From assembly GCA_003223515.1 (NCBI GenBank), contig QHVI01000036.1, forward strand, positions 1 through 56,226: a stretch of 56,226 bases of DNA, given 5' to 3'. The notes under the pieces were generated by a model. It searched no databases. It saw only the letters and a list, made by a program, of their open reading frames with translations, and had not been told where the DNA came from. Both the position numbers and the translations under genes were made by a program. This DNA is from Candidatus Angelobacter sp. Gp1-AA117 (lineage in GTDB: Bacteria; Acidobacteriota; Terriglobia; Terriglobales; Acidobacteriaceae). Below, piece after piece: positions 1-56,226 of this stretch. Positions within the stretch are counted from its first letter, which is position 1. Each line of letters starts with the position of its first letter.

Positions 1-180
1 TCGTTGATGCGGCCGCAAAAACATCTGGGGCCGAGTTTGCCACCGGCTCTGGTTGGCCGCAAGAGGGTAGGTCTGCACTACATCGCTTTTCTGAATCTGG
101 GGATTGAGGATAAAAGACTTGTCACGATGACAACCTTAAAAATCGCGGAATTCAACCGCACCGTGACGAACTTCGGCTAG
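1..180 (+). CDS. 3' end of a protein gene cut by the window edge
   Basis: Frame 1 is open from the first base to a TAG at 178-180, giving about 59 residues that end KIAEFNRTVTNFG. The composition (GRKRVGLHYIAFLNLGIEDK) looks like ordinary protein rather than random translation. I do not recognise the family. The start lies outside the window, so the reading is supported only by open frame and composition. Confidence 0.4.
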   Translation, partial: SLMRPQKHLGPSLPPALVGRKRVGLHYIAFLNLGIEDKRLVTMTTLKIAEFNRTVTNFG

Positions 181-204
181 TGCTCTGACCGTGTGTTTTT
201 GGGA

Positions 205-299
205 CATAGCCAGCGAAGCTGGCGGCATTCTTCTAGCCCACAGCGCAAGCTGTGGGTAGAGAAATAGATAAGGAACAGAGCTGGCGAAGCCAGCGCCAT
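205..299. repeat. Three-hairpin intergenic repeat, copy 1
   Basis: Three short hairpins follow one another: GCCAGC-GAA-GCTGGC (209-223), CCCACAGC-GCAA-GCTGTGGG (237-256) and GCTGGC-GAA-GCCAGC (280-294). The linkers contain AGCCCAC before hairpin 2 and ACAGAGC at hairpin 3. The same plan, with different stem sequences, recurs at 1744-1824 and 3682-3762. It lies between the end of the partial gene and the SPFH gene and codes for nothing I can support. Confidence 0.7.
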
Positions 300-409
300 A
301 GCTTTTTTGCGATGGCAGATTCGGAAGCGCCTTACGGAGCCACGAGAAGCGCCGCCCCGGATCACAAAGCCAGGTGCTAATTGCTAGCTGCTAAGTGCTC
401 CAAATGCAA

Positions 410-462
410 CGGGGCACTTTCGAAGGACCTCTGGCCGTTAGATCCGTTTCGAAAGCGCCCCG
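410..462. repeat. Long inverted repeat upstream of the SPFH gene
   Basis: The arms 410-424 (CGGGGCACTTTCGAA) and 448-462 (TTCGAAAGCGCCCCG) are complementary at 14 of 15 positions, with a 23-base loop. There is no T-run on either side, so it is not an obvious intrinsic terminator. The rest of 300-737 holds no gene that I can see. Confidence 0.6.
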
Positions 463-737
463 ATGCGCGCCACTTCGTCTGTTACGTGTAATAGCACCCT
501 CAATGCCATTTCTGACACATTGAAAATAAAGCACTTACATGGTCAGTGTAGATTCTGGGCAGGTAGGAATTCCCTGTCTCTGAAAAATTTTCCTAGAGCA
601 TTCTCCCCACTGCCAGTACTCTACAGACAGATTCCCTGATCCAAGAATCAAACATTGTGGACGCAGACCGGCCATACCGTCCGGACTTGTGTGTCTGCAC
701 CACACGGGGAGTCACAACTCGTTAAGGAGAACCTCTC

Positions 738-1574
738 ATGCAATTTCAACACCCTGTGGGGCAAATCATCGATACTGGTGCATCCAAAGGAAAAGCCTTC
801 CTCGGAATCCTCGCTGTGCTCGTAGTTGTCATTTCACTATGGGCTTGCGTGGCCTACGTACCGCCCGGCCATGCCGGTATCCTGACCTTTTTTGGACGCG
901 TCACCGGTGAGGTGCTGCCTGAAGGAACTCATTTTGTCTCTCCCTTCAAAATCAATAATGTGCTCACCATTCGCACCCAATCCCAGGAAGAACATACCTC
1001 TACTCCTTCAAGTGAAGGTTTAAATCTTGAAATCGATACTTCCCTTATCTATCACCTGAATCCCGACAAGGCCTCCGAGGTCTTCCGCAGCATCGGCAGC
1101 AACTATTCCGCCACCATCGTTGAGCCGACTCTGCGCTCGGTCATCCGTGACACCACCGCCGGACACTCTGCCAATACTCTTTACTCCAGCTCCCGCAAGC
1201 AGGTGGAAGACGAGATCAAGACCAGCCTTCAGGCCTCCCTGGAACCCCGTGGCATCGTGATCGAAAACATCCTGCTGCGCGATATCCAGCTTCCGCACGC
1301 ACTGCGCGCCTCTATCGAAACCAAGCAGCAGGCCGAGCAGGAATCCCTGGCCATGAGTTTCCGCCTGCAAAAAGAACGCCAGGAAGCCGAAAGAAAGAGA
1401 ATCGAAGCCCAGGGCATTCACGACTTCCAGCAGATCGTTGCCCAGGGCATCAGCCCGCAACTGCTCGAATGGAAAGGAATCGAAGCGACAGAAGCCCTGG
1501 CGAAAAGCGCGAACACCAAGATCGTAATGATCGGAAACCAGAAGAACGGCCTGCCGCTGGTGCTGGGACAATAA
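738..1574 (+). CDS. SPFH/Band 7 (prohibitin-family) membrane protein
   Basis: A 278-residue membrane-anchored SPFH protein. A single hydrophobic segment (about residues 21-43) is followed by the typical GHAGILTFFGRVTGEVLPEG block at the start of the Band 7 domain (about 45-210), then a charged region rich in Glu, Lys, Arg and Gln (about 210-245) likely to form a coiled coil. Family members assemble into ring-like oligomers at the membrane and often regulate membrane proteases or organise microdomains. No FtsH or NfeD partner gene is adjacent, so the specific role is not evident. The start ATG is preceded by AAGGAG at 724-729 (GTTAAGGAGAACCTCTCATG). The gene appears monocistronic. Confidence 0.88.
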   Translation: MQFQHPVGQIIDTGASKGKAFLGILAVLVVVISLWACVAYVPPGHAGILTFFGRVTGEVLPEGTHFVSPFKINNVLTIRTQSQEEHTSTPSSEGLNLEIDTSLIYHLNPDKASEVFRSIGSNYSATIVEPTLRSVIRDTTAGHSANTLYSSSRKQVEDEIKTSLQASLEPRGIVIENILLRDIQLPHALRASIETKQQAEQESLAMSFRLQKERQEAERKRIEAQGIHDFQQIVAQGISPQLLEWKGIEATEALAKSANTKIVMIGNQKNGLPLVLGQ

Positions 1575-1671
1575 GTACCCAGCGGAGCCACAACCAAAAA
1601 CCTTTTAACCGCAGCGCAGCAGAGCCGCAACCAAAAACGAAAATCATTATGGAGCGCAGCCGCCCTCTGCT

Positions 1672-1862
1672 AATGCCACTTACTTAAGCATGGGACTGCT
1701 CAACAGCTTGGGAAAGAGCGCAGAAAAGGTCACGATAAGCCGAGCGCCGGAGGCGCGTGATTATTGAGCCCACGTCGGAAGACGTGGGAAAAGGTTGATC
1801 GAAGAACAGAGCCCCGTTAGGGGCGACACAATCAGGCTAAATTGTCTTAAGTAAGTGGCATT
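1672..1862. repeat. 191-bp MITE-like element with perfect 17-bp terminal inverted repeats
   Basis: The left end AATGCCACTTACTTAAG (1672-1688) is the exact reverse complement of the right end CTTAAGTAAGTGGCATT (1846-1862). The interior carries three hairpins: GCGCC-GGA-GGCGC (1744-1756), CCCACGTC-GGAA-GACGTGGG (1769-1788) and GCCCC-GTTA-GGGGC (1811-1824). There is no coding capacity. A second, right-truncated copy starts at 3611. The build suggests a small non-autonomous mobile element or a structured RNA repeat. Confidence 0.8.
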
Positions 1863-1922
1863 GGCCGCCCTCGGCTGCGAGGGATAAATCTTTCGTGAGT
1901 CGAGAAGAATTTGACGAACAGT

Positions 1923-2092
1923 ACCGCAGAGGACGCAAAGGGCGCAGAGGAATCTAAAAAAAACAAAAACCTTACCACTGATGAACTGATTCGCACTGAT
2001 CAATTCATTTGAGAGAAAGGGCGACGCATGGGGAACATGGGACCAACAAACGGCATCGCTTCCTCTGCGTTCTCTGCGGCCTTTGCGGTAGA
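1923..2092. repeat. Dispersed CGCAGAGG-type short repeats (two units)
   Basis: ACCGCAGAGGACGCAAAG (from 1923) and its inverted form CTCTGCGTTCTCTGCGG (from about 2062) belong to a short repeat built of 9-base steps. Other copies occur near 3863, 15226, 33331, 33991, 40409, 46746, 46997 and 51771, all outside genes. The stretch between the two units also holds an ATCAGTG-type repeat (about 1973-2012). No gene is visible here. Confidence 0.6.
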
Positions 2093-2160
2093 GATTTAAC
2101 TTCCCCGCAAGAAAGCCGCCGCGTAGCGTTCTTGGTGGCAGTGAAAGGATACTGCCCTGA

Positions 2161-2949
2161 ATGAAATCCGCTGCGAAAACCATCATCATTTGTGTACTCG
2201 CATTGATTGCTGTTGCCAGCCACGCCCAGGCAAAGCCAGACAACGCCGGCCAAGTTGCATGTCGCTTTGCCGGTGTCTCTTATCCGGAAGGAACAGTGAT
2301 CAACGGTGAACGCATTCCAGAACAGATGTGTGTTCGCGCCTCCAATCCCTCTCCTGCCGGTCAGGGCTATCATTCGGAGTGGATTCGCATGAGCAAAGAG
2401 GCCCAGGAACGCAGCAGCCAAATCATTACCCTGCCTGATGCTTCAGACAAAAACCTGAACTCCTTTTGCCGGCCCACGGCAGGCAAGAAAGAGGGGTCTT
2501 GCGGCTGTGAAGGCTCTTCGGATTTTCCCGCCGGTGCCATGGCGCGTTCCGGCAAAGGGGCAATGCAATGCGGTCAGAATGGCTGGCGGCCGCTGGTGAG
2601 CTGCGTCGCCCAGAATAAGGAATATCCCGAGGGCACGGTGATGCGAACACCAGACTCCAGCGAACAGATGTGCGCCCGTGTGGTGAATCTGCCTTTCGAC
2701 CCTCGTTCTCGTGAAACCCATCTGGATTGGGTGCGCACCAGCAAAGAACTGCGTGAGCGGAGCGCCAAATCTCTTGCCGTGATGCTCAATTCTATGTGTA
2801 AGCCGGCCCCGGCAAAACAAAGCGGATTCTGCGGCTGCGAGGGATTTTCCGATTTTGCTGCCAACAGCGTCATGCAGTCCGCCGACGGTCCCATCCGCTG
2901 CGAAAACGGGGAATGGAAACCCCTGAACAAAAGCTCCGCGCCGAAGTAG
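2161..2949 (+). CDS. Secreted Cys-rich protein with an internal tandem duplication
   Basis: A 262-residue protein with a clear signal peptide (residues 1-24, ending SHAQA). The mature part is two copies of a domain of about 110 residues (34-147 and 148-255). Both share YPEGTV, EQMC-R, W-R-SKE--ERS, a mid-domain Cys, CGCEG-SDF and a final Cys followed by W-PL. The even number and matched spacing of Cys suggest disulphides and an exported location. I do not recognise a named function. The YPEGTV...MC block resembles short secreted domains of unknown function. No convincing Shine-Dalgarno precedes the ATG. Confidence 0.75.
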   Translation: MKSAAKTIIICVLALIAVASHAQAKPDNAGQVACRFAGVSYPEGTVINGERIPEQMCVRASNPSPAGQGYHSEWIRMSKEAQERSSQIITLPDASDKNLNSFCRPTAGKKEGSCGCEGSSDFPAGAMARSGKGAMQCGQNGWRPLVSCVAQNKEYPEGTVMRTPDSSEQMCARVVNLPFDPRSRETHLDWVRTSKELRERSAKSLAVMLNSMCKPAPAKQSGFCGCEGFSDFAANSVMQSADGPIRCENGEWKPLNKSSAPK

Positions 2950-2966
2950 ACCCACAGGGGCGCAGC

Positions 2967-3350
2967 ATGAATGTTCGATCTAATCCTTCTGCGTTCTCTG
3001 ATATGGACGCCCCTGCTACTCCCGCCGACCTTCACTTGCTCCAGCAGGCTGAAAAGGCATTCGGCGGTCATCTTCCTCCAGGCTATCAGCCACTGGTGCA
3101 ACCTGCTGAAACCGTTGCAGCTGCGCCTCAGGCTGTTGATGGCCCCCTGCCCCATGCTTCTGAGATCATGGACAAGCTCATTTCCCCATCTTCCCAGACA
3201 AGCAGCGCACCGGCGAGCTCGGCTCAGTCCGTGGCTATGCACGTAAACGCTTCCTGCCGTTGTGACAGAAATACTTTGAGGATCTTCCTGAAGCGCTTTG
3301 TTCCACTTCTGAACCGGAACACGGAACAGCAACCGGAACAGCAGATGTGA
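2967..3350 (+). CDS. Hypothetical protein, low-complexity
   Basis: An open frame of 127 residues starting at ATG 2967, 17 bases after the preceding stop, with AGGGG upstream. It is rich in Ala, Pro, Ser and Gln (PATPADLHLLQQAEKAFGG) and ends NRNTEQQPEQQM. There is no signal peptide or recognisable domain. Composition and same-strand position behind the secreted protein favour a real gene, but the last part (GTTCCGTGTTCCG-like repeats near 3300-3390) could be intergenic repeat read in frame. Confidence 0.35.
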   Translation: MNVRSNPSAFSDMDAPATPADLHLLQQAEKAFGGHLPPGYQPLVQPAETVAAAPQAVDGPLPHASEIMDKLISPSSQTSSAPASSAQSVAMHVNASCRCDRNTLRIFLKRFVPLLNRNTEQQPEQQM

Positions 3351-3517
3351 AGCAGTGAAGGGACTTAACTCCAGTTGTTCCGTGTTCCGCTTCATCTCAG
3401 CCAATTCAAATGGAGGCTATAACCGTTGAAAATGCCGTATGTATCCGCCAGACCTGTAACCTGGCATGGCCTGTCCTAAGCTGAGCGAAGGAACTTCAGT
3501 CGTGCCAAAAAAGTTTA

Positions 3518-3609
3518 GACCCATCTCATAATGCGGTTAAGAGCATTGATGGGTGGAAGAGCGGGCCTTCAGGACCGCGGCGCAGTGCGAAAAGCTGATG
3601 GGCTTCACC
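3518..3609. repeat. CATCTCATAATGCG inverted-repeat element, truncated copy
   Basis: CCATCTCATAATGCG followed by GGGTGGAAGAGCGGGCC matches the element at 45494-45624 over most of its length. The match stops at GGGCTTCA, exactly where the AATGCCACTT element begins (3611). This copy therefore seems to have been interrupted or truncated by that element. Confidence 0.65.
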
Positions 3610-3610
3610 T

Positions 3611-3790
3611 AATGCCACTTGCTTTAGCGTGGACTGTTCATCAAACTTGGGAACAGAGGACGTGAAGGGCACGAGAACCAAGCGCCGGAGGCGCGTAATT
3701 ATTGAGCCCACGTCGGCAGACGTGGGTAAATGATAGGGTAAAGGCCAAAGCCCCGTAGGGGCGAAACAGCTTTACCGTACATTAAGGAGC
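3611..3790. repeat. AATGCCACTT three-hairpin element, second copy
   Basis: It begins AATGCCACTTGCTTTAGC and carries the same hairpins as the copy at 1672: GCGCC-GGA-GGCGC (3682-3694), CCCACGTC-GGCA-GACGTGGG (3707-3726) and GCCCC-GTA-GGGGC (3750-3762). The right terminal inverted repeat is degraded or missing, so the right boundary is approximate. The rest of 3791-3899 holds nothing that I recognise. Confidence 0.65.
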
Positions 3791-3899
3791 AGTCAGCACT
3801 CAGCTCCTAAACATTACCGTCAAGCTTACATACAATCCGAGCAGATGCGGCGTTTGGATTTATCGCGAAGGGCGCAGAGGAAGAAAAAGAAGAAAAGCG

Positions 3900-3919
3900 G
3901 GAAGGAGCTATTCCCTTCC
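3900..3919 (-). terminator. Probable intrinsic terminator of the first TonB receptor
   Basis: On the minus strand, GGAAGG...CCTTCC forms a 6-bp stem about 25 bases after the receptor stop codon. It is followed by a pyrimidine-rich CGCTTTTCTTCTTTTTC tract. The stem is short, so the call is tentative. Confidence 0.4.
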
Positions 3920-3943
3920 TGCCTTTTTTGCAGATTTGAATTG

Positions 3944-6900
3944 TCAGAAATTGACCTTCATGCCGAGCTGGACGATGCGTGGATCGCGCGCACTGTTTAC
4001 CTGGCCGAAGGTAGACGAACTCATGCTGGTGTTGATGCCGGTGTAGTTGGCGTGATTGAACACGTTGAAGGCTTCCAGCCGGAACTGCGAACCCACTCGT
4101 TCTGTGATCTTGAGGTTTTTGTAGAGCGAGAGGTCCCAGCGTCCGAAGCCGGGACCGCGCACCACGCCGCGGCCGGCAGTGCCGTCGTGGAACTGTCCGG
4201 CGGGAACGGCGGCGAAGGCGGAGGTGTTGAACCAGTTCACCAGCGTGTTGGGTGCAATATTGGGATTGCCAACCAGATCGGGACGAACGGCGCAGGGGCT
4301 GGCGCCCAGGCAGCCCTGCCCGGTGGGATCGGCGTCAAAGGGCGAACTTACTGTGAAGGGCAGTCCGCTCTGGTAGGTGATGATCCCGGCGAGTTCCCAG
4401 CCGCCGGCAAAGTGGCCAAGCACTCCCTGCTGCGACTTGAAGAAGGGCAGATCGTAGACGTAGTTGGCGGTGAAGACGTGACGGCGGTCCTGCTGTGACG
4501 GGCCGTAGTCGCAGGCGATGCAGTAGGAATCCTGCGGAGCGGTGCTGCGATCGGTCTGGTTATCGGTCAGCGATTTCGCCCAGGTATAAGCCACGTTGAC
4601 CAGAGAGTTGCCGTGGAAGCGCTTCTGCACGTTGACCTGCAGTGAGTTGTAGTTGGAATTGAAGATGGTTTCAATGGCATCAATTCCACCGTAGCCCAGG
4701 AACGGGCGAATCTGGTTGAGCAGCGGCGTGGTCGCTCCGGTAATGAACGCTCCCGGCTGGATGCAATTGGTGGTGATGGCTCCGCCGCACTGCCGGATTC
4801 GTGTGCGATAGGCGTTGGGCAGAGGCTGATTGATATCCATGATGCCGGGCAGGTGGGTGCCCTTGGAACCGTAGTAGCCTACGTCGAGCAGAAAGTCTTT
4901 GGCGAACTGGTATTGAGTATCGAGGCTCCACTGCTGCACATAAGGCGTGTGATAGGGAGTGGCGATGAGGCCGCGCACACGCGCCGGGCTGGTGGAAGGC
5001 GCAGCCACAGCGGCGTTGGCCGGATTATCGAGCGTGGTGTTGGGAATGTTTACCTGCGGATTGAGGGCCGGGTTGAGGAAGACATCATTCTCGGCGTTGC
5101 CGAAAAGAATGCTGTCATAGAAGATGCCGTAGCCGGTGCGGAAGGCCATCTTGCCATCCTTGAAAGGATCCCAGACCAGGCCGATGCGGGGAGCGAAGTT
5201 CTTATTGTCTTCGTTGGAAACCTTGTCACCGAAGGGCGAATTTTTGCCGGCAACGATGAATCCGTTGAGCGGATCGAAGCTGGCAGCGCGGGGACAAGTT
5301 GCGGCACTTATATCGATGCGGCCTGCCAGCGTAATGCAGGGCGACTTGTTCGGGTCATAAGCGCGCGGATCAAAATTGCTCAGCTTGTTGTTGGCGTCGG
5401 TCGGCTGGCGGAAATTGGAGTAACGCAATCCATAGGTCAGCGAGAGGTTGGACTTTACCCGGAACTCATCCTGGGCATAAAACTCAAACTGATTGGTGGA
5501 GATGATGGCGGTGAGGTCGACGGAATCCTGGCGGAAGTTGGAGGCGCGTCCGAGAAGAAAGTTGGACCAGACACGCTCAAACAGGGTGTTGCCGGCGGTG
5601 GGTTGTCCAGCGGTATTGATGGTGAAGATGCCCTGGTTGCCGTTACCGGAGTTTTCATTCTTGGTGTAGTGGTAGTACACGCCGCCGGCCTTGAAAGTAT
5701 GCCTGCCCATAATCTTCGTAAGGCCGCCAAAGACGCTGTGATTGGTATTGAAGTCGCGGTACGGGCCGGTGCCGCCGATTCCGGTGGGCGAGCCGGTAGC
5801 AGTACCAAAGCTGATGCTGGGAATACGGCCGAGTGTGCTGGTAAAGAGCAGTGGCACCTTAATATCAGGCGAGCCGGCAGGAGTGGCGATGCCGGTGAGG
5901 TCACTGGTGATTGCGCCGTAAGAGTATCCATAGCCGCCATCGAACAGCAGCGTGGGACTCAGCGTAGAGGTGGAGCGGATGCTGTACTGATGGCCGGGTG
6001 AATTCGTTGAAGTGGTGTTCACTCCGGGGAATCCGGTAATGCCGGTGAGCCCATTGAAGATGCCCAGAGGCTCGGTGGTGGGAATGCTGTCATGCAAATA
6101 CTTTCCTGTAATCGTCAGGCGCGGACCGAAGACGTGGTCAATCTTCAGCATTTCTTCACGGTAATTGAAGATGCTGCCAACCGTGGAACGGAACAGGTGA
6201 GGATCAGTGGCGTCATTGGCTGACGGCAGGTTGCCGAAGATGTCCTTAATATATTGCTGTGCGACCGGGCTGATGGAGGCAATCTGCTTGCCGGTGGCGG
6301 TGCAGGTTCCGCTGGCGTTGAAGGCCACACAGACATTGTCGGCGAACGTCCCGGAGCGTTCACCCGCAGTCGGCACAAATAAGTTGGGATTGGCGTAAGT
6401 GATGGTGCGGCGAAATTCCTCGGAGAAAAAGAAGAAGGTTTTGTCTTTGCCGGCGTTGTAGACGTGGGGAATGGTGAGCGGCCCACCCAGAGTCCAGCCG
6501 AAATTGTTGTAGCGCAGCGGAGGCCGGGGAACGGCCTTGGTGGGATCAGCAACGCGTTTGTTGAAAAAGTTGTTGGCCGTGAGCACATCGTTGCGGAAGA
6601 ACTCATAGGCGCGGCCATGAAGAGTATTCGTGCCCGAGGCGGTCACCACGTTGACCTGCGCGCCGCCGCTGCGGCCAAATTCCGGATCATAAGCGCCGCG
6701 CACGACCTTGAATTCACTGATTGCATCCACGCTGGGAAAGGAGATCAGGGTAAGGTTGGAGCCGCGGTCGACGTTGTCAAAGCCATCGATGGTCCAGTTG
6801 TTTTCGCTGGTGCGGGCTCCGTTGACGGAGAAGGTGATCACATTGGTGCCGATGGGCGCGAAGGCGCCGACATAAAGCTGATCAGTCGTCTGGCTGGAGG

Positions 6901-7402
6901 AGACACCCGGCAGCAGGGTAACGAGCTGCTCATAATTGCGGGTGTTGAGCGCCAGCTCCTGAATCTGGATTCCGGTTACGGTGCCTACAGCGGCAGCCGA
7001 CTGCAGATCGACCTGGACGGGATTGGCTTCTACGGTCACCGTTTCTCCGCTGGCGCCCACCTGGAGCGCAGTGCTGACCGTGAGTTTGTCATTCACGTTG
7101 AGTTCGATATTTTTTTGGACAAACTTCCTGAAGCCCGCAGCCTCGATGCTGACGGAATAATGCCCGATGGGAAGCAGGGGCGCAGAGTAATTGCCGGTTG
7201 CGTCAGTCTTGAGAGTGCGCACAGTCACGCCCGTGTCAGTATTGGTAACGGTCACAGTGGCATTGGGCACAACCGCGCCGGAAGAATCTTTCACGGTGCC
7301 GGCCATCGAGCCGGTAATGTTCTGGGCAGCAGCAGCAACAGCAATAGCAATGATAAGAAGGAGCAGAAGCAGACATCGACAGGAAACCTTTTTTAGAGAC
7401 AT
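3944..7402 (-). CDS. Oar-like TonB-dependent receptor with carboxypeptidase-regulatory domain
   Basis: An outer-membrane protein of 1152 residues. After a signal peptide (hydrophobic run, cleavage near AAAAAQ) comes a carboxypeptidase-D regulatory-like beta-sandwich (GTVKDSSGAVVPNATVTVTN, about residues 30-110). A plug domain follows (about 115-230, with VNGARTSENNWTIDGFDN), then a long beta-barrel ending LGMKVNF with the C-terminal Phe typical of barrel assembly. Acidobacteria encode many such receptors, usually assumed to import polymers or chelates. The substrate cannot be read from sequence, and no adjacent transport or degradation genes point to one. The start is set at ATG 7402 (MSLKKVS), 7 bases after GGGGGAA. 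An in-frame ATG 13 codons earlier lacks such a site and would put extra residues before the signal peptide. Confidence 0.9.
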   Translation of the reverse strand: MSLKKVSCRCLLLLLLIIAIAVAAAAQNITGSMAGTVKDSSGAVVPNATVTVTNTDTGVTVRTLKTDATGNYSAPLLPIGHYSVSIEAAGFRKFVQKNIELNVNDKLTVSTALQVGASGETVTVEANPVQVDLQSAAAVGTVTGIQIQELALNTRNYEQLVTLLPGVSSSQTTDQLYVGAFAPIGTNVITFSVNGARTSENNWTIDGFDNVDRGSNLTLISFPSVDAISEFKVVRGAYDPEFGRSGGAQVNVVTASGTNTLHGRAYEFFRNDVLTANNFFNKRVADPTKAVPRPPLRYNNFGWTLGGPLTIPHVYNAGKDKTFFFFSEEFRRTITYANPNLFVPTAGERSGTFADNVCVAFNASGTCTATGKQIASISPVAQQYIKDIFGNLPSANDATDPHLFRSTVGSIFNYREEMLKIDHVFGPRLTITGKYLHDSIPTTEPLGIFNGLTGITGFPGVNTTSTNSPGHQYSIRSTSTLSPTLLFDGGYGYSYGAITSDLTGIATPAGSPDIKVPLLFTSTLGRIPSISFGTATGSPTGIGGTGPYRDFNTNHSVFGGLTKIMGRHTFKAGGVYYHYTKNENSGNGNQGIFTINTAGQPTAGNTLFERVWSNFLLGRASNFRQDSVDLTAIISTNQFEFYAQDEFRVKSNLSLTYGLRYSNFRQPTDANNKLSNFDPRAYDPNKSPCITLAGRIDISAATCPRAASFDPLNGFIVAGKNSPFGDKVSNEDNKNFAPRIGLVWDPFKDGKMAFRTGYGIFYDSILFGNAENDVFLNPALNPQVNIPNTTLDNPANAAVAAPSTSPARVRGLIATPYHTPYVQQWSLDTQYQFAKDFLLDVGYYGSKGTHLPGIMDINQPLPNAYRTRIRQCGGAITTNCIQPGAFITGATTPLLNQIRPFLGYGGIDAIETIFNSNYNSLQVNVQKRFHGNSLVNVAYTWAKSLTDNQTDRSTAPQDSYCIACDYGPSQQDRRHVFTANYVYDLPFFKSQQGVLGHFAGGWELAGIITYQSGLPFTVSSPFDADPTGQGCLGASPCAVRPDLVGNPNIAPNTLVNWFNTSAFAAVPAGQFHDGTAGRGVVRGPGFGRWDLSLYKNLKITERVGSQFRLEAFNVFNHANYTGINTSMSSSTFGQVNSARDPRIVQLGMKVNF

Positions 7403-7441
7403 GTATTTTCCCCCACGCAAAGGAATAACCAGCACTTTCAA

Positions 7442-7882
7442 TTGGGCGAATTGTATCGACTGCGGTGCGTGAAATAAAGAAGAAAAAATACTCAGACAAT
7501 AGGATATCTTTGTTGTGGTGAAGGATCAAAAATACTCTAAGATGATCGGTCAGGTATTCCGATGTTGAAGTCATCACATCAGCGCAGGGGCCCAGAACAC
7601 TGGTGATTACATACTTCTATACTCATGCCTCGTCAAAACAACGGCAGAATACATCCCGGTATGGATGGAACGAGGAACTCTATACGAAGTTTACCTTCAC
7701 ACCAGAGAAGACCCGGCAGGACCGCAAGAACAAAAACAAATCAGGAGGCCCGGAAAACCTGACGTATTACGATCGCAGCATGAACGTCGAAACTCTGGGC
7801 CTGGGATGATTCATTGTCGCAATGACATCGTGGCGCTTCCGGCATTGGACTGATAAGACCAGGCAGCCGCGCAGGTGTTTTT
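7442..7882. other. Intergenic region upstream of the receptor and tRNA-Glu
   Basis: There is no convincing gene. Short open frames on both strands (for example 7603-7809) lack ribosome binding sites and have non-protein-like composition. The region should hold the promoter of the minus-strand receptor, but no clear -35/-10 pair stands out. Confidence 0.5.
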
Positions 7883-7912
7883 TTGACAGCCTGTTTTGCT
7901 GGCTGGTAGTAT
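7883..7912 (+). promoter_or_regulatory. Sigma-70-type promoter for tRNA-Glu
   Basis: TTGACA at 7883-7888 and TAGTAT at 7907-7912 are separated by 18 bases. The pair lies about 55 bases upstream of the tRNA 5' end on the same strand. The consensus -35 and position fit a tRNA promoter. Confidence 0.65.
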
Positions 7913-7965
7913 CAAAGTTGTCTGAAAGTCCCGCCGTCTGTAAGGAAATTCACCTTACAACCAGC

Positions 7966-8043
7966 GTCCCCGTCGTCTAGCCCGGCCTAGGACATCGCCC
8001 TTTCACGGCGGTAACACGGGTTCAAATCCCGTCGGGGACGCCA
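7966..8043 (+). tRNA. tRNA-Glu (anticodon TTC), CCA encoded
   Basis: A full cloverleaf can be drawn. The acceptor stem GTCCCCG/CGGGGAC is 7966-7972/8033-8039, the anticodon arm TCGCC-CTTTCAC-GGCGG has TTC at 8002-8004, and the T arm contains GGTTCAAATCC. The discriminator is G at 8040 and CCA at 8041-8043 is genomically encoded. The sequence resembles E. coli tRNA-Glu closely. Its 3' end coincides with the apparent left boundary of the integrative element, and the serine recombinase on the other strand reads into it and stops inside the anticodon loop. Confidence 0.97.
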
Positions 8044-9547
8044 ACAATCCATTTTTGTCTGAAACTTTCTCCAACATAGTGAACAGGCTGGACTTAGAGC
8101 GGTTCAAAATCCCTGATTCCGGCGAGTACTGCAAACCATCATGGAACAGCAGATTTTGAACCCGCTGACGTTGTTCCGGCTTAGCGATCTGCCAGGCACG
8201 GGCAACATCCATCAGAAGCAACTCGGCAAAACGCACGAACACATCCATCGTATTCCGCTGTGAGTCAAGAGTGCGTAGCTCGTCCTCTATAACCGCGATC
8301 TCAGCGTCGTACTCCACCTTGGCTTCGTTGTATTCACTGTCAGAAAAGCTGCCAGACAAGAATTTGTTGCGGAGTTCCTTCCTGAGTTTCTTCTGCTCGT
8401 CGAGACGGGCTGTCAATCTGGTAATTTGCTTTTGTGTGTCACCTTGTTTTTCAGTCCAAACTCTTGCTGCGATCTTTGGAAACTCTGAGACAGTTTTCGG
8501 GTCGGGAGCTAACTGTTGCAGAAGTCCTAGGAATTCAGTTTCAAGTTCTTGCGCGGCGAGTTTAACAGTACGGCAGCCCGATTTCCGACACCAATACCGT
8601 GGATATTTTTTAGTCCGGCCTTGGGCGAATCCACCTGTGAGAGGTGTTCCACATGCCTCACACCTGACCAGACATTTCAACGGGAGTTCAGGATTAAATT
8701 TGCGTTTCGGGGCTGCGCTCAGTTTTCTTCCACTGAGAATCGTCTGCACACAATCGAATTGCTCTTGGGTAACAATTGACTGATGCAAACCACGCACGGG
8801 CGAGAAGTCTGGGTCGCTCGGTAATGTGACCCAGCCCGCATAAAGCGAATTGCGTAATACTTGTTGGAACGTCTGAGCTGATAAAGGCTTTCCCCTATTG
8901 GTCAACAACCCTTTGTCTGTAATCATCTTCAAGACATCAGATTTCTTATGTGTGCCACGCGCCATCAGTTCAAATGCACGTCGGATAAATGGTGCACGTT
9001 TAGAGTCAGGCTCGATGTTCGCTCCGTCCTTCCTGCCGTTATTGAGATAACCAATCGGTGCTTTCCAAGGGAAGCGCCCAGCCAATACAGCTTGCCGCGT
9101 CCTGTCCTTCATTTTTTTAGACAATGAATTCGAGAAGTACTCGTTGAATGTCCCAAAGATGCCAGCCTGCATCTTGCCTTCAGGGCTTTCATCGATGTTG
9201 CTCTCATATACGGAACGGAGCACGATATTGACAGCATTCAACTCGTACAATGTTCGCATTTGATCTTGAAGATTACGCGCAAAACGGCTGAGGTCTTGGA
9301 CAACAATACAAGCGATCTTGCGCCGGTTCGCTCTGCAAAACGTGAGCATCTCCTGAAAAGCAGGCCGATCCGTTGAACGGGCAGACTCACCAGGATCGAT
9401 AAAGACTCTGATGACTTCCAGGTTATTCCGTTCGCAGTAATCGCGACACCGCTGCTCCTGATTCAACAGGTTGAGGGGGCCATTTGCCTGCTCATCCGTG
9501 GAAACGCGGACGTAGACAATAGCCCCATTTGCCTGTCCCTGTTTCAT
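8003..9547 (-). CDS. Large serine recombinase (integrase) of the tRNA-Glu element
   Basis: 514 residues. The N-terminal resolvase catalytic domain (about 8-155) has the YVRVS motif with candidate nucleophile Ser16. The recombinase domain follows (about 165-280, APIGYLNNGRKDG), then a Cys4 zinc ribbon (about 290-325, CEACGTPL ... CRKSGC) and a charged coiled coil (about 360-430). Such enzymes integrate and excise mobile elements through short attachment sites. The start ATG follows AAGGAGTT at a good distance. The last residues (ASPTGFEPVLPP) are the antisense reading of the tRNA-Glu gene, so the present C-terminus comes from the integration site and would differ in an excised circle. Confidence 0.9.
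   Translation of the reverse strand: MKQGQANGAIVYVRVSTDEQANGPLNLLNQEQRCRDYCERNNLEVIRVFIDPGESARSTDRPAFQEMLTFCRANRRKIACIVVQDLSRFARNLQDQMRTLYELNAVNIVLRSVYESNIDESPEGKMQAGIFGTFNEYFSNSLSKKMKDRTRQAVLAGRFPWKAPIGYLNNGRKDGANIEPDSKRAPFIRRAFELMARGTHKKSDVLKMITDKGLLTNRGKPLSAQTFQQVLRNSLYAGWVTLPSDPDFSPVRGLHQSIVTQEQFDCVQTILSGRKLSAAPKRKFNPELPLKCLVRCEACGTPLTGGFAQGRTKKYPRYWCRKSGCRTVKLAAQELETEFLGLLQQLAPDPKTVSEFPKIAARVWTEKQGDTQKQITRLTARLDEQKKLRKELRNKFLSGSFSDSEYNEAKVEYDAEIAVIEDELRTLDSQRNTMDVFVRFAELLLMDVARAWQIAKPEQRQRVQNLLFHDGLQYSPESGILNRSKSSLFTMLEKVSDKNGLLASPTGFEPVLPP
8035..8043. other. Left attachment site core (attL), 3' end of tRNA-Glu
   Basis: GGGACGCCA is the last nine bases of the tRNA gene including CCA. 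The same nine bases recur at 13227-13235 in the same orientation. Between them lie the two recombinases and the other accessory genes. A short shared core fits a serine recombinase. The exact crossover point cannot be told from one sequence. Confidence 0.55.
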
Positions 9548-9576
9548 AAGCCAACTCCTTCGTGCTTATAGGGAAA

Positions 9577-9759
9577 TTATGCGGCCTTTAATTCAGCATT
9601 ATCCGACATCATGTTGGCTCGCTCCGCTGATGATAACTCACAGAAGATGCTTAGGAAGATGTCGGCAAGCTGTTCTAATTCCACTAGCCGCTGCTGGCGG
9701 GTTATGTCCAACGGTTCCGGCGATCCAGCATTCGCCTTGGCCGTGTGTTTGAGTTGCAA
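9577..9759 (-). CDS. Small helical protein upstream of the recombinase
   Basis: 60 residues with a probable TTG start (9757-9759), ending 29 bases before the recombinase start on the same strand. Its C-terminal two thirds (ITRQQRLVELEQLADIFLSIFCELSSAERANM) look like one or two amphipathic helices. GGAGG sits only three bases before the TTG and forms part of the stop region of the frame immediately upstream, which suggests coupled translation. I do not recognise the family. Position suggests an accessory or regulator of the recombinase. Confidence 0.45.
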   Translation of the reverse strand: MQLKHTAKANAGSPEPLDITRQQRLVELEQLADIFLSIFCELSSAERANMMSDNAELKAA

Positions 9760-10050
9760 CTACCTCCGACTTAACAGGCATTCCATCAGTGCCAACCACT
9801 GCTGGAATGATGCGGGACTGATGCCCGCATTTCTGCAAAATCGGATGTAGCTTACGTATACCTCCTGTAAAGAGTTAGTCAAGCGCGGGCAGACTAAATG
9901 TTTTCGTGTTGTTGATCTGTAAAGTAATTGCCCTAAGCACCCATTGGGGAAACACGTAGTTGTCCCGTGTTCTTCGCCTGAATCTTTGTTGGCTTTATAG
10001 GGGTCTTGTGAACAGGGAGTCAAAGCGCCGTAAGTTTGTGCGTACACCAT
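9760..10050 (-). CDS. Possible small ORF coupled to the 60-residue gene
   Basis: An open frame of up to 96 residues whose TAG stop directly abuts the next frame's TTG. Only the last 40 or so residues look like protein (VSYIRFCRNAGISPASFQQW), with a helix-turn-helix-like spacing. A strong AGGAGG occurs inside the frame (9861-9866), but no standard start codon follows at normal distance in this frame. The first half is probably not translated. It could be a decayed excisionase-type gene. Confidence 0.22.
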   Translation of the reverse strand: MVYAQTYGALTPCSQDPYKANKDSGEEHGTTTCFPNGCLGQLLYRSTTRKHLVCPRLTNSLQEVYVSYIRFCRNAGISPASFQQWLALMECLLSRR

Positions 10051-10732
10051 ACGCGATTTTTCGCTTTCCAGAGCGCCTTCCGAACACGATTTAGAGCAGT
10101 TTTCTAAAGCAAAAATCTCCGTTTTTGGCTGAATTTTCGCAAATCACCGCACCTGTTTCAGCCCGTGCGTGAATCTTCGCTTTTTCTTTTAAAATCAATG
10201 ACTTACGTCCATTTATTGCAGTTTGGGCGACAACACGGACATATTGCGCGGAACCCGCGAAAACACTGGCGACGAGCCACATTTCCAAAAAGTCATAATG
10301 TTCACATACCAGTTAGCGTTGGAAGATCGCCAGCATGGAAAAGATCACCTCCTGAGGCCACGCCAGCACGGAAAACGAGCAGCCAGGGCAGGGGGGACTC
10401 CCCGCCTACCTTCCGCAATGGAATATGGGACCCGACTAGGCCGTAACTTAGTTCAAGAGCCATTGAGTACATGAGTTCAGTATTGCAATAAAATGCCCGA
10501 CAATCGCGTTCAGATTCGATTTAAGCCATCCGTGTTCAGGTGGACAGGTCAGAGTATCCCTGCGGCCAGAATCGGCAGTCCGTCCATCGTTCCAAAAACG
10601 GGCCTAAATTCTGCTGTTCGCCAGCACGACAAATCAATAACTTGCGGCCATGCCTTTGCGCGTTCCACAAACGGCCCTTTTTGGCACAGTTTCCGCTTGA
10701 CTCGTTTACTGATACGAGTAATAACTGAGTTC
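10051..10732. other. Intergenic region between the divergent recombinase genes
   Basis: There is no gene that I can support. It separates the minus-strand recombinase group from the plus-strand resolvase group, so it should hold divergent promoters. GCCAGCA-GGAAAA occurs twice (10329 and 10366) and a related CGCCAGCACG occurs near 10618. These may be protein-binding repeats, but they are short. A G-run/C-run hairpin (GGGGACTCCCC) lies near 10392-10402. Confidence 0.4.
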
Positions 10733-11311
10733 ATGAACGTTGCGCTTTACAGCAGAGTGAGTACCCGCGATAAAGGCCAGGACGTTGCGAACCAACTCCA
10801 GCAGCTAAGAGAGTTCTGCTTAAAGCAGGGCTGGCCGATTGTGGCTGAGTTTGCAGATCACGCAAGCGGCAAGCGTGGTGATCGTGAGCAATTTCAGGCT
10901 ATGTTTGCAGCAGCATCCCGCCGTGAGTTTGATACGGTACTATTCTGGTCTTTGGACAGGTTCTCGCGTGAGGGTGTGTACGAAACATTACAGTACCTTC
11001 AGAGGCTCACGGCATACGGCGTAGGCTATCGGTCATTCAGTGAGCAATATTTGGATTCCTGTGGGCTGTTCAAAGACGCGGTGATTTCGATTCTGGCCAC
11101 GATTGCAAAGCAAGAGCGTGTCCGTCTGAGTGAGCGAACGATTGCTGGCTTGCAGAGGGCAAAGCTGCAAGGCCGCATAGGTGGAAGGCCGCGTATACAG
11201 TACGACCACAACAGGCTGGCTGAATTACGGCGCTCTGGCCTGAGCCTTGGGCAGATTGCCAGTGAAACGGGCCTCTCTAAAACCACAGTTGCACGGCTGG
11301 TGAGTGCATGA
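10733..11311 (+). CDS. Small serine recombinase (resolvase/invertase type)
   Basis: 192 residues from ATG 10733. The catalytic domain opens with ALYSRVST (candidate nucleophile Ser10) and contains FWSLDRFSREG and the E-helix region. The C-terminal DNA-binding part is a helix-turn-helix (GLSLGQIASETGLSKTTVARLV, about 165-190). The size fits the Tn3 resolvase/Hin invertase class. The frame is open further upstream, but the earlier part is not protein-like. Its stop overlaps the next start (ATGA), so it is co-translated with the ribbon-helix-helix gene. It may resolve, invert or replicate the element, or regulate excision together with the large recombinase. Confidence 0.85.
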   Translation: MNVALYSRVSTRDKGQDVANQLQQLREFCLKQGWPIVAEFADHASGKRGDREQFQAMFAAASRREFDTVLFWSLDRFSREGVYETLQYLQRLTAYGVGYRSFSEQYLDSCGLFKDAVISILATIAKQERVRLSERTIAGLQRAKLQGRIGGRPRIQYDHNRLAELRRSGLSLGQIASETGLSKTTVARLVSA

Positions 11312-11475
11312 AATCTAAAAGCAAAGCTGAAGATGAGAAACCAGTCACACAGACGGTCAAATTAGAGCCATCTCTGTTTGTCCGGCTGAAGACATTCAGT
11401 GCAAAGACACGGCGCACTAATCAGGACATCTTGCACACGGCTTTAGTTGAATACTTGAAGAAAGAAAAGGGCTGA
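11308..11475 (+). CDS. Ribbon-helix-helix DNA-binding protein
   Basis: 55 residues, too short for most gene finders. After a charged N-terminus, TVKLEPSLFVRLKTFSAKT gives the beta strand and first helix, and RRTNQDILHTALVEYLKK gives the second helix of an Arc/CopG-type fold. The ATG overlaps the resolvase stop codon by the classic ATGA, so the pair is translationally coupled. Members of this fold are operator-binding dimers and are common as repressors or antitoxins in mobile DNA. Here it is more likely to control the element's own promoters or act as a recombination accessory. No toxin gene follows. Confidence 0.7.
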   Translation: MKSKSKAEDEKPVTQTVKLEPSLFVRLKTFSAKTRRTNQDILHTALVEYLKKEKG

Positions 11476-11481
11476 GTTTCT

Positions 11482-11555
11482 GCCGTGCGCACGGCTGAGA
11501 CTTAGCAAGACAATAACCGCGAGACGCGCCCGGTGGTTGAGACCGAACGCGCCTC
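11482..11555. promoter_or_regulatory. Palindrome and structured leader before the 90-residue gene
   Basis: GCCGTGCGCACGGC (11482-11495) is a perfect 14-base palindrome just after the ribbon-helix-helix stop. At 11521-11555 the sequence folds into an interrupted hairpin (GAG, CGCG, CGGT paired with ACCG, CGCG, CTC) with loop GGTTGAG. Either could be an operator for the ribbon-helix-helix protein or an RNA control element for the next gene. Confidence 0.45.
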
Positions 11556-11583
11556 TAACCAAATCGCCTACTAAGGAGGCAAA

Positions 11584-11856
11584 ATGGCTGGCCTTAATGG
11601 TAAAGACTCAGAACATCATCACACAAGCGAAGTCCTAGATTTTCCCGAAGTCAGAGGCAAACTGGTGGACAACGTGGAAATCTTTTCCGACAGCGAGTAT
11701 TACGCAATTGCCATCCGGTTTCAGGACAAGACGGCTTTGGCTTTCACGCTGGAAACCGCTGTGTTCACATTTCCAGTCCTGTCAGATTGGACAAGCGGTG
11801 ACGAGGAAATTCTCCAGAAATACAAAGCAGTCCGCAGCAGGATTCAGAGAATGTAA
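11584..11856 (+). CDS. Hypothetical 90-residue protein of the integrative element
   Basis: It starts at ATG 11584 after a strong AAGGAGG (11572-11578). A His/Glu-rich start is followed by an acidic single-domain body: LVDNVEIFSDSEYYAIAIRFQDKT looks like alternating beta strands, and the C-terminus (EEILQKYKAVRSRIQRM) looks like a helix. There is no signal peptide or membrane segment. I do not recognise the family. It is the last gene before a good terminator and belongs to the plus-strand operon of the element. Confidence 0.65.
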   Translation: MAGLNGKDSEHHHTSEVLDFPEVRGKLVDNVEIFSDSEYYAIAIRFQDKTALAFTLETAVFTFPVLSDWTSGDEEILQKYKAVRSRIQRM

Positions 11857-11892
11857 CGATGGACTGCTGAAAAGTCTAAGGCCACTTCTTAC

Positions 11893-11916
11893 CCCGCCAG
11901 AGATGGCGGGTTTTTG
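11893..11916 (+). terminator. Rho-independent terminator of the element's plus-strand operon
   Basis: CCCGCC-AGAGAT-GGCGGG (11893-11910) is followed immediately by TTTTTGT. It lies 36 bases after the stop of the 90-residue gene. Confidence 0.85.
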
Positions 11917-11961
11917 TCGCCCACAGGCAAGCATAACCTGCAATCCACATAGCTGAGGCAT

Positions 11962-12872
11962 TCAACTGTACGATGATCCAAGCTGCACCTTGATCGCCAG
12001 CGGCTCCTCGTTGTTGCCAATTTGAAAGAGTACGACGCCAGAACGGTTCTTCGGATAGTTGTCTTTGGAAAAAAGCAAATTGAGCCTGAAGTCTTCCTGC
12101 TGACGGCCTAGCACCACAGCCGAAGGCTGTTTAGGCGGCGGTTGCTTCTTGAGTTCTTGAAAAACAAAGCTGTGTACCGACCACTCTGCGCCATCCACGA
12201 GAAGCTGGCGCGGAGTGATTATCATCACTTGGTCAGTGTAATTGATTATTTTTACGAGTCCTGATAAGACCCACAACTGTTGATCCGTCATTGAGGCTGT
12301 GCTTCCGGTTATCAACAACGGGGGTGGAGTGGCATTCCCATTGAGGATGTCCAGCACAGGCTTCTCTGGTTTTATTGTTGCCAGTGATGCTCTGAGGGCG
12401 TTTTCTAGCTGTCGTTGCAACTCTTTTCTTTCAAAGCTGCGATCCTTTGCTTCTTCAGGCATTGTGTATTGTGTGGCTCTACGCATCTTGAGATCGAAGG
12501 GCAGGTTTTCGACATCTCCATAAGCACTGTTGAATACGATAATGACACGCTCGTGTCCAATTGCGCGAAATGCGTAGCCGAGTTCAATCAGCACATTCGG
12601 GTTTGGTGTTGGCCGGTAAGATTTCTGCCCGCTAATGAAGGAAACATCTGCAACGACGACACTTGCAGATGCGATCTTCTCGAAGATCGTAGCCGCAATG
12701 TCCGGTGAACCTGGACTCCTTGAGTATCACGATCAATTACGGGTTCAATCTCCAAGGCATCGTCCGCCTTTATTACCTTCGCTGCATCCTGAAGGGCCTT
12801 CTCTATAAATCCGCGATTGGTGCTGTTCGGGAGATCAGACTGCCAGATGTAAAAGACGACGTGCTTTTTCAT
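11962..12872 (-). pseudogene. Frameshifted TIR-like (putative defence) gene
   Basis: Two minus-strand frames together encode one protein of about 300 residues. Frame 1 gives MKKHVVFYIWQSDLPNSTNR through VIDRDTQGV. Frame 2 continues SPDIAATIFEKIASASVVVA, then DVSFISGQ, RPTPNPNVLIELGYA and IGHERVIIVFNSAYG, and runs to the stop at 11962. Restoring one G:C pair at about 12711-12717 (GGACTCC to GGGACTCC) joins them. The pattern of a DVS strand followed by NPNVxxELGYA resembles TIR-like and nucleoside-deoxyribosyltransferase-like folds used in phage-defence effectors. That assignment is inference. The C-terminal part (about 160-300) is unrecognised. A sequencing error is as likely as a true mutation. 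Confidence 0.6.
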
Positions 12873-13226
12873 TTCTTAGGGGCTGCCCTTCCGAGATGGC
12901 GGTTTTCTTATGTCCTTCTTTTTTCTACTGGTACGAATACAATGATAGCCCTGCTTGCATCTTTGGCGAAGATGATCTTCAGGCACTGCGTGGTACGATA
13001 TACGCCTCATTTCCTACGCTTACATGATTCAAATCCTGATAGGGGTGAGGGAACCGCGTCTTTTATAGGTTTCCTGAATCAGGATTCTTGCCAACCCGCA
13101 CACTTTGTGGCATTTGCTGATTCCCATCGAGTCGGCGGATACCAGCATAAATACTGGCAATTTCAACGCTGAGGGCCTCAGCCCTGGATAAGTTTCCCAC
13201 AAACTGATTCAAACTCTGACTGGTTA
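12873..13226. other. Right end of the integrative element, no gene seen
   Basis: Weak open frames only. On the minus strand a 61-residue frame (13063-13248) crosses the putative attR. It would become the new C-terminus of the large recombinase if the element were excised. GATTCAAATCC (13026-13036) resembles the tRNA-Glu T arm over 9 contiguous bases, but the flanking bases do not follow the tRNA. Confidence 0.4.
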
Positions 13227-13235
13227 GGGACGCCA
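13227..13235. other. Right attachment site core (attR)
   Basis: GGGACGCCA is identical and in the same orientation to the last nine bases of tRNA-Glu (8035-8043). It lies after the last accessory gene and before the chromosomal SRPBCC gene. A chance nine-base match in about 6 kb is unlikely but not excluded. Comparison with an uninterrupted relative would settle it. Confidence 0.5.
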
Positions 13236-13397
13236 GATTCCAAAGCACTACACGAAACCTTGTCTTGAATCACGGTCCATTAGGGTCCAATAAGCTATTG
13301 GATTGTCAGCGTGACGGGTTTGCTGCGGGGACGTCCGCCGAAATCAGCACCGGGCCGATCATGTTCGCCTGGCAAGGAACGGTGCTATGCGCAGCGC

Positions 13398-13964
13398 CTA
13401 AGCCAGCAATTTATCGAGCGGCTCCCAATAGTGAGCTTTCCATCCCGAAGCTAAGGCTTCCGCCTCGCCTTTAGGAAAACCCGTATGGTCAAATACGATC
13501 TTGGTCCCGGAGCCTTGCTCTACGAGTTCGAATTTCGCAATCGAGTAGACACCCGCTGCCCACTTGCCCGTTCGCCACGCCTGCACGATTCGCTCGTTCG
13601 GCACAAGTTCGACGTGTCGCCCCGTGATGTAACCGCCGAAGAGCGCGAACGCGCCTCCCACTTCACGACTGATCTCCGCCGGCTTGTTCCCCAGGTGCAT
13701 GGACTGCATGACTCCACTGAGCTGTATGATCTTGTCGAACTGTTTGGCGTCGGTAAGCGCTTCATAGACGCGCTTCCGGCTCGCTCTGAAATTAGTCTCT
13801 TGGTGAATGGATTCCGCCGTACGGGAAATCTCTTCCTCGGCTCCTGCCCAGGCCTGAGTTGAGCACAGGGCCAATCCACCGAATGCCATCGCCACGGCGG
13901 CCATCGCTTGCCGTCGCGTGGGGTCGTTGGCCAGCGCTTCACGATTCGTTCTATCGCTCATCAT
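13398..13964 (-). CDS. Exported SRPBCC (AHSA1-like) domain protein
   Basis: 188 residues. DPTRRQAMAAVAMAFGGLAL resembles a twin-arginine-type signal, with cleavage near AWA-GAEEE at about residue 40. The remainder is a START-like SRPBCC domain: RKRVYEALTDAKQFDKI at its start, GGAFALFGGYITG in the middle, and TKIVFDHTGFPKG...GWKAHYWEPLDKLL at the end, the usual AHSA1 signature. The fold binds hydrophobic ligands. The ligand here is unknown. The start has AGGAGG six bases or so upstream. It diverges from a broken TetR gene, which may once have regulated it. Confidence 0.82.
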   Translation of the reverse strand: MMSDRTNREALANDPTRRQAMAAVAMAFGGLALCSTQAWAGAEEEISRTAESIHQETNFRASRKRVYEALTDAKQFDKIIQLSGVMQSMHLGNKPAEISREVGGAFALFGGYITGRHVELVPNERIVQAWRTGKWAAGVYSIAKFELVEQGSGTKIVFDHTGFPKGEAEALASGWKAHYWEPLDKLLA

Positions 13965-14083
13965 TATCCTCCTGAATTTCTGGGGTTCAATCGTCCCTCA
14001 AATAACAACACCGTGCGAAAATATCTTCAACATAATATTGTTCTGGGACAGGTGAACCTGTCCCAGGCATACTTCAGCGCCCC

Positions 14084-14387
14084 ATTGGTCATCGAGCGGA
14101 AATCAAGAAAGGCATCATCGACAGCGCTCGAAAGCTTTCTAATCAGCACGGCTTTGAGAGTGTCTCTCTCAACCAAATCATGGCCGGTGTTGGGCCTGAC
14201 GCATGAGGGATTCTATAGCTATTTCAAAAGCAAGAGCGATCTGTGTGCCGAGATCTTAGGTATGGAAGACTTGTTCGGCAGCCAAAAAGTCGCTCAGCGA
14301 GACTTTGTGATCAACTCGCCAAAGGGATCAGTGGTTACATTCCACGAGCCTTCGAAGGGATTATCGAGATCGCCAAGCACAAAATGA
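14084..14387 (+). pseudogene. Degenerate TetR-family regulator
   Basis: The plus strand encodes RAEIKKGIIDSARKLSNQHG, then FESVSLNQIMAGVG in one frame. It continues LTHEGFYSYFKSKSDLCAEI in the next, the complete TetR helix-turn-helix N-terminus. One extra G in the GGG at 14192-14194 breaks it, leaving a TGA right after GPDA. There is no usable start codon (ATT), and the C-terminal ligand domain decays into short frames by about 14480. It lies divergent to the SRPBCC gene. Confidence 0.7.
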
Positions 14388-14555
14388 GCGAAGAACAGAA
14401 TCATGCTGGTAATCGTGACGGCAAAGAAACCCAGCGTCGTGTGACGAAAAGGATAGAGAAGCAGCTTCATCGCTGAGCGGTTATATACGCCAAAGGGTGT
14501 TTTTCTGTTCCTGGCCAGGCCGCAATGGCATCTTACGATTTAGAATAGTCCACTT

Positions 14556-15158
14556 ATGGCTGACCGCCTTTATCTGAGCATCTGGTTTCCGAGCTTTCGG
14601 GAATCGGAGATGCTGCCGCGTCTTCTTTCCGTCATCCGGCAGTTCCCTGCCTCAACCCAGAAAAACGGCATTGGTTATCTCGCTGTTCACAGCGTTTCGT
14701 GGAATGAGCCCATCCTTTTTCAACAGACATTTGATTACCGCGTCGATCCTGAGAGAACCATGACTTTGGCAGCCGAATTCCTGCATGAAGACAATGCCTA
14801 TGAATTCGATATGCTCTGGGACTTGTGGAGTCCGGTGCAGGAAGGCGAACTGGATGAGACCTGGCAGATGCAGCCACAGAAGGCGAAGTTCATTGCCTTT
14901 GGCCCGAAGTTCGAAGACGCCACCTACCAGCAGAACGGGCATATCCAGGTGGACTTTGGGCTTGATACTCCTTTTCTCTATGAAGACGTGGATTTCACTG
15001 AAGCAGTGGAGCGACGAGTAAAAGTCAACGTGCAGAAGCTGGTCGCGTTTACCACGGCGGTTGAAAAGAACTGTGGGATCAGCGGGCGAGTGCTGTGGTC
15101 AGAATCAGAAGACAATCTGGCGCAGAAGCTGATTGAACGGTTGCAGAAAGTACAGTAG
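14556..15158 (+). CDS. Conserved hypothetical protein, 200 residues
   Basis: A soluble protein with no signal or membrane segment, rich in Trp, Phe and acidic residues (SIWFPSF, FDMLWDLWSPVQEGELDETW, VDFGLDTPFLYED). The composition is clearly coding. I do not recognise the family. It ends in a charged helix (EDNLAQKLIERLQKVQ). It stands alone, with 130 bases to the histidine kinase and a CGCAGGGACGCG-type repeat in between (15226-15260). Confidence 0.7.
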   Translation: MADRLYLSIWFPSFRESEMLPRLLSVIRQFPASTQKNGIGYLAVHSVSWNEPILFQQTFDYRVDPERTMTLAAEFLHEDNAYEFDMLWDLWSPVQEGELDETWQMQPQKAKFIAFGPKFEDATYQQNGHIQVDFGLDTPFLYEDVDFTEAVERRVKVNVQKLVAFTTAVEKNCGISGRVLWSESEDNLAQKLIERLQKVQ

Positions 15159-15290
15159 CAGTCAGCAATCAGTCCCCGGCCATCCTGGTAAACCTTGAAT
15201 GCAATGCGAGCCGATGCATTCCCGTGTTTACCGCAAGGGCGCAGGGACGCGAAGGAACAATTCATCCCAAAAGTGTAGAATTACTTGACT

Positions 15291-16940
15291 ATGGATCCCC
15301 TGGGTTCGGAAGGTCGCCGTCCCTTTCGCAAGGGAGAAGCAACATCGCGTACGATGTTGCCGCTGTTGCAAACTCACTTTGCAGTATCCAAAGTACTGGC
15401 CTGCGCCGACGACCTCTCTTCAGTCCTGCCCACGATCATCGCTTCAATCTGCATCAATCTCGGATGGGAACTGGGAGCGTTCTGGCAATATGCGAGCAAC
15501 CGTCCGGTGCTGGTGTGCACGCATATTTCGGCGGCCAACCAGGAGTTGGGCACATTCATTGCAGAATCCAGAAAGAATGAGCTGCTGGCCGGCGAAGGCC
15601 TGCCGGGAAAAGTCTTTGCCACATCAGACGCCGCATGGATTGCCGATCTCACCGAAGATGAGCACTTCAAACGCAACTCCACTGCCGTACGAGCCGGGCT
15701 GAAATCCGCTTTCGCCTTTCCGGTGCTGGTGGGCAATGACGCGATTGCCATCCTTGAGTTTTTCGCCACCAGCTTCCGCGAGCCCGATCACGAACTGCTG
15801 GAAACCATGGTGGCCCTGGGACGGCAGATCGGGCAATTCATCAAGCGCAAAGAAGCAGAAGAGGCCCTGCAGCAATCTCTGGAGCTTTACCGCAACCTGA
15901 CGGATTCAGCCTCTGATGCCATCGTGACCATGGATGAATCGGCCAACATCCTGCTGGCCAACCATGCCACAGAAAAGATGTTCGGCTATTCCGGCAGCGA
16001 GATTAAAGGTCAGAGCCTGTTCATGCTGGTGCCGCAGTCTCTGAGAGTGCGTTACGAGCAGGTGATTGCGCGCTACATGGAGTCGGACAGGAAACATCCG
16101 CAATGGCACGGTGTGGAGATCAAGGGCCAGCATAAGAACGGCCACGAGATTCTGCTGGAAGTTTCATTTGGAGAATTCAACCTGAAGAGCCAGAGGTTCT
16201 TCACCGGTTTCATGCGCGACATTACCCAGCGCAAGAAACTGGAAGCAGTGCTCAAGTCCACCGAAAGACTTACGGTGATTGGCAGGCTGGCCGCCAGTAT
16301 TGCCCACGAGATCAACAATCCGCTGGATGCCATCAAGAATATCTTCTATCTGCTGCACGACTGCGTCACTCCCGAACAGGCAGCGCAGATCAAGATCGCA
16401 GAGCAGGAGCTGAAGAAGATTACAGAGATCATCCGCCGCACGCTGGGGTTTGCCCGCGAGACTCCCGCGCTGAACGCCGTGGACATCAACTCAATTCTTG
16501 ATGAAACCATGGAACTGCTTTCGCGCAAGGCGCAACAGAAAAGCATCTCCGTGGAAAAGAGATACCGCTTGCGCCGGAGCATAAATGCCAATACCGGCGA
16601 GGTGCGCCAGATCTTCGTGAACCTGGTATCCAATGCCCTGGAGGCCATGGGGTTGAATGGCCACATCTCATTGCGCACTTATGAGAACCGTACGTTCACA
16701 GGCTCGAGCGCCGCAGCCATCCTTATTACGGATGACGGCAAAGGTATCGATCCGGGAACTTTGTCGCACTTGTTCGAGCCCTTCTTTACCACTAAAGGTG
16801 AAGAAGGCACTGGACTGGGTTTGTGGATCACCCGCGAAATTCTTCAGAAATACGGCGGAACCATCAAGGTCCGCAGCCGCAGCGGCGGCCAGATGCATGG
16901 CACCTGCTTCAGAATTTCCTTCCCCATCAGCGTATCGTAG
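15291..16940 (+). CDS. GAF-PAS sensor histidine kinase
   Basis: 549 residues from ATG 15291 (a TTG two codons earlier is possible; neither has a good ribosome binding site). Domains in order are GAF (about 30-185), PAS (about 200-315, YRNLTDSASDAIVTMDES) and HisKA with phospho-acceptor His339 in IAHEINNPLDAIKN. The HATPase_c domain has the N box FVNLVSNALEAMG, G1 DDGKGID, F box LFEPFFTTK and G2 GTGLGLWI. There are no membrane segments, so it should sense a cytoplasmic signal. No response regulator is adjacent, making it an orphan kinase. Confidence 0.92.
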   Translation: MDPLGSEGRRPFRKGEATSRTMLPLLQTHFAVSKVLACADDLSSVLPTIIASICINLGWELGAFWQYASNRPVLVCTHISAANQELGTFIAESRKNELLAGEGLPGKVFATSDAAWIADLTEDEHFKRNSTAVRAGLKSAFAFPVLVGNDAIAILEFFATSFREPDHELLETMVALGRQIGQFIKRKEAEEALQQSLELYRNLTDSASDAIVTMDESANILLANHATEKMFGYSGSEIKGQSLFMLVPQSLRVRYEQVIARYMESDRKHPQWHGVEIKGQHKNGHEILLEVSFGEFNLKSQRFFTGFMRDITQRKKLEAVLKSTERLTVIGRLAASIAHEINNPLDAIKNIFYLLHDCVTPEQAAQIKIAEQELKKITEIIRRTLGFARETPALNAVDINSILDETMELLSRKAQQKSISVEKRYRLRRSINANTGEVRQIFVNLVSNALEAMGLNGHISLRTYENRTFTGSSAAAILITDDGKGIDPGTLSHLFEPFFTTKGEEGTGLGLWITREILQKYGGTIKVRSRSGGQMHGTCFRISFPISVS

Positions 16941-17067
16941 CCAAGTTTACCTATTTGCACTTTCTCTTCTCGCGAAGATTTCCCACGCAGCCGAAGGCAT
17001 CTCCACCCCGCCACGCGCAACATCGGCGCGCGTCGAAGGCCCGAGGTTTGCGCTCCATAAAGTTTGT

Positions 17068-18066
17068 TCATTTGCCGTGAAGGAACCCGTTCACCGTCTG
17101 CATGAACATGTCAGGTTGATCGACAAACGTCATATGTCCTGATTTAGGCAAGATCACCAGCTTTGATCCGGAAATTTTGTCGTGCATGGTGCGTGAAAGT
17201 GAAGGATCGCTTTCATCGTGATCGCCGCACAGCACCAGAGTCGGAACGTGGATGCCGGATAGCTTATCGGTGTACTCAACCGACTTCAGATTGCCGTCAA
17301 TGACGAACTCTCCGTGTGAGCCCCACATTTCGCGGTAGAGATCCCAAGACGTCGTGGTATTCCCGCCTGCGGGATCGTAATTGGGATCGGGTCGGTTCTG
17401 ATAGAGATACGGGAAATATCCATCGCCCCAGGCGAGCACAGCATAATCGTTGGGATAACGGTTCTTTTCCCACGGCTTGCCTTTACCAAATAGCCCTGCA
17501 TCTTCCAGGCTCTGCAGCTTCTGGCGAGCCTCCGGCTCCATGCTTTGTTTTTCATTGGCCAGCACCTGGTTCATGGCCGAGGTGCTGGCAAAGGTGCTGC
17601 CCAGAATCAGGTGCGAGAGGTTCTTCTGGTATTTGAGCGCATAAGCCTGCGCCAGCACGCCGCCATAGGAGTGTCCCAGCAGGTTGACCTTTCCCAATCC
17701 CAGGGCCTGCCGCACCGCCTCAACATCTTCCACCATGTTTTCAACCGTGTATTTGCTCACATCCTGCAGCTTCTCAGAACGGCCAGAACCACGCTCATCG
17801 ATGAATATGACTTTGTTGGTGCGGGCCAGCGGCAGCAGATATGGCAGAAAGTAATCATGCGAGGCACCGGGGCCGCCATGCACCACCATGAGCGGCTCGC
17901 CTTTACCCACAATGGTGTAATAGGTGAGCACTCCGTTGGCATCCACAAAGCCTTCCTGGATGGGATAAACATTGGAGCGGGGCGCACCGGCGGCAGATTT
18001 GCGAGTTTGCGCCAATGAGCTGGCCAATAACAACATGCATGCAACAAGCAGGGATATGGTTCTCAT
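17068..18066 (-). CDS. Secreted alpha/beta hydrolase, prolyl aminopeptidase-like (S33)
   Basis: 332 residues with a signal peptide (LLVACMLLLASSLAQ). The oxyanion-hole motif HGGPGASHDY, the IDERGSGRS strand and the nucleophile elbow GHSYGG are the hallmarks of the peptidase S33/proline iminopeptidase family. The acid is probably in CGDHDESDP and the catalytic His in SGHMTFVDQP. It probably releases N-terminal Pro or other residues from short peptides in the periplasm, although many relatives are general esterases or epoxide hydrolases. It is convergent with the kinase gene, with 127 bases between. Confidence 0.85.
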   Translation of the reverse strand: MRTISLLVACMLLLASSLAQTRKSAAGAPRSNVYPIQEGFVDANGVLTYYTIVGKGEPLMVVHGGPGASHDYFLPYLLPLARTNKVIFIDERGSGRSEKLQDVSKYTVENMVEDVEAVRQALGLGKVNLLGHSYGGVLAQAYALKYQKNLSHLILGSTFASTSAMNQVLANEKQSMEPEARQKLQSLEDAGLFGKGKPWEKNRYPNDYAVLAWGDGYFPYLYQNRPDPNYDPAGGNTTTSWDLYREMWGSHGEFVIDGNLKSVEYTDKLSGIHVPTLVLCGDHDESDPSLSRTMHDKISGSKLVILPKSGHMTFVDQPDMFMQTVNGFLHGK

Positions 18067-18190
18067 GGCGCAAAATTATAGCAGTCGGCGTTCGGCAGTC
18101 AGCCTTTGTACCAGGGCAATCGCATGAAAGACATTTAACCCTTTAAAACGATGCCGCCTCCCTTCTGTCATCCTCCAAAAAAATGAGGGG

Positions 18191-18264
18191 TAACAGCCGT
18201 AACCCCGTTACAACCCGCATCAACATTGGTGGACTGCACGGCAGGTTACGGGGTTACGGCTGTA
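18191..18264. repeat. Large inverted repeat in the 18067-18576 intergenic region
   Basis: ACAGCCGTAACCCCGT (from 18193) pairs with ACGGGGTTACGGCTGT (to 18263), leaving a loop of about 40 bases. The left arm is preceded by GGGGT, so it can also form a small local hairpin. The surrounding 500 bases hold no gene. CCAGGGCAATCGCAT at 18111-18125 is shared with the inverted repeat at 46162-46388. Confidence 0.6.
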
Positions 18265-18576
18265 GCGTTTAGAAGATGCTGCAACAAGGGAGCGAAGTCC
18301 CTGAACAGGCAACGCTTCCAACGCAAATGGGCATGGGCGAACCATACAGCAATATATTAAAACTATTACTATGCGCATGTCAAGAGAAATATTCGAGAGC
18401 AGGCAGATGGTAAAAGGGCAACGTTTCATGCGATTGCCGGTGGCCATGCAATGCGCCATTCGGGCCGCAAGAAAAGACATGCCGGAAGCGTTCTAAGTAT
18501 AGATTTCCCGGCATGTTAAGGAATGCGTAAACAGGCATTTACAAACGATCCTGAGAGACTGGAAAAGTGCTAGACT

Positions 18577-19359
18577 ATGCTCATGAAACGGCTGCTTCTC
18601 GTTGCGGTATTTTGGGGAGCCGCTCTGCTCCCTGTAGCGGCCCATGGACAGCGTGCCATGGGCGGACGGGCCGTCGCTCCACCGATGCGCGGCTCTGGAT
18701 TCGGGGCGCGTCCTGCTCCAGCGGTCAGGTTTGCTCCAACTCCCCAAGCTATTCCGGCGAACCGGGGGTTGATAGCGCCTGGATTCCACTCACGTGTAGT
18801 CTTCCCTCACCAGCGCATCGTTTTTCACTCCCGCCATTTTGTTCACCGCCCGTTCTTCTCTTCAGGCGCTTGCTTTAACGGCGGATTTGGCGGACCGTTT
18901 TTCTGCGGAAACGGATTTTTCAATAGTGGTTTTGTTGGCGCTGGATACGTAGCTGCTCCCTATATTGGTAGTGGGTACCCTTATCCCTCTGAATACGCCT
19001 ACACGCCACCGCCGCAGCCGGTCGTAGCAGATGACAGCAACAGCCGTGAATTGTCGTTGGAAGTGGAACGGCTCTCTGATCAGGTGGAGCTGATGCGCGA
19101 CGAGCAACGGCTGCACGAAGAGCGCAATCAGCAGCCACAGAGCAAAACTCAGGATAATCTGCCGAATACAGTGATCGTGCTGCGCAATGGGAGCCAGCTC
19201 TCAGTCCGCAACTACGCGATCATCGGGCCGACTATGTGGATCCTGAATGAGAGCACAGCTAAGAAGATTCCATTGACTGATCTTGACATTCCGGCTACGG
19301 AAGCGGCGAACGTCAAAAACGGCATAGACTTCCGCCTGCCGAGCATGCAATCGCATTAA
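18577..19359 (+). CDS. Secreted Gly/Phe/His-rich protein
   Basis: 260 residues (or 258 from the second ATG at 18583). A signal peptide ends near AHGQ. The first half is low-complexity, rich in Gly, Pro, Phe and His (FHSRHFVHRPFFSS, FNGGFGGPFFCGNGFF). A helical, probably coiled-coil segment follows (about 155-185, LEVERLSDQVELMRDEQRLH). The C-terminus (TVIVLRNGSQLSVRNYAIIG) looks like a small beta fold. I do not recognise a named function. It is probably periplasmic or cell-envelope associated. Confidence 0.7.
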   Translation: MLMKRLLLVAVFWGAALLPVAAHGQRAMGGRAVAPPMRGSGFGARPAPAVRFAPTPQAIPANRGLIAPGFHSRVVFPHQRIVFHSRHFVHRPFFSSGACFNGGFGGPFFCGNGFFNSGFVGAGYVAAPYIGSGYPYPSEYAYTPPPQPVVADDSNSRELSLEVERLSDQVELMRDEQRLHEERNQQPQSKTQDNLPNTVIVLRNGSQLSVRNYAIIGPTMWILNESTAKKIPLTDLDIPATEAANVKNGIDFRLPSMQSH

Positions 19360-19408
19360 TACCCTGAAGCACCAGCGCTAAAGCGCTGCTTTTTGCGCCT
19401 GGTGAATT

Positions 19409-19429
19409 CCCCGGACTGCAAGTCCGGGG
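19409..19429. terminator. Hairpin between convergent genes
   Basis: CCCCGGACT-GCA-AGTCCGGGG is a perfect 9-bp stem with a 3-base loop. It lies between the stop at 19359 and the minus-strand stop at 19454. There is no T-run, so it may be a repeat-type hairpin rather than a true terminator. AGCGCT-AAAGCGCT just upstream (19374-19387) is a smaller one. Confidence 0.45.
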
Positions 19430-19453
19430 CTTCCACCGGTTGTGCTATACAGC

Positions 19454-20485
19454 CTATTTCTTTCCGACCACTAACAAAGTGAAGGTGCCGGGCTTTATGG
19501 TGCGGCGCGGACGTGTCTGTCCCTCTGCGGGTGGGGCTTCGTCAAACTCCGCGGCCACGGTGTACACATCATGATTCGAAGTATCCAGGGCCATGGTGCG
19601 TGCTGAGCGCTGAGTCGGCGAGTTGGAGACTACGGAGTACTTGTCTGCGGAGTCTTCGCGCACTACGGTCAGTGTGCCCTCTCCGTTGGAAGCAAAGACC
19701 AGATTGGTGCCAGGATCAAAACCGGCAGCGTCTACGCCCTGGCCAATCGGGATCGTAGTCACGACCTTGCCATTATCGGCATTCACCACGGCCATCACTT
19801 TGTTGCCACAGACAGGAAACAGACGGCGGTTCTTCTGATCCATAGCCAGTCCTGAGGGATCTTCACATCCGGCAATCGGCCAGGTGTTTACGACTGCGGC
19901 TTTACGAGCATCGATGCTGGTCACCTCGCCTTTGTCTTCAATGTTGACGAAGACCATGCCTTTTCCATCGGCAACGCCGAATTCCGGCTTGCCGTCCAGC
20001 GATACCGTGCTCACCACCTTGTCATTAGTCGCGTCGATTACGGTGGCGTTCTTGCTGCGTCCATTGAAGGTAAAGACGCGCTTGGAGGCAGCATCGTAGA
20101 GAATAGCATCAGGGTTTTCCCCTTCGATCTTGATGCGATTCGTCTCTTTCAGAGTCTTGAGATCGAATACGGTGACGGAATTCTCGCGCCCGTTGCTGGT
20201 AAATCCTTTATTTAAATCCTGGGCCAGAGCGATGCCATGTATGCCGGGTGTATTTGGAATTTCGCTGATGACCGAGCCTTTGGCCGGGTCGACCACCATG
20301 ACTCTGGTTCCGCGAGAGATGAACAGCCGCTTCCCTGCCGGGTCATAGGTGAGATAGTCCCAGCCGCCATCTCCTCCCAGCGTGAACTTCTGCTTCACCC
20401 CGTATTGAGACTCTGGCGGAGCCGCCAGGCCTGCAAGCACGAACGCGATCACAAGAAATAACAGAACAGGAAGTTTTCTGCGCAT
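19454..20485 (-). CDS. Exported YVTN/YncE-type beta-propeller protein
   Basis: 343 residues with a signal peptide (VLLFLVIAFVLAGLAAPP). The body consists of repeated about 40-residue blades ending in hydrophobic-VVD or VFDL strands (GTRVMVVDPAKGSVISEIPN, NSVTVFDLKTLKETNRIK, NATVIDATNDKVVSTVSL). This is the pattern of YncE/YVTN seven-bladed propellers, which serve as binding scaffolds in the periplasm. No catalytic residues are known for the family. The ligand is unknown. The start ATG follows AAGGAG in GAAAGGAGAACGTACATG. Confidence 0.82.
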   Translation of the reverse strand: MRRKLPVLLFLVIAFVLAGLAAPPESQYGVKQKFTLGGDGGWDYLTYDPAGKRLFISRGTRVMVVDPAKGSVISEIPNTPGIHGIALAQDLNKGFTSNGRENSVTVFDLKTLKETNRIKIEGENPDAILYDAASKRVFTFNGRSKNATVIDATNDKVVSTVSLDGKPEFGVADGKGMVFVNIEDKGEVTSIDARKAAVVNTWPIAGCEDPSGLAMDQKNRRLFPVCGNKVMAVVNADNGKVVTTIPIGQGVDAAGFDPGTNLVFASNGEGTLTVVREDSADKYSVVSNSPTQRSARTMALDTSNHDVYTVAAEFDEAPPAEGQTRPRRTIKPGTFTLLVVGKK

Positions 20486-20770
20486 GTACGTTCTCCTTTC
20501 AGCAGCCGTCCATTGTAAACGCGCACCCTGTGGGCAGTCGAATCGGCACGTAAAGATTTGTTATTGGAGGAAATGCGGCAAAATGACCTGCAAGAATTCA
20601 CCGGGGCGGCATTCTTGTTACAGAGAGTCTCCTTATCGCACGTACGAGGAGGCGCGCTCCGCGTCATACATTCATCCTCATTCATTTCGCGAGCCTCCGC
20701 TTCAGGCAGCATTCGACAAGGATGCTGCCTCTTTTTTCTTTAACCACAAAGGACGAGCAAAGGAACCGAG

Positions 20771-21964
20771 TTATTTTGTAGTGCAGGGTTGTGACGGGCC
20801 AGTCAGCAGTGATTGATTGGGATAGCTGTAAGCGCCCTCAATGGCGCTGGAGGGTGTCTCTCGCGTGAACCATTGCAAGAGCGCCTGGTTCTGAGGATGA
20901 TATGTGAAACCGTCGATGGTTACCGGAAATCCGGCATGGGCAAAGACCTCGATGGGATCGCCGGTCTGCAGGTTGTTCTGGCATCCAGTTGCGCCATTCG
21001 GGAACTGCCACACTGGAACCAGATTCGCGCCAAAGGGATCATTCATCCATTCAGAAATTTCATGGCTGAGCGCCGTGACGTCAGCAAAGTCAGTGCCGAG
21101 AATGCCGGCATCGATCCAGCTTCCCCACACAAACGTCTGCACCAGTGGAATGTTCCCGCGATCACCGGCGTCAAAGGCGGTGTGGAAACCCACCACGCAG
21201 CAACTTTGCGCGGTACCGCCCGGCGCCAGCAAAACGTTGCTGGTCAGGGCAATCGGCAACGATTCAGCGTCAAGGTGCTCAAGCTGGATGATGGAATTCA
21301 GTTGAGAGATGAAGAAGGCCGTATCCACCACGGCAAACACAATGCCGGTGCTGCGGTTACGGAAAAGAGTGGCAAAGCCCCTGGGCACATCAATGATCAG
21401 GGGCGTGAGGATGCGCGGCCGCTCAAGCAAAGTATGCCATTCCGGGTCCATCACATGAAAGAACTGGGCACGCTGCACAGCATCTGCAAACTGCGTCACG
21501 CCAGTGCTATAGGTGGCGCGGCTGAAGTTAGGGGAATTCCGGAATTTTGCCAGTACCGGCGTAATATCCAGAATGACCGGCTGGCCATCCTGGCCGGCGT
21601 AGCCCTGAAAGAACATGGAGATGGGGATGATCTGGGTGCCGACCGCGGTAGTTTCGCCACGCTTCGGATTTCGCCCTACCGTAGTAAACGGATAGGTTTC
21701 CCGTTCATGATTAAAGGAATTGTTGAAGTACGGAACAGACCCGGCCCGGCCCTGCCGGATCGCGATTTTTACGTTATCTGAAACCTGATTGGCACTTTCG
21801 AACTGTGCCTGTGCGCCCTTTATCTGGAGGAAATTGTCATCTACCAGGAGGGGCTGTTGCACCGGTTGGTCAGGCGCAGGGGAAATCTGGGCAGCGCTAA
21901 ACAGGGATGTCCCGATGAGGAGGAACATCAAAACCAGGAGCCACTGAGGCGCAGGCCTGCCCAT
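20771..21964 (-). CDS. Secreted protein with metalloprotease-like HE motif
   Basis: 397 residues from ATG 21964 (MGRPAPQW), chosen because AGAAGGG precedes it by about 7 bases. A frame extension of 8 residues is possible. The signal peptide ends near SAAQ. TALSHEISEWMNDPFG near residue 300 has an SHEISE core like a zinc-protease helix, with a Cys-containing segment (GCQNNLQTGDPIE) soon after. The overall family is not one I can name, and the motif alone does not prove peptidase activity. The protein is otherwise beta-rich and probably extracytoplasmic. Confidence 0.65.
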   Translation of the reverse strand: MGRPAPQWLLVLMFLLIGTSLFSAAQISPAPDQPVQQPLLVDDNFLQIKGAQAQFESANQVSDNVKIAIRQGRAGSVPYFNNSFNHERETYPFTTVGRNPKRGETTAVGTQIIPISMFFQGYAGQDGQPVILDITPVLAKFRNSPNFSRATYSTGVTQFADAVQRAQFFHVMDPEWHTLLERPRILTPLIIDVPRGFATLFRNRSTGIVFAVVDTAFFISQLNSIIQLEHLDAESLPIALTSNVLLAPGGTAQSCCVVGFHTAFDAGDRGNIPLVQTFVWGSWIDAGILGTDFADVTALSHEISEWMNDPFGANLVPVWQFPNGATGCQNNLQTGDPIEVFAHAGFPVTIDGFTYHPQNQALLQWFTRETPSSAIEGAYSYPNQSLLTGPSQPCTTK

Positions 21965-22084
21965 TGCAAAACCCTTCTTAGACTGCAATCCATCTGACGT
22001 AAAGCAAAGCTTCCGGTGAGCACCATGAGCACTGAAATAGATACCGGAAGCAGTGCGGCAGGCCAGGAGACGCTCTCAATCAGA

Positions 22085-22133
22085 AACGATTATTCTCTCC
22101 CGAGTTGCCGGGAATGTCGAGAGAAGAATCGTT
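22085..22133. repeat. Imperfect hairpin upstream of the secreted HE-motif gene
   Basis: AACGATTATTCTCTC (22085-22099) pairs with GAGAGAAGAATCGTT (22119-22133) with one mismatch. It lies about 120 bases upstream of the minus-strand start at 21964, so it could form in the 5' leader of that mRNA. Confidence 0.45.
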
Positions 22134-22248
22134 GAGTGGCAAGAAGCTCTTGTGGATCAATGTCTTGCATATTATTGAGTGTTAACCGTTCTTTGTATCG
22201 GAAGCGGCGGTCTGCCTGTGACGCTGGCTGACCGAACTCCGCCCTCCA

Positions 22249-22428
22249 CTATTTGGGATTGGTGCCTCCGCACGCGCAATGCTTCTCAAGATTTTTTTCT
22301 TCTTCCGGAGACTTCATGCCTTTCTGGAGAACCACCATATCACTGATTTTGGTGGGCTCGATTTTGTAGCGATAAGCGTTTGAGTGGCCAAAGGTACCGC
22401 CACTCTGCGCAAAGAGATAAATTTCTTT
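22249..22428 (-). pseudogene. 3' remnant of an unidentified gene
   Basis: An open frame without a start codon encodes KEIYLFAQSGGTFGHSNAYR, then YKIEPTKISDMVVLQKGMKS and EEEKNLEKHCACGGTNPK before a TAG. The composition is that of a real protein C-terminus, but a TAG lies directly upstream and there is no ATG, GTG or TTG. It appears to be the decayed end of a lost gene. Confidence 0.4.
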
Positions 22429-22493
22429 CTATAACTCAGGAACTCTGAAATCGCAAGCGGCTAAATGAGGTAATTAGGATGATGTACCAAAAG

Positions 22494-22522
22494 AGAGGCG
22501 CACCGGCTGCCGGTGCGCCTCT
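22494..22522 (-). terminator. Strong hairpin terminator of the second TonB receptor
   Basis: AGAGGCGCACCGG-CTG-CCGGTGCGCCTCT is a perfect 13-bp stem with a 3-base loop, 21 bases beyond the receptor stop. On the minus strand it is followed by TTTTGG, consistent with an intrinsic terminator. Confidence 0.8.
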
Positions 22523-22543
22523 TGGTGGGTCTGCAATCTGCAA

Positions 22544-25500
22544 CTAGAACAACAGCTTCATCGCAAACTGCAACTGGCGAGCTGAACCTGAGTCGCCGGT
22601 TGGGAAGCGGGTGCTGTTGATGGTTGAGAAGGTTGACGCGATCGGCCCAGGCGTGAAGACCAGCGAGGAGGCTCCACCGGCCTGAGGCGTAGGCATTCCG
22701 TAATTCGGATGGTTCAACAGATCAAACGCATCCGCACGGAACTGCAAATTCAAACGCTCAGTGATCTTAGTGTTCTTGATCAATGACAGGTCTACGTCGG
22801 CAAATCCAGGACCATAGAGAGCATTGCGGCCCAGGTTGCCAAAAGCGTTACCAGGATTCGAGAACACAGAGGGATTTGCGATCCACTGTCCCAGCGGGTT
22901 GCCGCTGATCTGTACCGGGCCGCTGATATTCGGACGAATGGTGTTGCCAACGCCCGTAACCGTGGTCGTCGCCAGAACAACGTTGAAGGGATTACCAGTC
23001 TGCGCACTGACGATCGGCGCAAGCTCCCAGCCACTTACGAGGCGGTTGCCTTTGAAGGGCAGATCGTAAATGGCATTCACGACAAAACGATGACGGACGT
23101 CGAAATCGGAGTTGCCGCGGCTGCTGAAGATGTCATTGCTATCCTGCACAACAATATTTTCGTTGGTGCGGGATACGTCGTCGATCGAGTGTGACCAGGT
23201 ATAAGACGCGTTGAGTTGCAAGCCATGGCTCATCCGCTTGTTGGCGGTGACCCAAAGAGCGTTGTAATTCGAGTTTGAGTTGCTGTCACGCTCGGTAATG
23301 GAGTTTCCAAGAGTTGTTCCGGGCAGCAGAGGGCTATTCAGCGACAGCTTCTGGAAGGGCCTCGTATTGGCAAAGCCTAGAGAAGCAAACTGGTTGACGT
23401 TCCGGTCAATTTCCAGGTGGGTTCCTTTGTTGCCGAAGTAGCCAATCATGATGCCGGTGCTCTTGGTGATCTGATGCTGGAAGTTGAGGTTCCAGGACTG
23501 TATGTCGGCATTCTGGAAGTCAGGATTGACCATCAGCGGCGTTATGTTGGAGGGTGTGCCGTTGAAGAACCCCCCAAGTGCCGTAACGTTCTGGCCGGCA
23601 ACGGTAATCGGAAACGCGAAAGGCGGATTGGAGGCGAGTCCCGTCACGATACCGGTAATCGGCTGGTCAACCTGGTAGGCGTAGCCGCCGCGCAGCACGG
23701 TATTGCCATCGTGGAACAGGTCCCAGGCAAACCCTATGCGGGGCTGGAAATTCTTGTTGTTCTGGTTATACGGCTGCTCCACCGGAACGATCGTCGCGCC
23801 ATCAAACGTCGGGGAGACCGCGGGGACAAAGTTTGCAAAGCGGCCCCGGGCCTCTGAAGGCGTCATGTTCCAGGCGTAGCGAAGACCCAATTCAACGGTC
23901 AGATAAGAAGTGAGCTTGAAACTGTCCTGACCGAAGAAGTCGAGCGCAGCCTGGTTGATGCGGCTGGCGACGTTGCCTTCTGTCCTCTGAGCTGTATCGA
24001 CAGTCCCACTGATGAAATGGGCTGTAGTGTTAAAAGTCAACGTGCCGGGATCATTGTTGAAGTTATTGTTGCGGAAATCTCTCCACTCAGTCCCGAACTT
24101 GAATGAATGGCGTCCGTGGATGTAGCTCACGGTGTCCCCCAGAACGAACATGGTATCGCCACGGCCCTGCGGGAAGTTGCGTTCGCTGCCGAACAGAACG
24201 CCGAGATCAGAGATCCTTATGACCGGCAAGCCCAGGGGGGCGTTGGCGCCCAGATTAATTCCGATCGAAGCAGGATCGGTTTGGTTGTTGGGCGTGAAAG
24301 TAAGGTGAATCCTGTTCGCGCCCAGACGCGCTTCATTGACGAGCGAGCCGCTGAAGGTGTGGGTTTCCGCAACCGTGAGCACCTGCCGGTGTCCATTGCG
24401 GATATCGCCAAATCCAATCAGGTTGGTGCCGCCGGTAGCGCCGGTCTCCTGGCGGAGATCGCGCTGATATACCCAGTAACCGTGCAACATGTCATTGTCA
24501 CTGAATTTGTGGCTGATATCAGCGGTGCCCTGGTCGATATCTACGGGAGCGGTCACTGAACCCAGGAATGCAGCTTGTCCATTCAGGGTTCCATTCGCCG
24601 CTGGAATAAAACTGGTCAGGCCCTTAATCTGGGCACTGCTGGTTGCATTGATGGTGGCTCTCTGTGCGTCAGAAAGAACCTGCTGAGCTACGGTCAAGCC
24701 CTGACGGTGGCGCAGTCCTTCGTAACTGAGAAAGAAATACGTGGTGCCATGGTGGATGGGGCCACCGATGTCGCCGCCAAACTGGTTGCGCTTGAAGGGA
24801 GCCTGTGGCTGCGTGATGGGGTTGAAGGCATTGCGCGCGTCAAACCAGTTGTTGCGAAGATACTCGTAGCCTTCTCCATGAAACTCCTCTGTGCCAGAAC
24901 GGGTGGCGATGTTTACGATGGCGCCTGAGTTACGTCCGTATTCGGCGCTGTAGGTCGAGTTGTCTACCTTGAATTCGGCCACGGTGTTGATGGTCGGCTG
25001 GAAGGTGACCTGGTTCTGCACCATGTCATTGAGGTTGATGCCGTTGATCATGAAATTCACGGCATCTTCACGGCTACCAGCGGTGTTGAAGGCGAAGGAG
25101 CCTTGTCCACGCAGAGGAGCAGTGAGAAAGCCGTTCTGGGGCGGCGTCACGCTGCCGGGAACCAGCAACGCCAGATCCACAAAGTGGCGGCCATTCAACG
25201 GAATTTCCTGCACGGTGCGCTGATTGATCGTCTGGCCCACCGTCATGGTTGTGGTTTCGATAACCGGCGCACTGGCTTCTACGGTGACCACTTCGGTTGC
25301 ATTGGCAACCTTTAAATTAAAATTCTGGACGGAGTTCTGAGCCACCTGAAGAGTCAGATTGGTCGCCTGCTGAGGCTGGAAACCTTGTCCCTCAACCTGA
25401 ACTGTATAAACGCCCGGAGGCAGAGCGGGCACTTCATAGTCGCCCGAATTGTTCGTTTGAGTGGTACGTGCAATATTTTGGGCGGTGTTCTTGACAGTGA

Positions 25501-25642
25501 CTTTTGCGCCGCTGACCGCCGCGCCTGTTTGGTCTGTGACATTGCCCTTGATGCTGGCGGTGGTTTGGGCCATTCCGGTCACGGCCAAAACCACAATCAG
25601 CATGGACAGGATGCCTAGACGAAAAGCTACATTTTTCGACAT
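22544..25642 (-). CDS. Oar-like TonB-dependent receptor with carboxypeptidase-regulatory domain
   Basis: 1032 residues. The signal peptide ends VTGMAQ, followed by a carboxypeptidase-regulatory-like domain (about 28-115, IKGNVTDQTGAAVSGAKVTV). A plug follows (about 120-235, RTVQEIPLNGRHFVDLALLV, with SREDAVNFMINGINLND), then a barrel ending LQFAMKLLF. It is the same class as the receptor at 3944-7402 but diverged. The ATG follows AAGGAGGGAG at ideal spacing, and a strong terminator follows the gene, so it is a single-gene transcript. The substrate is unknown. Confidence 0.9.
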   Translation of the reverse strand: MSKNVAFRLGILSMLIVVLAVTGMAQTTASIKGNVTDQTGAAVSGAKVTVKNTAQNIARTTQTNNSGDYEVPALPPGVYTVQVEGQGFQPQQATNLTLQVAQNSVQNFNLKVANATEVVTVEASAPVIETTTMTVGQTINQRTVQEIPLNGRHFVDLALLVPGSVTPPQNGFLTAPLRGQGSFAFNTAGSREDAVNFMINGINLNDMVQNQVTFQPTINTVAEFKVDNSTYSAEYGRNSGAIVNIATRSGTEEFHGEGYEYLRNNWFDARNAFNPITQPQAPFKRNQFGGDIGGPIHHGTTYFFLSYEGLRHRQGLTVAQQVLSDAQRATINATSSAQIKGLTSFIPAANGTLNGQAAFLGSVTAPVDIDQGTADISHKFSDNDMLHGYWVYQRDLRQETGATGGTNLIGFGDIRNGHRQVLTVAETHTFSGSLVNEARLGANRIHLTFTPNNQTDPASIGINLGANAPLGLPVIRISDLGVLFGSERNFPQGRGDTMFVLGDTVSYIHGRHSFKFGTEWRDFRNNNFNNDPGTLTFNTTAHFISGTVDTAQRTEGNVASRINQAALDFFGQDSFKLTSYLTVELGLRYAWNMTPSEARGRFANFVPAVSPTFDGATIVPVEQPYNQNNKNFQPRIGFAWDLFHDGNTVLRGGYAYQVDQPITGIVTGLASNPPFAFPITVAGQNVTALGGFFNGTPSNITPLMVNPDFQNADIQSWNLNFQHQITKSTGIMIGYFGNKGTHLEIDRNVNQFASLGFANTRPFQKLSLNSPLLPGTTLGNSITERDSNSNSNYNALWVTANKRMSHGLQLNASYTWSHSIDDVSRTNENIVVQDSNDIFSSRGNSDFDVRHRFVVNAIYDLPFKGNRLVSGWELAPIVSAQTGNPFNVVLATTTVTGVGNTIRPNISGPVQISGNPLGQWIANPSVFSNPGNAFGNLGRNALYGPGFADVDLSLIKNTKITERLNLQFRADAFDLLNHPNYGMPTPQAGGASSLVFTPGPIASTFSTINSTRFPTGDSGSARQLQFAMKLLF

Positions 25643-26044
25643 CTACTCCCTCCTTCGAAAACTTTTATTACGAGTGCTGGAATGAAATGGAATTCAAGAT
25701 TGGCAACAACAACAACAGTACTGAGATTTAGCGTGCATAGAATTGTTCCCGATGTGAAGCAGCTTAGGCAGATGGATGCACTCTGCCTGCCAATGTTAAG
25801 AAGGGAAAAGGTTTTTGCTTTCAGCTAGTTACGCTCTCAAGCAAGAGGGAGAATATGAAATATTGTAGATGGAGGGATTCTGGCCTATTGAATTTAGAAA
25901 AGATAAGTAGGCAAGACATTTGTACCGAACAATGTTTAGGGAATATCGCTATTATTGTGAAGAAAGAAAAGCAAATCCATGGATTTCCCTCGGTTCAGTC
26001 AGCACGAGATGCGCGTGTGCCGATGATTACTAAAGTAATGAGTT
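25643..26044. other. Intergenic region upstream of the second TonB receptor
   Basis: AT-rich compared with its neighbours and without a supported gene. It should contain the receptor promoter. I see no clear operator or riboswitch. Confidence 0.4.
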
Positions 26045-26800
26045 CTACGGAGGTCCCATCCTGCTGCCGGCGGTGCTTTGCGGCACGACATCGCCGTGAG
26101 TCGTGGCCGGATTCACTTCCAAAGTAAGAGGACGCTGCAACACCATCTCCAGAGAGGTGCCGGATTCCAGACGGATATCCTGACCGCGGCTGAGCAGCAC
26201 TTTGATCAGTCCGACGCCTGCTCCGGCGGCGCCGCCGATGCCAGCACCTTTCAAACTTCCTGTGCTGAGCGCTCCAATGCCGGCACCCGTCGCTCCCCAT
26301 GTGGCGACTTCACCGGCATCTTTGGCTTTCTGACCGTCAGCCTTTACCGTGCCTTCCTGATCTGCAACTTTGTGATGCTCAGCGCCAGGAGTGCTATCAA
26401 GTGCTCCTGGAAGATCCAGACTGTATCCGTTCGGATAAATAAGAGTGGTGAAATGTACCTGAAGTTCGGCGCGGCCCTTCACCCGTCCCGGACGAACCAG
26501 ACGCATGATCTTGCCCTTTACATAGGTTCCTGCGGGGATCACGACAATGTTGTCCTGGGTTACCGGAAAATTAGTCTGGCAGTAGACGCCGTCGCCTTCA
26601 TGCGCACTTTTAGTATCAAGAGGACTGCGAAGCTGAAGGAGTACCTTGGTTCCGGGGGGGAGAGTGATTTTCTGCCTGCCGGAAATCTGAGTGGAAGCCG
26701 TTCCTTGTGCTGCGGCCGGCTGGGTGGTGTTCTCGATCTGAGCTGTCGCAGCCGCTGCCAAAGTGAGTACGCAAATGAATGAGCCAATCTGACGGTACAT
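26045..26800 (-). CDS. Exported TrbI/VirB10-like domain protein with glycine-zipper segment
   Basis: 251 residues from ATG 26800 (MYRQIGSF), which follows GGGGGAA. An in-frame upstream ATG would add 16 residues before the signal peptide. After the signal (ending ATAQ), ITLPPGTKVLLQLRSPLDTK and VVIPAGTYVKGKI form the beta-rich core seen in the C-terminal part of TrbI/VirB10-like proteins. A glycine-rich helix (GATGAGIGALSTGSLKGAG, about 180-205) resembles a glycine zipper. There are no other type IV secretion genes nearby, so this is probably a stand-alone envelope protein. Confidence 0.72.
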   Translation of the reverse strand: MYRQIGSFICVLTLAAAATAQIENTTQPAAAQGTASTQISGRQKITLPPGTKVLLQLRSPLDTKSAHEGDGVYCQTNFPVTQDNIVVIPAGTYVKGKIMRLVRPGRVKGRAELQVHFTTLIYPNGYSLDLPGALDSTPGAEHHKVADQEGTVKADGQKAKDAGEVATWGATGAGIGALSTGSLKGAGIGGAAGAGVGLIKVLLSRGQDIRLESGTSLEMVLQRPLTLEVNPATTHGDVVPQSTAGSRMGPP

Positions 26801-26930
26801 AACATTCCCCCTCGCTAATTCCAGGCTTGCTGTTTCTCTGAACGCCAATGATTGCCGATCTTGCGCGTTATGAAGCTGTGCCCACGCACACTTTACAGCT
26901 TGTTAACACTGATTGCCGGGAAAAGACTCG

Positions 26931-27647
26931 CTACATTGACTGTTGCATCTCTTCAAGAATAGCCTCGGCCGCTTTGACTGGATCCGGCGCCAGTGTGATA
27001 GGCCTTCCAATCACCAGATGACTTGCTCCATCCTGCAGCGCCTGGCGAGGAGTGCCTACTCGTTGCTGATCATTGCGGGCACTTCCCTGCGGACGGATTC
27101 CAGGTATGACGATGCTGAAGCCTTCGCCCAGCAGCTTGCGAACTGGAGCAATCTCCTGCGGAGAGGTTACCACTCCCTTGAATCCGGCACTCTGAGCCAG
27201 CGACGCCAGCCGGAGCACCTGATCCAGAATCCGGCCGGAAACGCCGGTCTCCTGCAGGTCTTCATCGTCCATGCTGGTCAAAACCGTCACTCCCAGCAGA
27301 TCGAGGTGGTCACCGGCAGCCTCTTTGGCCGCCCGCAGCATCTCTGTCCCTCCGCTGGCGTGGACAGTGAGCATGCTTGCGCCCAGAGCAGCAGCGTTCT
27401 GAACTGCCTGCCCTACGGTATTCGGAATGTCATGGAGCTTCAGGTCGAGGAAAACCCTGCGTCCGGAACTCACCAGTTCCCGGATAAGATTCGGCCCCTC
27501 CGCCGTAAAGAGCTGCAGACCGACCTTAAAGAAGCCAGCAGCATCCCCGATTTGGCGGACGAGTTCCTGGGCAGCTCTGGCATTGGAAACGTCGAGAGCG
27601 ACAATCAGCCGCTCCCGCACAGAGTTGGGCGTAGCGCTGGCGATCAT
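26931..27647 (-). CDS. pyrF: Orotidine 5'-phosphate decarboxylase
   Basis: 238 residues, the usual length for the short bacterial class. It converts OMP to UMP in de novo pyrimidine synthesis. LIVALDV at the N-terminus is the first barrel strand. FLDLKLHDIPNTV carries the D-x-K-x-x-D catalytic triad (Asp68, Lys70, Asp73). VTSPQE and GIRPQGSARNDQQRV are the phosphate-binding loops near the C-terminus, followed by ASHLVIGRPIT. The gene lies alone, 57 bases after the RlpA stop on the opposite flank, in the same direction as rlpA but downstream of its own start. No other pyr genes are in the window. Confidence 0.95.
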   Translation of the reverse strand: MIASATPNSVRERLIVALDVSNARAAQELVRQIGDAAGFFKVGLQLFTAEGPNLIRELVSSGRRVFLDLKLHDIPNTVGQAVQNAAALGASMLTVHASGGTEMLRAAKEAAGDHLDLLGVTVLTSMDDEDLQETGVSGRILDQVLRLASLAQSAGFKGVVTSPQEIAPVRKLLGEGFSIVIPGIRPQGSARNDQQRVGTPRQALQDGASHLVIGRPITLAPDPVKAAEAILEEMQQSM

Positions 27648-27704
27648 GTCTCCATCATAACGAGGACAAGCTAGCCCGGAAATGATTTATTTGCAGGAGG
27701 AGGT

Positions 27705-28145
27705 TTATTCGCTTACGCCTTGGGTGGCAGCTACCGTCTCAGACTGTACCAAATCAAGTCTGACCTTCTCGACTCCGGCATGGAAGTCGAGCATCCGGGC
27801 TGCGCCGTAGCTGAGATCCATAATCCGGCGACCGACATAGGGGCCCCGGTCATTGATCCGGACGATGACCCACTTGCCGTTCCGCAGATTGGTTACCTTG
27901 ACATATGTACCCAGCGGAAGCTGGCGATGGGCGGCGGTGAGTTCGAACATGTTGAAATCGTCACCGCTGGCGGTCTCTTTTCCATGGAACTTCTTGCCGT
28001 ACCAGGAGGCGTTGCCTATCTGATAGGGCTTAGGTGCCGTACTGGAGGTTGCGGTTTTGGGTTTGGGGTGTGTTGGAACTGGAGCCGCCCCCACGTTGGC
28101 AGCTAAAAATAACGCCGCCATCAGAATGGACAGTACACGGTTCAT
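27705..28145 (-). CDS. rlpA: RlpA-family septal-ring lytic transglycosylase/DPBB protein
   Basis: 146 residues with a signal peptide (ILMAALFLAANVGAA). A double-psi beta-barrel domain follows (about 42-135): GNASWYGKKFHGKETASGDD, then MFELTAAHRQLPLGTYVKVT and RINDRGPYVGRRIMDLS, the standard RlpA signature. The conserved His and Asp expected for glycan cleavage are present in AHRQLP and INDRGP. There is no C-terminal SPOR domain, as in the short members of the family. No lipobox Cys is evident, so it is probably a soluble periplasmic protein. It acts on peptidoglycan. Confidence 0.88.
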   Translation of the reverse strand: MNRVLSILMAALFLAANVGAAPVPTHPKPKTATSSTAPKPYQIGNASWYGKKFHGKETASGDDFNMFELTAAHRQLPLGTYVKVTNLRNGKWVIVRINDRGPYVGRRIMDLSYGAARMLDFHAGVEKVRLDLVQSETVAATQGVSE

Positions 28146-28473
28146 TCACGCTCCTTATGCAATACAACGTTAGGGTCCCCCTTGCAACTTTCCCTGTAAT
28201 TGTATGTATTTTAAAGACAAAATAGCAACCCGGTGTTTTGAGAGTAAAAACAAAACTGTTGCTTTTCTACCACGCTTATGCTACGCCGAATGAAGCCTTG
28301 GACTACGGCCACCTTAATACTTCCTATCTTCGATGGCTGGGCCTTCCCAGCGGTTGTAACACCCCCAAGTAGGTCTATGCACCTATTCTGATGCATATGC
28401 GCAGACATCAAACTCTACCGATCTCCCGATACCTTCCCTGCCTGCTAAACTGACGTTTTGGAGGACGTTCATC
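28146..28473. other. Divergent intergenic region between rlpA and the thiolase
   Basis: There is no gene. It should hold both promoters. The thiolase ribosome binding site GGAGG lies at about 28460-28464. I see no repeat or riboswitch. Confidence 0.4.
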
Positions 28474-29652
28474 TTGCACGACGTATTCATCATCTCTGCC
28501 GTCCGGACGCCGATTGGCAAGTTCGGCGGCAAACTGGCCCATCTCACCTCGCCGGATTTGGGCGTCGTAGCCGCCAAAGTAGCTCTCGAGAGGGCTGGAG
28601 TTCAGCCGGAGCAGGTGGAGGAAACCATCTTCGGCAGTGCCCGCCAGGCCGGTAACGGTCCCAACCCTGCCCGCCAGATCTCCATCCGCGCCGGGATACC
28701 CAAGGAGGTTTCCGCCTATACGGTCAACAAAGCCTGTGCCTCCGGGATGCAGGCGCTGGCTCTCGGCTACCAGGAACTGGCAATTGGGAATATGGTCTGC
28801 GTGCTGGTCGGCGGAACCGAATCCATGTCACGGGTTCCCTATTACCTGGAAGGTGGGCGATGGGGCTACCGTCTGGGCAATCAGGATCTGGTTGACGGCA
28901 TGTATAAGGATGGGTTCTCCTGTCCACTATGCAAGATGGTCATGGGAGAAACGGCCGAGGTTCTGGCCGAACAGTACAAGATTGGCCGCGAAGAGCAGGA
29001 TCAGTTTGCCCTCCGTTCCCAGCAGAAAGCCGAAAGCGCGATCAAAACGGGCCGGTTCAAAGACGAGATTGCCCCCATTACCCTGCAGACTAAAAAAGGC
29101 ACTGAGGTTATGGAGCAGGATGAGCATCCCTTTCTGGGGGCGACCCTGGAAAAGATGGCCAAGCTGCAGCCGGTTTTCTCCAAGGCAGGCGGGGTGACCG
29201 CCGGAAACTCCTCCGGAATTACCGACGGAGCCGCTGCCCTGGTTCTGGCCAGCGCTGGGTTCGTCAAAAAAAACAACCTGAAGCCACTGGGCCGGATTAC
29301 GGCCATTACTTCGGCAGGAGTTGACCCGCGCACCATGGGTATAGGCCCAGTACCGGCTATGAAGAAGATGGAAGAGAAACACGGCCTGAAGCTGCAGGAT
29401 TTCGACTTGATTGAGTTGAACGAGGCCTTTGCCGCCCAAGTGATCGCCTGTGACCGTGAACTCCAAATAGATGCGGAGAAACTGAACGTGAACGGCGGCT
29501 CCATTGCCTTAGGACACCCGATCGGCTGTACGGGGGCGCGCATCACCGTGACCCTGCTTCATGAAATGCTGAAGCGGCAATCACAACGCGGAGTCGCTAC
29601 CCTGTGCGTAAGCGGCGGCATGGGTATGGCGGTGGCATTGGAAAAAGCGTAA
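28474..29652 (+). CDS. Acetyl-CoA C-acetyltransferase (thiolase)
   Basis: 392 residues. It condenses two acetyl-CoA, or cleaves acetoacetyl-CoA or 3-ketoacyl-CoA. The catalytic residues are visible: nucleophilic Cys88 in VNKACASGMQ, the His in GHPIGCTGAR and the second Cys in LCVSGGMG near the C-terminus. NEAFAAQ is also conserved. The start is TTG at 28474, with GGAGG nine bases upstream and no better ATG. The length matches biosynthetic thiolases of the AtoB/PhbA type. No phb or fad genes are adjacent, so the pathway cannot be fixed from context. Confidence 0.93.
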   Translation: MHDVFIISAVRTPIGKFGGKLAHLTSPDLGVVAAKVALERAGVQPEQVEETIFGSARQAGNGPNPARQISIRAGIPKEVSAYTVNKACASGMQALALGYQELAIGNMVCVLVGGTESMSRVPYYLEGGRWGYRLGNQDLVDGMYKDGFSCPLCKMVMGETAEVLAEQYKIGREEQDQFALRSQQKAESAIKTGRFKDEIAPITLQTKKGTEVMEQDEHPFLGATLEKMAKLQPVFSKAGGVTAGNSSGITDGAAALVLASAGFVKKNNLKPLGRITAITSAGVDPRTMGIGPVPAMKKMEEKHGLKLQDFDLIELNEAFAAQVIACDRELQIDAEKLNVNGGSIALGHPIGCTGARITVTLLHEMLKRQSQRGVATLCVSGGMGMAVALEKA

Positions 29653-29765
29653 AAATTCCATTTCCGCCCTCTGAAGAAGGCGAAACAAGTTAGCCTGGCC
29701 CGGCAGGGCTGGGAATAAGGTCACAGCAACAAAAAATCAGAACGCCGCAGGCGCGGCGCAACCAC

Positions 29766-30320
29766 ATGCCGCAGGAAGTCGAAATTAAATTCCGAATTGA
29801 TGATGTTGCCGCCCTTCCAGGCAGACTCCACGCCTGTGGCTTTCAACTGAAAACCCCCCGTACCCACGAGATGAACGTCCTCTATGACCTGCCGGGACAG
29901 CCTCTCCGCCAAAAGGGAGAAATACTGCGCATCCGCGAATATGGCGGCAACTGGACGATTACCTATAAATCCAAAGGCACAGAAGGACGCCACAAGTCAC
30001 GGCGGGAAATCGAAACCCACATGGCTGACGGCAAAGCCATGACCGAGATCATGGAAGCCCTGGGATTCAGCGCCAGCTTCCGTTATGAGAAGTTTCGCAC
30101 GGAGTGGAGCGATGGCCACGGACATGTCGTAGTCGACGAAACCCCGATCGGCAACTTCGGCGAGATCGAAGGCACGGCGGAATGGATCGATAAGGTAGCC
30201 GAGCGCCTGAAGATCAGCCCGGAACAATACATTACCTCTTCTTATGCCCAGTTGTTCTTCTTATGGAAGCAGCAAAACGGCAGCCACGCCAATGAGATGA
30301 CCTTTGCCGCCGTGGGATAA
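29766..30320 (+). CDS. CYTH-domain protein (class IV adenylate cyclase/CyaB-like)
   Basis: 184 residues. It starts with the CYTH signature VEIKFRI (ExExK-type metal and triphosphate binding). Conserved charged strands of the tunnel fold follow: LRIREYGGNWTITYKSK, RREIETH, FEKFRTEW-like RYEKFRTEWSDG, VVVDETPIGNFGEIEG. The family includes class IV adenylate cyclases, thiamine triphosphatases and inorganic triphosphatases. The DETPIGNFGEIEG segment is typical of CyaB-like members, but substrate cannot be decided by reading. The gene is followed by a good terminator. Confidence 0.85.
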   Translation: MPQEVEIKFRIDDVAALPGRLHACGFQLKTPRTHEMNVLYDLPGQPLRQKGEILRIREYGGNWTITYKSKGTEGRHKSRREIETHMADGKAMTEIMEALGFSASFRYEKFRTEWSDGHGHVVVDETPIGNFGEIEGTAEWIDKVAERLKISPEQYITSSYAQLFFLWKQQNGSHANEMTFAAVG

Positions 30321-30327
30321 AAGCGCA

Positions 30328-30353
30328 AAGGCCCGGAGCCAATTCCGGGCCTT
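30328..30353 (+). terminator. Hairpin terminator after the CYTH gene
   Basis: AAGGCCCGGA (30328-30337) pairs perfectly with TCCGGGCCTT (30344-30353) around a 6-base loop, 8 bases after the stop codon. CGTGTTT follows. The T-rich tail is weak. Confidence 0.7.
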
Positions 30354-30667
30354 CGTGTTTGGTGGAGAGATATTCTCTCCAAGGGAAAGTAAACAAAATC
30401 TGGTCAGAGAGGATTGGGGGAGGGATAGCCTTTTTCCCAGACCACTACCCATAGAGAGTCAGGTGACGGCATCCTGATATAGGCTGCAAAATATTTAATC
30501 CGCCCCGCTGGCGTCAACGGCCCGGCGTACCATGGGCCATAATCAGCGGAGGGGTGCGTTTCATAACAGCGCCGCCGACCTGGGCATTCCTCCCTGCTGA
30601 AAAAATCACATTTTTTAAACTGACAGGAGTACGTATACTGAGTTTCTCGCCACGCGCCGGGGGGTTC

Positions 30668-32296
30668 ATGGAGGTAATCGCCTATGACTACATTATTGTA
30701 GGGGCGGGTTCAGCGGGCTGCGTTCTTGCCAACCGCCTGTCTGAAGACCCGGCTTGCAAAGTCCTGCTGCTCGAAGCCGGCGGGTCTGATTCCCGCAAGG
30801 AAGTCCATATTCCGGCTGCTTTTTACAAGCTCTTTCAAAGCCCTTGTGACTGGAGCTATTACACCGAGCCTGAGCCCTGCCTCGAAAAACGGAAGCTGTT
30901 CTGGCCCCGGGGCAAAGCCCTGGGTGGAAGCAGCTCGATCAATGCCATGATTTACATGCGCGGCAACCCTGCCGACTACGATCGCTGGCGCGATCTGGGA
31001 AATCCGGGCTGGGGCTTTGCTGACGCCCTTCCCTACTTCAAGAAATCAGAAAACCAGGAGCGCGGCCCTTCGGAATACCACGGAGTAGGCGGGCCGCTCA
31101 ATGTGGCCGATCTGCGTTGTATCAATCCGATTTCCCAGGCCTTTGTGGAAGCGGCTGACGAATGCGGGTTGGGGCGTAACCATGATTTCAATGGAGCTTC
31201 ACAGGAAGGGTTTGGCTTCTACCAGGTGACGCAGAAAAATGGCAGGCGCAACAGCGCTGCCGCTGCCTTCCTGAAACCGGCCATGCTTCGCAAGAACCTT
31301 ACCGTCAAAGTGAATGCACAGGTTTTCAGCATTCTGGTGGAGCACGGCCACGCCACCGGCCTGAGCTACCAGCAGGGAGATACGTGCACCCAGGTGCGCG
31401 CCGAGCGTGAGGTGATTCTCTCCGCGGGCGCTATTGGTTCTCCGCAGATACTCATGCTCTCGGGAATCGGACCTGCCGATCACTTGTGCAAATTTAATGT
31501 CCCGGTGGTTTGCGATCTTCCCGGAGTCGGCCGGAACCTGCAAGACCATCCGTCCGTCATTACCGCCTATGAATGTACTCAGCCGGTGAGCCTGGCGGGC
31601 GCCGAAACCGTCGGCAATCTTTTGCGCTTTTTGTGCTGGAAGAAAGGGCCCCTTACCTCAAACCTGGCCGAAGCCGGAGGTTTTGTGAAGACACCCCTGG
31701 CTGAAGGCATTCCGGACATTCAATACCACTTTGCCCCTGCCTATTACATCAACCATGGATTGACTCCCATCAAAGAGCACGGCTTCAGTCTCGGACCGAC
31801 CTTGCTGCGTCCGCGCAGCCGGGGATTTATTGCATTGCGCTCCAACAATCCTGTGGATTCGCCGCGCATTCTCGGCAACTACTTTTCCGAACCCCGCGAT
31901 CTTGATGTCATAGTGGAAGGTCTCAAACTGGCGCGCGCCATTGCCCAGTCGAAAGCTTTTGACAAGTTTCGCGGACGCGAATCGTATCCGGGTGCCAATG
32001 TCAAAACTGATAGTGAGTGGCGCAGCTACGCCTGCAAAATGGTTGAGACGCTCTATCACCCGGTGGGAACCTGCAAAATGGGAACCGACTCGATGGCGGT
32101 GGTGGATCCGGAGTTGCGCGTCCGGGGAATCACGGGACTGCGCGTGGTGGATGCCTCGGTGATGCCTGCGCTTCCCGGCGGCAACACCAACGCACCAACG
32201 ATCATGATCGCTGAAAAAGCCGCCGACCTGATTCGCGGCAAGGTGACATCCTCCCACGAAACGAGCACACCGGAACCCCTGTTGAAAACGACGTGA
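30668..32296 (+). CDS. GMC-family FAD oxidoreductase (choline dehydrogenase-like)
   Basis: 542 residues from ATG 30668 ([17 protein letters not shown]), chosen because GGGGGG precedes it and the Rossmann motif then starts near residue 8. An upstream GTG at 30554 would add 38 residues. FAD-binding GAGSAGC and LLLEAGG, GMC signature 1 ([20 protein letters not shown]) and signature 2 ([16 protein letters not shown]) are present. The C-terminal active-site region is [10 protein letters not shown]...[19 protein letters not shown]. It oxidises an alcohol and passes electrons to a quinone, cytochrome or oxygen. The choline-like label is by overall similarity only. There is no signal peptide and no betaine aldehyde dehydrogenase nearby. 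Confidence 0.9.
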
Positions 32297-32479
32297 AGCA
32301 ATCACGTAGAGGCGGTGCTCAGCACCGTCTCTGAGACGCGCCCCAGCGCGGCTCAGAGGATTTCCGTTGCGGGGCATTGTTAATTGCCGGAGTTAATTGC
32401 GGAATGGCGATAAATCAGCGTCTATCCGTTTCATCAGCGTCACCTGTCCCGGCCTGCCGTGGATCTGCGGTAAGGTTTT

Positions 32480-33310
32480 TTAGTGATGTGCCTGCAACAC
32501 AACTTCACGCGTGCGGCCCAATGCGCGGGTCAATGAGGCTTTTGGAATCGACGTGACCAGCGGCTTCAGCAGCCATCCCAGACCAGTGGGCATGTCGCGG
32601 GTGAGCGAGAGCGCTTCGCACTGGAGATATACGCCTCCATCCTTTTCCTGGAAACGCCAGTAGGTATTGAGCCGCCACAAATAGCCGCGTCCCTGGCCTA
32701 CAGGCAGCTCTTCCCCGTCGGGATGATCGGTATCTTTCACTTCGGCAATATGGGTGCTGATGGAGTTGGAATAAACCTTGGTCGGATCGACCTGTCCCCA
32801 GTGCACGGCATACTCGGTGTTGAAGATCGCGGTGGTGAACTTCTTCTGGTAAAGCCGCAGGAACATCTTGTAGTCGTTGCCCTGGTGAGAGATGGTGCGT
32901 GAGGCGATTACGTCCGGCTTGTAGAGTTCCGCCCGGCGGTCGTAATCCTTGACAATGGGCAGGGTCTGCGCCATGGTTGCGCCGGGAATAAAGATGAGCC
33001 CGACCCAGTGGTGAACCATGCCGTCAGGAACATCGTTGCCCGGTGGCTTGGTCTCCAGCCTTTCGATCAGAATCTCGCCGCGCTTGAGCTGGTCGTAAGC
33101 ATTCTTTTTGGCGTCTGCTGAGAAGGCGTCTATGTAGAGAAACGCACCGCCAGGACGCAATTCATTACCAAACCGTGCCTCCGTGGCCGCAACGTATTTA
33201 TCAAAAGCATCGGTTGTTTTGGGCTTCAGCTCAGCGGCAAAGCTGGCCATGCTCCCCACCAACATGCACGCGACTAACATTGAGACAGCAACCCGCACAG
33301 TTCGCATCAT
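32480..33310 (-). CDS. Secreted conserved hypothetical protein
   Basis: 276 residues with a signal peptide (VAVSMLVACMLVGSMASFAA). The mature region (GAFLYIDAFSADAKKNAYDQ, WRLNTYWRFQEKDGGVYLQC, LGWLLKPLVTSIPKASLTRA) looks like an alpha/beta SRPBCC-like ligand-binding fold. I know this only as a recurrent acidobacterial secreted family without function. It lies 53 bases upstream of another small secreted protein's stop on the same strand, but the two are probably separate units because a repeat lies between. Confidence 0.7.
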   Translation of the reverse strand: MMRTVRVAVSMLVACMLVGSMASFAAELKPKTTDAFDKYVAATEARFGNELRPGGAFLYIDAFSADAKKNAYDQLKRGEILIERLETKPPGNDVPDGMVHHWVGLIFIPGATMAQTLPIVKDYDRRAELYKPDVIASRTISHQGNDYKMFLRLYQKKFTTAIFNTEYAVHWGQVDPTKVYSNSISTHIAEVKDTDHPDGEELPVGQGRGYLWRLNTYWRFQEKDGGVYLQCEALSLTRDMPTGLGWLLKPLVTSIPKASLTRALGRTREVVLQAHH

Positions 33311-33362
33311 TCAATAATATGTGATTTCCTCTGCGTTCTCTGCGCCCTCTGCGGTTAAACGT

Positions 33363-33764
33363 TTACCTGCATTTCATTAACTTCGGTGCTTCCCCGCGCT
33401 TCAAGGTATATGTCCCTAGCTTTTGCTTGCCCCGAGTTACTATCAGGTTCATGGTGTCACCTTTCACCTGCCCCGAATAGCGCGCTGGAGACGAAGACGG
33501 TTTTTCATCGCGCAGCACCGGGCCACCATGCTCCATGGTAAACGTTCCCGGAACATTGAAGCGGCCATGCGCATCAGGCTTGATGGGCCGCGTGATCTCG
33601 CCATGAGCACAATCGAACTCCAGCATGGCGCTTTTGTTCGAGACTTCCAGCGAGACATGTTCACCGCCCCATGTACCGGATGGGAGAGTCCTGCCGCCTT
33701 TCGCAGCCACGAGAACGGCACTTCCCAAAAGAGCGCAACACGCGATTAAAAGCAGACGTTTCAT
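33363..33764 (-). CDS. Small secreted hypothetical protein
   Basis: 133 residues from ATG 33764 (a GTG two codons earlier is possible). A signal peptide (MKRLLLIACCALLGSAVLVA) is followed by a compact beta-rich domain: LPSGTWGGEHVSLEVSNKSA, FDCAHGEITRPI, YSGQVKGDTMNLIV, ending with a Cys near the C-terminus. Two Cys in the mature part could form a disulphide. I do not recognise a function. Confidence 0.7.
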   Translation of the reverse strand: MKRLLLIACCALLGSAVLVAAKGGRTLPSGTWGGEHVSLEVSNKSAMLEFDCAHGEITRPIKPDAHGRFNVPGTFTMEHGGPVLRDEKPSSSPARYSGQVKGDTMNLIVTRGKQKLGTYTLKRGEAPKLMKCR

Positions 33765-33770
33765 AAGCAC

Positions 33771-34284
33771 CTGAAATCCTTCGACAATCTCATACCGACA
33801 ACAGGAATTAAGATGAATTTAGATTCTAACCAGATTCTGTCTTTGAATTCATTCACAGGAGCAGTGTTCATCTGTGGTGATCTGTGGTGAAAACTTAGAA
33901 TCAGCATCCAATCATTTTCATCAGCCGGGCAGTTCAAAACTTCACTCAAAAAACAAGATCCGCCGTCCACATGATAGAACTACTTTTGTTACCTCTGCGT
34001 CCTTTGCGTCCTCTGCGGTTAAAGCCGTTTGGTTGTGGCTCGCCACGCTGTGGTAAAAGGTTTTGGTGCGACGCGGCTGCACTGCGTCGGACGATCTTGA
34101 GCTAACTTGTAACTCTTTAGTAACCACGGCCCGGTCTTTCAGCATTGTACTTCCAGAGACTCTGCTTCATACTGTCTGCAAAACAACTCAAACATTTTGG
34201 AATCCAGCCGATACCACACTTGTACCGAGTTGTACCCCAGTCCCAGGTTTTTGGCATTACAACTTTAATTTTTGAGGTCACTCC
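33771..34284. repeat. Intergenic region with dispersed repeats
   Basis: TCATCTGTGGTGATCTGTGG (from 33868) and TTGTTACCTCTGCGTCC followed by CTCTGCGGTTAAA (about 33985-34024) are copies of two dispersed families. The latter is followed by GGTTGTGGCTCGCCAC, which also follows the copy at 46746. No gene is supported. The promoter of the 1973-residue protein should lie in the last 200 bases. Confidence 0.5.
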
Positions 34285-37200
34285 ATGCGTCACTACGCTT
34301 CCGGGCTCCGTAGTGTGACTTTTTTGCTGCTGTTGGCGGCTCTTTGGTCACTTCCTTTATATGCACAGAACCAGAACACGCAGCCAGAGGTCCCGGTAAG
34401 CGCCGATCTGGATGTTTCTACCACGGCGGGAACCACCACCTTGCATCATCCCCGTGAAGACAAGTTGAGGCGAGGAAAGCCGTTCCACGGCGATCTGCGG
34501 ACTTTGCCCCAGGCGCGGCCGCGCAAGTTTGAACGTCCGGAGTTCGAAGAACCGGATTTGACTCCTATTCCCTTCCCTGGCGCTCCATCGGTTGCGCAGA
34601 GCAGTGCGGCTCCTGCCCTCAACGCGCCGGTGATCAGCGCGCCCGCGCCTTCGGCAACCACCAGCTTTGAAGGACTGGATTTCACCAACTGGGGAGCGGG
34701 ACACCCCCCGGACACCAATGGCGACGTGGGACCGCAATACTACATCCAGACCATCAATACCTCAGTCGGCATTTACAACAAGAGTGATGGCTCGCGGGTA
34801 ACGGCATTCATATTTAACACATTGATGAGCCAGGGAAATTTCGGGAACCTGTGCGACACCAGCAACTTCGGCGACCCCGTGGTCTTATACGATACTTTTG
34901 AAGACCGCTGGATCATCACTGATTTTGCCTTCAACCTGAGCGGAGGTAATTCAGTTGCTCCAGAGTTCGAGTGCTTCGCCGTTTCCAAGTCAGGTGACCC
35001 GGTTGCAGGCGGATGGAACTTCTATTCCGTCCAGGTAAATGGCGGTTTTGGCGATTACCCGAAATTCGGCATCTGGCCTGATGGCTTGTACATGTCTGCC
35101 AACGTATTTAACTTTGGGGCAGGTGGAGCATTCCAGAATGCCCGCGCTTGGGCCTTCAACAAAGCGCAGATGTATGCAGGCGCACCTACCGTCCAGGTGC
35201 TTTCTTTTGACGCTCCTTCAGCGGAATTCGCTCTGCTGCCCAGCAACGCGCGCATACAAACAGGTACGCCCCCGGCAGGCAGCCCGAATTACTTTGCAGT
35301 GGTCGCCCAATTTCTGAACACGGTGAGCGTCTACAAGTTCCACGTGGATTGGAGCAACATTTCCACCTCAACATTTACCGGGCCGTTCCTCTCTCTCACC
35401 GCCACCAGTTGGAGCCAGTTGCTGGCCGCCAATCAAACCGAGCAGTCCCCTGGCAATAAGCTGGACACGCTGTATTTCCGCCTGATGATGCAAAACCAGT
35501 ACACCAACATCGGCGGAGTGGAATCCCTGTGGAACACCCACACCGTGGGCGCTTCCGGCGCGACCTCAGCGCAAGCCGCGGTCCGCTATTACCAGGTAAA
35601 AGTCACAGGCGGCACGGTGGAAGCCAATGCGACCCAGGCTTTCACCTTCAGCCCTGATGCCACGGTTTTTCGCTTTATGCCCAGCGTGGCCGTGGACCGC
35701 GCCGGTGACATGGCCATCGGTTACAGCGCCACCAATGCCACATTGAACCCGGCCATCCGCTATGCCGGACGATTGGCTGGCGATCCCGTGAACTCCATTA
35801 CCCAAACCGAGCAATCACTGATTGAAGGCACCGGCACCCAATCAGGAAATTGCGGTGCCAGCGCGTGTACCCGCTGGGGCGACTACAGCGCCATGACCGT
35901 TGACCCGGATGGCTGCACCTTCTGGTACACCAGCATGTACTACCAGACCACCGGACTGGCTTTTAACACCCGCGTTGGCGCTTTCAGCTTTCCTGGGTGT
36001 ACTCCGGCAGTGGTTGGTACGCTGCAAGGCACAGTTACAGATCTGGGCAGCAGCAATCCCATTAGCGGCGTCACCATTGCCCTTGGAAGCCGGACCACAA
36101 CTACAGATGTAAACGGCAACTACAGCTTCACCGGCCTGCCTTCAGGAACTTATCCCAGTGTCACCGCCAGCTTTCCCGGCTATAACTCCATCACGGTCGC
36201 CAATGTTGTAATCAATGATGGCTTGACCACCACGCAGGATTTCGCGCTTACTCTTGCTCCCACCAGCGGCTGTCTGACTGACACCACTCAGGCCGACTTC
36301 CAGGGAGGCGTTCCCACCAACTGTGATCTCACCAGCAGCCCCGGCGACATTGCTCTGACCAACGCGCCTGCCATTGATCAGCAAAACACCACCCTTGGGA
36401 ATAACGGCGTTGGAATCACGATCACCACATGGGGAGGTCAGACATTCACTCCCTCAGTTACCGGCCAACTTACCCGGGCGGATATCAACCTTTTCTGTAG
36501 CGGATGCACTGGTACAACACCGAATCTGACACTTTCACTGCGTGCCACCAGCGCTGGGCTGCCCACGGGCGCCGACCTCGCGTCGGCAACGATTACAGGC
36601 TTCTCCAGCGGTGCTGCCGTCTTCTACACCGCCAACTTTAGCAGTCCGCCAACATTGACGGCGGGAACACAGTACGCGCTCGTTATTCGTCCCGTCGCGA
36701 ACCCTTCTCCCGGAACCTATGCGCTTACGCGGAGTGGAACTTCCACGCTCGGCTCCAATATCTATCCGGGCGGTACCAGGGTATCTGGCGCGACCAGTGG
36801 CACCGTCTGGTCTATTCCGACGACGGGCGGCGTGACTACCGATGCAGGTTTCAAGGTCTTCATGCAGACCGGCTTCTCATCCACCGGCAATTTCATTTCT
36901 TCGCTGAAGGACGCTAATCCAGCGGCTGGCGCAACCGCCACCTGGAGCACGGTGTCATGGAATGCCGACACTCCCGCCGGAACTTCAGTCCAGTTCCAGA
37001 TCGCCGCCAGCAATAACTTGAATGGGCCGTTTAATTTTGTAGGGCCGGATGGCACCGCCGGCACTTTCTTCAGCAACGGCGGTTCGCTGGCGCAATTTAC
37101 TGGCAACCGCTACCTGAAATATCAGGCCTCGCTCAGCACCAGCAGCGGCGCGGCAACCCCCACGCTGCATGACGTGACCATTTGTTTCAATGATCTTCCT

Positions 37201-40200
37201 CCCACAACCCTGGTGGTGGCGGCAGCGTCTGGAACGGTCGGTGGCACCGCTGATCTGTCGGCTACCTTGACTTCCAGCGGCACCGGTGTCAGCGGAAAAT
37301 CCATCAGTTTCACGTTGAATGGAAACAGTGCCGGCAGTGCGATTACTGACGCTTCCGGAATTGCAACTGTCTTGGCCGCCAGCCTCACGGGAATCAGTGC
37401 AGGCACTTATCCGAGCGGCGTGGGAGCATCGTTCGCCGGCGACTCCGGATTCACCGCCAGCAGCGGTTCGGGCAGCCTGACGGTTTCAAAAGTTGACCAG
37501 ACGATCACCTTTGGCGCGCTCAGCAGCAAGATTTTTGGCGATGTTGATTTCACTGTGAGCGCCAGCGCAACTTCCGGACTGACCGTGACCTTCGCTGCCG
37601 GCGGCAATTGCAGCGTGACCGGCTCCACGGTCCACATCACCGCCGCAGGATCATGCACCATTACCGCCTCGCAGGCTGGTGATGCCCAGTACAATGCGGC
37701 CACCGATGTTCCGCAGTCGTTTTCGATCAGCACCACCAACCAGACCATCACTTTCGGCGCGCTCGGCAACAAGATTTTTGGCGATGCTGATTTCAGCGTC
37801 AGCGCCAGCGCAGATTCCGGCTTGACGGTGAGCTTTGGGGCCAGCGGCAATTGCACCGTCACCGGCTCCACCGTCCACATCACTGGCGCCGGATCATGCA
37901 CAATCACTGCCTCACAGGCTGGCGACAGCAACTACAATCCCGCAGCTGATGTGCCCCAGTCGTTCTCCATCAGCAAGGCCAGCCAGGCGGTTACCTTCGG
38001 CGCGCTCGGCGGCAAGACCTTTGGCGATGCTGATTTCAGCGTCAGCGCCAGCGCAGATTCCAGCTTGACCGTGAGTTTTGGGGCCAGCGGCAATTGCACC
38101 GTCACCGGCTCCACCGTCCACATCACTGGCGCAGGTTCCTGCACGATTACTGCCTCACAGGTTGGCAACAGCAACTACAATCCCGCAGCGGATGTGCCAC
38201 AGTCGTTCTCGATCAGCAAGGCCAGCCAGGCGATTACCTTTGGCGCGCTCGGCGGCAAGACCTTTGGCGACGCTGATTTCAGCGTCAGCGCCAGCGCAGA
38301 TTCCAGCTTGACCGTGAGTTTTGGGGCCAGCGGCAATTGCACCGTGACCGGCTCCACCGTCCACATCACCGGCGCAGGATCATGCACCATCACCGCATCG
38401 CAGGCGGGTGACAGTAATTACAATCCTGCAACCAACGTGCCCCAGGCATTCTCGATTGCCAAAGCGGGCCAGACCATCACCTTTGGCGCGCTGAGTGGCA
38501 AGATATTTGGAGACGCTGATTTCGCTGTCAGCGCCAGCACAACTTCCGTGCTGACAGTGAGCTTCGGCGCGAGTGGCAACTGCACCGTGACCGGCTCAAC
38601 CGTTCACATCACCGGCGCAGGCTCCTGCACCATCACCGCTTCACAGGCAGGTGACAGCAACTTCAATCCCGCAAGCGATGTTCCGCAGGCATTCTCCATC
38701 AGCAAAGGCAGCCAGACCATCACCTTCGGCGCGCTGGGCGGCAAGACCTTTGGCAATCCTGACTTCTCCGTCAGCGCCAGCGCATCGTCCGCGTTGACGG
38801 TGATCTTTGGGGCCAGCGGTAATTGCACCGTGACCGGCTCGACCGTTCACATCACCGGCGCTGGATCATGCACTATCACCGCTTCACAGGCGGGTGACAG
38901 TAATTACAATCCGGCAACCGACGTGCCCCAGGCTTTCACCATTGCTGCGGCAACACCCGTTGTCACCGTCACCTGTTCTGCAGCCACTTTTGACGGAACT
39001 ACGCATAGCTGCACCGCCGCAGCCACAGGTATTGGCAACGCGCCGGTAACTGGCTCTTCCACGCTCACCTATAACGTAGGCCCTGCGCCGTCGAATGCCG
39101 GGACCTATACCGTGAGCGCCAGCTTTACCAGTGGCGATCCCAATTATGCGAATGCCAGCGGCTCTGGGAGCCTGGTGATCGCGAAGGCGACACCTACCGT
39201 GAACGTTGCTTGCCCATCTGGGGTCACCTTCGATGGCAATTCGCATGTCTGTCTCGCGGGTGCAACCGGAGTGGCAGCCGCGCCTGTGACCGGCACCGTA
39301 GTCATTACCTACAATGGCAGTGCTGTACCGCCATCAGCGCCGGGAATCTATCCGGTGAGCGTCAGCTTTACCAGCAGTGACTCGAACTACAACAACGCTG
39401 TGGGCGCAGGCTCTCTCGCCATCTCCACCGTGGTGCCTGGAGTGGCCAGCCTCACGCCAGTGCTGACCCACGCGAACTCAGGGGCCATCTCGCTTACCAT
39501 CAACGGGACAAACTTCGCTCCCGGTGCTGTAGTGAACTGGAACGGCTCCCCGCGTCCGACGACCTTTGTCAGCATTTCGCAATTGACGGCCTCGCTCACC
39601 GCTGCCGACCTGGCGACCGTAGGCTTGGCCGATGTCACCATCTTCAACCCCGCTCCCGGAGGCGGGACATCAGCGGCCTTCAAGTTTGCCGTTGATACCG
39701 CAGCCGGAACTTCCGGGGCCGTAACCGCGTCAAGCACCACCTCAACCTTAACCGTGGTTCATGGACAAATCGTGAGCATGCAGGTGACCTTCACCGGAGC
39801 GAATCCCGGTGCGCAGATCACCGCCGCGTGTTTCAACCTGCCCGCAGGCGCGTCATGCAGCCTGAGCGGCAACACCGTGACCATCACCACCTCGGCCAGC
39901 ACCCCGACGGGCAGCTACCAGGTAATTGTGGTGTTCACCGCCAGCCAGCAGGTCACCGCGTCCTTGTCAGGTCAGCAACCCATGCTGTTCGCAGCCGCAG
40001 TCGGCTTCCTGGGATTGCCGGTTGGATTAGTCTGGGCGCGCCGCAACCGCAAGAAGATGGGCCAAAGAGTTGTGCTGATCTTCACCGGAATCGTCCTGCT
40101 CGCAGCAGTCGCAGGCTGCGGCGGCCGTCCAAAATCCATCACTACAACCACAACCCAACAGGTCAGTTCACAATCATCCCTGGCGGTCACGTTGAATGTG

Positions 40201-40206
40201 AATTAA
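34285..40206 (+). CDS. Giant secreted multi-domain repeat protein
   Basis: 1973 residues. The signal peptide is 1-28 (FLLLLAALWSLPLYAQ). About 130-560 forms a large N-terminal domain (WGAGHPPDTNGDVGPQYYIQ, then MTVDPDGCTFWYTSMYYQ). About 577-660 is a carboxypeptidase-regulatory-like sandwich, followed by a beta-rich domain (690-830) and an Ig-like domain (970-1070). Six tandem 81-residue repeats span about 1072-1557 (ITFGALGGKTFGDADFSVSA, CTVTGSTVHITGAGSCTITA). Two MBG-like domains (1555-1712) and an IPT/TIG-like domain (about 1715-1810) follow. The tail has two hydrophobic segments separated by ARRNRKK, then a short Thr/Ser-rich end. It is probably a surface adhesin or structural protein. 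No enzyme motif is seen. Confidence 0.85.
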   Translation: MRHYASGLRSVTFLLLLAALWSLPLYAQNQNTQPEVPVSADLDVSTTAGTTTLHHPREDKLRRGKPFHGDLRTLPQARPRKFERPEFEEPDLTPIPFPGAPSVAQSSAAPALNAPVISAPAPSATTSFEGLDFTNWGAGHPPDTNGDVGPQYYIQTINTSVGIYNKSDGSRVTAFIFNTLMSQGNFGNLCDTSNFGDPVVLYDTFEDRWIITDFAFNLSGGNSVAPEFECFAVSKSGDPVAGGWNFYSVQVNGGFGDYPKFGIWPDGLYMSANVFNFGAGGAFQNARAWAFNKAQMYAGAPTVQVLSFDAPSAEFALLPSNARIQTGTPPAGSPNYFAVVAQFLNTVSVYKFHVDWSNISTSTFTGPFLSLTATSWSQLLAANQTEQSPGNKLDTLYFRLMMQNQYTNIGGVESLWNTHTVGASGATSAQAAVRYYQVKVTGGTVEANATQAFTFSPDATVFRFMPSVAVDRAGDMAIGYSATNATLNPAIRYAGRLAGDPVNSITQTEQSLIEGTGTQSGNCGASACTRWGDYSAMTVDPDGCTFWYTSMYYQTTGLAFNTRVGAFSFPGCTPAVVGTLQGTVTDLGSSNPISGVTIALGSRTTTTDVNGNYSFTGLPSGTYPSVTASFPGYNSITVANVVINDGLTTTQDFALTLAPTSGCLTDTTQADFQGGVPTNCDLTSSPGDIALTNAPAIDQQNTTLGNNGVGITITTWGGQTFTPSVTGQLTRADINLFCSGCTGTTPNLTLSLRATSAGLPTGADLASATITGFSSGAAVFYTANFSSPPTLTAGTQYALVIRPVANPSPGTYALTRSGTSTLGSNIYPGGTRVSGATSGTVWSIPTTGGVTTDAGFKVFMQTGFSSTGNFISSLKDANPAAGATATWSTVSWNADTPAGTSVQFQIAASNNLNGPFNFVGPDGTAGTFFSNGGSLAQFTGNRYLKYQASLSTSSGAATPTLHDVTICFNDLPPTTLVVAAASGTVGGTADLSATLTSSGTGVSGKSISFTLNGNSAGSAITDASGIATVLAASLTGISAGTYPSGVGASFAGDSGFTASSGSGSLTVSKVDQTITFGALSSKIFGDVDFTVSASATSGLTVTFAAGGNCSVTGSTVHITAAGSCTITASQAGDAQYNAATDVPQSFSISTTNQTITFGALGNKIFGDADFSVSASADSGLTVSFGASGNCTVTGSTVHITGAGSCTITASQAGDSNYNPAADVPQSFSISKASQAVTFGALGGKTFGDADFSVSASADSSLTVSFGASGNCTVTGSTVHITGAGSCTITASQVGNSNYNPAADVPQSFSISKASQAITFGALGGKTFGDADFSVSASADSSLTVSFGASGNCTVTGSTVHITGAGSCTITASQAGDSNYNPATNVPQAFSIAKAGQTITFGALSGKIFGDADFAVSASTTSVLTVSFGASGNCTVTGSTVHITGAGSCTITASQAGDSNFNPASDVPQAFSISKGSQTITFGALGGKTFGNPDFSVSASASSALTVIFGASGNCTVTGSTVHITGAGSCTITASQAGDSNYNPATDVPQAFTIAAATPVVTVTCSAATFDGTTHSCTAAATGIGNAPVTGSSTLTYNVGPAPSNAGTYTVSASFTSGDPNYANASGSGSLVIAKATPTVNVACPSGVTFDGNSHVCLAGATGVAAAPVTGTVVITYNGSAVPPSAPGIYPVSVSFTSSDSNYNNAVGAGSLAISTVVPGVASLTPVLTHANSGAISLTINGTNFAPGAVVNWNGSPRPTTFVSISQLTASLTAADLATVGLADVTIFNPAPGGGTSAAFKFAVDTAAGTSGAVTASSTTSTLTVVHGQIVSMQVTFTGANPGAQITAACFNLPAGASCSLSGNTVTITTSASTPTGSYQVIVVFTASQQVTASLSGQQPMLFAAAVGFLGLPVGLVWARRNRKKMGQRVVLIFTGIVLLAAVAGCGGRPKSITTTTTQQVSSQSSLAVTLNVN
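37503..38940 (+). repeat. Six tandem 243-bp repeats inside the giant protein gene
   Basis: Units begin near 37503, 37746, 37989, 38232, 38475 and 38718, each encoding 81 residues. Units 3 and 4 are nearly identical at DNA level, including synonymous positions (for example CTTTGGCGACGCTGATTTC against CTTTGGCGATGCTGATTTC). Units 1 and 6 are more diverged. This indicates recent duplication or gene conversion in the centre of the array, and the copy number may vary between strains. Confidence 0.88.
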
Positions 40207-40536
40207 CGAATAAGGTTGAATTCATTCAGGCAGCTTGGCTTGAAGCGCGATATTCAAATCGGCGTGATACCTCCACAGTGATTAGTGTTTATCTGTGGTA
40301 CTAACGATCGAATTCTTCTCTGCTTGCGACGAATTCTCCCGCGCAGCCAAGAGCGCGTGCCGTCCATGGGGAGCAACACACCGCCAAATTCAATACACAT
40401 CAACTTCTTTTGTTACCTTTGCGTCCTCTGCGTCCTCTGCGGTTAAAGGTTTTGGTTGTGGCTTCGCTATCAGTATCATCAGTGCTAAGTTTTTTGGTTG
40501 CAGCTAATGAACTTCTGTCTTAATCTTCAACATCCT
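40207..40536. repeat. Intergenic region with dispersed repeats
   Basis: GTGATTAGTGTTTATCTGTGG (about 40277) and ATTCAATACACATCAAC followed by TTGTTACCTTTGCGTCC (about 40390-40447) are copies of the two dispersed families. The second matches the inverted copy at 46990-47040 even outside the CTCTGCG core. No gene is visible. Confidence 0.5.
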
Positions 40537-42225
40537 ATGAAATTCATCTTTGCATTGCTCTTTCTGACCGCTGCCGCCTTCCCGCAGAACCAGCCTGCCG
40601 ATCTGGTTCTGAAGAATGCCAACATCTACACCGTTGACGAACACCAGCCGCACGCGCAGGCGGTCGCCGTGAAAAGAGACAAGATCGTCTTCGTCGGCTC
40701 CAACGCTGAAGTGCAGCCCTGGGTGGGAAAGGGCACGCGGGTGCTCGATCTGAAAGGCGCAACCGTGGTGCCCGGCCTTACCGACGCGCATTACCACTTC
40801 CTGGGCGTAGGCGCGCGCGAACTTACCTTCAACTTGGAAGGCACCAAGAGTCTTCAGGATTTGCTGGCGCGGGTCAAAGAGCGGGCCGCAGCCGCCAAGC
40901 CCGGCGAGTGGATCGTTGGCCGGGGATGGATCGAGACTTTCTGGAACCCGCCGGTCTTTCCCACGCGCACCGACCTCGACAAAGTTTCGCCGAATAATCC
41001 TGTGATCCTGGGCCGTGCGGACGGACACGGCGCGGTGGTCAACTCGGCAGCGCTCAAGATTGCCGGCATTGACCGCAACACTGCTAATCCCTTCGGCGGA
41101 GAAATCTCCAAAGACAAAAATGGCGAGCCCAACGGCATGCTGCTCGATCACGCGCAGGGGCTGGTGCGCTCCAGGGTGCCGCCCGAAGCAGCCGCCGACT
41201 CGGAGAAGGCCGCCGTGGCCGCCGACCAGCGCAGCATCATGCTGGGCTGGTGTGAAGTACAGGACCCGGGCGGAAGCTGGAATGACGTGGATGTCTACCG
41301 CAAACTCTACCAGCAAGGCAAGCTGAAGGTGCGCATCTACAAGGCCGTCTATGGTCCCGGTCCGGAGGCTGACCGCCTGTTGCGCGAGGGCGCACAGATT
41401 GGCCTCTTTGACCACCATCTCACGGTACGCTCGATCAAAGTTGTATCTGATGGTGCCCTAGGATCGCGTGGAGCGGCCATGCTCGCGCCCTACTCCGATA
41501 AGCCTGACACTTCCGGCTTTCTCACGGTGGATGCCGAGGCGCTTCGTCCCATGCTGATCTCAGCGCTCAAGCAGGGCATACAGGTGGAGACCCACGCCAT
41601 CGGCGACCGCGCCAACCGCTTTATGCTCGATGAATACGAGCGCGCCTTCAATGCCGTGCCTGCCTCAGAGCGCAAGATTGCCGAGCCACGCTGGCGCGAC
41701 GAACACACCCAGATCGTAAATCCCGCCGACCTGCCACGCTTCGCCAAGCTGCATGTGATTCCCTCCATGCAGCCATCGCACGCCATTGGCGACCTGTTCT
41801 TTGCCGGACGGCGCATCGGCATGGAGCGCCTGCAAGGGGCCTACGCCTGGCAGACGCTGATCAAGTCCGGCATGCCGGTCGCAGGCGGATCGGACGCGCC
41901 GGTAGAGCGCGGCGAACCCATGATCGAGTTCTACGCAGCCGTTGCCCGCAAGCCGCTTCCCGCAAGAGCACAGGGCGTCTCACTGGAAGGCTGGCACCCC
42001 GAAGAAGCAATGACCCGCGAACAGGCACTCAAAGCTTTCACCCTGTGGGCAGCCTACGCAGCCTTCGAAGAAGATTTGAAAGGAAGCATCTCCGCAGGCA
42101 AGCTCGCCGACTTCACCGTCCTTTCAGCCGACATCATGAAAATCCCAGAGCCGGAGATTCTCAAGACCAAGAACGTGATGACGATTATTGGAGGGCAAGT
42201 GGCTTATGAGGCGGGTGGGCACTAA
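40537..42225 (+). CDS. Secreted amidohydrolase, YtcJ-like (amidohydrolase family 3)
   Basis: 562 residues from ATG 40537 (MKFIFALLFLTAAAFPQ, a signal peptide). ATG codons at 40498 and 40507 would add residues before the signal and are less likely. PADLVLKNANIYTVDEHQPH is the typical N-terminal beta-sandwich, VVPGLTDAHYHFLGVG the metal-binding HxH strand, and ILGRADGHGAVVNSAAL a YtcJ hallmark. ETHAIGDRANRFMLDEYE and DEHTQIVNP supply further metal ligands. GGSDAPVE carries the C-terminal Asp. The family hydrolyses N-formyl or N-acyl amides. The substrate here is unknown. The signal peptide indicates action outside the cytoplasm. Confidence 0.9.
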   Translation: MKFIFALLFLTAAAFPQNQPADLVLKNANIYTVDEHQPHAQAVAVKRDKIVFVGSNAEVQPWVGKGTRVLDLKGATVVPGLTDAHYHFLGVGARELTFNLEGTKSLQDLLARVKERAAAAKPGEWIVGRGWIETFWNPPVFPTRTDLDKVSPNNPVILGRADGHGAVVNSAALKIAGIDRNTANPFGGEISKDKNGEPNGMLLDHAQGLVRSRVPPEAAADSEKAAVAADQRSIMLGWCEVQDPGGSWNDVDVYRKLYQQGKLKVRIYKAVYGPGPEADRLLREGAQIGLFDHHLTVRSIKVVSDGALGSRGAAMLAPYSDKPDTSGFLTVDAEALRPMLISALKQGIQVETHAIGDRANRFMLDEYERAFNAVPASERKIAEPRWRDEHTQIVNPADLPRFAKLHVIPSMQPSHAIGDLFFAGRRIGMERLQGAYAWQTLIKSGMPVAGGSDAPVERGEPMIEFYAAVARKPLPARAQGVSLEGWHPEEAMTREQALKAFTLWAAYAAFEEDLKGSISAGKLADFTVLSADIMKIPEPEILKTKNVMTIIGGQVAYEAGGH

Positions 42226-42292
42226 CCACTTTCATTGCGAATGAACTAAGGAGCGAGTTGCACCGCTTCATTGAGCGACTCTCCCCTCGTTT

Positions 42293-42511
42293 TGTCATTC
42301 TGAGCGGCGCGCCTCAACCGTGCTTCCTTGAGAACGATCTGTGGCGCGAAGCGAAGAACCCCGAGAATGTCTCCCATTCAATGCAGTTTCAGGGAATTCT
42401 CACGATACATTCTCGTTGAAACTCCCTGATGCTGCATGGTGGTCGAACCATTCTCTGGATCCTTCGACTGCACCCTCCCTCCTTCGTCGGTCGGGCTGGC
42501 TCAGGATGACA
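42293..42511. repeat. 219-bp long-palindrome repeat (TGTCATTCTGAGC ... GCTCAGGATGACA)
   Basis: The ends TTTGTCATTCTGAGC and GCTCAGGATGACAGA are near-perfect inverted repeats. Inside, GAAGAACCCCGAGAATG pairs with CATTCTCTGGATCCTTC, and ATGCAGTTTCAGGGA pairs with TCCCTGATGCTGCAT, so almost the whole element can fold into one long imperfect hairpin. There is no coding capacity. It resembles MITE or REP-type elements. The rest of the interval to 42670 holds only short low-value frames. Confidence 0.65.
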
Positions 42512-42670
42512 GAAGTAGGGAGATTGGTTGCGATAAACTGCTATGCGAAACCAAAGTGAGTGCTGAAGGCACGACATGAAAGTAGCCCGGCATGGAGCAC
42601 AGGGGAATGCCGGGTATAAAGGAAAAATAAGTTAAGTCCGGCTTTTAGCCGGACGGCTGAATTACTAGGT

Positions 42671-43312
42671 CTATCTTGAAGCGGGAACTACTGGAGTCGC
42701 ATCTCGTGTTGCCGCCGCTGCGCGCTTCCGGAATGTTCTAGCATTCTCAGACTTAGCATCCATTGCTCTTAAATGAGCGTTCGGGCACAAACCGTCATTT
42801 GATGCAGCCCAGGTATAGCTGTAGCAATGACCATGTGAAAATTCCATAAAGAGATACTGCTCGCCTTTGACATGCTGGGCAAAGGTCGTCAGATATTCTC
42901 TCAACCCATTATGGATTGCACGTCTCATCCCTTCGTCATCGGCTTGAAACAACATCAGTTTCAACGGAGCCTTGAAAACGAGGAGTTTTTCAAAATCTTC
43001 CACCACCTGATCTGCCCGATTCTTTACATTTTTATCACCCGGCTTACCCCATTCGCTCTCCACAGCCAGAACCGACTTCTGCTCACCAGGTTTATCACTC
43101 CAGAGTACAAAATCGAGAAGAAACTCTTTTGTCTTCCGGTCAGAGTCGGTGCAAAACATGCGAAGATCAAGAGCTTCAGCAACTTCTGCGAGGGCCTCTT
43201 TCACTGCCATTGTATAAGCTCTGTTTGAATCGTCCACAGCCAGTTCAGGAATTCTCCTGCGCAACTCCTCACAGAGTTCTTCAATTGAAATTAACGCATC
43301 ACCGAAAATCAT
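42671..43312 (-). CDS. Hypothetical protein, possible PD-(D/E)xK nuclease-like fold
   Basis: 213 residues, soluble. FLLDFVLWSDKPG followed by KSVLAVESEWGKPGD (Asp67, Glu85, Glu87), then a helix (DQVVEDFEKLLVFKAPLKLM), matches the strand-strand-helix order of restriction-endonuclease-like folds. The usual Lys after Glu is absent (ESEW), so activity is uncertain. The C-terminal part (CYSYTWAASNDG) is unrecognised, and the last 40 residues are low-complexity and basic. AAAGGA precedes the ATG. It lies alone beside a palindromic repeat, a position typical of transferred genes. Confidence 0.6.
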   Translation of the reverse strand: MIFGDALISIEELCEELRRRIPELAVDDSNRAYTMAVKEALAEVAEALDLRMFCTDSDRKTKEFLLDFVLWSDKPGEQKSVLAVESEWGKPGDKNVKNRADQVVEDFEKLLVFKAPLKLMLFQADDEGMRRAIHNGLREYLTTFAQHVKGEQYLFMEFSHGHCYSYTWAASNDGLCPNAHLRAMDAKSENARTFRKRAAAATRDATPVVPASR

Positions 43313-43492
43313 GTTTGTCCTATCCTTTCTCTATCAAGATATCAATGCGCTCAGGATTCAGCCCTCAGCTACTTAATTGAGAACGGATAACAGCAAAGCC
43401 TTAATACCGGGTTAAATCGTGCTAGTCCGGCCTCTTCCAGCGGGACTACCTGCGGGCCGGGGCCCACTCATTTCCTCCTGAATCAGTGTGTA

Positions 43493-45253
43493 TCAGTGTT
43501 GATCTGTGGTGAATGTTTTGGCCTTCTCTTCCGCCGCGAGCATTGCAGCATGAATATCTCTGGCTGCTTTCAGGCCTGACTCGTACGCGCCGGGATAGGA
43601 GCCGTTATAGATGGCGCGGGCGGTCCCTTCTCCGGCGAAAAACACCCGCCTGGTTCCCTCTGCGTCCGCTACCGGTTCAGCCAGGACTTCGCGCAGATAC
43701 CAGCTACCGGGCTCGGCCACCGAATATGCGCCAAAGGAGGTTGAATCGAGGCTCCAGCGTGTTATGTGGATTCCCTCTTGCTGAATGTCTTCGTCAATCT
43801 TTTTCTCACCGGACATATTGGCAAGAGCAGACCTGGTGATGGCAACGGAAAGATCGTCACATTGCGGGTTGCTTTTGCCGGAGCCGTGCTCGATGTTTTC
43901 GCAGCGCTTCTCCAGCGCCCTGGCCCAGTCACCGCCAAAGAAGCCGATGGCGATGTTCTTGTTCAGCGGCTTGATCACGAAACCCATCACTACCCGCGTT
44001 CCATTCACCAGAGGAAGGTGCTGCTTTTTCGCGAAGGCCAGCGCCTCCCCGGCAAGGTCTCCTTCATAGAGGACCCATGAGTTCATCCGCTCTTGGGGAA
44101 AAATGTCTTTATTTAAAGGAACGATTACCTTCTGCATGTTGCCCATTTGCAGACGATCAATGGCGTAGAGCTTCTCTTTCGGCAGTTCCGGGTTGAAGGC
44201 AATCTTCTTTTTCTTCAGCACTCCAATGGAGACGGTAACCAGTGCATTGGAACCCTGGAAAACCCGGCCCCCGGCACTCACCTTCACGCCATTTCCGGAG
44301 TAATTAATTTCGGTGACCGGCGAGTTCAGGCAGACCGGCAGGCCGTCGCCAAGTTTCTCAACGACCGCGCCTATTCCCTTGTCCACGAGGTCATCCTCAC
44401 CGGCTTCAAAGTGTGCACCGTCAACGGCGGAGGTCTTGCTCAGCTCAGCAGCGCTTTCCAGCGGACCGGCATTGGCGATCAGCAAAGGAAGAATGTCTTT
44501 GAACTTCCTGGCATGAGGCACGTAGTGTTCCGCTACGTCGCTGGTGACGCGCAAATCTTTGTTTGCCAGCGTGCAGAATTCCTGGGGAGAGCGAATGCGT
44601 CCACGGCAAAGATGGCCTGGACGAGAAATCCTGCCCGCTGGAGAGCTGCGCTCCAGATCGTGGCAAATCTCAGTTCTCGGCACGTGGTTTTTATATTCAC
44701 GACAGGCAAACTCAGCCAACGCCTGCTGCTCCTCAACAGACATGGCAGCCAGTTCCACCGCATTTTCATATTCCTCCACGGCATCATCGAAGACTTTCTT
44801 CTCCTGCTCGCCGGCTTTCCTGTCGTTGATGAAATAAGGAAGATCGAGTTCGGTGCGCTGCCTCTTGAAGCCCAGAGAGTCCACCATCGAGGTGAGCGGG
44901 TTGGTGGGAACGCCGTGAAGCCAGGCACCTCCATAGTCGATGGGAACCTTGTCATCGCCAATGTAACCGACATATCCGCGTCCCCCTACTCGATGATTAG
45001 CCTCAAGGATCAGGACTGAGCGATTCAAGTGTTGCAATTCTTTCGCCGCAGTAAGCCCCGCAAGTCCCGCCCCCACGATGATCACATCGTATGGCCGGAC
45101 CTGATCTTGCCCGATGGGAGGCGTGCATTGCGGCGCGTTCACTGCCTGGCCCTGTGCGCATACATTCACCACGACAAGCGCCAATACCAGACCGAGACCA
45201 GCCAGTCGAAGGCGTGAAGGCGCCATGAGGCGAACGCCAATCCTCTTCAGCAT
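43493..45253 (-). CDS. Secreted flavin amine oxidase (FAD-dependent monoamine oxidase family)
   Basis: 586 residues. A signal-like hydrophobic segment (about 15-34, LAGLGLVLALVVVNVCAQG) is followed by an FAD Rossmann fold (VIIVGAGLAGLTAAKEL and VLILEANHRVGGRG). The substrate region includes YGGAWLHGVPTNPLTSMVD, and the C-terminal FAD block is RVFFAGEGTARAIYNGSYPG with AYESGLKAARDI. The family oxidises amines to imines or aldehydes using oxygen. The segment about residues 190-250 (HDLERSSPAGRISRPGHLCR) is unlike the rest and may be an insertion. It lies downstream, on the same strand, of two small RiPP-like peptide genes. A functional link is possible but unproven. Confidence 0.85.
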   Translation of the reverse strand: MLKRIGVRLMAPSRLRLAGLGLVLALVVVNVCAQGQAVNAPQCTPPIGQDQVRPYDVIIVGAGLAGLTAAKELQHLNRSVLILEANHRVGGRGYVGYIGDDKVPIDYGGAWLHGVPTNPLTSMVDSLGFKRQRTELDLPYFINDRKAGEQEKKVFDDAVEEYENAVELAAMSVEEQQALAEFACREYKNHVPRTEICHDLERSSPAGRISRPGHLCRGRIRSPQEFCTLANKDLRVTSDVAEHYVPHARKFKDILPLLIANAGPLESAAELSKTSAVDGAHFEAGEDDLVDKGIGAVVEKLGDGLPVCLNSPVTEINYSGNGVKVSAGGRVFQGSNALVTVSIGVLKKKKIAFNPELPKEKLYAIDRLQMGNMQKVIVPLNKDIFPQERMNSWVLYEGDLAGEALAFAKKQHLPLVNGTRVVMGFVIKPLNKNIAIGFFGGDWARALEKRCENIEHGSGKSNPQCDDLSVAITRSALANMSGEKKIDEDIQQEGIHITRWSLDSTSFGAYSVAEPGSWYLREVLAEPVADAEGTRRVFFAGEGTARAIYNGSYPGAYESGLKAARDIHAAMLAAEEKAKTFTTDQH

Positions 45254-45493
45254 GAAAGTGTCCTCAGGTTTGAAATAGAGTGGAATTGTATCCGATGTAT
45301 AAGCAATACGAATGTTTCAGGGCGGAAAGGAAGTGCTGCTGAAGTCAGCGATCGCGGACATGGATCATGCGGGGTAAAAGCTTCGGTCCCCAACCGCCGG
45401 CCATGGCCGGATTTTGACCACGGCGATGGAAACTGCTTCGGTGATCAGATCCAGCCGGGGGCCGACGGCGACAGGAATCGCCTGGAGTAATTA
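45254..45493. other. Spacer between amine oxidase and repeat, with a possible gene remnant
   Basis: On the minus strand a frame without a start (about 45375-45490) reads LLQAIPVAVGPRLDLITEAV then SIAVVKIRPWPAVGDRSFYP before a TGA. It may be the 3' part of something interrupted by the adjacent repeat, but composition alone supports it. The promoter for the amine oxidase may lie here. Confidence 0.25.
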
Positions 45494-45624
45494 GATGCCA
45501 TCTCATAATGCGCTTGAGCGCATTTGTGGGTGGAAGAGCGGGCCTTTAGGCCCGCGTTGCAGCATGAAAATTGACGGGCTTCAGCCCTGGTGGAATGTCC
45601 GCCGCATTTATGAGATGGGTTCTA
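45494..45624. repeat. CATCTCATAA inverted-repeat element, complete copy
   Basis: The left end TTAGATGCCATCTCATAATG and right end CATTTATGAGATGGGTTCTA are inverted repeats. Inside are GCGCTTGAGCGC, the near-perfect palindrome GCGGGCCTTTAGGCCCGC and GGGCTTCAGCCC. A truncated copy lies at 3518-3609. The right end supplies the last codons and TAA of the 53-residue peptide gene. Confidence 0.72.
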
Positions 45625-45769
45625 GTCCTTTCATGCCGATGGGGGCTGGCGGGCAGACTGGCGGTGTCGTGTGACAACACGGTGCTATTGAGATGCAAAA
45701 GTTCTCGGAATTGGTAAGCGCCTGAATCGTTTCCTGATTCAGGGTGAGTTTTGATTGTTTCTTTTGCAT
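45608..45769 (-). CDS. RiPP-like precursor peptide, lanthipeptide-type leader (53 aa)
   Basis: A strong AGGAGG lies five bases before ATG 45769. The leader MQKKQSKLTLNQETIQALTN matches the KLxLNxETIxxL pattern of class I lanthipeptide-type natural product precursors. The putative core is rich in Cys, Ser, Thr and Pro (FCISIAPCCHTTPPVCPPAP), suited to thioether or other cross-links. There is no GG cleavage site. The last five codons (LEPIS) and the TAA lie in an inverted-repeat element, so the original C-terminus may have been replaced. No LanB/LanC-like enzyme or peptidase-transporter is in the window. The nearest downstream gene is an exported flavin amine oxidase 355 bases away. Confidence 0.62.
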   Translation of the reverse strand: MQKKQSKLTLNQETIQALTNSENFCISIAPCCHTTPPVCPPAPIGMKGLEPIS

Positions 45770-45916
45770 AAGATCCTCCTGATATTGCTGAAATCGCCGA
45801 TGATTTTACCTGTGATTTCCCCCGGAATCCGGGAGAAAGCTGGATCTCACAAAATCGGAAACTGGCTAAGGCAATTGGAGAGTCATGGGTGTTGATGCGC
45901 TAGCGTCCACCCTTAC

Positions 45917-46063
45917 CTAATCAGTGATGACATCAGTAGTGCAACGAAAACAACCCGTGACCTTGAACGTTCCGCTAGCACCAGTCACCTTTTCCAGTTC
46001 CTCGTTCGATAGCGTTCTCGCGCCTCTTCTACTCAGTACCCGATTATCCAGTTCGTTTGTCAT
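45917..46063 (-). CDS. RiPP-like precursor peptide with GAR-L-x-EELEKV leader (48 aa)
   Basis: ATG 46063 follows AAAAGGA. The N-terminal part MTNELDNRVLSRRGARTLSN plus EELEKVTGA resembles short peptides common in Acidobacteria and the EEL-x-xVxGG leaders of bacteriocin-type precursors. The presumed core SGTFKVTGCFRCTTDVITD has two Cys and several Thr and Ser. It is the upstream member of the pair; 147 bases separate it from the 53-residue gene on the same strand. Function is inferred from pattern only. Alternatives are a small regulatory or secreted peptide. Confidence 0.6.
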   Translation of the reverse strand: MTNELDNRVLSRRGARTLSNEELEKVTGASGTFKVTGCFRCTTDVITD

Positions 46064-46161
46064 GTCGCTAGTCCTTTTCTCGGCCAGAAGTATACAACTC
46101 AGTTACGGTGAAGGATTTTACCATGCTTGCCGGCACGACTTGCGGAATTCATGCTCTCGCC

Positions 46162-46388
46162 CAGGGCAATCGCATTTGAAAACAGAGTTGACGGGGACAA
46201 CCGCTCTTCGACCTAAATGCAATTGATTTTGATTACCAATCCTCCCGAAACGCCGTCAGGATGAACCAATCGAGTAATCTCTATCGTGCCAAATGTCTTT
46301 GTCGCACCGTTGATCCATGGCCGTTCCATGCCTATGGCGCAGGACGGATGGCTCCACTGGCTCTGAAATTCCAAATGCGATTGCCCTG
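46162..46388. repeat. Inverted repeat of 17 bp flanking about 190 bp
   Basis: CAGGGCAATCGCATTTG (46162-46178) and its exact complement CAAATGCGATTGCCCTG (46372-46388) flank a stretch with no clear gene. The similarity extends to CTCTG on the inner sides. CAGGGCAATCGCAT also occurs at 18112. The plan fits a small inverted-repeat element. A weak minus-strand frame inside (ending VSGGLVIKINCI at 46213) has no ribosome binding site. Confidence 0.55.
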
Positions 46389-46498
46389 TGCTCTCGCCAG
46401 CGGACACCACAAACTACACAACAGAGCCGTCATGAACACAAACGAGGACACAAAGCCGGAATTGCAGGTGAGCAGGGTTTCGCAAGTGACTGAAATAT

Positions 46499-46574
46499 TG
46501 GTGGAGCTAGCCGGCCTCGAACCGGCGACCTCATCGTTGCGAACGATGCGCTCTCCCAACTGAGCTATAGCCCC
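46499..46574 (-). tRNA. tRNA-Ala (anticodon CGC), CCA encoded
   Basis: On the minus strand a full cloverleaf runs from 46574: acceptor GGGGCTA/TAGCTCC, D arm AGCTCAGTTGGGAGAGC, anticodon arm CATCG-TTCGCAA-CGATG and T arm GCCGGTTCGAGGCCGGC. Discriminator A is at 46502 and CCA is encoded at 46501-46499. The acceptor stem has G3:T70-type wobble pairing, a tRNA-Ala feature. Confidence 0.96.
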
Positions 46575-47151
46575 ACGCCTGAGAGAAGAAGTGCTGCTTT
46601 GATTTTACCGTAATGGGCCAGTCTCGCACAAAAACTAGTCCAGTACCGGTATCAGCGTCCCATGATTCACTTGCGGATCATATGCCTTCAGGCAGGCCTT
46701 CATCGCACAGCGATGAACCGGCACCCTTAAGCATGGATTATTTTGTTACCTCTGCGTTCTTTGCGTTCTCTGTTGTAAGAAAGGTTTTGGTTGTGGCTCG
46801 CCACACTGTGTATATCGAGGTATCCAGCAACTGCAATCGGTGATAAGGTTTTGTCCAAACCGGACAGAGTTCGTCTTCACCCCCAATGCCTTTGGCCTGG
46901 ACAAAGAGCGCATGATGGCCCTCTCGTATGGGCACCATCAGCAGAGGATGCGAGAAGCGGGTCTGAGCAGTTAGCAGGCAGCATCCTGATTTTTAACCGC
47001 GAAGGACGCAAAGGTAACAAAAATAGTTATGTGTATTGAATTGGGCGTATTTTGCATACCTCTGACATTCGTCCGGAAATAACAACTTCCAGATACCCAG
47101 CCAAGCCCGAGAGAAACCGAAAGCCAAAAGCTAACAGCCAAGAGCCAACAG
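46575..47151. repeat. Intergenic region with two dispersed repeats
   Basis: TTGTTACCTCTGCGTTC and AAAGGTTTTGGTTGTGGCTC (46743-46800) and the inverted TTTTAACCGCGAAGGACGCA followed by AAGGTAACAAAAAT (46995-47026) are copies of the CTCTGCG family. Between them lies about 200 bases without recognisable structure. No gene is supported. Confidence 0.5.
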
Positions 47152-47451
47152 CTATTTCTTGTTCAGCCTTCTTTCCATCTGGCGGATCATCATGCGCCAC
47201 ATGTCGATCTCCAGTTGAAACTGATGTTTGAGCGGAGACTGGGTGGTGTCTACGAAACTGAGATTGGTCTCCATTTGCTGAACCAGCGCTTTCATCCTGG
47301 CCAGATCATCTTTCAGTCCCTGCACCTGATCGGCGCTAAGTTCCTGCGAAGCGGCCGCCTGAAGATGAGATGCAGCCGGTTTTGGCTTGGCTTGCAGTGA
47401 GGATGCGAGGCAGATTAATAAGACAAATAGGATAGCGATTCTGGTTTTCAT
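47152..47451 (-). CDS. Small secreted helical protein
   Basis: 99 residues from ATG 47451 (MKTRIAILFVLLICLASSLQ), which follows GGAGGG by 6 bases. A longer frame upstream is not protein-like. After the signal peptide, the mature part is almost entirely helical and rich in Gln, Met and Leu (VQGLKDDLARMKALVQQMET, FQLEIDMWRMMIRQMERRLN). It is probably a small periplasmic coiled-coil protein. I do not recognise a function. It is the distal gene of a pair with the M20 peptidase, 73 bases downstream of that gene's stop. Confidence 0.68.
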   Translation of the reverse strand: MKTRIAILFVLLICLASSLQAKPKPAASHLQAAASQELSADQVQGLKDDLARMKALVQQMETNLSFVDTTQSPLKHQFQLEIDMWRMMIRQMERRLNKK

Positions 47452-47524
47452 GGCGTCCCTCCAAACCCCAATATCAGGATACTCTTGTTGAAACCGCAAA
47501 GGAGGCGAAGGGCAAAGCAGCAAT

Positions 47525-48913
47525 TTACTTTGCTCCGGCGATTTCGAGGGTGGCCGTGTAAAGGAAGTCTATGAACTTGCCGAAGCCGGTGATCTCTACC
47601 CGTTCATCATTGCCGTGGATGCGGTGCTGGTCATCCACACTTGCGGGGGTTCCGATTCCGTATGCCTGGACGCCTTTGGCCCGCAGCTCTGAAGAATCTG
47701 TGGCTCCCGCCTGCATGATGGGAATGGTCTGCACCCCAGGAAAGACTTTCTGCTGCGCGTGCTCGAGCGCGTGAAAAGCTTCAGTCTCCAGACCCGAAGG
47801 CGGTGTTGCCGGACGCAGGTTCTGGGTTTCAGCGTCCACGATCTGCACCTGGGGATCGTCGATCAACCTGGCAAGCTGCGCCTTGAGGGCCGTCATATCC
47901 TCATCCGGAAGGGCGCGAACATCGAGGCGAGCTTCAGCATCGGCGGGAATCACGTTGGAGCGAAAGCCGCCATGGATGATCGTAGGCACCAGCGAGGTGC
48001 GCAGCATGGAATAGTAGGAAGGCTCGGTTTCATGCAGTTTCTGCTGGGAGGCGGGATCTTCGATGTGCAGATAAATTTGCGCCTTTTCCGGCGGACTGAT
48101 TTTTGCCAATTGCTGGAAGAATCGGCGCGTGGTCTCGTTCAGGCGCATGGGAGCCTCGAAGGTTCCGACTTTAGCCACAGCCGCAGCGAGATGGGTAATG
48201 GCGTTGTCCATGCGCGGGGCTGAACCGTGTCCACTGCTGCCGTGTGACCTCAGGAAGAGTCCGCGCGGCACCTTCTCGGTGGTGGAAACACCTACGTATT
48301 GCACTTTGCCATTCTCATCCGGCGCGCCGCCGCCTTCATTCAAAGCAAATTCGCAGGAGATCGCATCCCAGTGGTTAGCGACCATGTAGTCGATGCCAAA
48401 CTGTGTAGTTCCCTCTTCCCCGGCCTCCGCCAGCAGGATCACATCGCGGTCCAGCGGGACCTTCAGGCGATGCAGCAGCAGGAAGACCTCGAGATTGGCC
48501 GCATCCATAGCCTTGTCATCGTGGGAGCCACGGCCGTAGATGTAGCCGTCTCGGATGAGCGCCGCAAATGGATCGACTGTCCACTTGTCGCGCTCTACGC
48601 CAACGACATCAAGGTGTCCCAGGAGCAGCAGCGGCTTCTTCTTTCCATTACCCTTCAGGCGAGCCACAACGTTGCCGCGACCCGGAGCGGACTCATAAAC
48701 CTGCGCCTGAATGCCCTCGGTGGCGAGCACATTCTTGATGTACTCCGCCGCGCGCGCCTCGTTTCCGGGTGGATTGCTGGTGTCAATCTTAATCAGGTCG
48801 CTCAGGAACTTGAGTGCCTCTTCATGGGCTTTGGTGAAATCAGGCTGTTGTGCTGAAGCGGCAGCGGCAAAGATGAAGGCAACAGATACGGCTCTCAGGA
48901 TAGCTCGAATCAT
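47525..48913 (-). CDS. Secreted M20-family metallopeptidase
   Basis: 462 residues from ATG 48913 (MIRAILRAVSVAFIFAAAAS), a signal peptide. The longer frame upstream adds an unlikely second hydrophobic stretch. The co-catalytic zinc ligands are visible: His in LLLGHLDVV, bridging Asp in GRGSHDDKAMD, Glu pair in LAEAGEEGTT, Asp in the GATDSSELR region and His in HRIHGNDE. The dimerisation insert lies at about 215-350 (LRSHGSSGHGSAPRMDNA). It probably acts as a carboxypeptidase or dipeptidase outside the cytoplasm, scavenging peptides. The start lies 260 bases from the upstream AlaX-like gene stop, with no convincing operon link. Confidence 0.9.
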   Translation of the reverse strand: MIRAILRAVSVAFIFAAAASAQQPDFTKAHEEALKFLSDLIKIDTSNPPGNEARAAEYIKNVLATEGIQAQVYESAPGRGNVVARLKGNGKKKPLLLLGHLDVVGVERDKWTVDPFAALIRDGYIYGRGSHDDKAMDAANLEVFLLLHRLKVPLDRDVILLAEAGEEGTTQFGIDYMVANHWDAISCEFALNEGGGAPDENGKVQYVGVSTTEKVPRGLFLRSHGSSGHGSAPRMDNAITHLAAAVAKVGTFEAPMRLNETTRRFFQQLAKISPPEKAQIYLHIEDPASQQKLHETEPSYYSMLRTSLVPTIIHGGFRSNVIPADAEARLDVRALPDEDMTALKAQLARLIDDPQVQIVDAETQNLRPATPPSGLETEAFHALEHAQQKVFPGVQTIPIMQAGATDSSELRAKGVQAYGIGTPASVDDQHRIHGNDERVEITGFGKFIDFLYTATLEIAGAK

Positions 48914-49172
48914 AGCCGGACAGATTAGAGCCGGAGTGGACTGTGGTGCAAGTGCATTCAGCAGTGCATTCAGCAGAATTGCCAAAATTGCCATAATTTG
49001 TAATTGCCATAATTGAAAACCTGTCGAAAAATTTGCCGGGGGCGCAGAGGCGCCCGCTCAGGATACCAAAAGGATTGGTGATCGCTTTTTGGAAAGAGCA
49101 ACATGTGAGCCGCGCTGCCGCGCGTCTCCGAGACGTAGCATGCTACGTCTCTACGCCCATGATTTCGGTTGG

Positions 49173-50390
49173 TTACGATTTTAGTTTTGCGGCAAGCTGT
49201 TGTAGCGCGGCTTCTATGGTTTTCAGATCGGTGGTTTGTGCAGGGAGGCCGCCCTGGGCGAGGTCGGCGCTGCCTCCGCCGCGTCCGCCGAGTTGAGCCA
49301 TGGTTTCTTTGAGGAGTTGGCCCATGTTGTGTTTCTGTCCGGGGCTTTGAGCGAAAACCAGCGTGGGCTGGCCTGAACCGGAGGCGAGCAGTGCAATCAC
49401 ATCGTTTTTTCCGGCCGTAAGTTTCTGGGCCAGCAACTTGATGAATGTAGCATCACGATCAGCAAAGACACGCGTAACAAGGCGAGGTGTACCGGTGGTC
49501 TCGGAAAGCAGACGCTCGGCATAAAACTCCGCCAATTCCTGCAGCAGTATCTGCCCGGCTTTAGCAGCGTTTTTTGCCTCTTCCAGAGATTTCCGAATCT
49601 GCTGCGGCAATTCATAGATATGGGTGGAGAGCAATCCGGCCGCCTCAGTCAACGTGACGTAGTCCTGGCGGGCGGTTCTTACCGCTCTCAGGCCACAGAC
49701 GAACTCCACGCGTATTCCCTGTTTCACGTTCTCGGTTTTGCGCACCAGGATGGCGCCAATCTGTCCGGTGGAGCGCACGTGAGTGCCGCCGCAGGCAGTG
49801 AGATCGAAATCACTGATATCGATCAGGCGCAGATCGCCGGCTTCTCTGGGCGGCAGCTTGCGCAAATCCATCTGCCGGGCCTGCTCCAGTGCAACAAAGC
49901 GAATGGTTACCGGACGGTCTTCGGTGATGATCTCATTGGCGAGTTTTTCTGCTTCCTGAATCTGTTTAGGTGCAAGCGACTTGACCGCCAGGTCAATGGT
50001 GCAGCTTTCCGCGCCCATGTGAAAGCTGACCGTGCCCGCGTCGAACAATCTCACGAAGGCAGCCGAAAGAACATGCTGGCCGGAGTGCTGCTGCATGTGG
50101 TCACGACGGCGTTCCGCATCCACTACGCCATGAAGGGTTTTGCCGCTGACCACCAGCTCTGAGATGAAGTGAAGAATGCTGCCATCCTCTTCGTCGGCAA
50201 TCTCCGTAACCGCCACTTCCCTGCCATCAATGATGACCTTACCGGTGTCATGCACCTGTCCGCCGCTGGTGGGATAGAACGCCGTGCGGTCAAGTTTGAT
50301 GGCGTGGCGGCCGTTGCGCTCAAAAGATTCGAGCACCTGGGCCTCGAAGGTGTAGAGAAAGGAATCGTGATAATAGAGACGGTCAGTCAT
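49173..50390 (-). CDS. AlaX-type alanyl-tRNA editing protein with DHHA1 domain
   Basis: 405 residues from ATG 50390 (MTDRLYYHDSFLYTFEAQVL). The longer frame upstream includes an AT-rich repeat and is unlikely. FYPTSGGQVHDTG opens the editing domain, and the zinc site is HSGQH (His102, His106) plus CGGTH further on. A coiled-coil region follows, and the C-terminal DHHA1 domain ends with GGRGGGSADLAQGG. Stand-alone proteins of this type hydrolyse Ser- or Gly-mischarged tRNA-Ala. A tRNA-Ala gene lies 2.6 kb away, but no operon connects them. No alaS is in the window. Confidence 0.88.
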   Translation of the reverse strand: MTDRLYYHDSFLYTFEAQVLESFERNGRHAIKLDRTAFYPTSGGQVHDTGKVIIDGREVAVTEIADEEDGSILHFISELVVSGKTLHGVVDAERRRDHMQQHSGQHVLSAAFVRLFDAGTVSFHMGAESCTIDLAVKSLAPKQIQEAEKLANEIITEDRPVTIRFVALEQARQMDLRKLPPREAGDLRLIDISDFDLTACGGTHVRSTGQIGAILVRKTENVKQGIRVEFVCGLRAVRTARQDYVTLTEAAGLLSTHIYELPQQIRKSLEEAKNAAKAGQILLQELAEFYAERLLSETTGTPRLVTRVFADRDATFIKLLAQKLTAGKNDVIALLASGSGQPTLVFAQSPGQKHNMGQLLKETMAQLGGRGGGSADLAQGGLPAQTTDLKTIEAALQQLAAKLKS

Positions 50391-50523
50391 GAGATTGATA
50401 ATTTGTAATTGGTAATTTGTAACTTTTGCTCTCAAGTAAACAACAGCAACGCTCTTGCTTTGAATGGGAGCAGGTTGCACTACAGCTTTTCAATACCAAT
50501 TACAAATTACCAAATTACAAATC

Positions 50524-51738
50524 TCAATAGGGTTGAATGATTCCGCCGATGTTGCGTGAGGCAGGGAGGTTGACCTGAAGCCTCGTTGGCTCCAGCGCTT
50601 TCTCCACCACGTCAATGTATTTCAATCCAGAGCCGGTATTGAACAGCACCACAGTGTCACTCGATTTCAGGAAATTCTGCTCCAACAGAAGCTTATAAGC
50701 GGCCAGCGAGGCTGCGCCTTCAGGAGCCGCAAACACTCCATCTTTGCTGGCCCACTCCTTCACTGCATCCATGATCTGCTCGTCGGAAACAGCAATGGCA
50801 GCGCCGTGGCTTTGTTTCAGAATATCGAGAATGATGTAGTCGGCATAGGGCTTGGGGACACGCAGACCGGCAGCCACGGTTTCCGCATTCTGCCACGTCT
50901 CAGCAACCGCTTTGTGTTCATTCCACGCCTTGGCTACAGGCGCACAACCGGAGGCCTGCACAGAGATCATCTTAGAGCGCTTCTTCCCGATCCAGCCAAG
51001 CTGCTCCATCTCTTCAAAGGCTTTCCACATGCCGATCATGCCTACACCGCCACCGGTGGGATAGAAGATGGCATCGGGCAGTTCCCAGTTGAGCTGCTCC
51101 GCGACTTCATATCCCATGGTCTTCTTGCCTTCCACGCGGAATGGTTCCTTCAACGTGGAGATGTCGAACCAGCCTTCAGCTTGTTTACGCTCATTCACGA
51201 TTTTGGCGCAGTCGGAAATCAGTCCATCCACAAGAGTGACCTTGGCGCCGTAGACCTTGCATTCAATGTAATTGGCGGCCGGCACATCTTTGGGCATGAA
51301 GATGTGCGCCTCGATGCCTGCAGCAGCACAATAGGCAGCGAGGGCGCTGGCGGCGTTCCCGGCGGAAGGGACTGCGAGCTTTTTTAATCCATACTGGTGC
51401 GCCATAGTCACGGCGGCGCACAGGCCGCGTGCCTTGAATGAGCCGGTGGGGTTCAGCCCTTCATCTTTGATAAAGACTTTTGGATTGTCGCGGCTGGGCA
51501 GCATGGGCGTAAAACCTTCGCCCAGGGTGATGGGCGTGTCACCGGGCAATACTTCCCGGTAGCGCCACATATTTGCCGGACGATCACGAAGAGATTCGCG
51601 AGTGAATTGGATTTTCAGTGCATCAAGATCATAACGGACGTAGAGAGAGCCTCCGTCTTTGGGACAGATGGTCTGTGGCTGCCCGGCGCTGATGTGGTCG
51701 CCACACTTGGTGCATTCCAGGTAGGAGATTTTGGCCAT
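50524..51738 (-). CDS. thrC: Threonine synthase
   Basis: 404 residues. This PLP enzyme converts O-phosphohomoserine to threonine. A short zinc-ribbon-like start (CTKCGDHISAGQPQTICPKDGG) is common in the bacterial long form. The PLP lysine is in NPTGSFKARGL. SAGNAASALAAYCAAAG binds phosphate, and YPTGGGVGMIGMWKAFEEME forms the cofactor phosphate loop. It is transcribed away from lysA, and both belong to the aspartate-derived amino acid pathways. 133 bases separate its stop from the AlaX-like gene start, so it could be first in that minus-strand run. Confidence 0.92.
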   Translation of the reverse strand: MAKISYLECTKCGDHISAGQPQTICPKDGGSLYVRYDLDALKIQFTRESLRDRPANMWRYREVLPGDTPITLGEGFTPMLPSRDNPKVFIKDEGLNPTGSFKARGLCAAVTMAHQYGLKKLAVPSAGNAASALAAYCAAAGIEAHIFMPKDVPAANYIECKVYGAKVTLVDGLISDCAKIVNERKQAEGWFDISTLKEPFRVEGKKTMGYEVAEQLNWELPDAIFYPTGGGVGMIGMWKAFEEMEQLGWIGKKRSKMISVQASGCAPVAKAWNEHKAVAETWQNAETVAAGLRVPKPYADYIILDILKQSHGAAIAVSDEQIMDAVKEWASKDGVFAAPEGAASLAAYKLLLEQNFLKSSDTVVLFNTGSGLKYIDVVEKALEPTRLQVNLPASRNIGGIIQPY

Positions 51739-52046
51739 ACAACGAGTTTAGCAAAACCTTTCCACCGCAGAGGCCGCCGAGACCGCAGAGGAGCCGAAAC
51801 GCAACAAGCAAAACCTTTGCAACAGAGGAACAGAGTAAGCAGAGTAAGCAGAGGAAATAAAAATCAAATCCTTGACCACCGAGGCACGGAGAAACGAAGA
51901 ACCACGGAGAGAAGCTGATATGAGTTTATGAATTTGCCGATATTCGTTTTCTCCCGATCGACAAAGAAACAAGCCGATAACAATGTTGAGGAAAATTGCG
52001 GACACGGAGAAGAGCCGTTTCAAATGTGTTTGCTAAAATTCACAAC
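51739..52046. repeat. Divergent promoter region of thrC and lysA with repeats
   Basis: It contains CCGCAGAGGCCGCCGAGACC-type repeat units (about 51771-51800), AGCAGAGTAAGCAGAG (about 51837) and CACCGAGGCACGGAGAAACG (about 51876), all purine-rich dispersed-repeat relatives. No gene is visible. Both promoters must lie here. Confidence 0.5.
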
Positions 52047-53327
52047 ATGTTTGTCCGGCCTCCGGCATTTGAATACAAAGACAGAAAACTGTATTGCGAG
52101 CGAATTCCTCTTGATCAGCTTGCAGAAAAATATGGGACGCCGCTGTATGTCTATTCGGCCACGGCCATTCAGGACCGTTTTTCCATCTTTGATACCGCAT
52201 TTGAAGGCGTGCCGCACACCATCTGCTACTCGGTCAAAGCCAATTCCAATCTGAGCATCCTGCGTCTTCTGGCCAAACTGGGCGCTGGTTTTGACATTGT
52301 TTCCGGCGGTGAACTGGAACGGGTGCGTCTGGCAGATAAGAAGACCCTGAGTAAGGTCGTATTTTCCGGTGTTGGGAAAACTGCAGACGAGTTGGCCCTG
52401 GCACTGCGCGCGGGCATTCTGCTTTTCAACGTGGAGAGCGAAGGCGAGCTTGAACTGCTGGCCGAATGCGCCGGAAAGCTGCGTACGACGGCGAACGTGG
52501 CGTTGCGCGTGAATCCTGATGTTCCGGCAGAGACTCATCCCTACATCTCCACTGGGCTGCATGAGCACAAATTTGGTGTCCCGATCGATACAGCGCGGGG
52601 CCTCTACCGCAGGGCGGCTGCGCACAAATACTTGAAGGTGGCCGGAGTCAGCCTGCACATCGGCTCGCAGATCACTGATGTTTCGCCTTTTGCGATTGCC
52701 ATTGAGCGAGCGACAGAACTCATTCGCCAGCTTACGGCAGACGGCCACAAGATCCGCTTTCTCGATGGTGGAGGAGGCCTGGGAATCTCCTACAACAGCG
52801 CGCAGCCGCTGCCTTTTCCTGAACTGGTCAGTAGCTATGCCCAGGCCATTACCAGCGTGCTGCAGCAACTGGGCAAGCAGCGGCCACATCTGCTGCTGGA
52901 GCCGGGACGCTCAATCGTGGCTCCGGCAGGAGCTCTGGTGACACGCGTGCTCTATACCAAACGCAACGGGGCGAAGAATTTTGCGATTGTCGATGCAGCC
53001 ATGAATGACCTGCTGCGTCCGGCACTGTACGGGGCCCGGCATGAGATCACTCCGGTGGCGCTCGAAGAGGCGATTATCCAGACGGACGTAGTGGGGCCGG
53101 TATGCGAGTCGGGGGATTTCCTGGCCCGCGATGTGACGCTGCCGGCATTAGGTTCAGGCGAATATCTCTGCGTGCTGGATGCCGGGGCTTACGGCATGGC
53201 TCTGGCATCGAATTACAACACGCGACCGCGCCCGGCTGAGGTGCTGGTGGAGGGAGCCAGGGCGCGCGTGATCCGTCGCCGTGAAACACTCAAAGAGACT
53301 CTGCACCCGGAGAGCGCCTGCTTATGA
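52047..53327 (+). CDS. lysA: Diaminopimelate decarboxylase
   Basis: 426 residues from ATG 52047 (MFVRPPAFEYKDRKLYCERI). The frame is open 17 codons further, but those residues are not conserved-looking. The PLP lysine is in YSVKANSN, SGGELERV and GFDIVSGGE follow, and HIGSQITD, LDGGGGLGI and EPGRSIVAPAG are the PLP-phosphate and substrate loops. The catalytic Cys is in GPVCESGDFLA. The last step of lysine synthesis is decarboxylation of meso-DAP. Its stop overlaps the start of the next gene (ATGA), so the two are translationally coupled. Confidence 0.95.
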   Translation: MFVRPPAFEYKDRKLYCERIPLDQLAEKYGTPLYVYSATAIQDRFSIFDTAFEGVPHTICYSVKANSNLSILRLLAKLGAGFDIVSGGELERVRLADKKTLSKVVFSGVGKTADELALALRAGILLFNVESEGELELLAECAGKLRTTANVALRVNPDVPAETHPYISTGLHEHKFGVPIDTARGLYRRAAAHKYLKVAGVSLHIGSQITDVSPFAIAIERATELIRQLTADGHKIRFLDGGGGLGISYNSAQPLPFPELVSSYAQAITSVLQQLGKQRPHLLLEPGRSIVAPAGALVTRVLYTKRNGAKNFAIVDAAMNDLLRPALYGARHEITPVALEEAIIQTDVVGPVCESGDFLARDVTLPALGSGEYLCVLDAGAYGMALASNYNTRPRPAEVLVEGARARVIRRRETLKETLHPESACL

Positions 53328-53791
53328 CCGATCTGAAATCCCTGGCATACGAGTTGCTGCATGAGGCGCAGCAGGCATTACAGCAGGAAGAAAACCTGAC
53401 GCCTACAGCGGTGGTCATCACCCCTGCCGAGAACCTGATCTTTGATCTTGAATATGGAAATGACGAGGAGCGCGAGGAGCTTTACGCAGAGATGATCGAA
53501 GTAGCGCTCGAAAAAAACGCAACGGCCATTCTCACCGTAAATGACATTTACCTGGATAATGCCGGAGCACCCGTGAAACTGGAAGGCGCGGGCTGGGGTG
53601 GACTTGCGGAAACACCGTCTGAAGCCATTGTAGTGATGGTCTCCGGCGGGGACTTCGATACGTGGATGTTGACCAGCCCCTATGTACACCAGGGGAAGCA
53701 GATCATCTTCCAGCCGCCACGGGAAAAGCTGGAACCCGGGGCAGAGCTGGAGCTGCTGGGAGACTGGACAGGACGGACAGGAGCCGCGTAA
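53324..53791 (+). CDS. Hypothetical protein coupled to lysA
   Basis: 155 residues starting with the ATGA overlap of the lysA stop. Soluble, acidic, with a helix (LKSLAYELLHEAQQALQQEE), a central AVVITPAENLIFDLEYGN and ATAILTVNDIYLDNAG. GWGGLAETPSEAIVVMVSGG follows and the protein ends in a Glu-rich segment. I do not recognise the family. Coupled translation suggests a role linked to lysine or diaminopimelate metabolism, but that is inference from position only. Confidence 0.72.
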   Translation: MTDLKSLAYELLHEAQQALQQEENLTPTAVVITPAENLIFDLEYGNDEEREELYAEMIEVALEKNATAILTVNDIYLDNAGAPVKLEGAGWGGLAETPSEAIVVMVSGGDFDTWMLTSPYVHQGKQIIFQPPREKLEPGAELELLGDWTGRTGAA

Positions 53792-53859
53792 ATTTACCCA
53801 TTTACCAAATTACCCAATTACCAAATCCGTCTCGTTCCTGGCTGATGAGTGCTAACAGC

Positions 53860-53885
53860 AAAAAACCCCTTGCAGAGGCAAGGGG
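53860..53885 (-). terminator. Intrinsic terminator of the cold-shock gene
   Basis: CCCCTTGC-AGAG-GCAAGGGG (53866-53885) is a perfect 8-bp stem. On the minus strand it is followed by TTTTTT (53865-53860). It lies 28 bases after the cold-shock stop and may also limit transcription from the lysA side. Confidence 0.88.
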
Positions 53886-53913
53886 TACGGAATCGGGAAC
53901 GGCCCCGAGTAAA

Positions 53914-54123
53914 TTACGCGTTGCCGCGCATCACATTGGCCGCGAGGTAACCCTTGGGACCTTTTAAAAGCTCAAACTCCACGGTTTCGCCTTCATTCAA
54001 TGTCCGGTAGCCATTTTCCTGGATAGCGGAAAAATGCACAAAGACATCTTCCCCGGTTGAACGTTGAATGAAACCATATCCTTTGGCTCCATTGAACCAC
54101 TTTACTGTTCCCTTCTCTTTCAC
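53914..54123 (-). CDS. Cold-shock protein (CspA family)
   Basis: 69 residues, the usual length. It binds single-stranded RNA or DNA with an OB fold. [16 protein letters not shown] holds RNP1, and [10 protein letters not shown] holds RNP2. [17 protein letters not shown] ends the barrel. The ATG follows GAGAAGGG. The long leader upstream (54124 on) is where family members often have temperature-responsive structure, but I cannot identify a cold box. A strong terminator ends the transcript. Confidence 0.95.
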
Positions 54124-54528
54124 AAACTTACTCCTTTCGCCTCAGCTTCAAGATAAATCTCTCCCGCGGTCAGCGGCGGGATGAGAGAAGAGGTTGTTGC
54201 TTTGCCGGCCAGCTTTTCCCATAACAAAAAAGGCTGCTGAATCCTTCAGCATAAGCTGTTGAAGGCCCGGCAACCGGTCTGTTTCGTGAAGTTTGACTGC
54301 GCTGTACAAAAACATCAACCCGAGTCCATCTCCGGTTTACACCGGACCCCACAGGTATGTTCCTGGGGAGCTAGGCATGATATTCAGGAACTCTGGATTT
54401 TGTAAAGCCCTTTATTAAGGAAGTTCGGCTAAAGTTTTTTCCATCGAGAACCAGGGTACTTTCGTGTATTTTATGAGCCCCTCAAAATAACGGGCGGATG
54501 GCGGTATTTGATACTATTGCCGTAATTA
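54124..54528. other. Divergent region between the cold-shock and YihY genes
   Basis: There is no gene. On the minus strand it forms the 5' leader and promoter of the cold-shock gene. CTGAATCCTTCAGCATAAGC and GCTGTTGAAGGC around 54238-54266 can pair weakly. The YihY promoter should be in the last 100 bases. No Shine-Dalgarno is obvious for the YihY start. Confidence 0.4.
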
Positions 54529-55497
54529 ATGAAGCCGAATCCTATTGCAGCAGCCGCGCCCGGGCCAGCGCGCGTGGCGGAGTCCCCGGCCACTACTGTC
54601 CTTTTGCGCCCCTGGAGAGAGATGGCGCAACGCCGGGGTGTTTCTACCCTGCGTTATCTGACCAGGACTGAGGCGCATACGTTCGCATTTTCAGTGGCGG
54701 CCAATGCGGTGCTGTCATTTTTCCCTTTTATGGTGCTGCTGATGTGGCTGGTGCGCAACATCTTCCACTCGCCTACCATGGCCAAAGTATTGACGCAGTT
54801 TTTTCTGGATCTGATGCCGATCACGCAGCAGGCTGACCAGAATTTCATGGTCCGCAACCTGAACGCGGTGGTGAATGCGCGGCATGGAGCGCAACTGGTT
54901 TCGATCGTGATGCTGCTCATCAGCTCCAGTGGCGTGTTCCTTCCGCTGGAAGTGGCTTTCAATAAAATCTGGGGATTCAGCAAAGACCGTTCTTACCTGG
55001 GAAACCAGATGGTTTCGCTGCTACTGGCTTTTGCCTGCGGAGGTCTGGCGCTGATCTCGGTGGCGCTGGCGGCCGGACACGCGCGCGTTCTGGCCTTCCT
55101 GTTGCGGGGCAATGAAAATATCGTCTTTCGCTCCGCCACGTTCATTGTGCTGAAGGTGGTGGCCATGGTTGCCAGCGTGGCCATTTTTTATTTAATTTAT
55201 TGGCTGTTGCCTAATGGCAAGGTCCCCGCCCGAAGCGTGCTTCCGGCTGCCGTCGCGATGGGGGTTATCTGGGAGCTTGCCAAGTATGCCTATATTCTGG
55301 CCCTGCCCTGGTTGAAGTTCCCGGAAGTATACGGCCCCTTTTATATTTCGATAACGCTGATGTTCTGGGCATTCATCTCAGGCCTTTTGGTGCTGGCAGG
55401 CGCGCATCTGACTGCCGGTCCGGCAATGGCAAGAGAAGCGGCGCCTTCAACAGAGATTTCTATAGCGCAGTCAGGCAGTGACGGAATTCATAACTGA
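54529..55497 (+). CDS. YihY/virulence-factor BrkB family membrane protein
   Basis: 322 residues. After about 60 soluble residues, five to six hydrophobic segments are visible: NAVLSFFPFMVLLMWLV, LVSIVMLLISSSGVFLPL, MVSLLLAFACGGLALISV, ATFIVLKVVAMVASVAIFYL, SVLPAAVAMGVIWELAKYAY and SITLMFWAFISGLLVLAGAH. The pattern and spacing are those of the YihY/BrkB inner-membrane family. The function is not established. An RNase BN label in old annotations is wrong for this family. The C-terminal 30 residues are cytoplasmic or periplasmic and low-complexity. Confidence 0.88.
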   Translation: MKPNPIAAAAPGPARVAESPATTVLLRPWREMAQRRGVSTLRYLTRTEAHTFAFSVAANAVLSFFPFMVLLMWLVRNIFHSPTMAKVLTQFFLDLMPITQQADQNFMVRNLNAVVNARHGAQLVSIVMLLISSSGVFLPLEVAFNKIWGFSKDRSYLGNQMVSLLLAFACGGLALISVALAAGHARVLAFLLRGNENIVFRSATFIVLKVVAMVASVAIFYLIYWLLPNGKVPARSVLPAAVAMGVIWELAKYAYILALPWLKFPEVYGPFYISITLMFWAFISGLLVLAGAHLTAGPAMAREAAPSTEISIAQSGSDGIHN

Positions 55498-55617
55498 ATC
55501 TATGTACATGGACCATGTCCTTTGCCCGTACGTTCGGACCGGGGTTCTGAGTATTGGTCTTTTAGAAGTGTCACGATTGCCGCTGCTTCGAATGGAGCAG
55601 CGCCATGGAGAACAACA

Positions 55618-55746
55618 ATGAAGAGAATGACGTTGCGTCTGCTGATTACGGTGTTGCTGCTGGTGGGAGCCGGTTCAAGTGCAGTATCTGCCAACGGGAC
55701 CTTGCCTGTTCCTACTTGCCGACCAAATTATCCCTGCTTCAGGTAG
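55618..55746 (+). CDS. Tiny secreted peptide (42 residues)
   Basis: ATG 55618 follows GGAGA by about 7 bases. A near-ideal signal peptide (MKRMTLRLLITVLLLVGAG, then SSAVSA) is followed by a mature peptide of 16-17 residues, NGTLPVPTCRPNYPCFR, with two Cys and three Pro. Small secreted peptides with this plan are familiar in Acidobacteria. I know no function. An upstream extension of the frame lacks a ribosome binding site. It lies 57 bases before the next membrane protein, which may be co-transcribed. Confidence 0.55.
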   Translation: MKRMTLRLLITVLLLVGAGSSAVSANGTLPVPTCRPNYPCFR

Positions 55747-55803
55747 AGGCAACCCGCAAGACTTGGAATGCGCGAGTGGTTGGGTTAAGCTGGCCACTCG
55801 TGT

Positions 55804-56226
55804 ATGAAGGCTTTCGAAATACCGCTGGTGTGGACGACCACAGCTTTGCAGTTGCTGCTGGCTGTGTTACTGGTCCGTCGCGGATTTCATAAGCAGTTTC
55901 GCGCTTTCTTCGTCTATATCATCTACATCATAGTGATCCAGATCATTGGGTCCATCGCATATTCCCATGCTGACTTTTACTTCACCTTCTTCTGGGTCAT
56001 TGAAGCGTTCTCCATCGTCATCATGTTTTTTGTGTTGTATGAGGTGTTCCATCGGGTTTTCAGAACTTTTCAGAGCATTGTCTGGTTTCGGTTCCTTTTT
56101 CCCACTATGGGAATCCTCATGCTGATCGTAGCCGGCCTTCGCGCAATGTGGCTGCCTATGCCGGGCCGAGACCGCCTGGTTGCGGCCATGTTTTCGCTTG
56201 AAATTATCGTGGGTTTTCTACAAGTT
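55804..56226 (+). CDS. 5' part of a multi-pass membrane protein cut by the window end
   Basis: Open from ATG 55804 to the last base (141 codons, no stop). It is strongly hydrophobic with at least four membrane segments: TTALQLLLAVLLVRRGF, FFVYIIYIIVIQIIGSIAYS, FTFFWVIEAFSIVIMFFVLY and TMGILMLIVAGLRAMWL, with short basic loops between. I do not recognise the family. The ribosome binding site is weak. It probably forms a unit with the small secreted peptide 57 bases upstream. Confidence 0.7.
   Translation, partial: MKAFEIPLVWTTTALQLLLAVLLVRRGFHKQFRAFFVYIIYIIVIQIIGSIAYSHADFYFTFFWVIEAFSIVIMFFVLYEVFHRVFRTFQSIVWFRFLFPTMGILMLIVAGLRAMWLPMPGRDRLVAAMFSLEIIVGFLQV

Follow-up and report, generated by a model that had tools for sequence, protein, structure and literature searches.

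A small minus-strand gene at the edge of a genomic repeat

The stretch of DNA analysed here (the window) is the whole of contig C185, positions 1-56226, of genome G000, which comprises 6.48 Mb on 206 contigs. An earlier note, made from the sequence alone, had placed a 53-codon gene at 45608-45769 and left its strand unsaid. Our list of open reading frames (ORFs) bears out the coordinates and the length and puts the gene on the minus strand, where an ATG opens a frame of 53 aa; the plus strand of the same interval carries four stops. The AGGAGG and the ATG it described are both there, five bases apart, and the leader and the Cys/Ser/Thr/Pro core it quoted match the ORF translation exactly, the full peptide being MQKKQSKLTLNQETIQALTNSENFCISIAPCCHTTPPVCPPAPIGMKGLEPIS (Table 1). 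A sigma-70-like promoter was sought around the gene and none was found, which counts against reading it as a precursor gene. Another small ORF, with ARTLSNEELEKVTG and a Cys/Thr tail, lies 147 bases upstream on the same strand, and no second copy of it was found in the own-genome stretches scanned. A tRNA-Ala gene lies about 730 bases from the precursor gene.

Table 1. Features of the window and of related loci, with positions and strands
Feature	Position	Strand	Remarks
Putative orphan class I lanthipeptide-type precursor gene	45608..45769	-	53 codons and stop; leader common to eight other G000 genes
Shine-Dalgarno AGGAGG	45775..45780	-	ATG five bases downstream; sequence CAGGAGGATCTTATG
Putative leader recognition motif KLTLNQETIQAL, residues 7-18	45716..45751	-	K, L, L, Q, E, T, L invariant in 9 of 9 genes
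Core region, residues 21-48 (putative boundary)	45626..45709	-	three [ST]xxxC units: SENFC, SIAPC, TPPVC
Palindromic genomic repeat, about 141 bp	45486..45626		37 matches in G000 including itself
Second small RiPP-like ORF, 48 aa, TLSNEELEKVTG then Cys/Thr tail	45917..46063	-	TIGR01847 13.1 bits, cut-off 15.7, E 0.13
Sister secreted-looking KLx[LV]xQ[QG]TLRQQ protein	L165:9451-9966	-	LanB gene follows, no LanC adjoining
Sister secreted-looking KLx[LV]xQ[QG]TLRQQ protein	L169:3524-4111	+	LanB gene follows, no LanC adjoining
Sister secreted-looking KLx[LV]xQ[QG]TLRQQ protein	L167:9571-10158	-	LanB gene follows, no LanC adjoining

The 3' end of the gene runs into the palindromic repeat, and the final LEPIS (codons 49-53) together with the stop codon lies inside it, so that the original C-terminus is uncertain. 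Among 19 copies compared, 45626 is the exact end of seven and is crossed by none; a further, partial copy lies at 3521-3607 of the window. The hairpin of the repeat may also terminate transcription of the gene. A hairpin follows the stop codon in seven of the nine precursor genes described below, equalled by at most one of 40 simple shuffles, and the figures for those of contigs C173 and C128 are five and eight of 40; in the window gene this hairpin is part of the repeat. It is conceivable that insertion of the repeat cost the window copy its proper C-terminus and left it as a non-functional relic among functional paralogues. The origin of the last five codons and stop fits such a loss, and a degenerate family copy on contig C54 suggests that members do decay, but the Shine-Dalgarno, the leader and three [ST]xxxC units are intact and all lie upstream of the repeat, and we consider a relic unlikely. 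Since all four Cys are likewise upstream, the window peptide is probably usable despite the end supplied by the repeat.

A family of nine genes confined to one genome

The window gene is genuine and belongs to a set of at least nine dispersed over the same genome. We found nine intact precursor genes of 45-56 aa on nine contigs (C22, C31, C92, C128, C148, C168, C173, C185, which is the window, and C199), with the common leader motif KLxLxQET[LI]xxL and differing, Cys-containing cores. Their starts were picked by us, two being GTG, and a GGAG-type site precedes the start in all nine. The degenerate copy on C54 comes from a one-mismatch site and is not counted as intact.

The family was assembled from a three-row leader alignment, which grew from a weak own-genome match of the window peptide (C173, E 0.036) and a motif match on C128. 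Searched against 398 genomes of the taxonomic family, the three-leader model hit ten places in G000, all with E <0.01, and these included six further intact genes (E 3e-6 to 5e-3). Outside G000, the 397 remaining genomes gave a best E of 0.078 in frames shorter than 130 codons, and matches better than this occurred only in frames of at least 469 codons; one weak match, in G048 (E 0.081), turned out to be a clustered precursor of the kind discussed below. A DNA pattern for KLxLxQET found ten exact sites in G000, and run backwards as a control gave 4 matches against 14. A nine-row leader model applied to 396 genomes of the phylum returned nine matches in G000 (E 1.2e-11 to 1.9e-7) and a best E of 6.2e-6 in the other 395. 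Any match at E 0.05 was seen in 14 of the 396, and stretches were taken from five of the 13 other matching genomes (G618, G726, G735, G623 and G506). Of nine genus genomes searched, only G000 gave a match below E 0.6, and the family is absent from the remaining eight. The earlier note would have taken a lack of homologues that keep the leader and vary in the core as evidence against the gene; such homologues exist as nine copies within G000, and none is present in the eight other genus genomes searched.

Several matches were discarded. Pattern matches were rejected on C16 (the motif has no preceding start codon), C46 (the frame has only 14 residues), C146 (the site falls within a large ATPase-like protein) and C2 (an exact match with one Cys in the frame and a motif without the last Leu). 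A scan of genome contigs with the window peptide gave 96 stretches fitting a pattern, none of them confirmed as a relative. In a whole-peptide search of the 398 family genomes, 88 had a match at E <=0.1, G000 included, and the best outside G000 reached E 6.8e-4; matches L008, L009, L011, L013 and L022 are frames without the KLxLxQET leader, and the remainder were taken for noise from the list of matches.

Could the window gene be a chance ORF? It is short, one of 98 ORFs of at least 30 aa overlapping an 8-kb stretch. Against this stand its eight paralogues and a held-out test, in which a profile of the eight other leaders ranked the window peptide top of 1154 window frames with 16.7 bits, the runner-up frame scoring 4.1 bits and the best of 20 residue-shuffled sets 8.7; we regard chance as a negligible explanation. 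The seven invariant leader residues are encoded by varying synonymous codons in the nine genes, for example four codons at the first leader Leu and four at the Thr, which indicates that selection acts on the peptide. BLASTN similarity was detected in four of 36 gene pairs (E 0.01), confined to the first 53 bases of the gene, and none was found in the 400-base flanks of the nine genes.

The cores contain Ser/Thr and Cys, as a class I lanthipeptide requires, and two Cys columns are invariant across the alignment of the nine peptides. [ST]xxxC occurs 13 times in the nine cores (the window core taken without LEPIS) against a mean of 5.88, a count reached in none of 2000 shuffles; this is the only one of nine spacings examined that stands out. 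The units are unevenly spread, with three each in the window, C168 and C199 cores, one each in four cores, and zero in those of C173 and C22, which counts against a lanthipeptide reading. The peptides might instead be unmodified small regulatory or secreted peptides whose N-terminal motif is common for another reason. Modification of the family is only inferred, and the scanned neighbour genes have nothing in common: of ten neighbour proteins scanned around eight precursors, three had no Pfam match at E 1e-6, and the ten include isocitrate lyase, Ada, CrcB, an M20 peptidase, an amine oxidase and an FHA/cyclase protein. The two invariant Cys columns, the [ST]xxxC spacing and a leader of a LanB-linked type nevertheless argue for modification and make unmodified peptides very improbable. 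The C168 precursor begins 30 bases past a tRNA-Ser gene (L094:1356-1449).

Leader type and candidate enzymes

That the leader is of the type seen in class I lanthipeptides, as the earlier note had suggested, finds support in the eight genes with the same leader and in a match to NF038158 (lant_leader_L1b), the sole NCBIfam model reported for the window peptide, at 15.8 bits and E 0.011, below its 27-bit cut-off. A six-frame search of G000 with this model returned the window peptide as the only place at E 1; of the paralogues, C128 and C173 were scanned and had no NCBIfam match at E 0.5. Class I LanA peptides with an LxLxKx5L leader, many ending in GG, are described from Bacteroidetes in the excerpts available of PMC7268733. 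As far as those excerpts go, the G000 leaders have the same spacing (LxLx, one residue, x5L) and class I enzymes occur in both; the G000 peptides differ in having Gln for Lys at the fifth motif position (9 of 9), in leaders without a GG end, and in the absence of a lanB beside any of the nine genes. Gln at the Lys position is also found in one of the two L102 precursors, and GG occurs just once among the nine peptides, in the C22 core, where it stands between two Cys. By the features that can be tested in sequence the family would thus follow a class I mechanism, while by score it falls outside NF038158 and appears unlike the LxLxKx5L/GG type in two features.

The earlier note had proposed that the modification enzymes act from elsewhere or that the peptide belongs to an undescribed class, and had advised a genome-wide look for LanB and LanC. 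Such a search located the sole complete lanC-lanB operon of G000 on contig C144, which favours enzymes elsewhere and leaves an undescribed class unnecessary. Its LanB (1089 aa) overlaps the LanC (439 aa) and contains the glutamylation and elimination domains (PF04738, 516.7 bits; PF14028, 221.4 bits). The motifs RPTPFGLF, HLRLR, ERYGG and HMHLNR, which we take to be catalytic, are kept, and the protein matches the NisB sequence of 4wd9 with E 3.3e-39. The LanC is a stand-alone cyclase (PF05147, 158.3 bits) that aligns to NisC over GLAHG, WCYG and CHG, presumably the zinc ligands. Neither the motif, the ORF list nor a three-frame reading revealed a recognisable precursor beside this operon. Between LanB and a TPR gene, a small convergent ORF with an AGGAGG (L051:8385-8546, plus strand) is Thr-rich with VTDP twice; it has no Cys and was rejected as a precursor. 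The contigs of eight of the nine precursors show no LanB or LanC match over the cut-off. Next to the C128 precursor is a second LanC, which seems to be divided between C128 and C48, so that the cyclase assignment is not unique.

Our preferred reading, to which we give a probability of roughly 0.8, is that the window gene encodes an orphan class I lanthipeptide precursor on which the LanBC pair of C144 acts in trans; this pair would also serve at least eight further scattered precursors with differing cores and so yield a small library of ring peptides. The first 20 or so residues would carry the handle KLxLxQET[LI]xxL, which would dock on the LanB dehydratase. LanB would glutamylate Ser/Thr of the core and eliminate to dehydroamino acids, to which LanC would couple core Cys, giving small thioether rings; in the window peptide these are probably S21-C25, S27-C31 or C32, and T34/T35-C39. 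As the leader is without the GG end seen in four clustered relatives, it is probably removed by some other protease. Beyond these steps, we infer export and a function of the products.

A real precursor could also be served by another enzyme, either a LanKC of class III encoded on C109, the two divergent LanB-like (Lant_dehydr_N) proteins on C180, or one of an unrecognised class. The genome does encode all three of these named proteins. The C180 pair, however, flanks a frame of 1766 codons that by eye resembles an NRPS (L052:7771-18376), the one member scanned with Pfam has PF04738 only and no PF14028 elimination domain, and some relatives have KLxLx..T leaders in the vicinity of a full LanB gene, leaving this alternative improbable.

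The link between leader and LanB was followed in relatives, and recognition of the leader by LanB is suggested by the motif spacing together with LanB proximity in some of them. Eight named loci contain a LanB relative of 34-40% identity. KLx[LV]x[KQ]xT[LV] leaders lie within 7 kb of the LanB in three of these, a deltaproteobacterial MAG and two Hymenobacter; none was found near the LanB of the other five, which counts against the link. A motif match at L104 was judged false as a LanB-linked precursor. Nine LanB-bearing regions of the phylum gave a similar picture: KLxLx[KR]ET leaders lie within 6 kb of LanB in four (G048, G726, G735 and G506), near LanBs 37-41% identical to that of G000, and the surroundings of LanB in G134, G050, G153, G339 and G297 yielded no precursor of this type, which again counts against it; a motif match near the G297 LanB was judged false. 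The four clustered precursors all have GG after the motif and Lys/Arg where the G000 peptides have Gln and no GG, and by motif there is one precursor per region there, in contrast to nine scattered in G000.

A full LanB is present in three of the other eight genus genomes, from which the family itself is absent. These LanBs (G134, G050 and G153) are the closest, at 47-49% identity, and group with the G000 LanB at 100/100. Each adjoins a protein, 171-196 aa long and by eye with a signal-peptide-like start, which contains the motif KLx[LV]xQ[QG]TLRQQ (KLNLNQQTLRQQ, KLQVKQQTLRQQ or KLQVKQGTLRQQ), with 4, 11 and 10 [ILV]TKG units respectively. No LanC was found in G050 and G153 at E 1e-8, and G134 has LanC-like matches away from its LanB; the [ILV]TKG-unit protein is a possible substrate for LanB only. 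The motif beside the closest LanBs suggests that the handle goes with the LanB lineage even when the remainder of the substrate is different. This leads us to a broader and tentative proposal, which we hold at somewhat less than even odds: G000 would have a class I LanBC combinatorial system, in which a free-standing LanBC modifies any bearer of a portable KLxLxQ[E/Q]TLR handle genome-wide, and in sister species the same LanB lineage, without an adjacent LanC, would install dehydrobutyrine on a secreted Thr-repeat protein via the same handle.

Scattered precursors in class I and class II

According to the parts available of PMC10783134, the class II prochlorosins and synechococsins combine a single leader with differing cores in many precursors, whose genes can lie singly at scattered sites and are served by one enzyme (ProcM/SyncM). 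The best reading of the G000 set may be as a class I counterpart of this arrangement. As the available text describes them, in both, several precursors have the same leader and are encoded apart from the enzyme, the enzyme link being predicted for G000; theirs is a class II enzyme and a Nif11-type leader ending in GG, in contrast to the separate LanB and LanC and the KLxLxQET leader without GG seen here. No Nif11 model was among the matches of the window peptide. The available portions of PMC12328550 and PMC10885120 make no mention of a scattered class I set, and none was recognised in the open-licence literature as judged by titles and abstract openings. Within that literature the scattered arrangement, known for class II, is apparently new for class I.

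Mining for class I systems usually looks beside LanB, and scattered precursors like those of G000 would be missed. If modification in trans by LanBC is correct, this would be a class I system that is promiscuous by nature and uses a short portable tag, useful for libraries of ring peptides, and it would raise the question of why class I and class II each came to have scattered precursors independently. In the stretches taken from G618 there was no match to the G000 LanB. The same genome has three small ORFs of KLxLxRETL type on two contigs (L171:6820-7050, minus strand; L171:7134-7496, plus strand; L172:5511-5801, minus strand), possibly a second scattered system.
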